DNA from: Prochloraceae cyanobacterium PL24a_bin.78
Lineage (GTDB): Bacteria > Cyanobacteriota > Cyanobacteriia > Cyanobacteriales > JANQIW01
NCBI GenBank assembly: GCA_028281945.1
Contig: JANQIW010000107.1
Location: 1 to 64,000 of the forward strand
DNA length: 64,000 nt
Reading direction: 5' to 3'
In this document: positions 1-64,000 of the stretch, in pieces
Position numbering within the stretch: position 1 is the first letter of the stretch
Layout: each line of letters opens with the position of its first letter
The notes under the pieces: model-generated
What the model saw: only the letters and a program-made list of their open reading frames with translations
What the model was told of the DNA's origin: nothing
The model's database searches: none
Position numbers and translations under genes: made by a program

Positions 1-1362
1 TTTGCCATCGACACGCCATCCTACTTGATCACCAAAATTTTCCCATATCTGCTTATTATACTTCCTTGTTCCCCCTAATTCTTGATAAATCTTTTTTTGA
101 ACGCTAAATCCAAAACGGCTATTACTGTAGTATACCCATAATCTGTCTATGGTGCGCAGATCTTGGCATGGGAAATTATCCATATCATGTACTCGAAGCC
201 AACCCTCTATCACCCTTTTAGTAGCTTTTAGCATAACTTGGAGAGTTTCTTGATCTGCTTCTTTCCATTTCTGTTTGGCGAGTAAATCCCTTAATCTGGT
301 ATAGTCTACTCCTACTTCACTTTCTAGAGGGATGGTTTTTGATGTAGGCGGAGGAGGAGAAATAGATTGAGGTGAAATTACTTCAGCACGAGAGCCACTT
401 TTATCAGAAGGAATGGGAGCTTCTCTTTTATCTTGTGGAGCTTTAGGATTATTTTTGAGAACAATTCTTTCGATAGCTGCGATGGCATCAATATCAGCAG
501 GAGATACAATCAACACTCGAATCCATAATTGCTTTGCCAGTTCAAAATTTTCTTCACTCTCAGCCCGAAATGCTTGGAGCTTTAAAGATTCTGCATCCCT
601 AATAGTGGCATATTGCTTTAACAAAATAAAATACATTTTATAAGGAGGTTCGGCTTTGAGATACGGATTTTGAATAATTTTATTATATTGAATATTAATT
701 TCTGGGATTCTACGAATTAGATAACCATCTAGCCGTTCCACAGTAGCACAGTTTCTTTCCCCTTGAATTCTTAATCCTTCCAATAAAGCATAGGTAAACG
801 AACCATGTTGTAATTCATCGATCTCCCAAGACTTTTGATTTGCATTGCAAGAGTAAAAAGTAATCACTCCTTTATGGGATTCCATACCAATTCCTAACCC
901 CCCTCGATTGCCATCATCCCTACAAGCATCTAAAAATAATACCACATTATCTGCCCCTGATCGACCTAATCTTTGGGTCACATAATTCACAGAAATAGCC
1001 GTATACTCTACATCACCGGGATCACTATCTTCCAACATTAAATAATCTTGATCCCCATAACGGCATCCATGGCCTGCAAAAAAGAACCAGAGATTGTCAC
1101 CTGCGCTGAGAGGAGGCATTTTAGTATCTTCAAATTGGGCACGTAGGAATCGCCGTAAACAGCCAAAAGTTGGTTTAGTCGGGATGGAAGACTTGCGAGT
1201 AGTTATGTTAGGAGAATCTTCCGTGAAAAGGAAAATCCTATCAAACTTAGCCTCTTCTTCCAACCAATTTTTCATAGCCTCGGCATCTGTTTTGGCATAT
1301 TTGAGAGGTGTTAGACTATCATATTCATTAATCCCAATGACGATCGCCCAATTCTTAGCCAT
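1..1362 (-). CDS. Caspase-family protease with C-terminal GUN4 domain (3'-partial)
   Basis: I translated the minus strand directly; the frame is open from the ATG at 1362 to the window edge (454 codons) with no stop. The N-terminus (MAKNWAIVIGINEYD) and the two catalytic blocks, FFAGHG with His98 and LFLDACRD with Cys147, are those of the C14 caspase/metacaspase-like family. Residues about 300-345 form a Pro/Ser-rich linker (ISPPPPTSK). From about residue 350 the chain matches GUN4 (LRDLLAKQKWKEAD, IEGWLR, SRFGFSVQKKIY). GUN4 proteins bind Mg-porphyrins and stimulate Mg-chelatase, so the fusion suggests a tetrapyrrole- or stress-responsive protease; that is inference. The ATG lies inside the last codons of the upstream Pepco-like gene (8-nt overlap), so the pair is translationally coupled. 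The 3' end lies outside the window, so the length and any further domain are unknown. Confidence 0.9.
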   Translation of the reverse strand, partial: MAKNWAIVIGINEYDSLTPLKYAKTDAEAMKNWLEEEAKFDRIFLFTEDSPNITTRKSSIPTKPTFGCLRRFLRAQFEDTKMPPLSAGDNLWFFFAGHGCRYGDQDYLMLEDSDPGDVEYTAISVNYVTQRLGRSGADNVVLFLDACRDDGNRGGLGIGMESHKGVITFYSCNANQKSWEIDELQHGSFTYALLEGLRIQGERNCATVERLDGYLIRRIPEINIQYNKIIQNPYLKAEPPYKMYFILLKQYATIRDAESLKLQAFRAESEENFELAKQLWIRVLIVSPADIDAIAAIERIVLKNNPKAPQDKREAPIPSDKSGSRAEVISPQSISPPPPTSKTIPLESEVGVDYTRLRDLLAKQKWKEADQETLQVMLKATKRVIEGWLRVHDMDNFPCQDLRTIDRLWVYYSNSRFGFSVQKKIYQELGGTRKYNKQIWENFGDQVGWRVDGK

Positions 1363-1741
1363 TTTTTCGTTTAAATTTAAGTTGAATAGTACCTTTGCTT
1401 CCTGCTGTAGAACCTATACCAAAGAGGTTTACTTGCCCTTGAGCATTAATTTCCACCGATAAAGTCAATTCATCTAACTCTAAACCCGATGGTTGTTGTT
1501 GAGCCTCACTGAAGACATAATCCACTATTTTCAGGAATTTGCTCATTTCTTCTTTGAGTTTTTTGGCAGGCACAGGAGTTGCATTGTCTCTGCTTTCTAG
1601 GGTTTCCACATTTTCCAATTGGGCATTTTCCAATTCATCCCTGAGTAAGCCTCCTGTATCTTGTGTGTTACTTCTGCGACCACTAGTTTCAGTATTTTCA
1701 GGGTTTACGATCCAAATATAATCTTCTATTTCTTTCGGCAT
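1355..1741 (-). CDS. Small Pepco-like (protease-co-occurring) protein
   Basis: This 128-residue protein has no signal peptide or membrane segment. It starts MPKEIEDYIWIV, has a polar linker at about 14-60, a helical stretch (MSKFLKIVDYVFSEAQ, about 65-80) and a beta-rich C-terminus (LELDELTLSVEINAQG to TIQLKFKRK). I recognise this pattern as the Pepco/Trypco type: small domains encoded beside caspase- or trypsin-like proteases in bacterial conflict systems. The family name is from memory and is unconfirmed. Its stop overlaps the ATG of the caspase-GUN4 gene by 8 nt, which supports a shared transcript and probably a physical or regulatory partnership with the protease. It is divergent from the DUF4351 gene at 1819, and the 77-bp gap must hold both promoters. 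Confidence 0.7.
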   Translation of the reverse strand: MPKEIEDYIWIVNPENTETSGRRSNTQDTGGLLRDELENAQLENVETLESRDNATPVPAKKLKEEMSKFLKIVDYVFSEAQQQPSGLELDELTLSVEINAQGQVNLFGIGSTAGSKGTIQLKFKRKNG

Positions 1742-1818
1742 AGATTCACCTAAACTGTAAATATTATATGAAATTCCCTCTTTAAAATATATCTTAAAAT
1801 AGGTTAAAATATCAAATT

Positions 1819-2757
1819 ATGACCAGATTTATTCACGATCAATTTGCTAAAGATTACCTAGAGGAATTATTATCTCCCTATGGCGAAGTGAAAGCATCCC
1901 ATCAAATATCCCCAGAAATCAGGGAAATTGATATTTGGTTTTCACCTGCTGATAACCATCCTACCATGTCACCTTTAGGATTACTAGGGAAATTAGCCGC
2001 TAAACCAGCAATATTCGAGCCTTTCCGCAATTCTGCAAAAATTGACCAAATCCGTAGTTGTTTGCTAAAGTTATATCTTTTGCATGGTAAATTACAAAGA
2101 ATTGCTAATCGAGAAAAACAACCTCTCAAGGAGGAAAACTTACCTAGTTTGTGGATTCTCACTCCTACTTTATCCCAAAAAATTCTGACTGGTTTTGGCG
2201 CAAATCTCAATCAAGATGGGATATTGGCGGAAAGTGGGGTTTATTTCCTGCCTCAATTTTTCAAAAGTGGTATAATAGTCATACACCAATTACCAGAAAC
2301 CATAGATACCCTTTGGTTAAGATTGTTAGGCAGAGATAGCACTCAAGATAGGGCAATTGAGGAAATAAATAATTTAAATCCCAATAATCTTTTACGCTCG
2401 AACATTTTGAATTTAGTGGCAAATTTACGAACTAACTTAAATTTAAGAGATAATTTAGAGGAAGAGGAGAGAAATTTAATTATGAAATTAACACCTTTAT
2501 ATACAAAATGGCGAGAAGAAGCTATAGAAGAAGGTATTCTCCAAGGAAAACAGGAAGGAAAACAAGAAGGAAAACAAGAAGGAAAACAAGAAGGAAAACA
2601 AGAATCTATTGAGAATTTCCTGAAAGTCAAATTTGGTAGTTTAGATGAAGATTTATCTTCTCTAATTCAACCTTTAAGCGAGTTACCTGGTGAAGAAATG
2701 GCACGATTAATTATAAATTTATCACGAGAGGAATTATTACAACGTTTTAGACAATAA
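1819..2757 (+). CDS. Rpn-family / DUF4351 domain protein
   Basis: This 312-residue cytoplasmic protein has an N-terminal half (MTRFIHDQFAKDYLEELL, then EIDIWFSP) typical of the PD-(D/E)XK-type Rpn/transposase-like family widespread in cyanobacteria. About residues 205-240 form a charged helical region. Five GKQE repeats follow, encoded by a perfect-period 12-bp array at 2545-2604. The C-terminal DUF4351 module comes last (SIENFLKVKFGSLDEDL to LIQPLSELPGEEMARL). Rpn proteins in enterobacteria promote RecA-independent recombination; a nuclease role here is by analogy only. The gene is divergent from the Pepco-caspase operon and is followed by a truncated copy of its own 3' end. Confidence 0.75.
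   Translation: MTRFIHDQFAKDYLEELLSPYGEVKASHQISPEIREIDIWFSPADNHPTMSPLGLLGKLAAKPAIFEPFRNSAKIDQIRSCLLKLYLLHGKLQRIANREKQPLKEENLPSLWILTPTLSQKILTGFGANLNQDGILAESGVYFLPQFFKSGIIVIHQLPETIDTLWLRLLGRDSTQDRAIEEINNLNPNNLLRSNILNLVANLRTNLNLRDNLEEEERNLIMKLTPLYTKWREEAIEEGILQGKQEGKQEGKQEGKQEGKQESIENFLKVKFGSLDEDLSSLIQPLSELPGEEMARLIINLSREELLQRFRQ
2545..2604 (+). repeat. In-frame 12-bp tandem array (GKQE x5)
   Basis: Five copies of ggaaaacaagaa (the first has one A-to-G change) encode consecutive Gly-Lys-Gln-Glu units inside the DUF4351 protein. The length is a multiple of three, so copy-number change would keep the frame. Confidence 0.9.
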
Positions 2758-2853
2758 TAATTGTAGCTATTTTAGAGAATAAATATACAATATATTACGA
2801 AATTTAGTTTTATATAATAGTAATTATTTATTCTCAGTACTACTTTTTAAGAT

Positions 2854-3218
2854 ATAATCTTTTACGCTCGAACATTTTGAATTTAGTGCCAAATTTACGA
2901 ACTAATTTAAATTTAAGAAATAATTTAGATGAACAAGAGAGAAATTTAATCATGAAATTAACACCTTTATATACAAAATGGCGAGAAGAAGGTATTCTCG
3001 AAGGAAAACAAGAAGGTATTCTCGAAGGAAAACAAGAAGGTATTCTCGAAGGAAAACAAGAATCTATTGAGAATATTCTAAAAGCTAAATTTGGTACTTT
3101 AGATGAAAACTTATCTTCTCTAATTCAACCTTTAAGCGAGTTACCTAGTGAAGAAATGGCACGATTAATGATGAATTTATCACGAGAGTATTTATTAAAA
3201 AACTTTGCACGAGAATAA
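2854..3218 (+). pseudogene. Truncated tandem copy of the DUF4351 gene 3' end
   Basis: From 2854 the sequence repeats 2384-2757 nearly base for base (NLLRSNILNLV... to the LSRE end), after about 96 bp of unrelated AT-rich sequence. The frame is stopped just upstream (TAA at 2848), so the nuclease-like half is absent. A 113-residue product could only start at the TTG at 2877, and no good ribosome site is visible. It keeps an intact DUF4351 frame. Its repeat tract has changed: three perfect 24-bp units at 2991-3062 encode GILEGKQE, instead of the 12-bp GKQE unit of the parent. It is most likely a non-functional duplication product, though a short expressed peptide cannot be excluded. Confidence 0.75.
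2991..3062 (+). repeat. 24-bp tandem array (GILEGKQE x3)
   Basis: Three identical 24-bp units sit in the duplicated DUF4351 fragment. The unit contains the parent's 12-bp GKQE word plus a neighbouring GIL(E/Q) word, so the array was re-amplified with a new period after duplication. Confidence 0.9.
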
Positions 3219-3344
3219 TAACAGCTATTAACCAGAAAAAATTACTTTTAAATTAAGGAAATTAATAGACGAATCAAAAGGAAAAATTAAGTTACTTGAA
3301 GATGAATCTTTAATTATTTCCCTTTTATTAATACAATCAAAACT

Positions 3345-3809
3345 TTATAAATCTCTATAAGAAACAATCCAATACCAATTTTCTATAAGATTAAATGAAA
3401 AAGAACCAAAATAATTAGGAAAATATCCTGGAGGAAAATCGAGCAGATTTACTCTATGCTCATTACATATAGTCTCATTTTCTTGATACCAACCGACAAT
3501 CTCGCAAAAACTATCCCAAATTTCCAGATTAAATTCCTTGCTGCCACCTAAACATTTATAAATTCTTTTTTGACAGCTAAATCCAAAACGACCTTTACTA
3601 TACTGTGTCCATAATCCATCAATATTACTTAAAATTTTATAAGAGAAATCATGAACATCTTTTTCTCTCAGCCATCCTTCATTTTCTCGCTTAGCCGCTT
3701 TAATCATTAGCTGATAAGTTTCTTTGTCAGCAGCTTGCCATTGCTGTCTTATTAGTAAATCTTCAAGGGTTGTACAATCAACTTTTACTTTAATCGTTTT
3801 TAAATCCAT
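3345..3809 (-). CDS. Free-standing GUN4 domain protein
   Basis: This 154-residue protein is almost entirely GUN4: LEDLLIRQQWQAADKET, NEGWLREKD and KGRFGFSCQKRIY match the family core. A C-terminal segment of about 40 residues ends WYWIVSYRDL. It aligns block by block with the GUN4 part of the caspase fusion at 1-1362 and is probably a paralogue of that module. The bona fide chlorophyll-pathway Gun4 is usually longer, with an extra N-terminal helical bundle. This short form is therefore more likely an accessory sensor than the Mg-chelatase co-factor, although chlH is in the same window at 21 kb. It is transcribed alone. Confidence 0.85.
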   Translation of the reverse strand: MDLKTIKVKVDCTTLEDLLIRQQWQAADKETYQLMIKAAKRENEGWLREKDVHDFSYKILSNIDGLWTQYSKGRFGFSCQKRIYKCLGGSKEFNLEIWDSFCEIVGWYQENETICNEHRVNLLDFPPGYFPNYFGSFSFNLIENWYWIVSYRDL

Positions 3810-4219
3810 TTTTAATATTCTCCTTATTATTACTGATGGTGATTAAATGGTAATCCACTAGTTAACATACGGTTAGTACAGGAATTTCAAGGAAAACCCA
3901 TAATCATGATGTAAAATATCTACGTAAATATACTAACTTAATTTGAGACCATTTTTATAAATATATTTATCAATTTAAATTAAGAATGTTTAAGTTGATT
4001 TTGAGAAAGTTGATAAATTATTAATTTTGTTTATTAAATCTTTGATTAACTTAATTGAAAGTATTTAAATTTAAATAATGAAAAATATATTGAAGATAAA
4101 ATTAATTCTATTTAGATAATCAATATAATCTATACCTAAATACTATAATCTCACAATATCTTAAGTATTTTTATCGTAAAAAAAAGATCAAATCTTAAAA
4201 CATATAGGAAATACAAAAA
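3810..4219. other. 410-bp AT-rich gap, nothing recognised
   Basis: This gap lies between the divergent GUN4 and methyltransferase genes and must hold both promoters. I see no RNA gene, hairpin, repeat or short open frame that I can defend. Confidence 0.5.
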
Positions 4220-5353
4220 ATGTCAAAAGAAAACACATATTTTGCCACAGTAACCCGTGGATTAGAGACAATTGCTGCTGAAGAATTAAAGAAATTAGGA
4301 GCAAAAAACATCGAAATAAAATTTACCGGTATCCAGTTTCAAGGTGATAAAAAACTACTATATAAAGCCAATCTTTGGACAAGAATAATATTTAGAATTC
4401 TCCAACCTATAGCAGAAATAAAAAGCTTTAATCAGAAAGAACTTTACTACAATGTTCAAAAAATAAATTGGGAAGAATATTTAACCCCAAATAATACAAT
4501 TGCTGTTAATTGTACTGGCAAAAATCCTAACCTCAATCACACCCATTTTACTGCCCTTGAAATTAAGAATGCTATTATCGATAAACAGCGAAAAGAAACA
4601 GGAGAAAGATCAAATATTGACACCAACAATCCCGACATTTTAATTAACGCCCATATTGAAAAAAATCGCTGTATTTTAAGTTTAGATAGCTCAGGAAATA
4701 GCCTACACAAAAGAGGATATCGCCCTGCAATGGGATTAGCACCTTTAAAAGAAACCTTAGCAGCAGCACTCTTAGAAATAGCTGAATGGCAACCCAATAT
4801 TCCCTTTTTGGATCCCTTATGTGGTTCTGGAATTTTACCTATAGAAGCCACTTTAAAATCTCTCAATATTGCCCCTGGTTTGTATCGAGAAAAATTCGGT
4901 TTTCAAAGTTGGAAAGATTTCAATTTTTCCTTATGGAATCAATTAATAAAAGAAGCAAAAGAGAATCAAAAAACAGAAATACAAGCCCCAATATTTGGCA
5001 GCGATAGTGATAGTGAAATTATCAAACAAGCCAAAACTAATGCAAGATTTTGTGGCATAGAAAATCAAATTCAACTAACCATAAAACAACTAGAAACAAT
5101 AGAAGCACCAACAGAATCAGGAATCATAATTTGTAATCCACCTTATGGAAAAAGAATCGGTAAAACAGAAGAATTAGGAGCACTATATAAAATGCTAGGA
5201 GATGTATTCAAACAAAGATTTAAAGGATGGACAGCATATATTTTAACTGGCAATAAACAATTAGGAAAACAAGTAGGATTAAGAACCTCTCGTAAGATTC
5301 CTATTTATAATGGAACATTGCCTTGTACCCTTCTAAAATATGAATTATATTAG
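4220..5353 (+). CDS. THUMP-domain class I SAM-dependent RNA methyltransferase (RlmL/YpsC-like)
   Basis: This 377-residue protein has the length of the YpsC/RlmL-N type, which methylates guanine N2 in 23S rRNA. Residues about 5-155 are the ferredoxin-like/THUMP RNA-binding part (FATVTRGLETIAAEELKKLG). The Rossmann methyltransferase half starts near 165 (RPAMGLAPLKETLAAALL) and contains the SAM-binding loop FLDPLCGSGILPIEA and the amino-methylase motif IICNPPYGKRIG. The catalytic and cofactor motifs are intact. The gene is monocistronic; its start is set by conservation of the N-terminal THUMP sequence. The exact target base cannot be read from the sequence. Confidence 0.88.
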   Translation: MSKENTYFATVTRGLETIAAEELKKLGAKNIEIKFTGIQFQGDKKLLYKANLWTRIIFRILQPIAEIKSFNQKELYYNVQKINWEEYLTPNNTIAVNCTGKNPNLNHTHFTALEIKNAIIDKQRKETGERSNIDTNNPDILINAHIEKNRCILSLDSSGNSLHKRGYRPAMGLAPLKETLAAALLEIAEWQPNIPFLDPLCGSGILPIEATLKSLNIAPGLYREKFGFQSWKDFNFSLWNQLIKEAKENQKTEIQAPIFGSDSDSEIIKQAKTNARFCGIENQIQLTIKQLETIEAPTESGIIICNPPYGKRIGKTEELGALYKMLGDVFKQRFKGWTAYILTGNKQLGKQVGLRTSRKIPIYNGTLPCTLLKYELY

Positions 5354-5558
5354 AAAAAAACCAAAAATTCTTCTCAAAATTGTCTCCAATATTTTCATAT
5401 TTTTGAGGCAATTAAATCAACTCATTTTTCCCATCAAAACCCTAATATATAGAAAAATTTAAATAGAATTAAACTAAATAGTTGAAAAAATCTATTAATA
5501 GACGATATATTTGAAAAGAGAAAAATACCTAATCCTTAAACCAACAAATTGTTAGTAA

Positions 5559-6752
5559 ATGTTTCAAAAAATCAAACCCCAATATTCCATCAGTTGGATC
5601 CAAAAAATATCAGAAATACCACAAGCAGATTGGGATACTCTCGCCCAACCCCTCAAAACCCCTTTTCTTGAATGGGAATGGCTTAATAATCTTGAAACTT
5701 CCGGCAGTGTTACAGCAAAAGCCGGTTGGCAACCATGTCATTTGACAATTTGGCGGGATAAACAATTAATAGCAGCAGCACCCTTATACCTCAAAAGTCA
5801 TAGCTATGGTGAGTTTGTTTTCGATCATCAATGGGCTGATTTAGCTTATCGTTTGGGCATAAATTATTACCCTAAACTTTTAGGGATGATTCCTATTACC
5901 CCCGCCGTGGGATATCGTTTTTTAATCGCTCCAGGCTACGATGAAGAGGAATTGACACAGCTAATGGTAGCTAGTATTGACCATTTTTGCGATCATAATC
6001 AACTTCCAAGTTGTAATTTTTTATTTGTAGATCCCCAATGGCGACCTATTATAGAGAAATACGGATTTAGTAGTTGGATGCATCACAGTTATATCTGGAG
6101 TAATCATGATTTTAATAACTTCGATGATTACTTAAAAATGTTTAATTCTAACCAACGCAAGAATATTAAAAGAGAACGTAAAGCAGTTAACAAAGCAGGA
6201 TTAGAAGTAAGAACTTTAGCTGGTGAAGAAATTCCTCATCATTTATTCCCATTAATATATAAATTTTATCGTAGTACTTGCGAAAAATTTTATTGGGGGA
6301 GCAAATATCTAACAAATAAATTCTTTCAACAACTCTATCCTAATTACAGACATAGAGTAGTTTTAGTAGTAGCAAATCATGAAAATAACCCTAAAAAACC
6401 AGTAGGAATGTCTTTTTGTATCAATAAAGGTGAGAATCTTTACGGAAGATATTGGGGCTGTTTTGAAGAATTTGACTGCTTACATTTTGAAGCTTGTTAC
6501 TATCAACCAATACAATGGGGGATAGATCGAGGAATAAAAATGTTTGATCCCGGTGCAGGAGGAAGACATAAAAAAAGAAGAGGATTCCCAGCAACTCCAA
6601 ATTATAGTTTACATCGTTTTTATAACCTAAAAATGAATAAAATCTTGCGCCATTATATTGATGAAATAAATGAAATGGAACGTCAAGAAATCGAAGCTAT
6701 TAATGGAGAATTGCCCTTTAACAAGCAAGAAATTAAATTAGAAGAAATATAA
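5559..6752 (+). CDS. FemAB-like / GNAT-fold acyltransferase (COG3146 type)
   Basis: This 397-residue protein matches the so-called peptidogalycan biosynthesis family (FemAB-like double-GNAT fold). It has an N-terminal block ISEIPQADWDTLAQP, a middle block FNSNQRKNIKRERK and a C-terminal block MFDPGAGGRHKKRRGF, and the last two are strongly conserved in that family. No signal peptide or transmembrane segment is evident, so it should be a cytoplasmic aminoacyl- or acyltransferase. Its substrate is unknown and the 'peptidogalycan' label is historical. It is a single gene about 205 bp after the methyltransferase. Confidence 0.75.
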   Translation: MFQKIKPQYSISWIQKISEIPQADWDTLAQPLKTPFLEWEWLNNLETSGSVTAKAGWQPCHLTIWRDKQLIAAAPLYLKSHSYGEFVFDHQWADLAYRLGINYYPKLLGMIPITPAVGYRFLIAPGYDEEELTQLMVASIDHFCDHNQLPSCNFLFVDPQWRPIIEKYGFSSWMHHSYIWSNHDFNNFDDYLKMFNSNQRKNIKRERKAVNKAGLEVRTLAGEEIPHHLFPLIYKFYRSTCEKFYWGSKYLTNKFFQQLYPNYRHRVVLVVANHENNPKKPVGMSFCINKGENLYGRYWGCFEEFDCLHFEACYYQPIQWGIDRGIKMFDPGAGGRHKKRRGFPATPNYSLHRFYNLKMNKILRHYIDEINEMERQEIEAINGELPFNKQEIKLEEI

Positions 6753-7239
6753 AAGATGGAAATTTTATCAAAAAATATAAATTCATAATCTAGCATTGGG
6801 GGTTAAGAAAAAAATAAACTAAAAAGAATTCAACAAGGATTAAAATTTAAATATCCAAACTACAGAGCATCTTCTAATTTTTATTATCAATTCTTAATAA
6901 ATATATGAATAGTTAATAAGATAAAACTGTGTTGCTAGAGATTTTGATAATTCAACTTAATATCAAACTTCAAGAAACTTAAGAAATAAGTTAAATCAAT
7001 TAAATAAATGTCTTAAAATAGTATTTTGCAAATAAACTACCCCAATCCATTGTTGATCAATTTCTTGATTATTAACTCTAGAAAAGCTATACTATTACCT
7101 TGTAAGTTGTATTTTAACCATCTATTTAATTTAGCAAATTAATTTAGTAAATCAATACTATTTAAAAAATATAAATAATGATAAAAATTTGTCTTGATAA
7201 AATCTTTTTATAACCATTAAAAATATGGAGTTTAACTGA
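6753..7239. other. 487-bp AT-rich gap upstream of thiE, nothing recognised
   Basis: I looked here for a TPP riboswitch because a thiamine operon follows, and found no CUGAGA-type core or long GC-rich pairing. No open frame or repeat is visible. The thiE promoter must lie here. Confidence 0.5.
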
Positions 7240-8322
7240 ATGGAGAATAATAATCATAACCATAATAATTTAATCAAAATCCAAGAACCAGCAATATATA
7301 GAATATTAGATGCTAATTTAGATCGAGCTAGAGAAGGATTAAGAATAATAGAAGAATGGTGTCGATTTGGTTTAAACGATCGCCAACTATCTTTTGAATG
7401 TAAAAAAATGCGTCAAGAATTAGGAAGTTGGCATCATTCAGAACTAAAAATGGCCAGAGATACTCCAAACGATCCTGGAACTGATTTATCCCATCCAGAA
7501 GAAGAAAAACGAGATAGCATAGAACAATTACTGAGAGTAAATATATCTAGAGTAGAAGAAGCACTACGAGTTCTAGAAGAATATGGTAAGTTATATAATT
7601 TAGATATGGCTAAAGCAGTTAAACAAATGCGTTATAATGTATATACTTTAGAAAGTAGTTTGTTAGGCTTTACTCGTCATAAAAAATTAGATGAAGCATT
7701 ACTATATTTAGTAACATCTCCAGTAGATAATATAATAGAAGTGGTAGAAACAGCACTTCAAGCAGGATTAAATTTAGTTCAATACCGGCATAAGAAAGGA
7801 AATGATTGGTTGAATTTATCACAAGCAGATAAATTATCTCAATTATGTCATGCCTACGGAGCATTATTTATCGTTAACGATCGAGTAGATTTTGCCCAAG
7901 CAGTTAATGCCGATGGAGTTCATTTAGGACAACAGGATATGCCAATTTCCGTAGCTAGAGAATTATTAGGATGGCAAAAATTAATCGGTCGCTCCACTAC
8001 TAACCCAGAAGAAATGAAAAAAGCCATAGAAGAAGGAGCAGACTACATAGGAGTAGGGCCCGTATATGAAACCCCAACTAAAGCAGATAAACCAGCGGCA
8101 GGTTTAGATTATGTTCGCTATGCAGCTAAAAATGCTGAAATTCCTTGGTTTGCCATTGGTGGGATTGATACCAATAATTTAATTGAAGTTCTCAAAGCTG
8201 GTGGGGAAAGGGTGGCCGTGGTTAGAGCCATTATGGAATCCGATAAACCCGATCGAGTTACCCAATATTTGATTTCCCAATTAGTAAGAAAACAAAATTA
8301 TCGTCGTTTAGAAGTAAAATAA
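7240..8322 (+). CDS. thiE: Thiamine-phosphate synthase, cyanobacterial long form
   Basis: ThiE joins HMP-PP and the thiazole phosphate to form thiamine monophosphate. The 360-residue protein is the cyanobacterial two-part form. Residues about 15-150 are a helical extension (YRILDANLDRAREGLRIIEEW). Residues about 153-350 are the TMP-synthase barrel, with LVQYRHKKG, IVNDRVDFA, GVHLGQQDMP, IGRSTTNPEE, GVGPVYETPTK and the FAIGGI phosphate-binding loop. Active-site blocks are complete. It ends 10 bp before thiS, so the two form a thiamine-biosynthesis operon. The His/Asn-rich first dozen residues look disordered, and a slightly later start is possible. Confidence 0.93.
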   Translation: MENNNHNHNNLIKIQEPAIYRILDANLDRAREGLRIIEEWCRFGLNDRQLSFECKKMRQELGSWHHSELKMARDTPNDPGTDLSHPEEEKRDSIEQLLRVNISRVEEALRVLEEYGKLYNLDMAKAVKQMRYNVYTLESSLLGFTRHKKLDEALLYLVTSPVDNIIEVVETALQAGLNLVQYRHKKGNDWLNLSQADKLSQLCHAYGALFIVNDRVDFAQAVNADGVHLGQQDMPISVARELLGWQKLIGRSTTNPEEMKKAIEEGADYIGVGPVYETPTKADKPAAGLDYVRYAAKNAEIPWFAIGGIDTNNLIEVLKAGGERVAVVRAIMESDKPDRVTQYLISQLVRKQNYRRLEVK

Positions 8323-8332
8323 TTATAATCTT

Positions 8333-8560
8333 ATGTCAGAAATCACAACAAAAATAAACCTAGAAGTTAATGGAAAACCCGTTAAATGTTTGCCTAAAAC
8401 TAAATTGCCTGATTTACTCACTGAATTAGATCTCAATCCTCGCCTAATAGCCATAGAATATAACGGTGAAATAATTCATAAAGAATATTGGAATGAAACT
8501 ATTTTACAAGAAGGCGATCGTTTGGAAATAGTTACCATTGTTGGTGGAGGCGATATATAA
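8333..8560 (+). CDS. thiS: Sulfur carrier protein ThiS
   Basis: This 75-residue beta-grasp protein (INLEVNGKPVKCLP, LPDLLTELDL, IAIEYNGEII, GDRLEIVTIVGGG) donates sulfur as a C-terminal thiocarboxylate for thiazole synthesis. It follows thiE by 10 bp. The odd point is the C-terminus: the chain ends Gly-Gly-Gly-Asp-Ile, so the diglycine is not terminal as in the textbook ThiS. Either the last residues are trimmed before adenylation by ThiF, or this lineage tolerates an extension. The stop codon follows directly and I see no frameshift signature. Confidence 0.88.
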   Translation: MSEITTKINLEVNGKPVKCLPKTKLPDLLTELDLNPRLIAIEYNGEIIHKEYWNETILQEGDRLEIVTIVGGGDI

Positions 8561-8570
8561 TATCATTTTT

Positions 8571-8632
8571 CCCATAATAGTGATACAGATGGAGAATGAG
8601 AGAATGGGGGAATGGGGGAATGGGAGAAATTG
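8571..8632 (+). repeat. Dispersed G-rich repeat, copy 1
   Basis: An arm reading cataatagtgatacagatgg is followed by tandem GAGAATGGGG / GGAATGGGG units. The same arm and array recur, inverted, near 12.5 kb and, diverged, near 45.65 kb. This copy lies between the convergent thiS and kinase genes. Confidence 0.75.
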
Positions 8633-8770
8633 AGTATATCATCGATCTTTTTACTTAAAAAGGTTAATTATCCTAGATTTAAGATCTTTAAACTCCATCA
8701 TGCTTCAAGACTCTCTTGAGATTAAGTAATAACTCAGTAGTAACCAATTAATTATGATTAAAAACAAACT

Positions 8771-10162
8771 TTATTTTTTCACAGGATAAGTTTCAATTGC
8801 CCAATGTCTTGTAGTAATAGGACAAATATAATCAGCTGAGTTAGTAATCTCCCATTGAATATTAGCTTTATTACCTTCCTTCCAAGTAACAGTTATATCT
8901 CCCTTACAATGATAAGAATTTTGGCTTAAATCGAAATTTCCTTTAATGATATCTCCCGGCTGACATCCTTTAGATTTTCCAGATTTAAAAAATAGATCTC
9001 CTTTATATGGAGGACTATTAAACACAGTTTGTGCTGAATTTATCTCATTCTCACCATGACATATACTATCAAGTTCTGGAAGAATAGTTTTACCTGATTG
9101 AGAACGCCAATTTGCTTGTGACTGAAACTTTGTTCCTTGTGTTTGTGTCTGTGATTGATTATTTGTAACTTTAACTTTATCTGGAGCTTTTCTTTTAGAA
9201 GAATCAATCATCTCTACAGTTTGATTGACAATGAAAATTACCAAAGCCACAATAGATAATCCACCAATAATCTTTGGCCAAAAGAATTGGGGCATTAACT
9301 TATTTATTTTAGTATTAATCTTAGTAACTATGTTCCCTGATATAATAACTTTTAGATCTTTTAATGCCTCAGAAGCACTTTGATAACGCTCTTTCCAATT
9401 ATCCTTTACCATTTTATTCAAAAAATCGGCAAAGTCATGACTTACCGTTGCGTAATCTTGCCAAAGTAACTCTCCTGTTTGAGGATTTTCTCTAATTAAA
9501 TGAGGTCTTAAACCAGTTAAAGCCTGAATTCCTATCATTCCTAGTGCGAAAATATCACTAGCCAACTTTGGTTTTCCATTAGCTTGTTCATTAGGCATAT
9601 ACCCAGGAGTTCCAATTGCCAGAGTCAAACTTGTTTCTCCTTGTGAATTGACAGTTAAGGCTCCAATTTCTTTTACCGCACCAAAATCAATCAAAACTAA
9701 TTGTCCATCCTTTTTGCGACGCATGATATTATCAGGTTTAATATCTCGATGAATTACTTTTTCTTCATGAACAAATGCTAAAACTTCTAAAATATTTTCT
9801 ATAATTTTGATAGTTTCTTTTTCACTTAACTTGTTTTCCCCAGATATTTCTTGAGTTAAATCATTTCCATCTATAAAATCTTGTACCAAATAAAATTGTT
9901 GTTCTTCTTCAAAATGGGCATATAAAGACGGAATTCGATCGTGTTTTCCCAACCTATAGAGCATTTTTGCTTCTCTTTCAAATAAACTTTTAGCAATAGA
10001 AAAGCTATCAGGAGAAGAAAATTTTGGTAAAAGATGTTTAACAACACAAAAAGGATTATTGGGTAGAGCCGTATCTTTAGCTAAGTATGTATCCCCAAAA
10101 CCCCCACTACCCAGCTCTTTGATAATTTGATAACGATTTAGTAAAACTTTATTAATCAGCAT
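8771..10162 (-). CDS. Membrane-anchored Ser/Thr protein kinase
   Basis: This 463-residue Hanks-type kinase has all catalytic elements: the glycine loop GSGGFGDTY (18-26), Lys42, HRDIKPDN (138-145) and DFG (159-161). A single membrane span lies at about 294-314, after a basic lysine-rich stretch. The C-terminal 110 residues form an extracytoplasmic beta-rich domain with four cysteines (CHGEN, KGCQPG, YHCKG, DYICP), which could form two disulfides and may sense a periplasmic cue. This topology, with the kinase inside and the sensor outside, is common in cyanobacterial Spk proteins. I cannot name the sensor domain. It lies upstream of no obvious partner; thrS follows it upstream on the same strand after 159 bp. 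Confidence 0.9.
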   Translation of the reverse strand: MLINKVLLNRYQIIKELGSGGFGDTYLAKDTALPNNPFCVVKHLLPKFSSPDSFSIAKSLFEREAKMLYRLGKHDRIPSLYAHFEEEQQFYLVQDFIDGNDLTQEISGENKLSEKETIKIIENILEVLAFVHEEKVIHRDIKPDNIMRRKKDGQLVLIDFGAVKEIGALTVNSQGETSLTLAIGTPGYMPNEQANGKPKLASDIFALGMIGIQALTGLRPHLIRENPQTGELLWQDYATVSHDFADFLNKMVKDNWKERYQSASEALKDLKVIISGNIVTKINTKINKLMPQFFWPKIIGGLSIVALVIFIVNQTVEMIDSSKRKAPDKVKVTNNQSQTQTQGTKFQSQANWRSQSGKTILPELDSICHGENEINSAQTVFNSPPYKGDLFFKSGKSKGCQPGDIIKGNFDLSQNSYHCKGDITVTWKEGNKANIQWEITNSADYICPITTRHWAIETYPVKK

Positions 10163-10321
10163 AATTTTTATTAAATTTAAGTTACATCTTATCCTAAAAA
10201 TATTTTTATTAAATGTATTTAATAATTAGTCGATAGATATACTTCATTAATTATAACTCAATCTAACAAAAATTCTACCGACTAAACCTTTTACCAAATA
10301 AAACTAAACCATCGGAAAAAA

Positions 10322-12151
10322 TTATTTCCAATCTGTAAAATTGCTAATAGCTGTTTTGATTTTATCAATCACCTCCATTACAGGTAGTTGACCTAATTCT
10401 CCAGTGACACGAGTACGAATACTTAAAGTATTAGATTGTACTTCTTTTTCTCCTATTACCGCCATTACTGGAATTTTTTGTTTTTCAGCATTACGAATTA
10501 GTTTTCCAAGACGCTCACCACTGAGATCCACTTCTGCACGAATACCCTGTAATTGCATTTTAGTTACAACTTCTTGAGCATAAGGTAAAAATTCATCACT
10601 TACCACCAATAAACGAGCTTGAATTGGAGCTAACCATAAAGGAAAATCTCCGGCATATTCTTCAATTAAGATCCCAATTAGTCTTTCAAGAGAACCAAAA
10701 GGAGCACGATGAATCATGACAGGGCGTTGACGGGATCCATCTGGACTTACATATTCCAAATCGAAACGTTCAGGTAAATTATAATCCACTTGAACAGTTC
10801 CCAACTGCCATTCTCTTTCTAAGGCATCGTGGAAAATAAAATCTAATTTTGGGCCATAAAAAGCCGCTTCACCTGGAGCCACAAAATATTCCATATTCAT
10901 TTGTTCCACAGCCCGACGAATAGCATTTTCTGCTTTATCCCACACTTCTTGGGAGCCGATATATTTATCAGAATCTGGTTCTCGGAAACTCAATCTAGCT
11001 TGAAAATTCTTCAGTTGAAGACTTTTAAATACAGAGAGAATTAAATCAACTACTTTGAGAAATTCATCATCTAGTTGTTCTGGAGTAACGAATAAGTGAG
11101 AATCATCAACAGTAAAACCTCTTACTCTAGTTAAGCCGCCTAATTCCCCTGATTGTTCATAACGATATACGGTTCCAAATTCTGCTAATCGGATAGGTAA
11201 ATCACGATAAGAATGTAATTCACTTTTATATATTTGGATATGGAAAGGGCAATTCATGGGTTTGAGTACAAATCCTTGCTCTATTGCAGCAGCTTCAGGA
11301 GTTTCTGCCATCATGGGAAACATATCTTCTTTATATTTTTGCCAATGCCCAGAAGTTTTGAATAAATCTATTCTAGCAATATGGGGCGTAACTACTGGTA
11401 GATAACCTCTTTTAACTTGCTCTTCTTTGAGGAAATTCTCTAAAGTACTGCGAATTAGAGTTCCTTTTGGTGTCCATAAGGGTAAACCAGGACCTACAGG
11501 ATCAGCAAATATAAATAATCCCAATTCTTTGCCTAATTTACGATGATCCCTTTTTAAAGCTTCTTCCTTCCGACGTTTGTACTCAGCTAGTTGTTCTGGA
11601 GTTTCCCATGCTGTACCATAAATTCTTTGTAATTGAGCATTGCTAGCATCACCACGCCAGTAGGCTCCAGCCACAGTTTCTAAATCAATGGCTTTGGGAT
11701 TAATATCTCCTGTAGTTTCCACATGAGGACCTGCACATAAATCCCACCATTTATCTCCTAAATGATATAGACTGATGGGATCTTCTAAACCTTCTAGAAT
11801 TTCTAACTTGTAAGGTTCATTAATGGTTTCTATTCTTTTTTGTGCGTCTTCCTTTGAAACTTCTTCTCTTATAACTGGTAATTTTTTCTTGATGATTTTA
11901 ATCATCTCTTTTTTGATTGCCTTAAGATCCTTTTCTGCAATGGGTTCTGATAAAGCAAAATCATAGTAAAAACCTGTTTCTGTCCACGGACCAATTGTTA
12001 CCTGTGCTTGAGGAAATATTTTCTGCACCGCCATTGCCATGATGTGGGAAGTTGTATGGCGAATTTTTTTGAGTGATTCTGATTCGCTAGTGCGTGGTAG
12101 TTTCATTGGTTTTTGTTGTTCGCCAGAAATAGCCGATTCGACAGTAGACAT
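10322..12151 (-). CDS. thrS: Threonine--tRNA ligase, TGS-less cyanobacterial form
   Basis: ThrS charges tRNA-Thr. The 609-residue protein lacks the N-terminal TGS domain of the usual 640-residue enzyme, as is usual in cyanobacteria. It keeps the editing domain (HTTSH at 32-36 and DLCAGPH near 137), the catalytic core with the zinc cysteine in LKPMNCPFH, motif 2 in TRVRGFTVDD, motif 3 in HRAPFGSLERLIG, and the C-terminal anticodon-binding domain (ARLLVVSDEF onward). All functional residues that I can place are present. It is preceded by a 560-bp divergent intergenic region. Confidence 0.96.
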   Translation of the reverse strand: MSTVESAISGEQQKPMKLPRTSESESLKKIRHTTSHIMAMAVQKIFPQAQVTIGPWTETGFYYDFALSEPIAEKDLKAIKKEMIKIIKKKLPVIREEVSKEDAQKRIETINEPYKLEILEGLEDPISLYHLGDKWWDLCAGPHVETTGDINPKAIDLETVAGAYWRGDASNAQLQRIYGTAWETPEQLAEYKRRKEEALKRDHRKLGKELGLFIFADPVGPGLPLWTPKGTLIRSTLENFLKEEQVKRGYLPVVTPHIARIDLFKTSGHWQKYKEDMFPMMAETPEAAAIEQGFVLKPMNCPFHIQIYKSELHSYRDLPIRLAEFGTVYRYEQSGELGGLTRVRGFTVDDSHLFVTPEQLDDEFLKVVDLILSVFKSLQLKNFQARLSFREPDSDKYIGSQEVWDKAENAIRRAVEQMNMEYFVAPGEAAFYGPKLDFIFHDALEREWQLGTVQVDYNLPERFDLEYVSPDGSRQRPVMIHRAPFGSLERLIGILIEEYAGDFPLWLAPIQARLLVVSDEFLPYAQEVVTKMQLQGIRAEVDLSGERLGKLIRNAEKQKIPVMAVIGEKEVQSNTLSIRTRVTGELGQLPVMEVIDKIKTAISNFTDWK

Positions 12152-12271
12152 TTTTTTGCTCTTAGAGTAATTTTTAGTTTAACCTTTTCAGGGTTTTTTC
12201 ATTTTTCTATGATCTCATCAAACAAGGTTAGTTAATTGTTTTTTCAAATTAATTTGAAATCAAAAATCCAT

Positions 12272-12340
12272 TAACTATTAACTTTTAACTACTAACTTTT
12301 AAGTTTTAACTTTTAAGTTTTAAGTTTTAACTATTAATTG
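12272..12340. repeat. AT-rich heptamer tandem repeat (TTTTAAG/TTTTAAC)
   Basis: The stretch is built from 7-bp words such as ttttaag, ttttaac and attaact, with drifting copies at the 5' side. It resembles the short tandemly repeated heptamers typical of cyanobacterial intergenic DNA. It lies about 120 bp upstream of the thrS start. Confidence 0.7.
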
Positions 12341-12486
12341 TAAAACCTTAATCACGAGATTCCATCTTTCTATAATAATCTTTTGAACTCTTAAATATCA
12401 ATTTGTCTTTAAATTAATCATAGAGTTAAAATTTCCTAATTTTAGGATAATTCAGAAAAACCTTTTTCCTTAATCTCAGTATCAAA

Positions 12487-12556
12487 AACTACTTTCCATT
12501 CTCCCCATTTGCCCCATTCATCCCATTCTTTATCTCTATCACTATTATGCGAAAAA
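12487..12556 (-). repeat. Dispersed G-rich repeat, copy 2 (inverted)
   Basis: Read on the minus strand this begins cataatagtgatagagat and continues into AGAATGGG / GAATGGGGC units. The arm matches the copy at 8571 at most positions. It lies in the divergent gap between thrS and the DUF2605 gene. Confidence 0.7.
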
Positions 12557-12713
12557 TGATTTGAAGAAATATATTTATTTAATTAATTAAATCAAAATTT
12601 TCCTCTATACATCCATATTTTTCTTTTCCTATTTTTCCACCTAAAATCTTAAGATTTACTCTGAGATTGTAAAGTTTTATTAAAAACGTTAATATAAGGA
12701 GGAAGATAGTAAA

Positions 12714-13031
12714 ATGTTATATAGGATGCAACCAGAAGAAAAAGAGCTTCTTAAAGAAGTCTTAGAGCCACTTTTAGAAGATTTCCAATATTGGTTTTCT
12801 CGATCTCGAAAATTATTAGAAGAGGAAAATCTCTCATTTTTGTCAAACCAAGAGCAAACAGAATTACTCGATCGAATAAAAAAAAGTCAATTAGAAGTCC
12901 GTACAGCTCAAATGTTGTTCAAAGTTACTGAAGGCAAAGCAGGAATAGATATGGCAGTATTAATGCCTTGGCATAAATTAGTAGCCCAATGTTGGCAAAT
13001 TTCTATTAAATGGCGTAAAGAAAGAAATTAG
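12714..13031 (+). CDS. DUF2605 domain protein
   Basis: This 105-residue helical protein of unknown function is conserved in cyanobacteria (EEKELLKEVLEPLLEDFQYWF near the start, AMLMPWHKLVAQCW-like block near the end). A strong Shine-Dalgarno aggagg lies 9 nt before the ATG at 12714. A second in-frame ATG four codons downstream has no better site. It pairs with the DUF2973 gene 117 bp downstream, an arrangement I associate with cyanobacterial genomes. No catalytic motif is visible. Confidence 0.8.
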   Translation: MLYRMQPEEKELLKEVLEPLLEDFQYWFSRSRKLLEEENLSFLSNQEQTELLDRIKKSQLEVRTAQMLFKVTEGKAGIDMAVLMPWHKLVAQCWQISIKWRKERN

Positions 13032-13148
13032 GTCAATTCCTAATGTATTAAAATTAAGCTAGTTACTTAATAAGTGGTTAAGAATTCCCGATTAAATATT
13101 TTGGTACAAATAAGCCAATCTTGTTAAAATCCATAGGAGAACAATATT

Positions 13149-13487
13149 ATGTTACATTTACTTTACATTTTAGCTTTTACTATAGTCGCCTTTTTCGCGA
13201 TTAGCAATTTAATCCGTAGTTTGATTACTTTGAGTGTGGACTCAAGACGGAGTTATTCAGGTTCTAGATCAAATCAAGATTATTCTCGTAAGGTAGAAAC
13301 TAATGGTTTTTCAACAATATCTCATCCAGAATTATTAGATAATCAAGGTAAACGTATTAATGAACCTTTATTAGTTATGCGTTCTGTTTCTGTTGAAGAT
13401 GCTCGTCAAAAACTAGATGCAATTTACAATTCTTCTCCTAATGCTAGTAATAATTCTAATAAGTCAGAAACTGAAGAAGATACCTAA
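13149..13487 (+). CDS. DUF2973 domain protein, single-span membrane protein
   Basis: This 112-residue protein has an N-terminal membrane span (about residues 3-25, LLYILAFTIVAFFAISNLI) and a cytosolic tail with a conserved block (HPELLDNQGKRINEPLLVMRS) and an acidic, Ser/Asn-rich end. The ATG has an aggaga site 8 nt upstream. It is probably co-transcribed with the DUF2605 gene before it. The function is unknown; the pairing suggests a small membrane-associated complex. Confidence 0.8.
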   Translation: MLHLLYILAFTIVAFFAISNLIRSLITLSVDSRRSYSGSRSNQDYSRKVETNGFSTISHPELLDNQGKRINEPLLVMRSVSVEDARQKLDAIYNSSPNASNNSNKSETEEDT

Positions 13488-13542
13488 AATTTACTAATTT
13501 TTTTATAACGAATTAATATACTTGGGCGGCGTAAAATTTATC

Positions 13543-13580
13543 AAACTTTTCCTAGCAATAATGTTAGGAATTAAAAGTTT
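13543..13580 (+). other. Imperfect hairpin downstream of the DUF2605/DUF2973 pair
   Basis: The arm aaacttttcctagc faces gttaggaattaaaagttt around an aataat loop. All but a small two-base bulge and one G-U pair match. No T-tract follows, so it is not a classical terminator. It may be an RNA-processing hairpin or part of an unannotated small RNA in this 393-bp gap. Confidence 0.5.
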
Positions 13581-13880
13581 AAAATTGATTCGTCGCTCAT
13601 TATGTTTGTTGATTTATTTTTTTCTAAAATTTATTAAATTAATCAAAATATTTCAAGTCAAAGTTTATTGTCATTAGATTGATAATAGACTTTATTGCTA
13701 ATAGTTTATCTAGAAAATTTTCCTTTCTATTGACAAAAAGATTTTGCTAAAAGCCTTATAGTTAATCAATTAAATAATAAAATTAGTAGCAAATTTAAGC
13801 AACACAAAAAAATTTGGATCTACATTTTTATACTAGAAATTCCATCACAATTTCCATCACAATATATTTAGGTTTAAATC

Positions 13881-14450
13881 ATGACAAACTTTACACTAAA
13901 TCTAGACTCAATTCAACTTAACGACGAACAATTCTATCAACTTTGTGCTAACAATAGAGACTTGAGATTTGAGAGAAATTCATTAGGAGATTTAATCATT
14001 ATGTCACCAACAGGAGGAGAAACTGGTAATCGAAATAGTAGAATAAATCAACAATTATGTAATTGGGCTGATGCTGATGCCACAGGAATTACTTTTGATT
14101 CCTCAACAGGATTTAAACTACCAAATGGAGCAAATCGCGCCCCAGATGCTTCATGGATTCCTCTTAGTAAATGGAATGATTTAACATCTGAACAAAAAAA
14201 GAAATTCTTACCATTATGTCCTGATTTTGTCATTGAATTGCGTTCTCCTATAGATACTTTAAACTTACTTCAAGAAAAAATGATTGAGTATTTAGAAAAT
14301 GGCACTCGTTTAGGGTGGTTAATTAATACCCAAAATAGACAAGTAGAAATCTATCGTCAAGGGAAAGAAATAGAGATCTTAGATTCTCCTAAAAGTTTAT
14401 CTGGAGAAAATATTTTACCCGGTTTTATCCTCAATCTTGAAGTTATTTAG
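13881..14450 (+). CDS. Uma2-family (DUF820) restriction-endonuclease-fold protein, copy A
   Basis: This 189-residue member of the PD-(D/E)XK-fold Uma2 family is hugely amplified in cyanobacteria. Key blocks are LRFERNSLGDLIIMSPTGG (about 29-47), GANRAPDASW (acidic residue), CPDFVIELRSP (acidic residue) and LLQEKMIEYLENG, which carries the conserved lysine. The fold predicts a nuclease, but no physiological role is established for the family. It is clearly paralogous to the two copies at 26.5 and 27.7 kb, beginning with the same MTNFTLN(L/I)DSIQL or a near variant. It is monocistronic. Confidence 0.88.
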   Translation: MTNFTLNLDSIQLNDEQFYQLCANNRDLRFERNSLGDLIIMSPTGGETGNRNSRINQQLCNWADADATGITFDSSTGFKLPNGANRAPDASWIPLSKWNDLTSEQKKKFLPLCPDFVIELRSPIDTLNLLQEKMIEYLENGTRLGWLINTQNRQVEIYRQGKEIEILDSPKSLSGENILPGFILNLEVI

Positions 14451-14631
14451 TAAAGAAAATTCTTGATTGATTACTAAATATCTATCATAATTAATCTCAT
14501 ATTTTTACGATACGATCGAATCTCAAACAAAGTATTATATATAATAATTGAAGATTATTAAAAATAAAATATTAATAGTGTTAATTAATAGTGTTATAAT
14601 AGAGAACTAAAGTATTAAATTAAAAGCAATT

Positions 14632-16092
14632 ATGGCAGAAAAAACTCGCAAAAAATGGGAAATTGGAAGACTATTTCAAACCTTAAATTATTTTGAGATA
14701 ATTCCTTTTATTAGTTGTTTACAGCGTTTATTTAAGAAAAACAAACCCAATCAAAAAAAGATGGAAAAAATATTAGTAGCCGGTGCAACTGGTGGTGTAG
14801 GAAAAAGAGTAGTAAATCTTTTATTAGAAAATAACTATGAAGTGCGTGCCTTAGTTAGAGATAGTAAAAGAGCCAAAGAAATCCTTGGTAAAAATGCAGA
14901 TAAGGTAGAATTATTTGAAGCAAATATCGTAATTCCAGAAACATTAACTCCCGAATTAATGAAAGGAATTTCCGCAATTATTTGTTGTACGGGCACAAAA
15001 GTCCAACCCAAAGAAGGGGATACTCCTAACAGAGAAAAATACTATCAAGGAATTAAATTTTATGAGCCAGAAGTAGTAGATATTCCCGAAAAAGTAGAAT
15101 ATGAAGGCATCAAAAATCTAGTACAAATTGCTGCAAAAACTTTAAGAAAAGGGGAAAAAATTCTCTTTGATTTTACCAATCCCACCCAAGATGTCAAAGA
15201 AACTTGGGGGGCATTAAATGATGTAGTTATGGGGGGAGTTAGTGAAAGTAATATGAAATTAATCCCCAATCGTGCCCTATTTTCTGGTAATGTTTCTACG
15301 GAAAATAATGGGGGTTTTGCCTCTGTGCGATCGCGAAATTTCGCCCCAGCCTTAGATTTATCAGAGTATGAAGGGATTGAATTAAGAATCCAAGGAGACG
15401 GCAAACGTTATAAATTTATCAGCCGTTGTGAGGGAAAATGGGATGGAATTTCTTATTGTTATTCTTTTGATACAATGCACAATTGTTGGCTAACAGTGAG
15501 GATTCCTTGGAGAGATTTAATCCCTGTGTTTCGAGCTAAAACTGTCTGGAGTGAAGGGAAATTTGATCCTAGTAAAGTGTATTCTATGCAGCTAATGTTG
15601 AGTAAATTTGAATACGATGGGGCGTTAAATCCTAAATTTAGCACAGGAAAATTTGGTTTAGAAATTGAATATCTTAAAGCCTACGGTGGCAAACATAAAC
15701 CCCAATTTATTATGATTAGTTCTGCCGGTGTGACACGCCCTGGAAGAAAAGATTTAAACTTAGAAGAAGAGCCTCCAGCAGTCAGAATGAACGATCAGTT
15801 AGGAGGGATTCTCACGTGGAAACTAGAAGGAGAAAATGCTCTTAGAGATAGTGGTTTAAATTATACAATTATTAGACCTTGTGCTTTAACAGAAAAACCG
15901 GGAGATAAAGCTTTAATTTGGGATCAAGGTGATAAAATCAAAGGACAAGTAAGTCGAGATGCTATTGCTGCTCTTTGTCTTCAAGCCATGGAAAAACCAG
16001 AAGCGTGTAATAAAACCTTTGAAGTAAAAGAAGAAGAGCAACAGGGGAAAACTAATTGGGATACTTTTTTTACTAACTTACAAATAGATTAA
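14632..16092 (+). CDS. Rossmann-fold protein with inserted CIA30 domain
   Basis: This 486-residue protein has an N-terminal extension (residues 1-43) followed by an NAD(P)-binding Rossmann motif (ILVAGATGGVGKRV, about 47-60). The dehydrogenase fold is interrupted at about 175-360 by a CIA30 beta-sandwich (FDFTNPTQDVKETWGALND, GISYCYSFDT). It then resumes (SSAGVTRPGRKDLN, YTIIRPCALTEKPG). CIA30 proteins were named for complex I assembly in mitochondria. The cyanobacterial fusion is likely a redox-complex assembly or NAD(P)H-binding factor, but that is inference. The ATG at 14632 is kept because the extension is typical of the family. A perfect hairpin lies about 30 bp after its stop. Confidence 0.85.
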   Translation: MAEKTRKKWEIGRLFQTLNYFEIIPFISCLQRLFKKNKPNQKKMEKILVAGATGGVGKRVVNLLLENNYEVRALVRDSKRAKEILGKNADKVELFEANIVIPETLTPELMKGISAIICCTGTKVQPKEGDTPNREKYYQGIKFYEPEVVDIPEKVEYEGIKNLVQIAAKTLRKGEKILFDFTNPTQDVKETWGALNDVVMGGVSESNMKLIPNRALFSGNVSTENNGGFASVRSRNFAPALDLSEYEGIELRIQGDGKRYKFISRCEGKWDGISYCYSFDTMHNCWLTVRIPWRDLIPVFRAKTVWSEGKFDPSKVYSMQLMLSKFEYDGALNPKFSTGKFGLEIEYLKAYGGKHKPQFIMISSAGVTRPGRKDLNLEEEPPAVRMNDQLGGILTWKLEGENALRDSGLNYTIIRPCALTEKPGDKALIWDQGDKIKGQVSRDAIAALCLQAMEKPEACNKTFEVKEEEQQGKTNWDTFFTNLQID

Positions 16093-16121
16093 ATTAATCA
16101 ATTAAATAAAAAAACATATTT

Positions 16122-16141
16122 AGGGTAGGAAAACCTACCCT
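16122..16141. terminator. Bidirectional terminator between CIA30 protein and grxD
   Basis: A perfect 8-bp stem (agggtagg / cctaccct) with an AAAA loop lies between the convergent stops at 16092 and 16156. On the minus strand it is followed by a T-rich run, so it most clearly terminates grxD. Confidence 0.8.
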
Positions 16142-16155
16142 TTAGGAAAGATCAA

Positions 16156-16485
16156 TTATGAAGCAAGAGCAACTTCTACTATTTGCTGTAATTCACCAGT
16201 GTTGTACATTTCAATCATCACATCAGAGCCGCCAACAAATTCTCCATTGATATAAACTTGAGGAATAGTAGGCCATTCAGAATATTCTTTAATTCCTTGA
16301 CGGATTTCTTCATCTGCTAAAACATCAGTAGTTTCGTAAGGCACTCCCAAAGTATTAAGAATTTGGACTACATTATTTGAGAAACCACATTGAGGCATTA
16401 ACTTATTGCCTTTCATGAAGACCATAATTTTGTTGTCTTTGATGTATGAGTCAATTCTTGCTTGTAATTCTGGTGTTATTGTCAT
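16156..16485 (-). CDS. grxD: Monothiol glutaredoxin, Grx4 family
   Basis: This 109-residue single-domain protein carries the diagnostic CGFS active site at 33-36 (PQCGFSNN) and the glutathione-binding [16 protein letters not shown] block. CGFS glutaredoxins bind a bridging 2Fe-2S cluster with glutathione and act in Fe-S trafficking rather than disulfide reduction. Its partner BolA is the next gene upstream (116-bp gap, same strand), which supports a Grx4-BolA heterodimer involved in iron/redox sensing. Confidence 0.95.
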
Positions 16486-16601
16486 TTAGAAACTCCGTTT
16501 GATTTTTAATTCAAGTTCTTTTTAGTACAAATATTTAGTATTTTGAGAATTGATTTAGCTTGCTGTTAGCTAAAATTTATTTATTCTCACCTAATTTATG
16601 C

Positions 16602-16865
16602 TTATCCTTGAGAAGCAATCCATGCTTCAGGGGTATAAGTTTTTAAAGCCAAAGCATGAATAGCACCTGAATTGAGGGCTTCTTTCACAGCTTTATTGAC
16701 TAGCTGATGTTGTTGTACAGTTCTTTTGCCTTCAAATGCAGAAGAGACAACTATTGCTTCAAGATGATCCCCAATATCGGCACCATTTTTCAAGTCGATA
16801 ACTTTAACTTGAGCATCAGGAAGTTGATTTTTAATCATGGTTTCAACTTCTTTTAAACTAATCAT
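16602..16865 (-). CDS. BolA-family protein
   Basis: The BolA fold is seen in [51 protein letters not shown] and [13 protein letters not shown], with the conserved histidines used for cluster ligation with Grx4. I place the start at the ATG at 16865 (87 residues) rather than 11 codons upstream, because a ggag site lies 6 nt before it. It probably shares a transcript with grxD. Confidence 0.9.
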
Positions 16866-16982
16866 TCTTAACTCCGCTGTTAATAATCTTATTTTCAATG
16901 GTAATTAAAAGTTGAGATAGAGGGATGCTAATGTATCTAAAAAAAATATTAAGTAATTAATTAATTAATTCCAATGGATGGA

Positions 16983-17561
16983 TTAATTGCTAGATCGAGA
17001 AAAAGGTTCTTCAACAAAACCCAATTCGTAGAGTTGTTGATAAGATTTTTTCCCCAATTGTGTAGTAGGATTTTGAGAGCGAATGATTTGAATTAATAAA
17101 GGAACAGCCAATTCTGGTTGTTCTTGGGCACGATGAACTAAAGCCAATTGATAAGTGGCCTCATCTCGCATTTGTCCAGTTGCCAGAGCATTTCTTCTTT
17201 GCTCATCGAAAATGTCATTATCAATTCCTGAAAAACTATCAGCTAATTGTAAATAAAAATTAGACAACTGATTAAAAACTTTCCGTGCTTGCTGAAGCTT
17301 ACTAGCTGCTAAATCGTATTTTTGATCATCAACAGCCTTTTTTGCTTCATCCATTAATTTCTTTCCACCGTTGAGGGTTAAGAAACTATCACTCTCACTG
17401 AGAGTGCGGACTTGATTTGAATCGGAATTTTCTTCTACATTGCTTACTTCTTCTGAATTGGACTCTTGGGCTTGTAATGGTTGAATAATTATCCCATTTA
17501 CTAGAGCCATGGAGAAAAAAAATAAACAACTAGAGCTAAGGAGACGTGCAATAGATAGCAT
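16983..17561 (-). CDS. Exported helical-repeat protein of unknown function
   Basis: This 192-residue protein has a clear signal peptide (hydrophobic core about 6-28, likely cut after LQAQ near residue 32). A polar linker follows, then an all-helical domain (about 65-190) with TPR-like amphipathic helices, e.g. DEAKKAVDDQKYDLAASKLQQARKVF-like spacing and YQLALVHRAQEQPELAVPLL. It is probably a periplasmic or lumenal scaffold. I do not recognise a named family. Confidence 0.65.
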   Translation of the reverse strand: MLSIARLLSSSCLFFFSMALVNGIIIQPLQAQESNSEEVSNVEENSDSNQVRTLSESDSFLTLNGGKKLMDEAKKAVDDQKYDLAASKLQQARKVFNQLSNFYLQLADSFSGIDNDIFDEQRRNALATGQMRDEATYQLALVHRAQEQPELAVPLLIQIIRSQNPTTQLGKKSYQQLYELGFVEEPFSRSSN

Positions 17562-17735
17562 AATATTACTCTACTAGATGAATTTTAAGAATACCATCTC
17601 TTTTTTAATTAGACCATCTTAACATTACTTGATAATTGCTGCTATTAAAAATTTGATCTGGTTTATATCGTTTCAGGGCTTGTGTTAGCACCTAAGTTTA
17701 TGATCTCCATATTTAAGATACACATTCGAGGAATG

Positions 17736-19301
17736 TTAGTTAATTCTGGTTAGATTTACTCTAGGGTTATTTTGTGGTAATCTTCTTGTTCTAACTAGAT
17801 TTCTTTCTTGTTGTCTTGCCAATCTTTCTTGTTGTCTTTCTTGTTGTCTTGTCAATCTTTCTTGTTGTCTTTCTTGTTCTCTTGCCAATCTTTCTTGTTG
17901 TCTTTCTTGTTGTCTTGTCAATCTTTCTTGTTCCCTTTCAATTCTTTGTTTAATTCTTTCTCTGATTTGTTCTGCTCTTCTTTCTTCTTTTTCTTGTTCT
18001 CGTTGGTAATTGTCATTAATTTGCTCGTCTAAAGGTGATTGAAATCTTGTGGTAACAGCTGTTGGAGAATTACTATTGATAATTGATCTTAGTTGTTTAT
18101 TCATTAAACTATCACTATTAGATTCGACTTCTGAAAATTGATTAGAAGTATCTTGAAAATCATTGATTTGATTTGGATTGCCACCAGTTTGATTGGCCAC
18201 AACACCTGTTACTCGAATCCGCAAGTTGCTATTATTTAAATCCGGTTCTAAGATTTGTTCTTGTACTTCAGGAGATAAACCTTGTAAGGAAATATTACTT
18301 GAATTAAGAATTGGATTGACAAAAGAACCTTGTTCTCTAAATAAGTTTCTTGATATATTTTGAATTTCTCTACTAGTATTTGTATTTGAAGATTCTAAAG
18401 AATTACTGTTTAAAAGTTGTTCTAGACTTATCAAATTTGTATTATCTAATGGAGTGGATTGATTGGCAAAATTGGGATTTCCACTTATTCCAGAACCATT
18501 TTCTCCTCTGAGATTTTCTGGAAGTGGGATAGTATTCCTTGGTCTAATTGCAGAAATATTTTGATCACTAAGATCTGTTCTAGGTGTCCTGGGGGGATTA
18601 AAATCTACTATTCCATTATATTCAGTTCTTAATCTAGGTGTCCCAGTAATTTCAAAACTATAAACTCCTTCAAAAATGTCTTCAAGGCCTGTTTGAGAAA
18701 GTATTGGCACATCGGTTCCAAGAACTACATTATCAAAACCTTCTACTCTTAATTGACTGAAACTATCTAGAAGACTACCCAAGGTAAGGGATGTCTCATC
18801 ATCATCAAACCCTACTGTAATAGGCAAAGTATCTTCTAAACCTAAAATGATATTTCCTCTAATTCCTGATAAATCTTCCCCAATTATTGTTCTTCTATTG
18901 TCAAAATCATTTCCAGAGAGAATTCTAATATTTGAACCATAATTTTCAATTTGTAATCCTGAATTTAATCCTATATCTATTGGTAGTAATGATTCTTGTA
19001 ATAATGATTCTTGTAATAATGATTCTCTTTGTATTTCCACAAAATCATAACCTGATAGTCTAGGTTGGATCAAATAATCATTGTTGATTTGGGAGCCTAT
19101 GGTTATTTCTGGGGATATAAGATTGAGGAATAATTGTTCTTCAGATAAACCTAATCCTATGGGTAAGATAGATTCTTCTAATAAAGGGTTTTGTTCTACT
19201 TGTTTTAAAGTAGCACTATTTACTCTACAATTAATACAATTAAATAAACTCAAGGAAACTACAGTTGCTATTATCGGGAAATTTTTCTTTTTGTTATTCA
19301 T
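17736..19301 (-). CDS. Large exported protein with Q/E/R coiled-coil tail, unknown function
   Basis: The start chosen is the ATG at 19301 (521 residues); an upstream in-frame TTG at 19322 is also possible. The N-terminus (NNKKKNFPIIATVVSLSLFN) looks like a signal peptide. Residues about 50-420 are Ser/Asn/Leu-rich, with a short repeated ESLLQ word (LLQESLLQESLLP). From about 440 the chain is a highly charged helix ending in an array of RQQERQQERLA-type units, encoded by degenerate repeats at 17800-17950. No catalytic domain is recognised. The adhesion-like composition suggests a structural or surface role, but this is a guess. Confidence 0.6.
   Translation of the reverse strand: MNNKKKNFPIIATVVSLSLFNCINCRVNSATLKQVEQNPLLEESILPIGLGLSEEQLFLNLISPEITIGSQINNDYLIQPRLSGYDFVEIQRESLLQESLLQESLLPIDIGLNSGLQIENYGSNIRILSGNDFDNRRTIIGEDLSGIRGNIILGLEDTLPITVGFDDDETSLTLGSLLDSFSQLRVEGFDNVVLGTDVPILSQTGLEDIFEGVYSFEITGTPRLRTEYNGIVDFNPPRTPRTDLSDQNISAIRPRNTIPLPENLRGENGSGISGNPNFANQSTPLDNTNLISLEQLLNSNSLESSNTNTSREIQNISRNLFREQGSFVNPILNSSNISLQGLSPEVQEQILEPDLNNSNLRIRVTGVVANQTGGNPNQINDFQDTSNQFSEVESNSDSLMNKQLRSIINSNSPTAVTTRFQSPLDEQINDNYQREQEKEERRAEQIRERIKQRIEREQERLTRQQERQQERLAREQERQQERLTRQQERQQERLARQQERNLVRTRRLPQNNPRVNLTRIN
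17800..17950 (-). repeat. Degenerate repeat encoding QQERLxRQQER
   Basis: On the plus strand the words tcttgttgtctt and ccaatctttcttg recur with a period near 36-39 bp. They encode the Arg/Gln/Glu-rich coiled-coil tail of the exported protein at 17736-19301. Confidence 0.8.
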
Positions 19302-19389
19302 TGTTTTTATGATTTTCTCCAATTTTAATATAGATTATTTTTTTTAATTATTGATTATTTAGCATAACATACTAAATCTATTGAGATAT

Positions 19390-20748
19390 TTAAAATGTTG
19401 AAAAATTTTCTTTTTTTATAGACGTGACCATTTTCTGATCTATATCTAATTCTCTACAGACTATTTCTGCTAGTTTAGAAGCTGCTCCAGATTTGCCTCG
19501 TAAATTGACTAAATTAATTCTAATTTTTTCTAATTTTTGAGGATTTTCTAATAATTCTAAGACTTTTTCTCCTACTTGTCTAGGTGATAATTCCCCGATT
19601 AATTCTGGAAGAATTTCTTGTTTTGCCCAGATATTGGGCCAAGCATATAATTTTTTATATTTAATCGTATATTTTAGTACTAACCAATTAATTAATTTAG
19701 CAAAACTAGAGCCTAATATAGGTAAATTTGCTAAGATCCCCGGTATCCCATCCCATGCTCGCATAGCATCTAATTGTTGGGTAGGAATTAAAACGATGGC
19801 TGGAATTGCTAATGATCCTAATTCTGCTGTATTTGCTCCTACTGTAGTTAAACAGAGGCTACATTGGGATAATTTTTGATATGCTGGAAATTCTGTGATT
19901 AGTTCTATTTTTGTTCCTTTTGGAGTTTGAAGATAAATGCTACCATTGCTATTTTCACCTAGGGTTTGTTGAAGTTTTCCTGTAACTCCACCTATTTTTT
20001 CAATGATGGGATTAAATTGGGAATCGGCAAATTTTGCTAATGTCTCTATATCTAGAGTTGGAGCTACGGGAATTATGAATCTGGTTTGAGGCCTTTGAGT
20101 TTGAATATATTCGGCTGTGGCTAAACATAGTGGGACCCCTTGTTTTAATTTAGCTGGTTTTGATCCTGGTAATAAGCCTATTAATTCTAAATTTTTGTTA
20201 TTTTCTTGGGTATTCGGGGAGGTTTTTTGTGCTAAATCTGCCATTAAATCTCCTACCACTGTAAATTTATGGTGGTATTTTTGCGGTATTTTCCTGAGGA
20301 TTTCTGATTTCATCACTCCAAATCTATCCACGAATTGTAACCAACGGGCATCCCATTCTGCATATACTATACTAATATATCCTAATCTTTGAGCAATTGC
20401 TACTGTAAAGAATTGATCTCCACCTAAAAATAATACTACTCCTTTTTTATGCCAATCCCAGTTATTTTTTGTCTTCCCTAATACCAAGAAATCCATAAAG
20501 TATTTGGCATCCATCACTCGATCGACTCCTGGAAATGATTGAGCTAATTGTACTTCTTTTCCTGTAGCATTAGGACAAGGTGATAATATTACTGAAATTC
20601 GACACTTTTCTGAATAATGATCCAGTTTTTGCTTAATTGCTTTCACTACTGGTAATACCCATGTAATTAATTCTCCGGGTCCATTGGAGAGAATTAAAAG
20701 ATCTAATGGTTGTATGGCTTGGGTTTTCAATTTTTTTTTAGATTTCAA
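19390..20748 (-). CDS. Lipid-A-disaccharide-synthase-related protein
   Basis: This 452-residue protein has a GT-B-like N-terminal block (LDLLILSNGPGELITWVLPVVKAI) and blocks such as VLFLGGDQFFTVAIAQRLGY, GLLPGSKPAKLKQG and LCLTTVGANTAELGSLAIPAIVLIPTQQ-type sequence. This matches the LpxB-like paralogue conserved in cyanobacteria. The true LpxB makes the lipid A disaccharide; the reaction of this paralogue is not established. It is monocistronic and divergent from chlH, with a 254-bp shared upstream region. Confidence 0.82.
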   Translation of the reverse strand: MKSKKKLKTQAIQPLDLLILSNGPGELITWVLPVVKAIKQKLDHYSEKCRISVILSPCPNATGKEVQLAQSFPGVDRVMDAKYFMDFLVLGKTKNNWDWHKKGVVLFLGGDQFFTVAIAQRLGYISIVYAEWDARWLQFVDRFGVMKSEILRKIPQKYHHKFTVVGDLMADLAQKTSPNTQENNKNLELIGLLPGSKPAKLKQGVPLCLATAEYIQTQRPQTRFIIPVAPTLDIETLAKFADSQFNPIIEKIGGVTGKLQQTLGENSNGSIYLQTPKGTKIELITEFPAYQKLSQCSLCLTTVGANTAELGSLAIPAIVLIPTQQLDAMRAWDGIPGILANLPILGSSFAKLINWLVLKYTIKYKKLYAWPNIWAKQEILPELIGELSPRQVGEKVLELLENPQKLEKIRINLVNLRGKSGAASKLAEIVCRELDIDQKMVTSIKKENFSTF

Positions 20749-21002
20749 AATATTTTTAAGTATTATAATTGCTTTCTTTGGTTTAAATATAATACGTTAA
20801 GTTTTTTAAGAAATACAAAAGTAATTGCTCAATTAATGATAAATTTTTGTAAAGAAATTTTTCTAGTTTTTTTCAAAATGTGTCGAAAAAAGCGAAAAAT
20901 CGATCAAACATGAACATTTTTTGCTAAAAACACATAGAGAAGTAATTTGCAATCAAATCAGTAGATTTACCAATTGCCGTCATCATAAGGAGAATCAATT
21001 AT

Positions 21003-24000
21003 ATGTTTACTAGCGTCAAGTCCACCATTCGACAAATCGAACCGAAAACTGAGAAAAAATATTTACTCAAGGTGGTCTATGTAGTGCTAGAGCCTCAATA
21101 CCAAAGCTCTCTATCCGCTGCCGTTAAACACATCAACCAATCTAATCCCAATTTAGGAATATCTATCAGTGGCTATCTGATTGAAGAATTACGAGATCCT
21201 CAAAATTACGAACAATTCCAAAAAGATCTTGCTGTAGCTAATATTTTCATCGGCTCCCTCATTTTCATTGAAGATTTAGCTGATAAAGTGGTCGCTGCTG
21301 TAAAACCCCATCGCGATCGTCTAGATGCTGCTATAGTTTTCCCTTCCATGCCTCAGGTAATGCGCCTCAATAAACTTGGTAGCTTCTCTATGGCCCAATT
21401 AGGCCAATCTAAAAGTGCTATTGCTCAATTTATGCGGAAACGTAAAGAAAATTCAGGGGCTTCTTTCCAAGATGGAATGCTGAAATTACTCCGCACTTTG
21501 CCAAAAGTACTTAAATATATGCCTATGGATAAGGCCCAAGATGCTCGGAATTTTATGTTGAGTTTCCAATACTGGTTAGGAGGCTCCGCGGAAAACTTGG
21601 AAAACTTCCTCTTGATGTTAGCGGATAAATATTCCCTCAAAGGCAAGTTAAACTCCCAAGAGCTTTTGAATTATCAAGAGCCTGTAGTTTACCCTGATAT
21701 GGGTATTTGGCATCCTCTAGCACCGAAAATGTTTGAAGATCTTCAAGAATATCTCGACTGGCACAAAAATCGGGATGATATTGATGATGATCTCAAAGAT
21801 CCTTTAGCTATTTGTATTGGTTTAGTAATACAACGCACCCATCTAGTGACAGGAGATGATGCTCACTATGTTGCGATGGTACAAGAATTAGAAGCTATGG
21901 GTGCAAGGGTAATTCCAGTATTTGCTGGGGGATTGGATTTCTCTAAACCTGTGGATACTTATTTCTGGGATAGCAAAACTAAAAAATCCATTGTGGATGC
22001 AGTGGTTTCTTTAACAGGATTTGCTTTAGTCGGTGGGCCTGCTCGACAAGATCATCCTAAAGCTATAGAATCTTTAAAACGCCTCAATCGTCCTTATATG
22101 GTGTCTTTACCTTTGGTATTCCAAACTACTGAAGAATGGGAAAACAGCGATCTGGGATTACACCCTATTCAAGTAGCACTACAAATTGCTATTCCTGAGT
22201 TGGATGGAGCCATCGAACCTATTATCCTTTCAGGAAGGGATGGTAATACAGGAAAAGCCATTGCACTACAAGATCGTATTGAAGCCATAGCCCAACGTGC
22301 CATGAAATGGGCTGTATTACGGAAAAAACCCAAATTAGACAAGAAAGTTGCTATTACTGTATTTAGTTTCCCTCCTGATAAGGGCAACATCGGAACCGCT
22401 GCATATCTAGATGTTTTTGGCTCTATTTATGAGGTAATGAAGGCTCTGAAAAATAATGGCTATGATATTGAAAATCTTCCCGATTCTCCTAAAGCTTTGA
22501 TGGAAGAAACTCTCCACGATGCCCAAGCACAATATCAAAGTCCAGAATTAAATATTGCCTACCGTATGTCTGTAGAACAATACGAACGCTTTACTCCTTA
22601 TTCTGTGCGTTTAGAGGAAAACTGGGGACCACCTCCTGGACATCTAAATTCTGATGGTCAAAATCTTCTAGTTTATGGAAAGGAATTTGGCAATGTCTTT
22701 ATCGGGGTTCAACCTACTTTTGGTTATGAAGGGGATCCTATGCGTTTGTTATTCTCTCGCTCTGCTAGTCCTCATCATGGTTTTGCGGCTTTCTATACTT
22801 ATTTAAATCATATTTGGAAAGCTGATGCTGTCTTACATTTTGGGACTCATGGGTCTCTAGAATTTATGCCTGGTAAGCAAATGGGAATGTCTGGTGAATG
22901 TTATCCTGATAATTTAATTGGTAATGTTCCTAATCTTTACTATTATGCTGCTAATAATCCTTCTGAAGCTACTATCGCTAAACGTCGTAGTTATGCGGAA
23001 ACTATCTCTTATTTGACTCCTCCTGCTGAAAATGCTGGTTTATATAAAGGGTTAAAGGAGTTGAGCGAGTTGATTGGTTCTTATCAAACTCTAAAAGATA
23101 GTGGTCGAGGTATTCCTATTGTGAATACTATTATGGATAAGTGTCGTTTGGTTAATCTTGATCGTGATATTGAGTTACCAGAAAGTGATGCTAAGGAGCT
23201 ATCGGCTGAGGAAAGGGATACTATTGTGGGTTTGGTTTATAAGAAATTAATGGAAATCGAATCCCGTTTGTTACCTTGTGGTTTACACGTGGTTGGTAAA
23301 CCTCCTACTGCTGAAGAAGCTGTGGCGACTCTAGTGAATATCGCTAGTTTGGATCGTGAAGAAGATGGAATTATTTCTTTACCTCGAATTATTGCTAATA
23401 GTATTAATCGGGATATTGATGAGATTTATCAAAATAACGATCGTGGTATTTTAGAAGATGTGGACTTGTTAGTGCAAATTACCCAAGCTACAAGGGTTGC
23501 TGTAAGTTCTTTGGTTGAAGCGCAAGTGGATAGTGAAGGAAGGGTTTCTACTATTTCTAAGTTGAATCTGTTTAATTTCATTAAAAAAGCTCCTTGGATT
23601 GAGAAACTTAATGAATTAGATTATCCTGTGGATGCTGAAGCTATGAAGCCTTTGTTTGAGTATCTGGAGTTTTGCCTTGAACAAGTCTGTGCTGATAATG
23701 AATTAGGTGCTTTACTTAAGGCTTTAGAAGGTGAATATGTACTTCCCGGACCAGGTGGTGATCCTATTCGTAACCCTAATGTGTTGCCTACTGGTAAGAA
23801 TATTCATGCTCTCGATCCTCAGTCAATCCCTACTATGGCTGCTGTTAAGTCGGCTAAAGTAGTAGTCGATCGTCTTTTAGACCGACAAATGAGAGATAAT
23901 AATGGGAAATATCCTGAAACTATTGCTACTGTTTTATGGGGTACAGATAATATCAAGACTTATGGTGAATCACTTGCCCAAATTATGTGGATGGTTGGGG

Positions 24001-24980
24001 TGACACCTGTACCTGATGCTTTGGGAAGGGTGAATAAGTTAGAGTTAATTCCTTTAGAAGAGTTGGGAAGACCTCGTATTGATGTGGTAGTAAATTGTTC
24101 TGGTGTGTTCCGAGATTTATTTATTAATCAGATGAATCTTTTAGACCAGGCAGTTAAAATGGCAGCAGAGGCAAATGAGCCTTTGGAAATGAATTTTGTC
24201 CGCAAACACGCTTTAGAACAATCGAAAGAAATGGGATTAACTCTTCGTCAAGCTGCTACTCGTGTGTTTTCTAATGCTTCTGGTTCTTATTCTTCTAATA
24301 TTAACTTGGCTGTGGAAAATAGCAGTTGGGAAGAAGAGGCTGAGTTACAGGAGATGTATTTGAAGCGTAAGAGTTTTGCTTTTAATTCAGATAATCCAGG
24401 AGTGATGGATGATAACCGTAAGTTGTTTGAATCTTCTTTGAAATCTGCTGAGGTTACTTTCCAAAATCTGGATTCTTCTGAAATTAGTCTTACAGATGTA
24501 TCTCATTATTTCGATTCTGATCCTACTAAAGTGGTTGCTAGTTTGCGAGATGATAAGAAAAAACCTACTGCTTATATCGCTGATACTACTACGGCTAATG
24601 CTCAAGTTCGGACTTTATCTGAAACAGTGCGTTTGGATTCCCGTACTAAGATGTTGAATCCTAAGTGGTATGAGGGAATGTTGAGTCATGGTTATGAAGG
24701 TGTTCGCGAGTTATCTAAGCGTTTGGTGAATACCATGGGTTGGAGTGCTACTGCTGATGCGGTTGATAATTGGGTTTATGAGGATGTTAATACTACTTTT
24801 ATTGATGATGAAGAGATGCGTAATCGTCTTATGAATCTTAATCCCCATTCTTTCCGTAAAATTGTTGGTACTTTATTAGAAGTTAATGGTCGTGGTTATT
24901 GGGAAACTTCTGAGAATAATCTCGATCGTTTACGGGATTTATATCAAGAAGTAGAAGATCGTATTGAAGGGGTTGAATAA
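21003..24980 (+). CDS. chlH: Magnesium chelatase subunit H
   Basis: ChlH is the porphyrin-binding catalytic subunit that, with ChlI and ChlD and stimulated by Gun4, inserts Mg2+ into protoporphyrin IX: the first committed step of chlorophyll synthesis. The 1325-residue length is normal. The N-terminal DUF3479 part ([18 protein letters not shown]) precedes the CobN/ChlH body, with [38 protein letters not shown] and [21 protein letters not shown] as family hallmarks. An aaggaga site lies 9-10 nt before the ATG. It is monocistronic; chlI and chlD are not in the window. Confidence 0.97.
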
Positions 24981-25180
24981 TCTTTTTCCTTTTTAATTCA
25001 GTTTTGAATTAGTTTTGAATTAGTTTGAATATCAAGTGCGGTTGCTAAATGCGATCGTACTTTTTTTCTATCTTAATGATATGCTGTAATACAAAAATAG
25101 TGAAGAATCTTGCCATGGAAGAAAGAGTAGAATATACTATTAAGTAGGATAATTTCATCTACTCAATGGAAGGGAAAAAA

Positions 25181-25441
25181 ATGGGAATGGTTAAAAAAAG
25201 CATTACTGTCACACAAGAACAAGATAACTGGATTAAGGCTCAGATTGCCTCTGGACATTATGGTAATGAAAGTGAGATATTCCGCGATCTGATTCGTGAG
25301 AGAGTGAATCGAGAAGCAGAAATAGAAACAATTCGCATGGCATTGATTGAAGGAGAAAAAAGCCGTATCAGCAAAAAAACACCAGAAGATGTGAGAGGCG
25401 CAGTTCAGGAGAGGTTGAGAAAAAATGGCCAACAATGTTAG
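25181..25441 (+). CDS. ParD-family antitoxin without its toxin
   Basis: This is a ribbon-helix-helix antitoxin: SITVTQEQDNWIKAQIASG is the DNA-binding N-terminus, and YGNESEIFRDLIRER leads to the toxin-wrapping C-terminus. I choose the ATG at 25181, because ggaaggg lies 6 nt upstream; ATGs at 25166 and 25187 are also in frame. ParE normally starts overlapping the antitoxin stop. Here the overlapping frame (ATG at 25425) reads only six codons (MANNVR) before a stop, and a convergent gene ends 45 bp later. The toxin has therefore been lost and this is an orphan antitoxin. Confidence 0.85.
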   Translation: MGMVKKSITVTQEQDNWIKAQIASGHYGNESEIFRDLIRERVNREAEIETIRMALIEGEKSRISKKTPEDVRGAVQERLRKNGQQC

Positions 25442-25485
25442 GTGAAAAAAGTTATACTTTTATCTTTAAATTTAGTAATGTTTAT

Positions 25486-25896
25486 TTAACAACTTTCTAG
25501 GAAAATCTTCCTCTTACAACCATCAAATATGATTCGATATCTATTGAGCAAATTTCTACCAATAAGCACATATTCGCCAATATCTAAGTTAGCACAGCAA
25601 AAAACTTTAACCCGATCGAAAACCTGATTATAAATATTAATACCAATTATATAAGGTACTCCTGTAACTATTGCTTTGTCTACTATTCCTTGAAGTTGCA
25701 CCGACTTATGTAGTCCAATTGAAGTTGGTTGTAACTTATTAATTAGTTCAGGAGAAACTAGAGTAAAGTCACTACCAGTATCTAAAATTCCTTCTGTTTT
25801 AATAATTGTTTTAGTTTCTAAGTTTTGTAATCTAAGAGGCAATATCGAAATAGGAGAATCAATCCCTTTAATTGTTTGATAATCAAAACTTTCCAT
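25486..25896 (-). CDS. Retropepsin-like aspartic protease
   Basis: This 136-residue single-domain protein has the aspartyl-protease signature ILDTGSDFTLVS (catalytic Asp in D-T-G, about residues 38-40) and the distal hydrophobic-hydrophobic-Gly motif VLIGRNLLNRYRIIFDG. It should be active as a homodimer. It lies 28 bp after a DUF5678-like gene on the same strand, so the two are an operon. That coupling to a small acidic partner resembles toxin-antitoxin architecture, but no such function is established. Confidence 0.82.
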   Translation of the reverse strand: MESFDYQTIKGIDSPISILPLRLQNLETKTIIKTEGILDTGSDFTLVSPELINKLQPTSIGLHKSVQLQGIVDKAIVTGVPYIIGINIYNQVFDRVKVFCCANLDIGEYVLIGRNLLNRYRIIFDGCKRKIFLESC

Positions 25897-25924
25897 TTTT
25901 AAATTGTGATAGGATTACTTCGTT

Positions 25925-26302
25925 TTATGGGGTTACTTTGGTAACAAAAACACTTTTTTGAGATGGATTTTTTTGCTCAATAACTCTTATTAATAATGCT
26001 TCTTCATCATTATCAAAATCAATAACATTCCCATCTTCAAACCAGACATATTTACCAGAATATTTAGACAATAATTGCGATCGTTTTTCCTCAAAAAGTA
26101 GAGCTTGTTGTTGAGTATATTGGTAACTTTCGGAATCAGGATATAATTTTTCCAATTGTTTTTCCTTAATAATTTGGTCTATTTTTTCTCTAATTTCTAG
26201 CAAGACTTCTAGATTTTCCTCTCTTAAATTATCCAATTCTTTTTCTATCCAATTGAGAGCAATACTTGATTTTTTTTCCTGTTGTTGTGTTTTAGGATTC
26301 AT
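25925..26302 (-). CDS. DUF5678-like small protein upstream of the aspartic protease
   Basis: This 125-residue protein has an N-terminal coiled coil (about 15-65) and a compact C-terminal unit, LLSKYSGKYVWFEDGNVIDFDNDEEALLIRV, ending VFVTKV. That unit resembles the DUF5678 beta-alpha domain (from memory; unconfirmed). It is the first gene of a two-gene operon with the aspartic protease and is divergent from Uma2 copy B. Confidence 0.6.
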   Translation of the reverse strand: MNPKTQQQEKKSSIALNWIEKELDNLREENLEVLLEIREKIDQIIKEKQLEKLYPDSESYQYTQQQALLFEEKRSQLLSKYSGKYVWFEDGNVIDFDNDEEALLIRVIEQKNPSQKSVFVTKVTP

Positions 26303-26319
26303 TATTTAATTCCTCTTTA

Positions 26320-26375
26320 ATTGTCAATTTAGGCAACTATTCTATTTAATATTATAAGCAAATTAGTTAAAGTTT
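26320..26375. repeat. Promoter-region repeat, copy 1 of 2
   Basis: The segment caatttaggcaactattcta followed by tttaatattataagcaaatt recurs at 27105-27155 with a few changes. It sits in the divergent promoter region of the DUF5678-like gene and Uma2 copy B. Confidence 0.75.
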
Positions 26376-26453
26376 ATCTATGGTATTTTTAAGATGGATG
26401 ATTATAATGAATAAAAGAGAGGATAAACAAAGTAATTAGTGGAGATATAATTT

Positions 26454-27029
26454 ATGACAAACTTTACACTAAATATAGACTCAATTCAACTTAGCGAAGA
26501 ACAATTTTTGCAACTTTGTAGTAACAATAGAGATTTAAGATTTGAGAGGAATTCTAGAGGAGATTTAATCATTATGCCACCAGCAGGAGGGCAAACTGGC
26601 AATCATAATGCTACAATTACGGCTCAATTATCTCTTTGGAATGAAGAAAATAAATTAGGTTTAGTATTCGATTCTTCTGCTGGTTTTAAACTGCCAAATA
26701 ATGCAATTCGCTCCCCAGATACTTCTTGGATACCTTTAGCAACTTGGAATAATTTTACACCACAACAACAAGAGAAATTCTTACCAATATGTCCCGATTT
26801 TCTCATTGAATTAGGGGAACCAACAGATACTTTAAACTCACTAAGAGAAAAAATGATTGAGTATCGAGATAATGGCACTCGTTTAGGATGGTTAATTAAT
26901 CCCCAAAATACTCAGGTAGAAATCTATCGCCAAGGTAAAGAAGTAGAGATATTAGATTCTCCCAATACCATCTCAGGAGAGGATGTTTTACCGGGTTTTG
27001 TTCTCAATCTTGAATTCATTTGGGAATAA
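26454..27029 (+). CDS. Uma2-family (DUF820) protein, copy B
   Basis: This 191-residue paralogue of copies A and C starts with nearly the same MTNFTLNIDSIQL block. The family acid in SPDTSWIP and the lysine in LREKMIEYRDNG are present. The second motif reads IELGEP where the siblings have IEL(R/K)SP, and the substrate-loop block is IIMPPAGG instead of IIMSPTGG. The copy may be catalytically altered. It lies in the ParD/aspartic-protease patch and is transcribed alone. Confidence 0.86.
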   Translation: MTNFTLNIDSIQLSEEQFLQLCSNNRDLRFERNSRGDLIIMPPAGGQTGNHNATITAQLSLWNEENKLGLVFDSSAGFKLPNNAIRSPDTSWIPLATWNNFTPQQQEKFLPICPDFLIELGEPTDTLNSLREKMIEYRDNGTRLGWLINPQNTQVEIYRQGKEVEILDSPNTISGEDVLPGFVLNLEFIWE

Positions 27030-27104
27030 TATAGGGCGAGAATATCCCACTAAACAGTTTTTAAAATAAAATTCAAGGTACAGATACCTATTATAAATTT
27101 TCAA

Positions 27105-27155
27105 TTTAGGCAAATATTATATTTAATATTATAAGACAATGAATTAAAGTATATT
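27105..27155. repeat. Promoter-region repeat, copy 2 of 2
   Basis: Second copy of the 26320-26375 segment (caatttaggcaaatattata then tttaatattataag). It lies downstream of Uma2 copy B and about 200 bp upstream of the His-rich peptide gene. Confidence 0.75.
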
Positions 27156-27356
27156 TACTAGCAGTAAGTAAACCTACTCATCTGAAGCTGTTAATGATTA
27201 AAAACCCAGAAAACCTTAATGTATTTCATATGTAGTTCTCAACATAAACTCAGATTCAGGAGTTTAACTTGTAGATAAGAAGAAATTAAATAATTAGATT
27301 TCTAAAGCTTAATTTCTAAAACTTAAATTGTTGTTTCTTATATTGAGGTAAAAATT

Positions 27357-27596
27357 ATGAATATTAAAACTACTATTGCGACTTTAGCTGCTTTAACTAT
27401 CTTATCCCCAGGAATTGCTCAAAGCGCACAGCTTTCCACTAATTCCAACAACGTATTAAATCCTACTCATCAAAGTAGTGTTAATTCTAATAATGAGTTA
27501 TTAATAGCTAATCGCAGAGGGCATCATCATAGAGGGCATCATCCCAAGAAAAAAGTTGTTTGTTTTAACAATGTCTGTACTCTTATCAAGAAATAG
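27357..27596 (+). CDS. Small His-rich exported peptide
   Basis: This 79-residue protein has a signal peptide (hydrophobic 5-20, predicted cut after AQSA near 24). The mature part is Asn/Ser-rich, then RRGHHHRGHHPKKK (about 53-66), then a CFNNVC motif that could form a small disulfide loop. The His cluster suggests metal binding or a cationic surface role; neither is proven. A ttgaggt site precedes the ATG and a good terminator follows, so it looks like a real monocistronic gene. Confidence 0.65.
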   Translation: MNIKTTIATLAALTILSPGIAQSAQLSTNSNNVLNPTHQSSVNSNNELLIANRRGHHHRGHHPKKKVVCFNNVCTLIKK

Positions 27597-27675
27597 TTAG
27601 ATTTTCAATAATAATAAATATACAAAATTATATTATTTATTCTAGCACTAAATTCAATCCTAGAAATGTTAAGCT

Positions 27676-27699
27676 ATTCCCTATATAGGGAATTTTTTT
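27676..27699 (+). terminator. Rho-independent terminator after the His-rich peptide
   Basis: attccc / gggaat pairs around a tatata loop and is followed directly by a seven-T run. Confidence 0.8.
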
Positions 27700-27732
27700 A
27701 TTGGCAATTACAAAATCAAATAGTTAAAAATC

Positions 27733-28305
27733 ATGACAAATCTAACATTAAAGATCGATCCTATTGAACTTAACGAAGAACAATTTTTCCAACTTTGTAG
27801 TAACAATAGAGATTTAAAATTTGAGAGGAATTCATCAGGAGATTTAATCATTATGTCACCAACAGGAGGAAAAACTAGCAATCGTAATGTAAAAATAATT
27901 GCTCAATTATATTTCTGGAATGAGCAATATAAATTAGGTGAAGTATTTGAATCTTCAGTAGGATTTAAACTGCCAAATGGAGCAAATCGTGCACCTGATG
28001 CTGCTTGGATTCCTCTTAGTAAATGGAATAGTTTAACACCACAACAACAAGAAAAATTCTTACCATTATCTCCAGATTTTGTGATTGAATTAAAATCTCC
28101 TAGTGATACTTTAAAATCCCTTCAAGAAAAAATGATTGAGTATTTAGAAAATGGTACTCGTTTAGGATGGTTAATTAATCCCCAAAATCAACAAGTAGAA
28201 ATCTATCGTCAAGGGCAAAAAGTAGAGATTTTAGATTCTCCTAACACCTTATCAGGAGAAGATATTTTACCTAATTTTCTTCTCAATTTAGAGTCTATTT
28301 GGTAA
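27733..28305 (+). CDS. Uma2-family (DUF820) protein, copy C
   Basis: This 190-residue copy is closest to copy A (GANRAPDAAWIPLSKWN, DFVIELKSP, LQEKMIEYLENG). All family acidic residues and the lysine are kept. It follows the terminator of the His-rich peptide by about 30 bp, so its promoter must overlap that short gap. Nuclease fold; role unknown. Confidence 0.88.
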   Translation: MTNLTLKIDPIELNEEQFFQLCSNNRDLKFERNSSGDLIIMSPTGGKTSNRNVKIIAQLYFWNEQYKLGEVFESSVGFKLPNGANRAPDAAWIPLSKWNSLTPQQQEKFLPLSPDFVIELKSPSDTLKSLQEKMIEYLENGTRLGWLINPQNQQVEIYRQGQKVEILDSPNTLSGEDILPNFLLNLESIW

Positions 28306-28401
28306 TAATAATTGATTAATTAATTAACCTCATCATTATTTGAAAAAAACTAACTTTACCACAATACTTGATAATAATAATTCAATTTCTTAATAAAAAA
28401 A

Positions 28402-28439
28402 CGATCGATAATTCTCGTTAAGAAATCAAATATCGATCG
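28402..28439 (-). terminator. Terminator of the DUF6761-like gene
   Basis: Perfect 9-bp arms cgatcgata / tatcgatcg surround a 20-nt loop. On the minus strand a seven-T run follows. It lies about 150 bp past the stop of the minus-strand gene at 28591. Confidence 0.65.
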
Positions 28440-28590
28440 CCATTAAAAACTAAAAAAACCTAAAAGTATTTAAAGAATAGAATTCCATGGATTACCAGAT
28501 AAATATTAAAAATATCTAATTGTATGAAATACTAAAACCTTAAATTCAAAAGTTAATCCTGATAAAATACTAGAATTAAAATTAATCTTT

Positions 28591-28839
28591 TTAGTAAAAA
28601 TCAGTTTCAACTTGTGGCATTGGCTCATGGAAATTAGAAGAGTCTCTTAAAAATTTATAACAATCATCTTCTAGACGATGAATAAGATAAGGCTGTATGG
28701 CATTACTATGATGAAGACTAGAAATATAACCTTCCATATAAAGTCTTATTTCCTCAAAATGATAACCTCTTCGCGATAAATCCACCATAGCATCGGTAAT
28801 TTTCTGATAATATCTGATTGATTCGGGATCTTGGAGCAT
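28591..28839 (-). CDS. Conserved cyanobacterial small protein, DUF6761-like
   Basis: This 82-residue helical protein (SIRYYQKITDAMVDLSRRGY, EIRLYMEGYISSLHHSN, PYLIHRLEDDCYKFL) has no membrane span. I recognise it as a small protein conserved in cyanobacteria, and think DUF6761; this is from memory. Function unknown. It is monocistronic with its own hairpin terminator. Confidence 0.7.
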   Translation of the reverse strand: MLQDPESIRYYQKITDAMVDLSRRGYHFEEIRLYMEGYISSLHHSNAIQPYLIHRLEDDCYKFLRDSSNFHEPMPQVETDFY

Positions 28840-29168
28840 AATATTAAATTGAGTTCGTCTAAAATAGAGATGGATTCATTACTACACTCTCAAGTTAACC
28901 TTGAAGTATATTTTAGTTTTCTTAATCTCACAATTTTTAAAGATCCTGACTAAGATAATATAAAGATAAAATTAGCTAATATTTATATTTCTCAAGCATT
29001 CCTTCTCAACTGATAGATTTAAGTAAACAAAATTCACCATCGTCAAGAAACAAAAGTATTTTGTTAACTTAACTTAATTATAACAGATCTCATAGCTATC
29101 ACCAAGATCTAGTATTAAAGAACTATTTTCATTTTTAATTGAACCAGAGTAACAAATTTTACATTTTT

Positions 29169-29200
29169 TTGACAAGAACTTTGTTATATATAGAGAATAA
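29169..29200 (+). promoter_or_regulatory. Candidate promoter of the OmpR-type regulator
   Basis: A consensus -35 TTGACA at 29169-29174 is followed by a TATATATAGAGAATAAG stretch. The exact -10 is ambiguous: the best TATAGA is spaced only 14 bp. It lies about 30-55 bp upstream of the GTG start. Confidence 0.4.
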
Positions 29201-29224
29201 GAATTATCTAAGGAAATAACTAAG

Positions 29225-29998
29225 GTGAGTTTAGGTTATATTTTAATTGTCGAAGGTAATCCTCACCTGCGCTCTCTTCTAGGCTGGCATTTGCAGCAAG
29301 CAGGTTATCTAGTACAACAATGGGGCAGTATTGAGCAAGCCAAAAATTCTCTTGACAACATACAGCCATCCTTAGTGGTTTTAGACTCTGATTTACCTGA
29401 CGGAAATGGTTTAGAATTGTGTGACTTTTTATACCAACATTACAGCTGCCTAATCTTAATTTTATCTGCTCGTAATACCGAGAAGGAAATCGTCATTGGT
29501 TTTCAGTCTGGAGCCGATGATTATCTAGCTAAACCTTTTGGAATGCAGGAATTTTTGGCAAGAGTACAAGCTTTGATGAGAAGACAGCGTTATGCTTGTG
29601 CACCATTGCATTTAGATTATGGAGAATTAAAGATCGATTTAGTTCATCGTCGCGTCAAATACCAAGATACTTTTTTTGATTTGACTCCTCAAGAATTTAG
29701 TTTACTCTATGTTCTAGCCCAAGCTGAAGGAAATCCTCTAAGTCGTTCTGAATTATTACATCGCGCATGGCCTGATGCTATTGATAATCCAAGGACGATC
29801 GATACTCATGTGCTTTCTTTGCGGAAAAAAATAGAAGTTGATCCCAGACAACCTTTGATTCTTCAAACTGTAAGGAATGTTGGTTATCGTTTAAATCCCC
29901 AATTGCTTAATAACTTTGACGTTTCTCAACCTCAGAAACCACCAGAAAAAGAATATCATCATAATGAAAATGTTTCAAAAATAACTGTCAATCAATAA
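29225..29998 (+). CDS. OmpR/PhoB-type response regulator with atypical receiver (NblR-like)
   Basis: This 257-residue protein starts at a GTG, with aagga 10 nt upstream. The receiver is residues 4-120, with phospho-acceptor Asp54 (VVLDSD), Ser81 and Lys103 (AKPFG). The acidic pair that normally holds Mg2+ reads Glu10-Gly11, so one ligand is missing. The winged-helix DNA-binding domain spans about 130-228 (LDYGELKIDLVHRRV, FDLTPQEFSLLYVLA, TVRNVGYRLNP). Overall it resembles the cyanobacterial NblR group that controls phycobilisome breakdown, but I cannot assign orthology. No kinase is adjacent, so it is an orphan regulator that may work with little or no phosphorylation. Confidence 0.82.
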   Translation: MSLGYILIVEGNPHLRSLLGWHLQQAGYLVQQWGSIEQAKNSLDNIQPSLVVLDSDLPDGNGLELCDFLYQHYSCLILILSARNTEKEIVIGFQSGADDYLAKPFGMQEFLARVQALMRRQRYACAPLHLDYGELKIDLVHRRVKYQDTFFDLTPQEFSLLYVLAQAEGNPLSRSELLHRAWPDAIDNPRTIDTHVLSLRKKIEVDPRQPLILQTVRNVGYRLNPQLLNNFDVSQPQKPPEKEYHHNENVSKITVNQ

Positions 29999-30068
29999 AT
30001 TAAAGAATAAACTAATTATTATAGATTTTCAAACTAAATAAAATCATCTTAAATAAATCAACCAACCA

Positions 30069-30842
30069 TTATTCAAAATCATCTTCTTCTGTTAAAGATT
30101 TAGTATTTTTAATTTTTTTTCTTAAATTATTCCAATATATATTATTTAAGTTTGATTTATCTTGGATTATCTTACCATCTTCTAAATAAATAACTCGAGT
30201 AGCAAATTGTTGTACTAAATCTAATTGATGATTCACCATAATGATACCAAGATTATTATATATAGATAAATTAATTAAATTTTCTATTAAATTTGTCGAA
30301 TTACCTATGTCTAAACTAGAAGTTGCTTCATCTAATAATAATAATTTCGGTTGCATTATTAATGCACGTGCAATAGTTACTAATTGTCTTTGTCCTAAAG
30401 ATAACTCTAATTCTTGATAATCTAACCAATCTTCAGGTATTTGAAGTTTATCAATCCAAAGTTGTAATCTTTGTTGAATTTGTGTCTTTGGTAGCCTTTG
30501 TAGAACTAAAGGATAGGCTAAAGTTTGTTTAACATTCATTCCTAATAACTTAGGTTCTCTAGGAACTAATACTATATTAGTACGTAATTGAATAATTGGT
30601 ATTGATTTAAAAGGTATATTTTCTAAATATAATTCTCCAGATGTTGGGGTATTTAGTCGGTTGATCAGTTTTAATAATGAAGTTTTTCCAGAACCATTTG
30701 CACCCATAATGACAAGACGCTCACCTTTACCTAATTTAAAAGATAAATCCTTTAGGATATAACTAGAACCTATAGTTGTAGCTAAATTAACTTCTTTTAA
30801 CTTAAGTAGAGGAAAATCAATATCACCTTTCTCCGTCATCAA
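30069..30842 (-). CDS. ABC transporter ATP-binding protein
   Basis: This 257-residue nucleotide-binding subunit has Walker A GANGSGKTSLL, Walker B LLLLDEATSSLD and switch His in MVNHQLD. The signature is LSLGQRQ rather than LSGGQ, and the Q-loop region reads VPREP, with Arg in place of the usual Gln. There is no membrane partner in the window. It is the last gene of the minus-strand group behind ctaA and ctaB (107-bp gap), so it may be co-transcribed with haem A synthesis. The substrate cannot be inferred. Confidence 0.85.
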   Translation of the reverse strand: MMTEKGDIDFPLLKLKEVNLATTIGSSYILKDLSFKLGKGERLVIMGANGSGKTSLLKLINRLNTPTSGELYLENIPFKSIPIIQLRTNIVLVPREPKLLGMNVKQTLAYPLVLQRLPKTQIQQRLQLWIDKLQIPEDWLDYQELELSLGQRQLVTIARALIMQPKLLLLDEATSSLDIGNSTNLIENLINLSIYNNLGIIMVNHQLDLVQQFATRVIYLEDGKIIQDKSNLNNIYWNNLRKKIKNTKSLTEEDDFE

Positions 30843-30949
30843 TCATAACCTTTTAAATTTATTATAAATACCATTGATTAATTAACAAATAATATAGTAA
30901 GTGTCTAATCTCAAATCAATTAAAACACTTACCATTTAAAATTAAAATC

Positions 30950-31921
30950 TTAACCAAGAGGAATAAATTTCATGGCCATTTGAAGATTTTCCCCAACAAA
31001 ACCAAGAAATTCATGAGTTAAAGGCAAACTATCCAACACAATTCCAGTACAAAGTAGCATCATGTAAAGAATAGAATACTTAAAAACCCCTTTAGCCAAA
31101 ACTTTATTCTCAGGAGATTGCTTGAGGTGCCACATCTTCTTAATAAAAACCAATCCAAGATAGATAGCAGTTACTCCATAAACCAATCCTAAAACTCCCA
31201 AAGGATAAATCAATAAGAAACTACAAGCTACCATCAAAATAGTATAAAGCCACATTTGATTAACAGTAACCTTTTCTCCCACTACTACTGGTAACATTGG
31301 CACATTAACTTCCGCATATTCATCGCGAATCATCAAAGCCAAAGCCCAAAAATGAGGAGGAGTCCAAAGGAAAATAATCAAAAATAGTATCCAAGGTGCC
31401 CATGTCAAATCCCCTTGCACGGCACTCCAACCTACTAATGGTGGAATACTTCCTGCTGCACCTCCAATCACAATATTCTGGGTAGTATGGCGTTTAAGTA
31501 AATGAGTATAGACTAACATATAAAAAACTATACCCGACATAGCCAATAAAGCACTAATGAGATTAGCAAATACTGTTAAGATAGTAAATGAAGAAACACC
31601 TAAAATAATTGCGAAGATTAACGCATGATTTGGCTGCACTCGACCGGAAGGAATCGGTCTTTTGCGGGTTCTCATCATTTCATAATCAATATCTCGATCG
31701 TAAACACAGTTCAATACTTGTGCCGATGCCGTTGCCAAAGTTCCACCCAAAAGGGTAACAAATACCAACATTCCATCTACTTGACCTTCACCTGCTATCC
31801 ACATAGCTGCCGCCGTGGTGATTAAAAGTAAAGGAATAATCCGTGGTTTTGTTAATTGATAGTAACTTTGAACGATTTGTAAAAAACTTTCATTGCGGCG
31901 GGAAACACTTGTCCCAATCAT
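30950..31921 (-). CDS. ctaB: Haem O synthase (protohaem IX farnesyltransferase)
   Basis: CtaB adds a hydroxyethylfarnesyl tail to haem B to make haem O. The 323-residue polytopic UbiA-type protein carries the prenyl-diphosphate/Mg2+ motif NCVYDRDID with the following RTRKRPIPSGRV, and the second loop motif in DEYAEVNVPMLPVV. About nine hydrophobic segments are present. It lies 96 bp downstream of ctaA on the same strand. Confidence 0.95.
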   Translation of the reverse strand: MIGTSVSRRNESFLQIVQSYYQLTKPRIIPLLLITTAAAMWIAGEGQVDGMLVFVTLLGGTLATASAQVLNCVYDRDIDYEMMRTRKRPIPSGRVQPNHALIFAIILGVSSFTILTVFANLISALLAMSGIVFYMLVYTHLLKRHTTQNIVIGGAAGSIPPLVGWSAVQGDLTWAPWILFLIIFLWTPPHFWALALMIRDEYAEVNVPMLPVVVGEKVTVNQMWLYTILMVACSFLLIYPLGVLGLVYGVTAIYLGLVFIKKMWHLKQSPENKVLAKGVFKYSILYMMLLCTGIVLDSLPLTHEFLGFVGENLQMAMKFIPLG

Positions 31922-32017
31922 TATTTACACCAAATTCTTCTGAGTTGTTTAAAAATAAGTTGTCTCTAAATTTTTCTGGAACAAAAACGACAACATAATT
32001 GTTCAGAGTTATCTTTT

Positions 32018-32938
32018 TTATTGATAACATTTGCGATCTTGTAATGCTAAACAAGTAAAAGCGACTAACACGCCTAAAGTCATAGCTCCTACAGTATGAT
32101 GTGCAACTGTTAAAGGTTCTACTTGTAAGTGCAATTTAAAGGTAGCTATTCCGAGAATAACTTGTACTATAACTAATCCTACTGAAATATTAGCTAATTT
32201 CCGTAAAATCGGATGCAATCCAGGTGTACGCCTCGCGCCCCATCCTAATATACATATAGCTAGAGTACTAGGGAAAACTCCTATAATATGGTTATTCATT
32301 ACCGTGCATAATTCAGAACTACTCATACACTGATGTAATGCCCATTGGGATCCTACTAAAGCTCCTAGTAAACTTTGACAATATATAAGTATTGCACCAG
32401 CAGAACTTATCCAACTTAATTTCCCTACATTACCTGTTCCTTTATAAGGAGTTAGTTTAATGGCAATGACAATAGTGGTACAAAAATATAAAAGTGCTGC
32501 ACCTAAATGGGCTGTTACAATATCAAATCTTAGCAATTGGGTAACAGTCAATCCTCCTAAAAGTGCTTGAAAAAGGATTAAACCTAAAGCAAAAATTGAT
32601 GCCCAAGGAAGCCATTTGGGAAGATATTCTCGATACCACAATGATAATCCAACCAAGATTAAAGAAGTTATGGCAATCAAACCCGCATCTAGACGATGAA
32701 ACCATTCTAGAAATACTTGTAGATTGCCTAGTAATTGATTAGGCACCAATTGTCCATAACATAAAGGCCAATCAGGGCAGGCTAAACCAGCATTCATTAC
32801 TCTTGTAGCACTACCAATTGCCATTAAAATTAGAGTAGCTCCGGTTAGTTTCCACACTAACCAGCGAATCCATTTTTGAGGGTTTGACTCTTCTATTAAA
32901 TTTGTTGATATTTGACTTTTAAGAATTGATTCTGTCAT
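32018..32938 (-). CDS. ctaA: Haem A synthase (COX15/CtaA)
   Basis: CtaA oxidises haem O to haem A for the aa3-type oxidase. The 306-residue membrane protein shows GSATRVMNAGLACPDWPLCYGQ near the N-terminus, the WFHRLDAGL and TAHLGAALL helices with haem-ligand histidines, and HHTVGAMTLG in the last part. Eight membrane segments are expected. It is divergent from ctaC across a 378-bp region, so synthesis of the cofactor and of the oxidase can be co-regulated. Confidence 0.94.
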   Translation of the reverse strand: MTESILKSQISTNLIEESNPQKWIRWLVWKLTGATLILMAIGSATRVMNAGLACPDWPLCYGQLVPNQLLGNLQVFLEWFHRLDAGLIAITSLILVGLSLWYREYLPKWLPWASIFALGLILFQALLGGLTVTQLLRFDIVTAHLGAALLYFCTTIVIAIKLTPYKGTGNVGKLSWISSAGAILIYCQSLLGALVGSQWALHQCMSSSELCTVMNNHIIGVFPSTLAICILGWGARRTPGLHPILRKLANISVGLVIVQVILGIATFKLHLQVEPLTVAHHTVGAMTLGVLVAFTCLALQDRKCYQ

Positions 32939-33253
32939 AAGGAATGTATTTCTTTTACTACTCGTAAAACGATGCTAACGAATTTCTCAGATCTAATAAA
33001 AATACGATCGATCTTTGTTTTTGTTATTAGGATTCAATATATCTAGGGTTTTTGGGAGACTTAAAGTTTCTTTAGAAATTTTTATCAATGTTAAATAGAT
33101 CCTAAAACTTTCTAACAATTATCTTAAAAAAAACCTTAAATTTTCTGGGAAAATAATTCTGGGAAATGATTTATTAAGAAAATATTTACTAAAACTTAAA
33201 TTATAAATAAAAAATTAAAATTATTGAATGTAATAAAGATTTAACTCAATTGT

Positions 33254-33282
33254 TTGACAATTTGTCTTAACCTAGATATTAG
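33254..33282 (+). promoter_or_regulatory. Candidate promoter of the ctaCDE operon
   Basis: TTGACA at 33254-33259 and TATTAG at 33277-33282 are separated by 17 bp, about 35 bp upstream of the ctaC GTG. A small palindrome, GACAATTTGTC, covers the -35 and could be an operator. Confidence 0.5.
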
Positions 33283-33316
33283 TAAACAAAATAGGACAAA
33301 CAAAGGAAAATAATCA

Positions 33317-34330
33317 GTGAATATTCCAAGTAACATTATTACTCTGATTTTGGGTATTCTCATAACCTTGATTAGTCTCTGGTATGGGCAAAATCATGGT
33401 TTGATGCCTATATCAGCTTCAGAAAATGCAGATCAGGTAGACGATTTATTTAACCTGATGATGACTATCGCAACAGGTTTATTTTTACTCGTAGAAGGAG
33501 TACTAGTTTTCTGTATATTTAAATTTCGCAGAAAAAAAGGAGATACAGCCGATGGGCCTTATATGGAAGGGAATGTTCCTTTAGAAATTGTTTGGACAGC
33601 AATTCCCACCGTAATTGTTTTTATCTTGGCTATTTATAGTTTTGAAGTTTATAACAGTATGGGTGGAGTTGATCCCGAAGCAACTCAAGATCCAGGAACA
33701 CAACAAATTGCTTATACACAAGAAGTTTCTAACTTTGATTCTGAAAATTCTTGGGATGAAAATTTACTAGCAATGGATCCCAGTGAAAAACAAATTGCGT
33801 TAGGGCTTGGTTCCCCTGCTGAGGATCAATCAGAAGCTCCTCTTGAAATTAATGTTCAAGGACTTCAATATGCTTGGATCTTTAACTATGTAGATTCAGG
33901 TGTTTCTTCTGGAGATTTGCACATTCCAGTGAATCGTAAAGTAAAACTCAACATTTCTGCCTTTGATGTAATCCACGCATTTTGGGTTCCAGAATTGCGC
34001 TTAAAACAAGATGCCATTCCAGGGAGAGAAGCACAAGTAGTATTCAGAAGCAATCTAGAAGGTGACTATCCCATTATCTGTGCCGAACTTTGCGGAGCTT
34101 TTCATGGTGGAATGAAAAGTGTGCTATATGTTGAAAGCCAAGAAGACTATGAAAACTGGGTTCAGGAAAATACTTTTGCTAGTGAAGATAATCCAGATGA
34201 AACCGTTGCCTTCAATCCTTTAAGTGAGAGCAAATCTCCCCATCAACAAATATTGACTTCCTATGCAGAAGAGATGGGGGTTGAAGAATCAACCTTAACA
34301 ACTTTAAAACATCATCAACTTCAAGATTAA
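33317..34330 (+). CDS. ctaC: Cytochrome c oxidase subunit II
   Basis: Subunit II carries the CuA centre that accepts electrons from cytochrome c6 or plastocyanin. The 337-residue protein has two N-terminal membrane spans (about 4-22 and 46-68). Its periplasmic cupredoxin domain holds the ligands His in DVIHAFWVPEL and Cys-Glu-Cys-His-Met in CAELCGAFHGGM, all present. It starts at a GTG. An acidic insert at about 115-175 precedes the CuA domain. First gene of ctaCDE, with ctaD 38 bp downstream. Confidence 0.95.
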   Translation: MNIPSNIITLILGILITLISLWYGQNHGLMPISASENADQVDDLFNLMMTIATGLFLLVEGVLVFCIFKFRRKKGDTADGPYMEGNVPLEIVWTAIPTVIVFILAIYSFEVYNSMGGVDPEATQDPGTQQIAYTQEVSNFDSENSWDENLLAMDPSEKQIALGLGSPAEDQSEAPLEINVQGLQYAWIFNYVDSGVSSGDLHIPVNRKVKLNISAFDVIHAFWVPELRLKQDAIPGREAQVVFRSNLEGDYPIICAELCGAFHGGMKSVLYVESQEDYENWVQENTFASEDNPDETVAFNPLSESKSPHQQILTSYAEEMGVEESTLTTLKHHQLQD

Positions 34331-34368
34331 AAATTTAATCCATCGTAAAAATATCGTAACAATAGATA

Positions 34369-36045
34369 ATGACTATATCAGCAGAAACAACTGCCACTCA
34401 TAATACAGCAACTCATCATCGAGAAAGAAAGTGGCAAGATTACTTTACCTTCAGTACCGATCACAAAGTAATTGGCATTCAATACTTAGTTACAGCCTTT
34501 GGCTTTTACTTCATCGGCGGCATTATGGCAGAAGTAATGCGTACCGAATTAGCAACCCCAGCTCCAGATTTGATTAACCCGCAGTTTTACAATCAATTGT
34601 TAACCATGCACGGCACAATTATGTTGTTGCTATGGATTATTCCAGCAGGTGCGGCTTATGCTAACTATTTGATTCCCCTCATGATTGGGGCAGAAGATAT
34701 GGCATTTCCCCGTTTAAATGCTGTGGCATTTTGGATGGTTCCAATTGGAGGATTTCTTCTTTTAAGTAGTTTCTTGGTTGGGCCAGCCGAAGCTGGTTGG
34801 ACTTCTTACCCTCCTTTAAGTCTCGTATCTAGCAAGTGGGGACAAGAAATTTGGATTCTCAGCGTTTTAGTTTTGGGAACATCTTCCATCTTAGGTGGTG
34901 TTAATTTCTTTACCACCATTCTTAAAATGCGGATGCCCGGTATGGATATCTACAGTATGCCTCTGTTTTGCTGGGCAATGTTAGCAACTTCGGCATTGGT
35001 ATTAATTAGTACTCCTGTTTTGGCTGCTGGTTTAGTTTTACTTTCATTTGATTTAATTGCAGGTACTAGCTTCTTTAATCCAACAGGGGGCGGAGATCCC
35101 ATTGTTTATCAACATATGTTCTGGTTTTACTCACATCCAGCCGTTTATATTATGGTTTTACCATTTTTTGGCATAATTTCCGATGTTTTACCAGTACACG
35201 CTCGCAAACCAATTTTTGGTTATAAAGCTATTGCTTATTCAAGTTTAGTAATTAGCTTTTTAGGTTTAATTGTATGGGCACACCATATGTTTACCAGTGG
35301 AACTCCTGGTTGGTTACGGGTATTCTTTATGGCAACTACCATGTTAATTGCCGTACCTACTGGAATTAAAGTATTTAGTTGGTGTGCCACTCTTTGGGGA
35401 GGCAAAATCAGCTTTAATTCAGCCATGATTTTTGGCATTGGATTTGTTTCTTCTTTCCTTATGGGTGGTTTAACTGGAGTTATGCTTGCTTCTGTAACAG
35501 TTGATCTTCATGTTCATGATACTTACTTCGTTGTAGGTCATTTCCATTATGTGCTTTTTGGTGGTGGAGTTCTAGGTTTATTTGCAGGTTTCTACCATTG
35601 GTTCCCGAAAATGACTGGTCGAATGGTGAATGAACCCCTAGGAAGAATTCACTTCGTTTTAACTTTTATCGGTGTGAATATGACTTTCTTACCAATGCAC
35701 TATCTTGGCTTACAAGGAATGAATCGTCGTGTTGCTCTTTATGATCCTCAATTCCAAACTATAAATATTATTTGTACCATTGGATCTTATATATTGACTG
35801 TTTCTACTATTCCTTTCATCATTAATGTGCTTTGGAGTTTGAAGAAAGGCGAAAAAGCAGGTCGCAATCCTTGGAAAGCTCTTACTTTAGAATGGCAAAC
35901 TAGCTCTCCTCCTATCATTGAAAATTTTGAAGAGACACCTATTTTATGGTCTGGTCCATATGAATATGGGATTGATAATGAAGAAGCTGAGGATGAAGAA
36001 ACTCTTCAAGAGATGTTAACTGATGTTGCTTCTCAAAACAAGTAA
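34369..36045 (+). CDS. ctaD: Cytochrome c oxidase subunit I
   Basis: This is the catalytic subunit of the proton-pumping aa3-type terminal oxidase, reducing O2 at the haem a3-CuB centre. The 558-residue protein has twelve expected spans. Family motifs include MHGTIMLLLWIIP, the CuB-ligand helix WFYSHPAVYIMVLP with the His-Tyr pair, WAHHMFTSG, and the haem-ligand helix VGHFHYVLFGG. The normal length and intact ligands suggest a functional enzyme. Confidence 0.97.
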   Translation: MTISAETTATHNTATHHRERKWQDYFTFSTDHKVIGIQYLVTAFGFYFIGGIMAEVMRTELATPAPDLINPQFYNQLLTMHGTIMLLLWIIPAGAAYANYLIPLMIGAEDMAFPRLNAVAFWMVPIGGFLLLSSFLVGPAEAGWTSYPPLSLVSSKWGQEIWILSVLVLGTSSILGGVNFFTTILKMRMPGMDIYSMPLFCWAMLATSALVLISTPVLAAGLVLLSFDLIAGTSFFNPTGGGDPIVYQHMFWFYSHPAVYIMVLPFFGIISDVLPVHARKPIFGYKAIAYSSLVISFLGLIVWAHHMFTSGTPGWLRVFFMATTMLIAVPTGIKVFSWCATLWGGKISFNSAMIFGIGFVSSFLMGGLTGVMLASVTVDLHVHDTYFVVGHFHYVLFGGGVLGLFAGFYHWFPKMTGRMVNEPLGRIHFVLTFIGVNMTFLPMHYLGLQGMNRRVALYDPQFQTINIICTIGSYILTVSTIPFIINVLWSLKKGEKAGRNPWKALTLEWQTSSPPIIENFEETPILWSGPYEYGIDNEEAEDEETLQEMLTDVASQNK

Positions 36046-36081
36046 CTATTCACAATCAAAAGCAATAATTTTTTAACATTT

Positions 36082-36112
36082 ATAAGGGATTAGAGTACTT
36101 TAAATCCCTTAT
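36082..36112 (+). other. Intercistronic hairpin between ctaD and ctaE
   Basis: Perfect 10-bp arms ataagggatt / aatcccttat enclose an 11-nt loop. No T-tract follows, and the ctaE start is about 25 nt downstream. It could tune the I:III subunit ratio by RNA processing or partial attenuation. Confidence 0.65.
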
Positions 36113-36136
36113 CATTAGGAAAATTTAGAGGAAAAT

Positions 36137-36754
36137 ATGCAAGGTTCAACGATACAAGACTCCAATTTAACAGCAAATACTTCATCACACACTTTAGAAG
36201 CCGGTCATCATGAACACCCAGACTTGAGAATGTTTGGAATGTGGGTGTTTCTTGCAGCTGAAAGTATGCTTTTTTTAGGAATTTTTGCTGCATTTTTAAT
36301 CTATCGAGGTTTAGAGGAGGTTTGGCCTCCTGAAGAGACAGAATTAGAGCTTTTGTTACCTGCCATCAATACTGTTATTCTAGTATCTAGTAGTTTCGTG
36401 ATGCACAAAGGCCAAAGTGAAATTCAAAAGAATAATGTCTCTGGTTTACAACTTTGGTTTGGTATCACCGCAGTCATGGGAGCAATTTTCTTAGGAGGAC
36501 AACTCTATGAATACTCCCATAATGATTTTGGTTTAACTAATAATTTATTTGCTAGTTGTTTCTATGTGTTGACTGGTTTCCATGGTCTTCACGTGACAGC
36601 AGGTTTATTATTTATTTTGGCTGTTTTATGGCGTTCTCGCACTAAAGATCATTATTCTGATAAGCAACATTTTGGCGTTGAAGCAGCAGAGCTTTACTGG
36701 CACTTTGTTGATGTGGTTTGGATTCTTCTTTTTGTTTTAGTCTATCTTCTATAG
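36137..36754 (+). CDS. ctaE: Cytochrome c oxidase subunit III
   Basis: This 205-residue five-span form of subunit III is typical of cyanobacteria. The conserved blocks are MFGMWVFLAAESMLFLGIFA, TGFHGLHVTAGLLF and AAELYWHFVDVVWILLF. It stabilises subunit I and the proton-uptake path. It is the last gene of the cta operon, 91 bp after ctaD. Confidence 0.95.
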   Translation: MQGSTIQDSNLTANTSSHTLEAGHHEHPDLRMFGMWVFLAAESMLFLGIFAAFLIYRGLEEVWPPEETELELLLPAINTVILVSSSFVMHKGQSEIQKNNVSGLQLWFGITAVMGAIFLGGQLYEYSHNDFGLTNNLFASCFYVLTGFHGLHVTAGLLFILAVLWRSRTKDHYSDKQHFGVEAAELYWHFVDVVWILLFVLVYLL

Positions 36755-37014
36755 GTTTTTAACTTAAAATCATTTATTTTCAATCTTATAAAAATCATCA
36801 TTGATGGATTTAGACATAGTGAAAATTAAATATCTCTACTTATAGATTGAAAATTTATAGATTTTTGTAACTATTTTTTAAGTATTAATTATTCAAGGCT
36901 TCAGATCGAAGTCTTTTTCTTATAATGATTTTTTAATAAAACCCTTAAGAAATTTATTGGAAATTTGTTTTGAAAATTTGTTATAGTGAAATAGTTAAGC
37001 AAAAAAAATAAAAA

Positions 37015-37596
37015 ATGGCAAGGCATAAACAGTTTGATAAAGAGGAAGTATTAACTAAAGCAATGGAAACTTTCTGGCACTATGGCTATGAAGGAACTTC
37101 AGTACAAGTATTAGTAAAAAATATGGGTATTAACCGAGGTAGTCTTTATGATACTTTTGGAGATAAATTTTCTTTGTTTAAAGCTGCCATTACTCATTAT
37201 GAAAATAACGTGGTAAAAGATAATTTTGCTAGGTTAAAAACTCCTGAAGCTTCTAAAAATGCCATTATAGAATTGATGTATAAGTTTGTCGAAATACTTA
37301 CAAATGATGAATTGCGTCGTGGTTGTTTGCTAACTAATACGGCTGTTGAAGTTTGCCCTCATGATTCTGATACTTCTTCTCTGATTGCAACTAATTATCG
37401 AAGCATGGAAAAAAGTTTTTTGTTAGCTTTGACTAATGCACAACAAAAAGGAGAAATTTCTTCTCACCACAATCTTAATGTTTTGGCTGCTTATTTGACT
37501 TCTAGTTTGCAAGGTTTAATTGTTATTTCTAAGGTTAATCCTGATGTAAATAAATTACGAGATATTGTCAAAACTATCGTTTCTGTTTTGGATTAA
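37015..37596 (+). CDS. TetR/AcrR-family transcriptional regulator
   Basis: This 193-residue protein has an N-terminal helix-turn-helix at about 5-50 (FDKEEVLTKAMETFWHYGYEGTS, GINRGSLYDTFGDK). Its C-terminal ligand-binding domain contains the RRGCLLTNTAVE block found in TetR regulators of the YfaX/NemR-like group. Cys103 in RRGCLL is a plausible redox- or electrophile-reactive residue. It precedes a peroxiredoxin-like gene by 96 bp and a glutathione transferase further on, so the three probably form an electrophile/peroxide response. Confidence 0.87.
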   Translation: MARHKQFDKEEVLTKAMETFWHYGYEGTSVQVLVKNMGINRGSLYDTFGDKFSLFKAAITHYENNVVKDNFARLKTPEASKNAIIELMYKFVEILTNDELRRGCLLTNTAVEVCPHDSDTSSLIATNYRSMEKSFLLALTNAQQKGEISSHHNLNVLAAYLTSSLQGLIVISKVNPDVNKLRDIVKTIVSVLD

Positions 37597-37692
37597 TTGT
37601 TTGGTATTAATCAGTTAAGGTTAATTGCTTTCCATGGAAAATTTTTTTTTGCTTATAACTGGAATGTCTATTCAATATATTAGGAGAAATCA

Positions 37693-38349
37693 ATGAATTT
37701 AACTCAAGAATTAGTTAATTTAGGTAATCAAATTAAAGCTAAATTACCTGAAGAAGTTCAAGCTGCTATGGCTAAGGCAACTCAAGATTTAATGAATACT
37801 AAAATTGCTGAAAATATTCTTTCTGTGGGAGATAAAATTCCTAGCTTTACTTTGCCAAATGCTAGGGGAGAATCTATTGAAGTAGCAAAATTATTAGAAA
37901 ATGGGCCTTTAGTAATTGCTTTTTATCGAGGTGGATGGTGCCCTTATTGTAATTTGGAGTTAAGAGGTTTACAACATTATCTACCACAAATTCAAGAATT
38001 AGGTGCAAGTTTAATTGCAATTTCTCCTGAAACTCCTGATAATTCTCTTTCTACTAAGGAGAAAAATGAGTTAAGTTTTGAAGTTTTAAGTGATGTGGAA
38101 AATAAGGTAGCTAAACAATTTAATTTGGTGTTTACTTTACCTGAGGAATTACGCCCAATTTATAATAGCTTGGGTATTGATATTCCTGCTTTTAATGGGG
38201 ATGAAAGTTTTGAATTGCCATTGGCTGCTACTTATGTGGTTGATTCTAATGGTAAAATAATTTATGCTTTTGCTGATGCTGATTATACTAAAAGATTGGA
38301 TCCTGAAAAGATTTTAGTTGCTCTTAAAAATCTAAAGGTTGCTGTTTAA
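37693..38349 (+). CDS. Peroxiredoxin-like AhpC/TSA-family protein
   Basis: This 218-residue thioredoxin-fold protein has the active site FYRGGWCPYCN, a CxxC pair at Cys83 and Cys86, as in the peroxiredoxin-like family rather than the single peroxidatic Cys of classical AhpC. An aggaga site lies 6 nt upstream of the ATG. The N-terminal 45 residues form an amphipathic helical extension. It lies just after the TetR regulator and probably reduces organic peroxides or thiols under its control. Confidence 0.87.
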   Translation: MNLTQELVNLGNQIKAKLPEEVQAAMAKATQDLMNTKIAENILSVGDKIPSFTLPNARGESIEVAKLLENGPLVIAFYRGGWCPYCNLELRGLQHYLPQIQELGASLIAISPETPDNSLSTKEKNELSFEVLSDVENKVAKQFNLVFTLPEELRPIYNSLGIDIPAFNGDESFELPLAATYVVDSNGKIIYAFADADYTKRLDPEKILVALKNLKVAV

Positions 38350-38547
38350 TTTATTATTAATTCTAAATATATTAATTGGGTGTTTAATTGGTTAGAAAAA
38401 GTAGACAAAAAATTGATTTTTTACAAGAAATAATAAGGAATAAATAAGCTTATTTTGATTTTTTTTGCATCATCAATTTTAGATTTGGAAAATACTTTTT
38501 CTTGAATTATTCACCCTAATCTTTCTTAAAAGTAATGATAAATATTA

Positions 38548-38705
38548 AGTGGTGGATAGGGGAGAATGGGAGTTTCTTGAGACAAGGGAGAATGGGAGAA
38601 TGGGAGAATGGGAGATTGGGAGACGGGAGTTTCTTGAGACAAGGTAAACAACAGAGAATGGAAGGAATGGGAAGAATGGGAGGAATGGGGAGACAAGGGA
38701 GAATA
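38548..38705 (+). repeat. Dispersed G-rich repeat, copy 3 (composite)
   Basis: Tandem GGGAGAATG units are interrupted twice by the word gagtttcttgagacaagg, and end with GGAAGAATGGGAG units. The same g-acaagg-gggagaa words recur weakly near 62.55 kb. It lies between the peroxiredoxin and glutathione-transferase genes. Confidence 0.8.
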
Positions 38706-38859
38706 AATTTTGCTGAATTATCTAAGATTTAGGATTTTCAAACTCTATTATTATTTTTGAAAAGTAAATTTGACATTTGTTAATTATCAATTATCAATTC
38801 TACATTAGTATATAATTGCTTTGATGGAAAGTAAACTTTGAATAATCAGGAAAAATCAG

Positions 38860-39471
38860 ATGATTGAACTCTATACTTATGCTACTCCTAATGGAAAAAA
38901 ACCATTAATTATGCTTGAAGAGGTTGGTTTACCTTATACTCTAAAAAAGATTGATATTAGTAAAGGTGAACAATTTTCTCCTGAATTTGTGAAAATTAAT
39001 CCTAACAGCAAAATTCCTGCAATTGTTGATACAGATACAAATATAAGTGTTTTTGAATCTGGGGCAATTTTAATTTATTTAGCAGAAAAAACCGGTAAAT
39101 TACTACCCACTGATACGAAAGCAAGAATTAAAGTAATTGAGTGGTTAATGTTTCAAATGGCAAATATTGGTCCTATATTTGGTCAATTGGGTCATTTTCG
39201 TCGGTCTGCACCTGAGAAAGTTCCTTATGGCATCAATAGATATGAGAAAGAAACTTTCCGGTTGTTAGGTGTATTAGATAAACAATTGGCAGAAAATGAG
39301 TTTATGGCGGGAGAATATTCTATTGCTGATATTGCTACTTATCCTTGGGTGCTTGGTTATGAATATGTGGAAATCACTTTAGATGCTTATTCTCATGTTT
39401 TAAGATGGATTGATACTATGAAGCAACGCCCTGCGGTTCAAAAGGGTATGGCTCTTTTTTCTGAATCTTAG
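38860..39471 (+). CDS. Glutathione S-transferase family protein
   Basis: This 203-residue protein has an N-terminal thioredoxin-like domain (about 1-80: TYATPNGKKPLIMLEEVGLPY, NPNSKIPAIVD, FESGAILIYLAEK) and an all-helical C-terminal domain with FMAGEYSIADIATYPW. The ATPNGKK start is the Ure2p/YfcG-like (nu-class) type, which has disulfide-bond reductase activity. It follows the TetR-peroxiredoxin pair but is separated by a 510-bp repeat-bearing gap, so it may have its own promoter. Confidence 0.9.
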   Translation: MIELYTYATPNGKKPLIMLEEVGLPYTLKKIDISKGEQFSPEFVKINPNSKIPAIVDTDTNISVFESGAILIYLAEKTGKLLPTDTKARIKVIEWLMFQMANIGPIFGQLGHFRRSAPEKVPYGINRYEKETFRLLGVLDKQLAENEFMAGEYSIADIATYPWVLGYEYVEITLDAYSHVLRWIDTMKQRPAVQKGMALFSES

Positions 39472-39580
39472 GTGTTGAAAAAAAACAAATTTAGAATAAT
39501 TTTGAACTATATAAGATAAAGTTTGCGATCAAAGTTCGCAATTTTTTTGATCTAACGGATAGCAATACGAAATCAAGCAA

Positions 39581-39781
39581 TTAAGACACAATCTTGATGA
39601 TTCCAATAGCAAATACAGTGAGAATAACAATTTTGCTATTTCTAGCCCAATTTAAGGCGAATTTGGATCTAATAGTTTGTCTGCGGATTTTGCCGTAAAT
39701 ATGTAGTGCTCCCATCATGAAAAATAAGGTGGCTAAAGGGTTGTTGTTTGAAGTTGTAAAAATAGATTGATTATTATCCAT
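39581..39781 (-). CDS. Small two-span membrane protein, unknown
   Basis: This 66-residue protein has two hydrophobic segments (about 14-30 and 49-65) joined by a basic loop (KIRRQTIRSKFALNWARNSK). A ggag site lies 8 nt before the ATG, which argues that it is real. I do not recognise a family. It is transcribed alone, convergent to the glutathione transferase. Confidence 0.5.
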   Translation of the reverse strand: MDNNQSIFTTSNNNPLATLFFMMGALHIYGKIRRQTIRSKFALNWARNSKIVILTVFAIGIIKIVS

Positions 39782-40091
39782 GTTTTTGTCTCCGTGTTAA
39801 ATAGATTTGTAACAAAACACAACAATTTATTAAGTTATGTTGCAATTCTATTATAAATGTTAATTCAAAAAATTGAGTAGGTAAATTCACTGAGGAATAT
39901 CATGAGAATATATACCTATTAAGTGATTTGTAGTTTTAATAGTTACAGTAAGTATTGCTAGAATTATTTTGAAAGTTTCTCTTTATTGAATCCTTTGGCT
40001 TGATTACTTGATACACTAGAAATAAGGATTTTTAGCAATCTTGCAAATTAATCCACTCCAACTATCATTAAATTAATCTATATCCTCTACA
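39782..40091. other. 310-bp divergent gap, nothing firm recognised
   Basis: It must contain the promoters of the small membrane protein and of the metal sensor. I looked for a GC-tract inverted operator of the CsoR/InrS type and did not find a convincing one. Confidence 0.4.
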
Positions 40092-40469
40092 ATGTCTAAC
40101 AATCTTCAAGAAAATAAACATAATCATCGTCATCATCACTCTCATCACAACCATGATCATCAGGAGACAATAGTCAACCAAGAAAAAGTACACCCTCATA
40201 TTCATAGCGAAGAGTCTTTACGGAAAATAGTTAATCGCCTTTCTCGTATTGAAGGCCATATTAGAGGTATTAAAAATATGGTGGTAGAAAGTCGTCCTTG
40301 CCCTGAAGTTTTGGTGCAAGTGGCTGCTGTTAGAGGTGCTCTCGATCGGGTGGCTCGTCTAATTTTAGATGAACATTTAAGCGAGTGTATTACTAGAGCG
40401 GCAGATGAGGGAAATATTGAAACTGAATTGGAACATCTTAAAGCAGCTTTAGATCGATTTTTACCTTAG
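40092..40469 (+). CDS. CsoR/RcnR-family metal sensor, InrS-like
   Basis: This 125-residue member of the DUF156 four-helix metal-sensing repressors has a His-rich N-terminal tail (residues about 10-38: HNHRHHHSHHNHDH, HPHIH). The core has Cys70 (RPCPEV), His95 and Cys99 (DEHLSEC), the W-X-Y-Z type ligands. The His-rich tail and these residues resemble InrS, which senses nickel and derepresses the NrsD exporter in Synechocystis. No exporter gene is adjacent here, so its target is unknown. Metal identity is inference. Confidence 0.88.
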   Translation: MSNNLQENKHNHRHHHSHHNHDHQETIVNQEKVHPHIHSEESLRKIVNRLSRIEGHIRGIKNMVVESRPCPEVLVQVAAVRGALDRVARLILDEHLSECITRAADEGNIETELEHLKAALDRFLP

Positions 40470-40516
40470 ATAAGTTGAAAATTAAATAAGAGAGATACTC
40501 TATTAATGAGGTTTTT

Positions 40517-41578
40517 ATGGTTAAGATTAAATTTTTTATTTATTTGTTTTTTATAATCTTATCTAATTTTTTGTTTCTTTTTAATTTTAAATCATCAAAA
40601 AGTTATGCTACTGATTCTAAAAAATATTTTGCTAAAAATGTCAATATTACTTCAGAAGAAGAAGTTATTCTATTGGAGGAAGAAATTATTGGGGAAATAA
40701 ATCGAATTAGAATTAGTCCTGCTGCTTATGCTGATGAATTAGAAGCTTTAATCAAATATTATGATGGAAATTTACTGAAATTACCGGGTGAAATTCCTAT
40801 CAAGACTGAACAAGGTATGGAAGGTTTAAGGGATACAATCACTATTTTGCGAACACTGGATCCTTTATCTTCTCTAGAGTCTAATGAGGGATTGACAAAA
40901 GTAGCTCAAGATTTACAAACTATTGATTCTGGCTTTTCGGAGGGATTCGATAGAGAGGAATTGGCAAAGATTTACAATAATTATGGTGGAGGTTTTAGTG
41001 TTGTCAGTCAAAATATTAGTCATGGAGTTTCTCCTCAAGGAATTGTTATCCAATTAATTCTCAACAATACAGTTAACCAACCCATAAATTTGATTAATTT
41101 TCTCGATCCGATTTTGGGTGTAATAGGTGTTAGTTGTCAAAAAGATAGTGATGTTCAAAATTCATGTACAATGGCTTATGCTGATAGATACAACACTATT
41201 GGGAAAAAAATTCCTGAAACTATTTATTTACCAGAGGCAATAACTCGTAAAACTCCTGAAATTAGAAAGGAAGGTTTTCTAGAATCGGGAGATTTGGTAG
41301 TTATATCTGATGAGAGTTTTTATGATTATTATCCGGTGGAAGGTAAGGCAAATCAATCTTTTACTATTACTTTAGAAAGTCAAGATTTCGATCCTTATTT
41401 GGCTATTGTTGATTCTAATCTAGAAGTTATCCAAGAGCATGATGATATTAGTCAAACTAATAAAAATTCTGAGATAGATTTTGTTTTACCTGCTGATGGA
41501 GTTTATTTAATTATTGTTAATTCTCATAAGCCACAGGAAACTGGTAAGTATATTCTATCTATTAAAAGAAAAGAATAA
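40517..41578 (+). CDS. Exported CAP-domain protein with C-terminal PPC-like domain
   Basis: This 353-residue protein has an N-terminal signal or anchor (about 3-25). A CAP/SCP domain spans about 50-235 (EIIGEINRIRISPAAYADEL, ISHGVSPQG, CTMAYADRYN). A beta-sandwich of the bacterial pre-peptidase C-terminal type spans about 255-350 (DYYPVEGKANQSFTITLESQ, FDPYLAIVD, GVYLIIVNS). Such proteins are periplasmic or extracellular and the CAP activity is not defined. It begins 47 bp after the metal sensor and may be co-transcribed. Confidence 0.8.
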   Translation: MVKIKFFIYLFFIILSNFLFLFNFKSSKSYATDSKKYFAKNVNITSEEEVILLEEEIIGEINRIRISPAAYADELEALIKYYDGNLLKLPGEIPIKTEQGMEGLRDTITILRTLDPLSSLESNEGLTKVAQDLQTIDSGFSEGFDREELAKIYNNYGGGFSVVSQNISHGVSPQGIVIQLILNNTVNQPINLINFLDPILGVIGVSCQKDSDVQNSCTMAYADRYNTIGKKIPETIYLPEAITRKTPEIRKEGFLESGDLVVISDESFYDYYPVEGKANQSFTITLESQDFDPYLAIVDSNLEVIQEHDDISQTNKNSEIDFVLPADGVYLIIVNSHKPQETGKYILSIKRKE

Positions 41579-41593
41579 CTAAAAATATGTTTT

Positions 41594-41636
41594 AATCATT
41601 GAAAAATAGGCTGATTTTTGAGCTTTATCAATGATT
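41594..41636. terminator. Convergent hairpin between the CAP protein and ftsH
   Basis: Arms aatcattga / tcaatgatt (9 bp) enclose an inner aaaaat / attttt stem. It lies between two convergent stops (41578 and 41673) and may serve both strands. Confidence 0.55.
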
Positions 41637-41672
41637 ATTTAGGAGTAAAATCAAAATTATTTGTAGCTTTAT

Positions 41673-43616
41673 TTAAGAAAGTACAAACTTTTCTTTTGAT
41701 AAGTTTAAGGGAATCTTCTCTGATTGGCTAAATTTTTCAAGAAGTTGACGGAATTGATCTCCTTCAATAGTTTCTTCTTCTATTAACACATCTACTAATC
41801 GATCGATGGCAATACGATTTTCTTCAATAATATTTTTTGCTTTTTCATAACAATTCATCACAATTTCTCTGATTTGAGCGTCGATAGAGGCAGCTATTTC
41901 TTCTGAATATTCTGTACGTTCTCTAACTTCATTGCCTAAGAATACTGGTTCTCCTTGTCCTTCGAGAGCTAATAATCCGATGGATGACATACCCCAACGA
42001 GTTACCATTTTTCGAGCGTTATCGGTTACTACTTCGATATCACCTGAAGCACCTGTTGTGATTTCATCATCTCCAAAAATAATTTCTTCAGCGGCTCTTC
42101 CTCCTAAAGCACTGGTAATTAATGCTAAGAGTTGATTTCTGGTGACTAAACCTTGTTCTTCATCAGGGGTAAACCAAGTTAAACCTTTGGCTTGGCCTCT
42201 GGGAATGAGTGTTACTTTTTCAACCGGATCGTGTCCTGGCATTTTAGTGGCAACTATGGCATGGCCAATTTCATGATAGGCGATGAGGCGTTTTCCCTTG
42301 CTGTCTACTAATGGGGTTCCTTCCATTCCGGCAATGACTCGATCGATGGCATCGTTGATTTCCGTCATAGTAATGGCATCTTTACGTCGTCTGGCAGTTA
42401 AGATAGCGGCTTCATTAAGGAGATTGGCGAGGTTGGCACCGGTAAATCCTGGGGTGCGACGGGCAATGGCTTCTAGGGATACGGATGGTGCGATTTTTTT
42501 GTTTTTGCCGTGGACTTCTAAAATTCCTAGTCTTCCTTGACAGTCTGGATAATCTACAGTGACTTTGCGATCGAAACGTCCGGGGCGTAATAAGGCAGAA
42601 TCGAGAACATCAGGGCGGTTTGTGGCTGCGATGACGATAATGCCACTATTACCTTCAAAGCCATCCATTTCTGTTAATAATTGATTGAGAGTTTGTTCTC
42701 TTTCGTCATTTCCCCCACCTATACCTACACCTCTTTGACGGCCGACAGCATCAATTTCATCGATAAATATTAGACAGGGGGCATTTTCTTTGGCTTTTTT
42801 AAAGAGATCTCGGACTCGTGATGCGCCTACCCCGACAAACATTTCTACAAATTCTGATCCTGAGATACTAAAAAATGGTACACCTGCTTCCCCGGCGATG
42901 GCTTTTGCTAGTAGAGTTTTTCCGGTTCCGGGAGGGCCTACTAATAATACTCCTCTGGGAATTTTTGCTCCTAGGGCGGTGAATTTTTCTGATTGTTTGA
43001 GGAAAGTTACTACTTCTTGTAATTCTTCTTTAGCTTCTTCTATCCCTGCTACGTCTTTAAAGGTGATGCCTGTTTTGGCTTCCATTTGGAATCTGGCTCT
43101 AGATTTACCAAAGTTAAGTGCTTGGCCGGCCGAATTTGCGGAACGACGTAATAACATTACTGCTCCGGTTAAAATCAGTAGTAAGAAGAATAAGTGAATC
43201 GCTATTTCTTGAAATGGTGCAGTATCTGGGGATGATTTCCAGCCAAATTGGATATTATTTTCCCTTAGTTTGACAATTAATTCTCTATTTCGATCAAATT
43301 GCTCATTACTTTCAAAGAGAGTTACTGTTTTTATTTCTTCTTGACCTTTTAGAGTTACTTCTGCTTGATTGGTTGTTCTATCTATTTCTACTAAATCTAC
43401 TTGTTCTTGGTTAATTTTTTGTATTAAGCAACTATAATCTATTTCTTTTTCTACGGCACAATCGAATGATGTGTTATTCTCATTTTGAGCTTTTACTGGC
43501 ATTGTGGCTAAAATTGACTGACAAATCATCCAAGTTGCACTAAGTGCCATGAGTAGTTTTTTTGAGTTGTGAGATTTTTTAGATTTTAATGGTTTCTTCT
43601 TGGAGTTTAAGTTCAT
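41673..43616 (-). CDS. ftsH: ATP-dependent zinc metalloprotease FtsH
   Basis: FtsH degrades damaged or unassembled membrane proteins; in cyanobacteria FtsH hexamers remove photodamaged D1. The 647-residue protein has two N-terminal spans (about 21-42 and 137-157) flanking a lumenal/periplasmic domain. The AAA module has Walker A GPPGTGKT (227-234) and Walker B LIFIDEID (about 282-289). The zinc site is HEIGH (448-452). All catalytic motifs are intact. Cyanobacteria have about four paralogues and I cannot say which one this is. Confidence 0.96.
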
Positions 43617-43843
43617 TTAGTGATTTTTTTCCTTATTTAATACTTATAATTTTTCTCTGGTTTTAGATGGGTTTCTAACCATTTGAGGATAGAGATTCCT
43701 AATCAACTAGCTTTTGATATTTGGCTTTTTTGATTTAGGGTGATCTCGGCATTTTAACTTATTCAAGAGTTGGGGTAATTTTAAAGAGATAATTTATTTT
43801 AACATATATTGACAATTGATGGTGAATGGGGGATAACAGTAAA

Positions 43844-45529
43844 TCATTTTCCTCTAGGTAAGGTGTTACCGATTCCTTGGATTACCCCTTTGCCAATGAG
43901 GCCAATTCCTTTGCCTATTACTTCTGTGAGGACAAATACTATACCTTTTCCTAACCAATCCACAATTCCTTTTAAAGAAGGTGCTAATGCGTCTCTGGTT
44001 TCTATGGCCATAGTTATTGCCCAACGAAGTCCTGTTAGTTGATTTAATTCTTCTTTTCTAGAAGCATATATATATACTTGCTGAATTTGGTTATTATCTA
44101 TGGTAAATAGTCGATATTTATCTTCAAAAATATTTTGTGGTTCTATTATATATTTATCCTTTCTATATTTTCCTGATAAATCATTTCTAAATTTTGCCAT
44201 TACTCTTGAGGTTCTTAGTTTTTTCTGGTATAAATTTTGTTTAATGGTTTCTTGATCATAGAAATTATTAATAATTATTTGCATTGTAGCGTTGGCGATC
44301 TGAATGATTAAGTTATCTAAAAATATTTGTGCTCTAGAGATTGCTTCGGGGGCTTCTACTCGATAAGAAACATTATCGATCATTAAAGGTTTTTCAAATA
44401 GTAAATAAGCTAATAATTCTTTGACAAAAGCAATTTTATTGAGGATTGCTTCTTGAACAATAATTCCATCTTCAACCATAATATTTACGAAACTATTACT
44501 TTGAGGATTATTTTGAACTTCAAGGGAGTATCTACTCATTAAATCAATGGTAGAATTTTGCCATAATTGCTTTAAAACTAAATTAACCCTATCAGATAAC
44601 TCTTCTTCAGTTACTTTTAAAAAGTGCAATTCTTCTAAGATTTTGTTGAATTGATTGAGGACGATTAAAAATAATTCTTGCTTTTTTGAATCTTGAAGGA
44701 TATCAATTTCTAAACGCATTCCTGTGGCATTGGTCACATTTGAATCAATTTTTTCCCAAGTATTTTCAAACAAAGTAGAGGGAATTAGTTGATTGTTTTT
44801 TGAGGGAGGAATGATGGAATTGGGAGGGGAATAAGTTATGGCTGTTGCTTGATTTTCTCTAGTTAAAGGTTTTGGTTGAGATTCGATTATTTGTGGTGGT
44901 AATAATTGATTGACAAACCAACGAGCCATCACAAGTTCTCGTTTACGGCCTTTCCAGAATAACCAATCTAGTTTAGGTATTTTTGATTGTTTTAAATGGG
45001 TATCGATGCCATCAATATTGGTTTGAATTTGTTCCAATCCGAATCGACATTGTTGATAAAGCCATGCTCCGGTAGTTTTAGGTTTTTTTCTACGTTTAGG
45101 TTTTTTTTCTTGCCCTAATAAAGCAGGCCAATAAATTTCTCCAGATTTAACTATCTCTATAGCTTCTACTATTTGGTTAATGGATGTCTTTTTCAGAGAA
45201 TAACCTTTAATTCCACAGGCTTTAGCTTGGATTAATTTTTGACTATCAAAATAACCAACTAATAAAAATATGTCTAAGTCAGGGTAATTTGATGTCAACC
45301 AGAGACAAAGTTGTAAATCTTCATCGTTTTCCATTAAAGGATTAAAAGCTAATCCTAAAATTAGTAAATCAGGGTTATATTGGCCTAAAATTTGGGAAAT
45401 AGCAGATATCTCTCCAGAAGCTATTACTTGTAATTGGGAAAATTCTTCATTTTCTAAAGCTGTACAAAGTCCTAATCTAAAGATAGAGTCATCATCTATT
45501 ACCACCAATGATCTATTAATATCGCTCAC
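43844..45529 (-). CDS. DUF3685 protein with degenerate response-regulator receiver
   Basis: This 561-residue cyanobacteria-specific protein starts with a receiver-like domain (about 6-125: SLVVIDDDSIFRLGLCTALE, IKGYSLKK). The acidic triad is kept (Asp12-14), but the phospho-acceptor position is Gly59 (LLILGLAFNP), so it cannot be phosphorylated in the usual way. A basic linker (KKPKRRKKPK, about 140-150) leads to the DUF3685 region, about 160-545, mostly helical, ending in a hydrophobic Gly-rich segment (IGKGIGLIGKGVIQGIG) that may bind membranes. Function unknown. It lies beside ftsH but has its own 227-bp gap. Confidence 0.8.
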   Translation of the reverse strand: MSDINRSLVVIDDDSIFRLGLCTALENEEFSQLQVIASGEISAISQILGQYNPDLLILGLAFNPLMENDEDLQLCLWLTSNYPDLDIFLLVGYFDSQKLIQAKACGIKGYSLKKTSINQIVEAIEIVKSGEIYWPALLGQEKKPKRRKKPKTTGAWLYQQCRFGLEQIQTNIDGIDTHLKQSKIPKLDWLFWKGRKRELVMARWFVNQLLPPQIIESQPKPLTRENQATAITYSPPNSIIPPSKNNQLIPSTLFENTWEKIDSNVTNATGMRLEIDILQDSKKQELFLIVLNQFNKILEELHFLKVTEEELSDRVNLVLKQLWQNSTIDLMSRYSLEVQNNPQSNSFVNIMVEDGIIVQEAILNKIAFVKELLAYLLFEKPLMIDNVSYRVEAPEAISRAQIFLDNLIIQIANATMQIIINNFYDQETIKQNLYQKKLRTSRVMAKFRNDLSGKYRKDKYIIEPQNIFEDKYRLFTIDNNQIQQVYIYASRKEELNQLTGLRWAITMAIETRDALAPSLKGIVDWLGKGIVFVLTEVIGKGIGLIGKGVIQGIGNTLPRGK

Positions 45530-45647
45530 TTTGAGTTAACCTAGTAACTATTAATTTCAATCCATTTTATCTGAGATTATGGATCTATTTTGAAGATTTA
45601 AAAATCAATTTTGAAATTGGGATCTAATATCATTTTCTTTAAATGGT

Positions 45648-45790
45648 GATACATAGAGAGAATGGGAGAGTGGGAGAGTGGGAGAGTGGGTGAATGGGAG
45701 AATGGGAGAGTGGGAGAGTGGGAGAGTGGGAGAGTGGGAGAGTGGGAAGAATGGGAGGAATGGGAGGAATGGGAAGAATGGGAGGAATTG
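45648..45790 (+). repeat. Dispersed G-rich repeat, copy 4 (longest array)
   Basis: After the arm aatggtgatacatagagag come at least ten GGGAGAGT-type 8-bp units, then GGGAGGAAT-type 9-bp units. It lies upstream of the DUF3685 gene in the 608-bp divergent gap before the rhomboid gene. The arm matches copies 1 and 2. Confidence 0.85.
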
Positions 45791-46137
45791 ATAATCGAGA
45801 GTAGGAAAAAGTTTTTGTTAATTATCCTGAATTTAGAAAATTTAACTCTATCATTATTAAAGACAAATTGATCCAAGATTTGCAGATGGATAATTTTAAT
45901 ATTAATATAATAATTTTCTTAAAGAAACTTTGAAAACAATTTGACAACATATAAGAAGATCTAAAATTAAGTCATGTCTGGTAAAAAGATGTTACAGTAG
46001 ATCTAATAAAAAGTTTTTACCGTTCAAGCAACCATGAACAATATGGGTAGCTTAAAACTTAATAAATGAAAACAATTTATTTTGTTTCTATTTTCAAAAA
46101 TACTGGTACATAAATTATTTAAATTAGGTCAATTCTG

Positions 46138-46839
46138 ATGATTCCTTTGCATGATGAAAATCCAACTGAGATAACGCCATGGATAACTTATCTTTTGATT
46201 GGAATTAATATAGCAATTTTTATACACCAATTCACATTAAGTGATGGTCAATTAAACGAATTTTTCCAAATTTATGCCGTGGTTCCCCAACAACTAACAG
46301 GTAGTTTTAATGGGATAGTAGGACAACAAGCAGTTTCAGAACCATTAACATTGATTACATCCCAGTTTTTGCATGGAGGAATTGCACACGTGGGGTTTAA
46401 TATGTTGTTTTTATGGGTATTTGGAAACAATGTAGAGGAAGCTTTAGGTCATATTAAATTCATAATTTTTTATTTAGCTTGTGGCGCATTAGCAGCTTTA
46501 AGTCAATGGATTTTCGCAGTAGATTCCACAATTCCTTTGATAGGTGCTTCTGGAGCAATTGCTGGAGTAATGGGAGCTTATATTCTTAAATATCCTAAGG
46601 CAAAAATATTAACTCTAATTCCACTCTGGATTATTTGGACTACGATAAAAATCCCAGCATTTTTCTTCTTAGGATTTTGGTTTGCTAAAGAATTATTAAG
46701 TGCATACCTATCTTTAGGAATAAGTTCAGACGTTGGTGGTGTAGCATATTGGGCACACGCAGGAGGCTTTGCCTTTGGAGCCATATTAGGACCATTATTG
46801 GGGTTATTTAGTGATTCAAGTAACAGATTAAAGAAATAG
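46138..46839 (+). CDS. Rhomboid-family intramembrane serine protease
   Basis: This 233-residue protein has six expected spans. The catalytic serine is Ser138 in GASGAIAGV and the catalytic histidine is His207 in WAHAGG. The conserved SQFLHGGIAHVGFNMLFLWVFG block forms the L1/TM2 region. The active site is complete, so it should cleave transmembrane substrates; those are unknown. It ends 64 bp before hisD and may share its transcript. Confidence 0.93.
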   Translation: MIPLHDENPTEITPWITYLLIGINIAIFIHQFTLSDGQLNEFFQIYAVVPQQLTGSFNGIVGQQAVSEPLTLITSQFLHGGIAHVGFNMLFLWVFGNNVEEALGHIKFIIFYLACGALAALSQWIFAVDSTIPLIGASGAIAGVMGAYILKYPKAKILTLIPLWIIWTTIKIPAFFFLGFWFAKELLSAYLSLGISSDVGGVAYWAHAGGFAFGAILGPLLGLFSDSSNRLKK

Positions 46840-46903
46840 AATTTGTTACTAAAAATGGGATAGAATAGTAAGCTTATACAAAAATAGAAAGAAGAGGAAA
46901 ATA

Positions 46904-48217
46904 ATGACTAGAATTCTCCGGCTAGCAGAGATGACATCTGAAGAAATTTCTTTGTTAAAAAGACGGGCAGAATTGGATATTGAAAATGCCCTAGCCGTTG
47001 CCAAGGAAATCATTGACAAAATTAAACAACATGGCGATGCAGGAATATTAGAATACGTTAGAAAATTTGACTATCCAGAAGCACAAGTAGAAAACCTCAA
47101 AGCCACTCCAGAAGAGTTTGCACAAGCCCACAAATTGATTAAACCAGAAATCAAAGAAGCCCTTGAGCAAGCCTTTTGTAATATCAAAGAAGTTCATCAA
47201 CGCCAAATGCCTGAAGAAATTCAATTGGCAGAAATTGATAAAGGAATATTTGCAGGGGAAAAAGTTACACCCATTGCCAGTGCTGGTTTATATGTACCTC
47301 GAGGCAAGGGGGCTTTCCCTTCTGTGATGTTAATGTTAACCATACCTACCATGGTGGCAGGTGTTCCTAAAGTAATTGTCTGTACCCCTCCTGATAAAAA
47401 TGGCACTATTGAGCCTGCTTCTTTGGTGGCGGCAGAAATGGCTGGAGTTAGAGATGTCTATAAGCTTGGGGGAATTCAGGCTATAGCTGGGATGGCTTTG
47501 GGCACTCAAACTATTCCTAAAGTTGATAAAATTACTGGTCCTTGTAATGTATATGGTTCGGCGGCTAAACGTTTATTATTTGGAACGGTAGATGTGGGAT
47601 TACCAGCGGGTCCTAGTGAGTCTATTATTCTCACTGATGAAACCACAAATCCTCAAATAGCTGCCTTGGATTTATTGATTGAAGCAGAACATGGACCAGA
47701 TTCTGCGGCACTTTTAGTTACTCATAGTGAAAAATTAGCCAATGAATCTCTTGAATTTTTAGCTAAGTACCTAGAAAAGTTGCCAGATTGGCGTAGAGAA
47801 TTTTGTAAAAAAGGTTTGTCTTCCTATGGTGGAGTTATTTTGACTAATTCTTTAGAGGAGTCAATCGCTTTTGTAAATGATTATGCTCCAGAACATTTAG
47901 AAGTTTTAGTGAAAGAACCTTTAAGTATTTTGGGAGATATCAAAAATGCAGGGGAAATTTTATTAGGAGATTATACACCTATTCCTACAGCAAATTATTG
48001 TTTAGGGGTTAATGCCATTCTTCCAACGGGAGGTTTTGCTCGTTCTTATTCTGCCGTATCAGTATTCGATTTCCTTAAACGTTCTGGAATTGGTTATTTA
48101 ACTAGAGAAGGATTTGATAAATTGAAGAAAACAACTTATACTTTGGCAGATTATGAGGGATTTTCGGCTCATGCAATGGCAATAAAAGAGCGGGATATTT
48201 TGTTTAAGGAAGATTAA
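46904..48217 (+). CDS. hisD: Histidinol dehydrogenase
   Basis: HisD catalyses the last two NAD-dependent oxidations of histidine synthesis, histidinol to histidine. The 437-residue zinc enzyme shows GLYVPRGKGAFPSVMLM, GPCNVYGSAAKRLLFG, EAEHGPDSAALLVT (catalytic Glu and His) and NHCLP-like PTANYCLGVNAILPTGGFARS. The length is normal. It is the only canonical his gene here; the aminotransferase downstream belongs to a separate cassette. Confidence 0.96.
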   Translation: MTRILRLAEMTSEEISLLKRRAELDIENALAVAKEIIDKIKQHGDAGILEYVRKFDYPEAQVENLKATPEEFAQAHKLIKPEIKEALEQAFCNIKEVHQRQMPEEIQLAEIDKGIFAGEKVTPIASAGLYVPRGKGAFPSVMLMLTIPTMVAGVPKVIVCTPPDKNGTIEPASLVAAEMAGVRDVYKLGGIQAIAGMALGTQTIPKVDKITGPCNVYGSAAKRLLFGTVDVGLPAGPSESIILTDETTNPQIAALDLLIEAEHGPDSAALLVTHSEKLANESLEFLAKYLEKLPDWRREFCKKGLSSYGGVILTNSLEESIAFVNDYAPEHLEVLVKEPLSILGDIKNAGEILLGDYTPIPTANYCLGVNAILPTGGFARSYSAVSVFDFLKRSGIGYLTREGFDKLKKTTYTLADYEGFSAHAMAIKERDILFKED

Positions 48218-48378
48218 GTATGATTAATTAGGAATTGGGAATATCTACTAACCCAAAGGTTAATGTCTAGGGAATTTAAAAAGGTTTATTTGACTTGCTG
48301 CTGCAACTTTGACACAGCAGAAATAATATCTCCCCTATTTTACTTATTACTTGTTACTTATTATTTATTACTTAAAAA

Positions 48379-49605
48379 ATGTCCGATCGTATTTTACAAC
48401 AAATTCAGTCTCTTCAATTTAAAGATCAAGAAACAGCTAATAAATTGCTTAAAGAATTTTTAAACACCAATTTACCCTTAAAAATTAAAGAAGTAAAAGT
48501 TAGGCCTTTAGCAGTTTCTCTTAATTCAATTAATGGATTTTTAACCACAGAAGACGAGGAAAAATTATTTTTTAAAACACATATTGAACCTCAAAGTATA
48601 ATCCATGAATACTATAACTCTAGCATCTTAGCGGAGGCTGGTTACCCTGTTATCCAACCAATTTATAGCTCAACAGAATGGGGAAAACAGTTATTAATTT
48701 ATAGATTTTTTGACTCTCCATCTCTTTTTAATGTGGTTAGAGATTTGGAAGTTGGTAACAGAAATGATGGTGAAAAAATCATTAGTATTCAACGAAAAGC
48801 TGATCAAGATTTATGGCAAATCTATCTCCAAACTCTAGAGTTTTTAGAAGCAGAAAAACACACATCGGCACCGGTGCATCAATTATTTTATCATCGACTG
48901 ACAGGTGGCCGTTTCCATAATTTTTATAAAGGTATCAATCTCCTACTGCCAGAAATGGAAATAAATTTCGATGGTTTATCAGAAATGAAATGGATTATTA
49001 ATGGAGTGAAATACCAACATACTTTAGGGGAATTGGTGGAATTAGCTACAGATAACTTGAATCCAAGCAAAAATTCTATTCCTTCAATTATCGGACATGG
49101 TGATGCTCATAATGGAAATGTATTTTATGATGAAGAAAAAGAAAATTTAATCTATTTCGATCCTGCATTTGCTGGTCGTCATTCTCCTTTTTTAGATTTA
49201 ACTAAACCACTTTTTCATAATGTGTTTGCTATTTGGATGTATTACCCTGAAGAAATTTCTCGAAATTTATCTATTAAATGGGAAATTAAAAATGATACTG
49301 TTATCCTAGAGCATGATTTTATTCCCCATCAAGTCAGAATTGAAATCTTACGATCGAAACTTGAATTAGTACTCAAACCATTATTAAGTGAACTTCAAAC
49401 CAGAAATTGGCTACCTGAAAGATGGCGAGAAGATTTAAAACTAGCATTATTTTGCTGCCCTTTTTTAACTATGAATTTAAGTGACAGAAAGAAATTCAAT
49501 CCTCAAATATCATTATTAGGATTAGCTACCTCCGTGTGTATGGGAAGTAGTAGTGTAGGAAAGGAAAAAAGTTTGTTAGATTCTGAAATAGATAAAATTC
49601 TTTAA
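48379..49605 (+). CDS. Aminoglycoside-phosphotransferase-fold small-molecule kinase
   Basis: This 408-residue protein has the APH/choline-kinase catalytic loop IIGHGDAHNGNVFYD (about 238-252) and the Mg2+-binding YFDPAFAGRHSPFLD. An N-terminal lobe of about 110 residues (KTHIEPQSIIHEYYNSSILAEAG) precedes it. The substrate is unknown; the C-terminal 120 residues are specific to this group. It is the first of three tightly spaced genes (21 bp to the HAD gene, 5 bp from HAD to aminotransferase), so a kinase-phosphatase-transaminase pathway is likely. Confidence 0.75.
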   Translation: MSDRILQQIQSLQFKDQETANKLLKEFLNTNLPLKIKEVKVRPLAVSLNSINGFLTTEDEEKLFFKTHIEPQSIIHEYYNSSILAEAGYPVIQPIYSSTEWGKQLLIYRFFDSPSLFNVVRDLEVGNRNDGEKIISIQRKADQDLWQIYLQTLEFLEAEKHTSAPVHQLFYHRLTGGRFHNFYKGINLLLPEMEINFDGLSEMKWIINGVKYQHTLGELVELATDNLNPSKNSIPSIIGHGDAHNGNVFYDEEKENLIYFDPAFAGRHSPFLDLTKPLFHNVFAIWMYYPEEISRNLSIKWEIKNDTVILEHDFIPHQVRIEILRSKLELVLKPLLSELQTRNWLPERWREDLKLALFCCPFLTMNLSDRKKFNPQISLLGLATSVCMGSSSVGKEKSLLDSEIDKIL

Positions 49606-49626
49606 GGAGGGATATTTAGCCAAATA

Positions 49627-50793
49627 ATGGAAAAAGTAGAGGAAAAAGTAGAGCTAAAATTATTATCCATGCTAATTTTCGATCTCGATGGAGTAATTAC
49701 CAGTGAACAAAAATATTGGAATACTGCCCGTTTAACAGTTTGGGAAATCATTTGTAACCAAAACTATCTCGATATTAGCCAATATTTTGGGCAAGAATGC
49801 CAATCATCTAGGGTATTAAATAATATTAGCCAGGAAGTAATATCCAATAATTTTATTTACGAATTGAAAAGTAGAGCCATTAATTCCAATTGGGATCTAA
49901 CTTTTTTCGTAGTTTCCCTGCACTTAGTTAGTATTTTAAGCAAGTTAAAACAAATTCAAGGAGAGAATTCCTACCATAATATTCTTAATGATGAAAAACT
50001 TACCCTCAATCAAAAATTCCAAAACCTAGCATTACTCCTTAAACAAAATAAATTCAATGAATATAATAACGAAATTAGCAATAATATAATTCAACAATTT
50101 TGGCAAGAAACCAAATCTTTAACTGGAGGGGCGGTTTTAAATCATATTAATTCTTTTATAGAAACAAAATTAGGGAAAAATTATCCTTGTTTTGATGCCA
50201 AAGGTGAGTTATGGAAAATCTGTTACGATAACTTTCAAGCTTGGTACGAAGGAAAAAAAGGTTATAAATTACCTGATGATGACACAGTTTTAGATGTAAA
50301 TCAAATAAAATCCCTTCTAAAAACTTTAAAAAATACAAGAAAATATACCCTAGCCATCGCCACAGGAAGACCAAGAAATGAAACCATTGAGCCTTTAAAA
50401 AAATTAGGATTACTAGAATATTTCGATAAACAAAGAATCGTTACCTATGACGAAGTATTAACAGCAGAAACCCTTTTATCCAACCTAGGGAAAAAAATCA
50501 AACTCGGAAAACCCCATCCATTTGTATTATTTAAAGCCATATATCCTCAAATGGAAGCCCAAAAATTATGTGAGGAAGAATTTACCATTACCAATGAAAA
50601 ATCAATTGCTTATATCGGAGATGCAGGCAGTGACGTAGTAGCAGCTAAATCTGCTGGATGTTTATCTATAGGAGTTTTAACAGGATTTACTCAAGGAGAT
50701 GCCAGAGAAAAAAAAGAAAAAATGTTAAAAGATTTAGGTTGCGATGTTATTTTAGATAGCATACTTGAGTTACCAGAATTACTAGGAGTATAA
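49627..50793 (+). CDS. HAD-superfamily phosphatase
   Basis: This 388-residue protein has the HAD nucleophile motif MLIFDLDGVITS (Asp19, Asp21), motif II AIATGRPR, motif III Lys in KLGKPHPF and motif IV YIGDAGSDVVAA. A large helical cap of about 200 residues (about 30-235) lies between motifs I and II, larger than in PGP-type phosphatases. A ggaggg site lies 14 nt before the first ATG; an internal ATG at residue 15 is also possible. Middle gene of the three-gene cassette. Confidence 0.8.
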   Translation: MEKVEEKVELKLLSMLIFDLDGVITSEQKYWNTARLTVWEIICNQNYLDISQYFGQECQSSRVLNNISQEVISNNFIYELKSRAINSNWDLTFFVVSLHLVSILSKLKQIQGENSYHNILNDEKLTLNQKFQNLALLLKQNKFNEYNNEISNNIIQQFWQETKSLTGGAVLNHINSFIETKLGKNYPCFDAKGELWKICYDNFQAWYEGKKGYKLPDDDTVLDVNQIKSLLKTLKNTRKYTLAIATGRPRNETIEPLKKLGLLEYFDKQRIVTYDEVLTAETLLSNLGKKIKLGKPHPFVLFKAIYPQMEAQKLCEEEFTITNEKSIAYIGDAGSDVVAAKSAGCLSIGVLTGFTQGDAREKKEKMLKDLGCDVILDSILELPELLGV

Positions 50794-50798
50794 ATATA

Positions 50799-51869
50799 AT
50801 GAACTTTGTCGTAGAAAATTTAATTAATCAACATATTCAAACTTTAAACTCTAAAACCTCAAGCCCAAAAAAAGATAATACTATTCGTTTAGATAAAGGG
50901 GAATTACCCTATCCTCCATCTCCCCAGGTAATCCAAGCAATAACAAATGCTGCAAGTGAGATTAACCGATATCCAGAAGTCATGGCAGCCTCATTAAGAA
51001 AGAAATTAGCAGAATATACAGGAAAATTACCAGAACAAATTACCATTGGTAATGGCTCAGATGATTTAATCGAATTAATTATTAAAGTATTCGTCAAACC
51101 AGAAGAAGAAGTATTGCTTCCCATACCCACATTTTTTGTTTATGAATTTGCCACCAGGGTAATAGGAGGTATACCAGTTTGGGTAAAAAGGCAAGAAAAT
51201 TTTGATTTAGACGTAGAAGCCATCATTGAAAAACTCACCTCAAAAACCAAAATCTTATTTATCGCCAACCCCAACAATCCCACTGCTAACTTAATTTCAA
51301 GAGATAAAATCATTGAAATCCTTAATCGTGTCAACTGCATTGTAGTTGTGGATGAATGCTATTACGAATTTTGCCAAGAAACAGTAGCAGATTTAGTTGA
51401 AGAATACCCAAATCTCATTATTTTGCGGAGTTTATCCAAAAGCTTTGGCTTAGCAGGAATCAGAATCGGCTATAGCATCACCAACCAAACCATTACGGAT
51501 TATTTATATCGTGCCGCCCAATTATTCCCTGTAAACAAATTGGCAATAGCCGCAGGAAATGCTGCCCTAGAAAATTTATCTTATGTTCAATCTTCTATCG
51601 AAAAAATTATCAAAGAAAAAGATTTTTTAACACAAGAACTAGAGAAAATAGGCTTAAAAGTTTATCCATCGGCAACAAACTTTTTGTTTATCAAAACTAA
51701 TTCTGTTGGACTTACATCAAAAAAAATAGTAGAACTATTACGGGAAAAAAATATTTTAATAGCGGATTTTGGCTTAAAGCAAGAATTAGATGAATATAAT
51801 ATAAGGATAGCAATAGGAACACCAGAGGAGAATAAAGTTTTAATTCATACCTTAAATACTATGATATAG
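50799..51869 (+). CDS. HisC-like class I/II aminotransferase
   Basis: This 356-residue PLP enzyme is closest to histidinol-phosphate aminotransferases: GNGSDDLIELI, IANPNNPTANLIS, VVVDECYYEF and the PLP lysine Lys214 in LRSLSKSFGLAGIRIGY. It starts 5 bp after the HAD stop, so the two are co-translated. It could be a second HisC, but its tie to a kinase and a phosphatase suggests a different phosphorylated oxo-substrate. I leave the gene symbol empty for that reason. Confidence 0.82.
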   Translation: MNFVVENLINQHIQTLNSKTSSPKKDNTIRLDKGELPYPPSPQVIQAITNAASEINRYPEVMAASLRKKLAEYTGKLPEQITIGNGSDDLIELIIKVFVKPEEEVLLPIPTFFVYEFATRVIGGIPVWVKRQENFDLDVEAIIEKLTSKTKILFIANPNNPTANLISRDKIIEILNRVNCIVVVDECYYEFCQETVADLVEEYPNLIILRSLSKSFGLAGIRIGYSITNQTITDYLYRAAQLFPVNKLAIAAGNAALENLSYVQSSIEKIIKEKDFLTQELEKIGLKVYPSATNFLFIKTNSVGLTSKKIVELLREKNILIADFGLKQELDEYNIRIAIGTPEENKVLIHTLNTMI

Positions 51870-51898
51870 ATTTATTTTTAAGAATTAAAATAAGAAAA

Positions 51899-51930
51899 AA
51901 CAACCATCACTATCGATAAGGATGATTGTT
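51899..51930 (-). terminator. Terminator of the first unknown paralogue
   Basis: On the minus strand aacaatcatc / gatggttgtt forms a 10-bp stem with one G-U pair, followed by a T-rich run. It lies 80 bp past the stop at 52012. The same element recurs at 53357. Confidence 0.75.
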
Positions 51931-52011
51931 TATGTATAAATTAACTACTAATGTCAATAAATTAAGGAAATTAAAACTATAGATAACTACCAGCGAGATA
52001 AAGAGAATATA

Positions 52012-52860
52012 TTATTGTCGACTTTGCATAGTAATAGGGATATTCAATTGATTCAATAAATCAGATACTTGAGCTAAATTTTCAGGAGTTGGTTCAATCG
52101 ATCCAAGATTAGTAACTAAATTGCTTAATTGATTAACCTGATTCTCTTCAGAAAAATTATCAATAGGAAAAGAACCTGACTCTAGATTTTCTATAACAGC
52201 TGTGGTTAAATCTTCATTTAATGATATTCCACGAAGACCAATAGGTTTAACTTCATTCTCTGCTTTACCATTTGCAGGAACAAGAGAATAGTTAATCTGG
52301 TCAAAATCTAAATTAGGAGCTGAAAAATCGTTTGGTAAAAAAGTACCTCTAATTTCTGGTTGTAATAAAATAGGAATTTCTTCATTAGCTTGAGGCTCAA
52401 GACGGCCATTACGAACAATAGGTGGAACAAGTAATTTTAGAACACCTCGGATCTCAAAATCTGGATCAGGATCTCCTAACAAACGACCAGTCAGACGTGG
52501 TAATAGTTGTACAGTTGCTGTCTGTTCTGATGGCAAGGTGAATGATCCGACAAGTTTATAGACAGAAGAAAAAAAGTTAGGAGTAAGGAGAGAAATATTT
52601 TCTAGAGATAGATTATCTCCTGCAATATCATATAAAAGATCCACATTATCAACACTTAAACGTCGGTTAAGATTATCTGGCTGAGGAGTACTAGAATTAA
52701 ACTCAAAAGTAAAACGAATATCCTCACGAAAAAGATTGGTAATAGTTAAAAAGTAACCTTGAACAACACGTCGAGCAACTCCTTGGAAAGGAACAGGAAT
52801 AGGAGCAACTGGAGCAATGGGCTTAACTAACAATTCAAAAGTTGATACATTTATTCTCAT
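52012..52860 (-). CDS. Unknown beta-rich protein, tandem paralogue 1
   Basis: This 282-residue protein has no signal peptide or span. It starts MRINVSTFELLVKPIAP and is rich in alternating hydrophobic beta segments (RRVVQGYFLTITNLF, EIPILLQPEIRGTFLPNDF, LDFDQINYSLVPA), with a helical C-terminal tail (NQLSNLVTNLGSIEPTPENL). It matches the next gene (53476) along its whole length. I recognise no family. It lies in the duplicated block beside the chemosensory operon. Confidence 0.7.
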   Translation of the reverse strand: MRINVSTFELLVKPIAPVAPIPVPFQGVARRVVQGYFLTITNLFREDIRFTFEFNSSTPQPDNLNRRLSVDNVDLLYDIAGDNLSLENISLLTPNFFSSVYKLVGSFTLPSEQTATVQLLPRLTGRLLGDPDPDFEIRGVLKLLVPPIVRNGRLEPQANEEIPILLQPEIRGTFLPNDFSAPNLDFDQINYSLVPANGKAENEVKPIGLRGISLNEDLTTAVIENLESGSFPIDNFSEENQVNQLSNLVTNLGSIEPTPENLAQVSDLLNQLNIPITMQSRQ

Positions 52861-52910
52861 TGTTTTGTGACCTCAAATAGATTGGTTTAGGATATAATTA
52901 GATTTGAAAT

Positions 52911-52990
52911 AGGTTATTTAGCCCCGGCAATTCGATCTAGTTGCTTTAAGCTAAAAGCGATCATTAGATCGGATGCGTGGTTTTAGCTAA
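52911..52990 (-). promoter_or_regulatory. Structured leader of paralogue 1
   Basis: On the minus strand, arm 1 agctaaaa (52981-52988) can pair with arm 2 ttttagct (52949-52956). Arm 2 can instead pair with gctaa (52918-52922), next to a GC-rich block (gccgggg). All three arms are retained in the leader of paralogue 2. Antitermination-like switching is inference. Confidence 0.45.
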
Positions 52991-53187
52991 ATTATGTTGA
53001 GTTATTGTCTCAATCGAGAGGATTGTAACAACCCCTACAATATTTAATACAACGTCAGTTCATTCTATTCCAGAGAAAAAACAATTTTTTTTTTGAATTT
53101 TTTAGTTGCAGTTAATTCAGCCCAAGATAGATAATTGTGGTATTTCAGACCAATTCTTGTAGTATTTATACCTATATCAACCAAAAA

Positions 53188-53330
53188 CTACTGATTATCA
53201 AGTAAACTAGAATCAGTTTCCTAAGAAGCTAAAACCATCACAGACAAATCTCCCCAAGACTGAAGAGAGGGAGGGAATCAATTTCAAAAGAGCAAATCCA
53301 TCCATCACAGGCATTTCCAAATTGCTAAGA
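53188..53330 (-). pseudogene. Relic of the pilL (CheA) 3' end
   Basis: The sequence reproduces the last codons of the kinase gene at 54670 (including its TAG stop and the SLLDNQ end). After an internal deletion it reproduces part of the receiver-domain code (caatttcaaaagagcaaatc, catcacaggcatttccaaat). It is the boundary left by the tandem duplication. Confidence 0.85.
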
Positions 53331-53356
53331 GACTTTAATTCCAACAAATAAGCAAA

Positions 53357-53388
53357 AACAACCATCAGTTTAGACAAAGATGATTGTT
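53357..53388 (-). terminator. Terminator of the second unknown paralogue
   Basis: The same stem as at 51899 (aacaatcatc / gatggttgtt on the minus strand) is followed by a T run. It lies about 90 bp past the stop of paralogue 2. Confidence 0.75.
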
Positions 53389-53475
53389 TATATAACTTAA
53401 GTACTAACTAATGTCAATAAATTAAGGAAATTAAAACCATAGATAACTACCAGCAAGATACAAAGAAATCTATTA

Positions 53476-54342
53476 TTATCTACGTTGTGTAGCAAGAGGA
53501 GTATTTCTTCGACTTCTTAATAAATCAGATATTCGACTTAAATTCTCAGTAGTTGGTTCAATTGCTGCTATATCAGCAAATAAACGGGTTAATTGATTTA
53601 GCTGATCAGCATCAGAAAAGTTTTCAATAGGAAAAGAACCTGACTCTATATTTTTGAGAATCTCTGTTACCGAGTCATTAGTTATTGAAAGTCCTCCAAA
53701 AGGATCAGGAATATCTATAACATCTATTAAATTCTCTGCTTGACCACTTGCAGGAACAAGAGAATAATTAATCTGGTCAAAATCTAAGTTAGGATCTGAA
53801 AAATCGTTTGGTAAAAAAGTACCTCTGATTTCTGGTTGCAATAAAACAGGAATTTGGTCTACTGTAATTTCATTATTGATTTCAGAATTACGAAGAATAC
53901 TTACACGAACAAAACCTCGGATCTCAAAATTTGGGTTAGGATCTGATAACAATTGTTGAGTCAGACGTGGTAATAGTTGTACTGTTGCTGTCTGTCTTGT
54001 TGGTAAGTTTAGGGATCCTCGAATTACATAAGTCCAGTTAAAGAAGGTAAGATCTAAAAAACTAAGATCATCTAAAGGTAAATTATTTCCTGCAATATCA
54101 TATATTAGATCTACATTGCGATCTACATTGCCAAGACTTAAACGTCGGTTAAGATCATCTGGCTGAGGAGCACTAGAACGAAAGTCAAAGCGAAAAACAA
54201 CGTCCTCAAAAAAAGAAAGATTGGTAATAGTTAAAAAATAACCTTGAACAACCCGTCGACCAACTTCTTCGAAAGGAACAGGAATACTAGCAATTGGAGC
54301 AATAGGTTTAACTAACAATTCAAAAGTTGATATATTTGGCAT
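53476..54342 (-). CDS. Unknown beta-rich protein, tandem paralogue 2
   Basis: This 288-residue protein is the sibling of 52012-52860 (MPNISTFELLVKPIAPIA, RRVVQGYFLTITNLS, IPVLLQPEIRGTFLPNDF, FDQINYSLVPAS). Compared with its sibling it has a small insert at about 75-80 and a different C-terminal end (RSRRNTPLATQRR). It lies directly downstream of pilL and may be expressed from its own structured leader (54391-54480). The fact that both copies stay open and similar argues for selection. Confidence 0.7.
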   Translation of the reverse strand: MPNISTFELLVKPIAPIASIPVPFEEVGRRVVQGYFLTITNLSFFEDVVFRFDFRSSAPQPDDLNRRLSLGNVDRNVDLIYDIAGNNLPLDDLSFLDLTFFNWTYVIRGSLNLPTRQTATVQLLPRLTQQLLSDPNPNFEIRGFVRVSILRNSEINNEITVDQIPVLLQPEIRGTFLPNDFSDPNLDFDQINYSLVPASGQAENLIDVIDIPDPFGGLSITNDSVTEILKNIESGSFPIENFSDADQLNQLTRLFADIAAIEPTTENLSRISDLLRSRRNTPLATQRR

Positions 54343-54390
54343 TTGTTTTTGACCTCAAATAGATTGATTTACGATACAATTAGATTTGAA

Positions 54391-54482
54391 ATAGGTTATT
54401 AGCCCCGGCAATTCGATCTAGTTGCTTTAAGCTAAAAGCTTGTGATTAGATCAAATGCTTGGTTTTAGCTAAATTATGTGGA
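54391..54482 (-). promoter_or_regulatory. Structured leader of paralogue 2
   Basis: It has the same three pairing elements as the leader at 52911: ttttagct at 54473-54480 and agctaaaa at 54430-54437 (plus-strand reading), and ttagc at 54399-54403 followed by the GC-rich cccggc. The apical part differs between copies while the arms are kept. Confidence 0.45.
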
Positions 54483-54669
54483 GTTATTGTCTTAATCGAG
54501 AAGATTGTAACAACCCCTACAATATTTAATACAACGTCAGTTCATTCTATTCCAGAGAAAAAACAATCTTTTTTTTGAATTTTTTAGTTGCAGTTAATTC
54601 AGCCCAAAATAGATAATTCTAGTATTTCAGACCAATTCTTGTAGTATTTATACCTATATCAACCAAAAA

Positions 54670-57498
54670 CTACTGATTATCAAGTAAACTAGAAATAGTA
54701 TCCAAAATTCCAATAGGATGAAAAGGCTTAGTCATATAAGCATTAGCACCTAGAGTCATAGCTTTTTCACGGTGCAATTGAGTTTCCCGAGAAGTCAAAA
54801 TAATCACAGGTAAATCCTGCCAAGACTGATGAGAGCGAATCAATTTCAAAAGAGCAAATCCATCCATCACAGGCATTTCCAAATCGCTAATAGCCAAATC
54901 AAAATGTAAATTACTTTGAGTTAAAATATCCCAAGCCTCTTTCCCATCTTTAGCTTGAACAACTTGATAACCAGATTGAGTTAAAACCCGATTAAGAGTT
55001 CGTCTCACAGCAATAGAATCATCGATAGCCAAAATAGAAATACCCTCAGTAGATATAGGTTTCTTCTGAGAAGATTGGGATGTTGAAGATTGGGATGTTG
55101 AAGATTGAGCCGATGAGATATCAGTTGTATTTCCCTTAATACCTGCCTCAACTAAAGATACTCCATCACCCAACAACTCCTCAAAATAATCAGGAACCAA
55201 AATCGGCACCACTTGCCCGGAACCCAAAATCGTACAACCACCTATATAAGGAGGCACAGGCACCGTGTTATCAAAAGGTTTCACCACTAATTCCTTTTCC
55301 CCAACGATACTATCCACTGTAACTACAAGATGCTTCCCATTAACCTTTAAAACCAAACCAATATGACGATTTCCAAAATTTGAGGACTGATCAAAAATTC
55401 CCTTTACATAATAAGGCAAAAGTTGATCTAAGGGTATAACTGGAGTTGATTTATCATCCCAGATAATTGTAGGAGGAGAGGTATTTTCCAAAGGAAACTC
55501 AACCAGAGAAATAATTCTGGCAATATCTTCAGAAGGTATAGCCAAAACTTGTTGTTGACAGCGAACCAAAAGAAGTGAAAAAATATTTAAAGATAAAGGA
55601 ATACGAATCGTAAACTTAGTTCCCAAACCCGGAGTAGTATCTACCTTAATATTTCCCCCAAGTTTCTCAATTTCTAATTTAACAATATCCATTCCTCGAC
55701 CTCTTCCAGATAAATTTCCAACCTTATCCGCAGTAGAAAACCCTGGAGTGAAGATAAAATCCAAGATTTGGTCTTGACTTAAACTTTCAAACGATGAAGT
55801 TTTCGGACATAAACCAACATTAATAGCCTTTTGATAAACTTTTTTTAGATTAATTCCCCTTCCATCATCAGCAATAGTAATAACCACTTGATTACTTTTG
55901 ACCACAGCAGCTAATATTATAGATCCTGTCATTGGTTTCCCCAAAGCTTCTCGCTCTTGAGGTAATTCAATACCATGATCGAAAGCATTTCTAATAGTAT
56001 GAGTAAAAGGATTTCGTAACTGTTCTAACACTGCTTGATCGACTAAAACATTTTCTCCTTCTATGACTAACTGAACAGATTTATGATATTGACGGTTGTA
56101 TCCTTCAATAGGTTTCACATAATAACGGGCAACTGAACCGAAAGGTACTAATCTTGACTGAGTTAAATCTTCATCAAGAGTATCTAAAGATTGACGCATT
56201 TGCGCCATAGTTTCCTGTAATTCTCTACTAACAAAGTCAATATCTTCACTAATTTCGTGAACTTGCATCATTAATTCTTGAAAATTTTGCAAAGTGGAAT
56301 GTAATTCTGTATAGTTATCCATCAGAATCGGATCAAATTTTTCCGATTTATTCTCATCGCTATCGGAAAGTATCAGATTTCTAATAGAAAATTTATCATA
56401 AAAATATTCAATTTCTTCCCGTAAAGGATTAAGTTGTCTCGCTTTATTTTTCAGATTAATACTAGCTTGTTTTAATTGATTATCTGACAGTAACAATCTT
56501 TCATGATTAATTAATAACTCCCCCACAGTATTACTCATATTGTTAAGTCGATGGATAGTTATTCTCAAATAATTAGAATTTTGACTTTGAGTAGCTAAAT
56601 TTTGCCCTTCTTGATTTTGAGAAATATTTTCATCTAATGATGTAGAAGTTTGAAGAGTAACTCCTATAGATTCTTGAGAAGAAGATTGGGGTAATAACTT
56701 AAGTAAAGCATCAGAAACCTTAGGACTTTCACCAATTTGTGAATCAATAAATTTAATGACTAATTGTCTAATTTCCGTAATAGTAATTTTAGCCAACTCA
56801 TGAATCGGAATTTTTCCCAATTCCTTTACTTGCTTACTCACATTAATACACTCTTCCAACCAAGGTAAACCCAAAGCTTGACCTAATAAACTGCATTCTT
56901 CCTCAAATATCATTAAAGCTTTGTTGAGATCTTCAAAAGTAGTCGAAGGAGAAATTAAAGTTTCTAGTCGTTTAATACATTCTTCTAAATCTACAGCTAG
57001 CGCAGTATAAATAAAATCAAGGCTTGTATTATCTAATTTTAGTGAATCTTCAAAAGATTCTAATGTAGATAAATACTCTTCTAGAGCACCTATTATTTCT
57101 TTACTTGCCTCAAGAGAAACATCTTCAGATTCACCCGTATTAGCCAACTCAATTAAATATTCTAATTTTTCTACAGCATTAGTAATAAATTCTAAAGCTA
57201 TATCCTTATCTTGAATCCTTTCTTGTTCTAAAGCCTCAAAAAGATCTTCAAGCTTATGAGAAAGCTGTTGTATAGCAGTCATTTGTGCCATCCCTGCCCC
57301 ACCTTTAAGAGAATGAGCTGCTCTACCCAACTCTTTATAAGTAGAATTTAAATCCGTATCTTCCTGAGATGCAGTGAAAGCAATTGTCAATTCTTCCAAA
57401 CCATTGACCAACATTTCGATATATTCCGGGGCATCTTCATTTAAAAAACAATTACGTGCCTCTTGAGCGATAGCTTCTAAACTTGCAGCATCTAACAT
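54670..57498 (-). CDS. pilL: CheA-type hybrid histidine kinase (PilL)
   Basis: This 942-residue chemotaxis kinase has an Hpt domain with phospho-accepting His62 (GRAAHSLKGGAG) and a second Hpt-like helical region without an obvious phospho-His at about 160-260. Dimerisation and HATPase domains follow (NPFTHTIRNAFDHGIE, DDGRGINL, GRGRGMDIVKLEIE). A CheW-like regulatory domain (SLLLVRCQQQVLAIPSEDIARI) and a C-terminal receiver (SDLEMPVMDGFALL) complete it. It should read signals from PilJ and PilI and phosphorylate PilG, PilH and its own receiver. Last gene of the operon, 66 bp after pilJ; the order matches Pil/Tax3-type loci that control type IV pili and phototaxis. The symbol is by analogy. 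Confidence 0.88.
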   Translation of the reverse strand: MLDAASLEAIAQEARNCFLNEDAPEYIEMLVNGLEELTIAFTASQEDTDLNSTYKELGRAAHSLKGGAGMAQMTAIQQLSHKLEDLFEALEQERIQDKDIALEFITNAVEKLEYLIELANTGESEDVSLEASKEIIGALEEYLSTLESFEDSLKLDNTSLDFIYTALAVDLEECIKRLETLISPSTTFEDLNKALMIFEEECSLLGQALGLPWLEECINVSKQVKELGKIPIHELAKITITEIRQLVIKFIDSQIGESPKVSDALLKLLPQSSSQESIGVTLQTSTSLDENISQNQEGQNLATQSQNSNYLRITIHRLNNMSNTVGELLINHERLLLSDNQLKQASINLKNKARQLNPLREEIEYFYDKFSIRNLILSDSDENKSEKFDPILMDNYTELHSTLQNFQELMMQVHEISEDIDFVSRELQETMAQMRQSLDTLDEDLTQSRLVPFGSVARYYVKPIEGYNRQYHKSVQLVIEGENVLVDQAVLEQLRNPFTHTIRNAFDHGIELPQEREALGKPMTGSIILAAVVKSNQVVITIADDGRGINLKKVYQKAINVGLCPKTSSFESLSQDQILDFIFTPGFSTADKVGNLSGRGRGMDIVKLEIEKLGGNIKVDTTPGLGTKFTIRIPLSLNIFSLLLVRCQQQVLAIPSEDIARIISLVEFPLENTSPPTIIWDDKSTPVIPLDQLLPYYVKGIFDQSSNFGNRHIGLVLKVNGKHLVVTVDSIVGEKELVVKPFDNTVPVPPYIGGCTILGSGQVVPILVPDYFEELLGDGVSLVEAGIKGNTTDISSAQSSTSQSSTSQSSQKKPISTEGISILAIDDSIAVRRTLNRVLTQSGYQVVQAKDGKEAWDILTQSNLHFDLAISDLEMPVMDGFALLKLIRSHQSWQDLPVIILTSRETQLHREKAMTLGANAYMTKPFHPIGILDTISSLLDNQ

Positions 57499-57564
57499 AA
57501 TAAAAACATTCCATAATATATATTATTATACTTTTATATTATTATACTTTTATATTATCATTAT

Positions 57565-60309
57565 CTAATCCACAACTAATCCATCAACATCGATGATATT
57601 TACCTGTGTATCATCTTCCTCATAATTTCTGCCTACTTTAAAATGACTAGCCGAATCTTGTAAATCATTAGCAACCTTCACTAATTCCTGTAAAGAACTA
57701 GAAACCAGTTTAGATTCTTCTGAAGTTTGTTGCGCTACAATACCCACGGCTTGCATTGTTTCCGTCACCTTCTGGGATTTCGATCGTTGAGAAACAGTAC
57801 TACTAGAGATAGACTGAACAATATTATCAATTTCCTCACTAATTTGAGCCACTTTTTGCAGAGTTGACTTAGTATTACGAACCAATTTAGTGCCCATTAC
57901 CACCTGAATCGTACTCTCTTCCATCATACCCATCATAGCCGCCGTTTCCTCTTGAATGCCAATAATTAGCTGTTCAATTTCTTGAGCAGAGAGATTAACC
58001 TGTTCAGCTAAACGCCTTACTTCATTTGCCACCACCCGGAAACCTTGACCATGTTCTTTTGCTCTAGCCGCCTCAATAGAAGCATTAAAAGCAAGTAAAT
58101 TAGTTTTCTCAGCAATTCCAGAAATAATACTCACAATTTTAGAAATTTCTTGAGAAGAATCAGCCAAACGCTTAGCCTTTTTAGAAGTATCAGCAACACT
58201 ATCGCGAATTTTATAGATACTATCCACAGTTCGATCCATTTTTGCCTGTCCTTCTTCAGCTGCCAAACGAGATTGACGGGCGATTGCTGCGGCAGTTTGA
58301 GCCGATTTGCTAACATTAGAAATAGACTTAGCGATTTCCTCCACAGATTTTCCTGCCATATTGATAGCTTGATCTTGTTCTATGGCATTTTCCGACAATT
58401 TAGCTACAGATGCCCCATTTTTTAAAGCCGAATCATTGACTTGATTAGCCACCATAATTACTTCTTTTACCAATTTTTCTAAGCTAACAATAGTAGTATT
58501 AAAAGCATCAGAAATGGATCCCACCTCTCCAGAATCCACCTCAGCTTGAACAGTTAAATCCCCCTTACTAGCTTCTTCAATTTGTAACAATAAATTGATC
58601 ACACTTTTTTGTAACTTTTCCTTTTCCTCACGCTGATAAGTTGCTTCCTCTTCCCTTAATTTTGATTGTTGCTCAATAGCTTGGGTATAAGATTCGATTT
58701 TCTCAGCCATTTTATTAAATGCTTGAGCCAATTCCCCCACCTCATCTTCTGATAATACTTCTGCCCTAGCATTGCGTTCCCAATTTGCTATTTTTTGAGC
58801 AGATTCCCGTAATTTTTCAATAGGTTTTGTTAAAGCCTTTCCTAAAAAGTAAGCCACAATAATAGCAATAATTAAACTCACAATTGCCACCCCAATTTGT
58901 AAGACCAAACTATTTTTTAAAAGAGCATTGAGATTAGTTTCTGGAGTACCTCTAACTAAAAATACAAGGGGTTTTCCTGAAGAATCAGCCTCAGATTTCA
59001 CTGCCACTGTGTACCATTTTCCTTGGATATTTATTCTTTGAGTTAAATCTCCTCCTACTCCTTGTGCTGCCTGTCGTAGTAGAGTTAAATCTTGAATTTC
59101 CACATTAGGCTGAGATTCTTCTTCTTCATCTATTAATACTGAAGTAACTAAACTAAATTCTGCTGGGTTTTCTCCTTGAGATTGATTTTCTAAGCGATAA
59201 ATTGCTCCATAACCCCCTCGTAAAGTTTTGATACTTTCTTCTATGATTTCAGTTTTATTGTTGACTATTTCTCCCCCTACTAATACACCAATTAAATTTC
59301 CAGTTTCATCTTTTACTGGTGTTAGGGTTAATTTCACTAAGGCATCTTCATTTTCAAAGGCTGATGGTAAAATTGGGGATTCTTTTTCTATTTCTTCCCA
59401 AGGAATAATAGTATTAGTTTTAACTTCTCGAGGATTTTCTATCACTTCTGATATTAAATTATCAAGATCGAATTCATCTCCTGTTCGATTTTGTTGATTA
59501 GCATTTACAATTATTTTGCCATCTGTTCCCACTAAAGTTGCATATTCAATGGATCTTCGTTCCTGTTCATTTCGGAGTACTTTAGCAACTGATTCCTTTA
59601 AATTTGAAGATATTTTCCCTTCTTCTTGGTATCTTTTTGCAGCTTGAATTAGGATTTGATTATTTGCCTGTCCACCTAATCCAGATTCTATTTCTTGTAA
59701 TCGTGAACTATATTTATCCACCATTCCTTCTAACTCAGAAACAGCTTGATTTTCTAACTGATTCCTCCCAGAAGTTTTAGTTATAAGTATACCAGCAGTT
59801 ACTACAGCAATAATAGAAATTAAACTAGAAGCTAATAAAGCAATAAATTGTTTTTGTCTTATGGGTAAATTATAAAATTTTTGAAATAAACCACCTTTTT
59901 TAGTTATCAAATAATCTGAATTTTTAACTCTTTTTTCCAAATTATGATTATTATTATTTTCTAATTTAGCTTTAAAAGTTGAATTTTCAAGAGATAGTTG
60001 TTGAGATGGTTTTTCTGATATTTTGGGAGGTAATTCTTGAGTACGATCGACAATTAAAGTTGAAGCTAATTGATGTTCGATTACCTCCACTGCTTTTTGA
60101 GCAGAAGCAGCAAAAACTCCTTCCTCATCATTTTCGATAATATCCTCATAAACCTTAAGAGCTTCAGATAAATAACCCCCTTGTTCTAAAGCACTTGCTA
60201 ATCCTATTTTGGCACTTAAATCTGTAGGATTATTATCTACTTTGGTTTGTAAATTGGTAATTTCTTCAGAAAACTGTTCGTCTGGTAGTTGATTGGCACT
60301 GGAATTCAT
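57565..60309 (-). CDS. pilJ: Methyl-accepting chemotaxis protein (PilJ-like)
   Basis: This 914-residue sensor has a cytosolic N-terminus with a TPR-like segment (about 20-75: [20 protein letters not shown]). It then has a first span (about 154-177), a periplasmic Cache-like domain (about 180-465), a second span (about 470-491), HAMP ([20 protein letters not shown]) and a long signalling coiled coil. The hairpin tip [37 protein letters not shown] is diagnostic. Its start overlaps the pilI stop by 4 nt (ATGA). No bilin-binding GAF domain is present, so it is the PilJ rather than the PixJ type of phototaxis receptor. Confidence 0.9.
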
Positions 60310-60818
60310 AGAGTTACCATAGAATTTGGTTGAGCATAAGAGATGGAATTAAGTAGAGCTTTAAAAATAGCATCTATATTTAAAAGGAAAAGAGAAGATT
60401 TTGTTGTTAATTTAGTTTTAGCTATTATATAAGAATATTTATCTTTAATAGGTTGTAAATTATTATTATCTAAGATAACTGTTCCTTGTAGTTTAGAGAC
60501 AACACAGCCGATGCTTTTCGTTCCGGAGGTTAACACTACAATAGTTAATTTTTGTTGAGGTTTAATCATCGTTGATGGATCGTGTAAATGTAATAATTCA
60601 GTTAAATTGAGAATCCATAGTAAACGCCCTCGTTGATTAATTACCCCTAATAATTCTGATGAAACTCCCGGAATCGGACAAATTTCTCCTCGAGCGATCT
60701 GCAAAACTTCTCCTACTTTAAGTAGAGGTATGATGATAGAGATAAATTTATGAGGATCTTTTTTTGACTTTCTTACCCCTAATGCGATTTGAAAATATTC
60801 CATATTAGAAGCTTTCAT
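60306..60818 (-). CDS. pilI: CheW-type coupling protein (PilI)
   Basis: This 170-residue CheW domain ([49 protein letters not shown]) links the receptor PilJ to the kinase PilL. Its ATG shares one base with the pilH stop (TAATG) and its stop overlaps the pilJ start (ATGA), so all three are translationally coupled. Confidence 0.9.
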
Positions 60819-61219
60819 TAACTATTTTCTCCTGTAACTGCCTCATCTAAATATTTTCTGACAATATTAATTAAATCTGTAGGACTATATGGTTTAGTTA
60901 AATAATCATTTCCTCCTTGACGTAAAGCCCAAAATATATCAAATTTTTGATCTTTTTGAGAACAAAATACGATAGGCACTTTTTTATATTGTTGATATTC
61001 TTGATCATTGCGAATTTGCCGACAGATATCCAAACCACTTATTTTATTAGGTAAAACTATATCCATAATAATCAAATTAATATTTTCACCTTCTTTTAAT
61101 TTATTTAAAGCAGTTTTACCATCTTCTACTCGAATCACCTCCAATCCAATTGCTTTTAATAATCCTGAAACCAAGAGTTGTTGGGATTTAGAATCATCTA
61201 CTACTAAAACTTTTTGCAT
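60818..61219 (-). CDS. pilH: CheY-like single-domain response regulator (PilH)
   Basis: This 133-residue receiver has the acidic pair (VVDDS), phospho-acceptor Asp53 (IMDIVLP) and lysine (LTKPYSP). It starts 7 nt after the pilG stop. Expected output of PilL for pilus motors. Confidence 0.92.
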   Translation of the reverse strand: MQKVLVVDDSKSQQLLVSGLLKAIGLEVIRVEDGKTALNKLKEGENINLIIMDIVLPNKISGLDICRQIRNDQEYQQYKKVPIVFCSQKDQKFDIFWALRQGGNDYLTKPYSPTDLINIVRKYLDEAVTGENS

Positions 61220-61226
61220 ACTTCAA

Positions 61227-62360
61227 TTATTCTTTTTTTGCTTGTTTGATATTTTCGTCCACAGTTTCTACTAATTCTTGAGGATTGAAAGGCTTTGATA
61301 TATAACGAACAGCCCCTACCATTTTAGCTTTTACCTTGTCAAGAACACCATTTCTACCAGTTAACATTATAATAGGGATATCTTTTAAGAGAGGAGATTG
61401 TCGAAGCATATAAGATAGTTTATAGCCATCTATTTCAGGCATATTAATATCCATTAAAATCAAATCTGGTTTATTGCGAACGAAAGTTGTCATTGCTTTG
61501 GCTGGTTCCAAAATATTCATTACTTTAAAACCTCCTGCTTCTAGTGTCATTTTAACAATTCTTTGAATTGCATTACTATCATCAATACAAGCAACAAGAG
61601 GGCGGTTATCTTCTTTCTTAACTATTTCTTGATAGGGAAGAGTTTTGATAATTCCTGCTTTGATTAAAGGATTCAAAATAAGAGCCAATTCTAAGGTATT
61701 CATCCCTGCCAGACTAGCAATTTCATAAAGACAACGATTATCTTTAAAAAATTCTTTAAATTTTTGGACAATTTGATATTCTTTTTGATAAATTAATTCT
61801 TGAGTATTAATACTTTTTAAATTTTGGATTGAAAGCCTTTGGAAAGCAGAGCTAATTTGAGTGCGCAATTGTACCCAGCTACGGATATGTTTTCTTGCTG
61901 GTAAAATTAACTTTTTTAAATCAATTGATAACAATAATGGATCTAAACCTACAGTATTTTCAAATACTATAGTAGCTCTTGGTAATGCTAAACATTGAGT
62001 TAAAGCTTCTTGAGTTAATTGAGCCAAAATTTTACGTACTTCTTGAACTGATAATTGCCCTGCTTGCCAGATTTGGCATAAATATTGATAATCATTAGTT
62101 AATTCTGTAGGAATGGAAAATTTATGCTGAGAAAAATATCTTCCTAATAAGTAAGAAAGTCTTTCTCTTTGGCCTATTTTACTAGTTGCAAAATGAATTT
62201 TACCATCACCTAGATAAACCAGCCATTGTACAGACTTATCTTGAGGATCGTTTATTTTTAAACATCCTGATGATTTATTAATTAAAAGATTTTGTAACTC
62301 CCTAAATGGAATAGCAACTTTAGGATTTTCTTCTTTATAAATTGTTTCAGGTGCATTCAT
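61227..62360 (-). CDS. pilG: PatA-like response regulator (PilG/TaxP type)
   Basis: This 377-residue protein has an N-terminal PATAN/DUF4388-type domain (about 12-110: LINKSSGCLKINDPQDKSVQWLVYLGDGKIHFA), a helical middle (about 120-245) and a C-terminal receiver (about 253-375) with acceptor Asp in LILMDINMPEIDGY and Lys in SKPFNP. Such regulators set the direction of phototaxis in Synechocystis Pix/Pil systems. First gene of the pil operon. Confidence 0.88.
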   Translation of the reverse strand: MNAPETIYKEENPKVAIPFRELQNLLINKSSGCLKINDPQDKSVQWLVYLGDGKIHFATSKIGQRERLSYLLGRYFSQHKFSIPTELTNDYQYLCQIWQAGQLSVQEVRKILAQLTQEALTQCLALPRATIVFENTVGLDPLLLSIDLKKLILPARKHIRSWVQLRTQISSAFQRLSIQNLKSINTQELIYQKEYQIVQKFKEFFKDNRCLYEIASLAGMNTLELALILNPLIKAGIIKTLPYQEIVKKEDNRPLVACIDDSNAIQRIVKMTLEAGGFKVMNILEPAKAMTTFVRNKPDLILMDINMPEIDGYKLSYMLRQSPLLKDIPIIMLTGRNGVLDKVKAKMVGAVRYISKPFNPQELVETVDENIKQAKKE

Positions 62361-62696
62361 AGTGATATTTTTTGTTTTTTTCTGCTGATATTTTCTTCTT
62401 AATTCTTTTTATTTTATTTTTTTTATTTTATTTTTTTAACCAAATATCTTTTGGATTTTAGTAAATTTATCAAACTCGAAGGTGTCATATAGATTTTCCA
62501 AAAGTACCATAAGATTCTGCTTACCCAGAGGTGGAAGCCAAAAGTGAGTAGTAGACAAGGAAGGGAGAACAAGGGAGATAAGTTTTAGGTGGAGAATCCA
62601 TTAATTTTTCATAATTTTAACTATATCATCGTTTAATAAAAATGATATCAAAGTTTAAGATGTAACTATTTCAAATTAATCTTTTTAATCTTTAAA

Positions 62697-62717
62697 AGGA
62701 GCAGAAAAAATGCTCCT
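62697..62717 (-). terminator. Terminator downstream of the subtilase gene
   Basis: Perfect arms aggagca / tgctcct with a 7-nt loop. On the minus strand a short TTT run follows. It lies about 170 bp past the subtilase stop, in the 527-bp gap, which otherwise shows only a weak trace of the G-rich repeat near 62.55 kb. Confidence 0.7.
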
Positions 62718-62887
62718 ATTTCGATATATATAAGATAAATTTCTTCAAAACTTTACCTTGGCAATAGAATAGTTTTAGACTATTGTTAGAACTACTTAAA
62801 GTTAGTATAGAGATATTTTCTAGCTTACCTAATTAGCTACAAAAAATAGGTTAATTAAAGGTTATCAATAGGTTATATTTTTTAAAT

Positions 62888-64000
62888 TTATTGATGAGGA
62901 ACACTCCACCAAGCCAAAGCATAAGATTGAGTTTTTTCATTAAATTGTTTTTGATATTCAACCCGTATTTTGTATCTTCCAGTTTCAGGAATTTGACAAA
63001 AAATATGTTCTACACTATCAACTTCACTAATAGAAGAACAGATACTTTTACGTGTTTTTTTAGTATCAGCTTCCATCAGATAAACATTAAGATTATTTAA
63101 CCCTTTATCGGTAAAAGATTCTCCAACATCATAGAGATTATTATTATTATCATCATTTAATTCTACGAGGCGATCCCAAGCTAGAGTAATAGCAACATAA
63201 CTACCCTCTTTTAATGGTTGAGACAAAACATAATCTGTTTCAGATTTAGCAGAGATCGATCGATAATCCCAACCCATATGAGGAACATCATTTTGAGGAT
63301 TCCATTGACCACTAGTAAATTGTTGATAGGCACGAAAAACATTAAGATGTCCTGCTCCTGTTTCAATATTCAAAGGAATTTCGGAATCTTTATAAGCATC
63401 AGAATCAAACCAAGTTTGATTAGTTTTACTTAAAGTAGTACGATTCATTCCTAAAAGTAATCCATCACCGGAATCTTGAATTTTATCAGCAGAATTAAGT
63501 AAAATTGCTTTCATCACTTCATGACGACGAGAATCTGTACTCCAATTAGAACTATTAGAAAAATTGAGACGATCGCCACCTTCTTGTAAGAGAGCCACAG
63601 ATGCGGTAATATGAGGAGCAGCAAAACTAGTACCACTTACTTGAAGAATTTTACCTTCAAGGTTAAAGACAGAAATTTTAGAACCCGGAGCAACTAAATT
63701 AATGGCACGTCGAGGGCCTACATTAATTTCCCGTTGAATTAAATTACGACCAATTCCTTCAGGAATACCACTTAAATTAGGAAAATCCACTTTAGTAAAT
63801 TGACCATTTTTTAGGGTTGTGAAAGCAGTAGTAATACCATTAAAATGATCCGTAGGAATAGGAATACCACCTCTACCCTGATTACCAGCAATAACATAGA
63901 GAACATCATGAACACGAGAAGACCAATCGATACATTGAGTTAAAATAGCATTACCATCTAATTGAGGATTAACTCTATCGTCTCGTCCGAAAGATTCACC
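62888..64000 (-). CDS. Subtilisin-like (S8) serine peptidase, 5'-partial
   Basis: The frame is open to the right edge (371 codons). Visible are the oxyanion-hole Asn in VIAGNQGRGG (near the edge) and the catalytic Ser in SGTSFAAPHITASVALL. The Asp and His motifs would lie beyond the window. After the catalytic part (ending about residue 225 of the visible chain) comes a beta-rich C-terminal domain (SYVAITLAWDRLVELNDDNNNNLYD, CQIPETGRYKIRVEYQ) resembling a P-like or PPC domain, with an Asp/Asn-rich possible Ca2+ loop. It is probably secreted. Confidence 0.9.
   Translation of the reverse strand, partial: GESFGRDDRVNPQLDGNAILTQCIDWSSRVHDVLYVIAGNQGRGGIPIPTDHFNGITTAFTTLKNGQFTKVDFPNLSGIPEGIGRNLIQREINVGPRRAINLVAPGSKISVFNLEGKILQVSGTSFAAPHITASVALLQEGGDRLNFSNSSNWSTDSRRHEVMKAILLNSADKIQDSGDGLLLGMNRTTLSKTNQTWFDSDAYKDSEIPLNIETGAGHLNVFRAYQQFTSGQWNPQNDVPHMGWDYRSISAKSETDYVLSQPLKEGSYVAITLAWDRLVELNDDNNNNLYDVGESFTDKGLNNLNVYLMEADTKKTRKSICSSISEVDSVEHIFCQIPETGRYKIRVEYQKQFNEKTQSYALAWWSVPHQ

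Follow-up and report, generated by a model that had tools for sequence, protein, structure and literature searches.

The gene pair at the start of the window, the 64,000 nt stretch of cyanobacterial DNA that was analysed, belongs to a type of two-gene module that is widespread in cyanobacteria. The pairing of a Pepco protein with a caspase is constant in it and the C-terminal module of the caspase is exchangeable, an arrangement that has not been described before; in the window, this module is a GUN4 domain. A second new observation is that a hypervariable, G/T-rich tail of random length stands in place of the LxNxLR ligand motif in such GUN4 domains and is followed by a conserved DNA element with one stop in each frame. 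Judged from sequence, the reading that we consider somewhat more likely than not is that GUN4 provides an exchangeable, hypervariable recognition module on the Pepco-caspase pair, which would trigger the protease.

Gene content and domain architecture

The first gene of the pair (1355..1741, minus strand) encodes a Pepco protein of 128 aa, which matches PF24393 over the full profile (1-112/112) with 97.7 bits against a cut-off of 27 (E=7.7e-28). As is characteristic of the Pepco family, the neighbouring gene encodes a peptidase. This caspase-GUN4 gene (1..1362, minus strand) is cut at the contig end and overlaps the Pepco gene by 8 nt (1355-1362). The initial annotation had placed both open reading frames and their overlap at these positions, and its domain calls agree with the HMM search, since Pepco, Peptidase_C14 (PF00656, E=7e-21) and GUN4 (PF05419, E=7.6e-34, 117 bits against a cut-off of 29.2) all score above the curated Pfam cut-offs. 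The caspase domain (754..1353, minus strand) contains the dyad H98 and C147, which had been called intact and is invariant across 24 homologs. Both sequence and model indicate the p20 fold with His/Cys dyad of an orthocaspase, and the top Foldseek matches of the model are metacaspases and MALT1. The AlphaFold model of the caspase-GUN4 protein is weak (58), and useful Foldseek matches come from the caspase part only. A helical stretch and a proline-rich linker (322..628, minus strand, approximate boundaries) connect the caspase to the C-terminal module. The low-confidence model predicts helices at residues 240-304 plus a disordered stretch, and the linker region is conserved to about residue 303 among relatives with differing C-terminal modules.

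The GUN4 domain (4..321, minus strand) comprises the scaffold part, up to position 102 of the 141 profile positions. The C-terminal GUN4 domain of the initial annotation is present by HMM, but it is truncated to profile positions 2-102, since position 1 of the window coincides with the end of a contig (G000:C29:1). Another contig of the assembly, C7, starts with the same 99 nt as the end of C29 and carries the tail (C7:1-300). The join of the two contigs is inferred from this exact overlap; it adds the missing 66 residues, and the completed protein, which rests on the join, would have 520 aa with the C-terminal end ...VGHLPYWNVVCEVIGMLDDEMLWKEEVELWIPSLASRLVKCNI. The break in the assembly falls within the GUN4 domain, shortly 5' of the hypervariable tail, and mixed tail versions could be the cause. 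Directly 3' of the completed gene lies an HTH_37 (antitoxin-like) gene (L021:463-768, plus strand).

A second GUN4 paralog, absent from the initial annotation, is located 1.6 kb from the Pepco gene. This stand-alone, complete gene (3345..3809, minus strand; PF05419, E=7.8e-29) encodes 154 aa. Its divergent tail (3369..3416, minus strand) follows GYFP, lacks LxNxLR and ends in ...NWYWIVSYRDL. The whole genome contains 19 GUN4 matches, seven caspases and one Pepco. Also adjoining the Pepco-caspase pair are a gene (1819-2757, plus strand) that is similar to Rpn-type nuclease genes and has weak, below-cut-off similarity to DUF4351, together with its partial tandem copy (2877-3218, plus strand), both with expanded GKQEGKQEG/EGKQEGIL repeats. 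A similar gene adjoins a GUN4 gene on contig C52 (L032).

A constant pair with an exchangeable module

Pepco is present in 136 of 390 genomes of the class. At 56 of the 87 sampled Pepco loci, the gene lies directly 5' of a caspase gene, and 21 of these 56 caspases carry GUN4. The coupling of both genes reported in the initial annotation thus recurs in relatives, and the 56 loci indicate that it is not due to chance. Relatives of the window caspase (59-70 % identical) nearly all adjoin Pepco and carry other C-terminal modules, namely FGE-sulfatase/C-type lectin or modules that were named from sequence motifs as amidase, penicillin-binding-type and BON. Among 109 distinct caspases, the C-terminal module is FGE in 54, GUN4 in 31 and an amidase in three, with WD40 among the others. 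On a caspase-domain tree built by quick search, the GUN4 label requires 12 changes, of which well-supported branches force at least seven. The 31-row clade that contains the window protein has no other GUN4 member, and its remaining rows carry FGE or other modules. It follows from the tree and the module counts that the Pepco-caspase pair is constant while its C-terminal module is exchanged. This caspase family has seen at least 7-12 gains or losses of GUN4, which is also new here.

Fusions of caspase and GUN4 as such have been described since 2010 (PMC2853523), and a later survey of 473 cyanobacterial orthocaspases counts 29 of them (PMC8283722). As far as the accessible portions of PMC2853523, PMC3501461 and PMC8283722 extend, these orthocaspases/metacaspases have the same two-domain architecture with an intact catalytic dyad, but a Pepco partner, module swapping, the loss of LxNxLR and a hypervariable tail are not reported there. 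GUN4 and FGE have further been given as cyanobacterial modules of two-gene conflict systems (PMC7159879, PMC8195603). The EACC1, TRADD-N/EACC2 and MoxR-vWA ternary systems of these studies likewise combine a constant component with a caspase and a varying end, whereas the constant partner here is Pepco. The pair shares with the conflict systems the constant caspase with a variable C-terminal module, but not an EACC1 or TRADD-N first gene: EACC1, TRADD-N, vWA and MoxR were not detected in the window pair, and the Pfam search of the first gene gives Pepco only.

Another explanation is a toxin-antitoxin-like pair, in which Pepco would inhibit the caspase stoichiometrically and the only task of the C-terminal module would be to set the localisation. 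This explanation fits the small size and first position of Pepco, the often overlapping or close genes, and the conservation of Pepco with the caspase instead of with one C-terminal module. On the other hand, the AF2 model of Pepco (pLDDT 55) is too weak to give a fold, and we regard this explanation as unlikely.

Loss of the GUN4 ligand motif

The initial annotation had proposed that GUN4 gates the caspase by binding tetrapyrroles. This idea is already in print, as tetrapyrrole sensing by GUN4 has been proposed for attached caspases, kinases, trypsin and TIR domains (PMC7159879), and the ligand motif of the domain does not support it. The motif LxNxLR corresponds to L209, N211, L213 and R214 of the Synechocystis protein. 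It thereby contains SynN211, which matters for bilin binding (PMC10156173), and SynR214, whose counterpart AtR211 is important for porphyrin binding, as its mutants lose affinity 3-12 fold (PMC8967248). The fetched loci contain 89 complete GUN4 genes. LxNxLR is kept in all 30 orthologs among them and in none of the 59 paralogs, of which five have R at the R214 position and two have N at the N211 position. The motif is thus lost in the GUN4 paralogs, while their GUN4 palm is conserved. The completed window protein reads GHLP-YWNVVC at the motif site, with L209, L213 and R214 replaced and N at the N211 position; the canonical GUN4 ortholog of the same genome keeps LSNQLR. Of the sequence features of a tetrapyrrole-binding GUN4, the window protein has the HMM match and lacks LxNxLR.

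A clade of GUN4 paralogs that lacks the bilin Asn or the LxNxLR motif has been reported before (PMC10156173). The proteins described here share the GUN4 palm with this clade and with the Mg-chelatase cofactor, and differ from both in the hypervariable tail after GHLP, the three-frame-stop element and the fusion to effectors.

Allosteric control of the caspase by a Mg-porphyrin or bilin bound to GUN4 would be compatible with the conserved palm and an HMM match well above the cut-off, and Chlamydomonas GUN4 still bound porphyrin when the Asn was replaced (N219G; PMC10156173), so that other residues of the window protein may bind porphyrin. However, all 59 paralogs have lost the motif, including in most cases the Arg on which porphyrin affinity depends, and a contact segment that varies in sequence and length is unsuited to one fixed ligand. 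Moreover, the same slot holds FGE, amidase or WD40 in other family members. Tetrapyrrole gating is therefore considered improbable, and an exchangeable recognition module remains the preferred reading of the domain.

Hypervariable tails

The sequence after GHLP differs completely among the GUN4 paralogs. Orthologs from one genus (L107, L108 and L109) are about 90-98 % identical over most of the caspase region and unalignable in the tail. From the 3' element onwards they are again 85-100 % identical, mostly continuing into non-coding DNA. For pairs with more than 72 % upstream identity, most tails are close to the shuffled level, and a few related tails keep residual similarity above shuffles (e.g. 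0.63 vs 0.47). This variation was observed between species. The tails are 25-115 nt long and, pooled over 30 genes (1620 nt), consist of 41.5 % G, 32.8 % T, 17.7 % A and 8.1 % C. Their base composition does not differ between codon positions (p=0.41), in contrast to the upstream sequence (p=5.5e-49), and their amino-acid frequencies match random sequence of the same base composition. The exception is stop codons, which are missing from all 529 tail codons (P ~1e-14). Because of this random-like composition and the absence of stops, the tails resemble random DNA in which selection maintains an open frame. Random tails could also be tolerated instead of selected, but the lack of stops argues against this.

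In addition to the tails, two unrelated genes show a short in-frame tandem duplication directly 5' of the tail, DTNFSLN-YDDTNFSLN in the window gene (L021, contig C7, about positions 120-180) and DPFFKKDPFFKNN at L282. A smaller second variable loop occurs 5' of GHLP at L107, L108, L109 and L114 (HPQKND / HPHYSFLFGAGG / YPKIFLGDGR).

A conserved 3' element with stops in three frames

The tail terminates in a conserved DNA element, TCTCTTCTCTCGCRTCGAGACTTGTAAAGTGTAACATATAA. Its core has 25 matches in 14 of 15 genomes and 31 matches across all loci, compared with none for the reversed control in either search. The inspected matches sit at GUN4 3' ends, and the element is absent from the 30 canonical GUN4 orthologs. 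It is conserved across families and orders, also where no nuclease adjoins. The copy of the stand-alone GUN4 paralog in the window (3345..3368, minus strand), which ends at the stop codon of this gene, is degenerate with 16/24 matches, a value reached by 0 of 500 shuffles. About half of the GUN4 paralogs, this one included, have a degenerate or undetectable element.

The element is read in all three frames (11, 11 and 8 of 30 genes), resulting in protein ends such as SLASRLVKCNI, LFSRVETCKV and LLSHRDL. Each frame contains one stop, at offsets 21, 28 and 35 in 29, 29 and 25 of the 30 genes, respectively, and TAA, TAG and TGA interchange at these conserved positions. That three stops are kept although one gene uses only one of them points to frame changes in the past.

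Other roles of the element were also considered. An antisense gene running through it was rejected, since the loci of genus g60, read by hand, show a stop before the frame and no start codon. RNAalifold found no conserved RNA structure of the element, Rfam gave no credible match, and no viral contigs carrying the exact element were found.

Origin of the tails

There is no sign that the tails were copied from the flanks or arose by internal slippage, as the numbers of shared 9-mers and repeated 6-mers do not leave the range seen in shuffles. A homology search for donor cassettes in the window's genome found none. Diversity-generating retroelements (DGRs) are a known source of similar variation: cyanobacterial proteins diversified by DGRs, including C-type-lectin orthocaspases, likewise join a protease or kinase to a hypervariable 3'-end module (PMC7517822, PMC10907252), and the FGE members of the window's caspase family belong among them. 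The GUN4 tail could accordingly be a classical DGR target whose template is located elsewhere or lost. This would be in line with FGE, the alternative module of the same caspase family, being a DGR target (PMC7517822), and with the presence of real DGRs with adenine-specific differences between template and variable repeat (TR/VR) in the same genomes. Against it, outside adenines no GUN4 tail agrees with any reverse-transcriptase locus at more than 55 %, which is the chance level, and the tail of the window gene has no second copy in its assembly. RVT_1 genes occur in eight of nine genomes; the exception, G180, carries the element twice. None of the three RVT_1 genes of the window's genome (ORFs of about 480-550 aa) shows a GUN4 template. 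The tails have neither a template differing only at adenines nor a fixed length and frame; their length is free, and each of the three frames is in use. Based on the reverse-transcriptase searches, the adenine-aware TR/VR comparison and positive controls, a DGR origin was rejected as very improbable. The tails thus differ from DGR targets in their GUN4 scaffold, in having no template repeat, fixed length or adenine bias, and in occurring also in a genome without an RVT_1 match. Typical template and variable repeats were seen in G199, G213, G266 and G051, and the DGRs at L291, L303, L313 and L299, which served as positive controls, have variable proteins of the FGE type, and most differences from their templates fall on adenines.

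In the clustering of neighbouring genes, a Y1/IS200-type HUH protein ranks next after the GUN4/effector proteins and Pepco. A Y1_Tnp gene is found within 0.75 kb of nine of the 25 elements (two each in G180, G199 and G269, and one each in G213, G179 and G254), compared with about 0.04 expected from its density. Seven Y1 proteins are convergent with GUN4 and are 64-78 % identical to the first, and the others are more distant; one of the seven adjoins a GUN4 gene without an intact element in G266. The seven proteins keep the NHxH and YIHxNP motifs, which are marks of class-2 TnpA_REP (PMC6006769). Apart from this likeness to RAYT/TnpA_REP endonucleases (PMC6006769), they form a subfamily of about 250-280 aa that is convergent at GUN4 3' ends and is absent beside the window gene; the only Y1 protein of the window's genome lies away from its element. 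A causal role of the HUH nuclease in tail diversification is a hypothesis.

The proximity of these nucleases and the random-like composition of the tails would also be expected of a mutational scar, in which a RAYT/REP-type HUH element or DNA damage repeatedly breaks the 3' ends of GUN4 paralogs and the random tails, without a recognition function, are tolerated as dispensable ends. Such a scar does not account for the absence of premature stops in the tail codons, for three-frame stops kept across families, for the conservation of the element across orders even without an adjoining nuclease, or for the fusion of tails to NACHT, TIR, kinase and caspase effectors, and it is rated as unlikely. 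A targeted, non-DGR diversification in cyanobacteria, in which random G/T-rich stretches of free length are placed between the GHLP codons and the three-frame-stop element of GUN4 paralogs fused to caspase, NACHT, TIR or kinase effectors, is a possibility that we put forward only tentatively. Such a process may use a RAYT-type HUH nuclease to open the site for tail writing, and an element with a stop in each frame would ensure that any tail outcome gives a terminated receptor. If true, this would be a prokaryotic counterpart of the N-region diversity in antigen receptors.

Proposed function

The sensor function, the activation of the protease, the role of Pepco and an active diversification are inferred. 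In the proposed mechanism, the GUN4 palm would be kept as a scaffold and the segment after GHLP swapped for a rapidly changing tail. The tail would bind a ligand, possibly one of phage or other foreign origin or one linked to the state of the cell. Binding would then free the caspase or bring it into clusters, and Pepco would act as an adaptor or brake. The presumed outcome is cell death or targeted proteolysis.

Tail and element occur together on genes for caspases, kinases, NACHT-GUN4, TIR-GUN4 and NACHT-FGE-GUN4 proteins. The C-terminus is the usual position of the sensor in NACHT proteins, and the C-terminal position of the tailed GUN4 on them supports recognition rather than tetrapyrrole metabolism. 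If the proposal is correct, the fold of a chlorophyll regulator has become a hypervariable recognition module that drives caspase, NLR-like NACHT and TIR effectors by a route other than a retroelement, and orthocaspases have a second diversified module. This would also explain the presence of about twenty GUN4 genes in some genomes and the loss of the bilin motif in the paralogs.

Two further loci illustrate the range of arrangements. At L315 (G051:C77:1-14000), four GUN4 genes are arranged in tandem, two of them fused to kinases, and their tails are unrelated. At L322 (2842-5589, minus strand), a NACHT-FGE-GUN4 protein combines both kinds of exchangeable module, and a RAYT gene is convergent with its gene.
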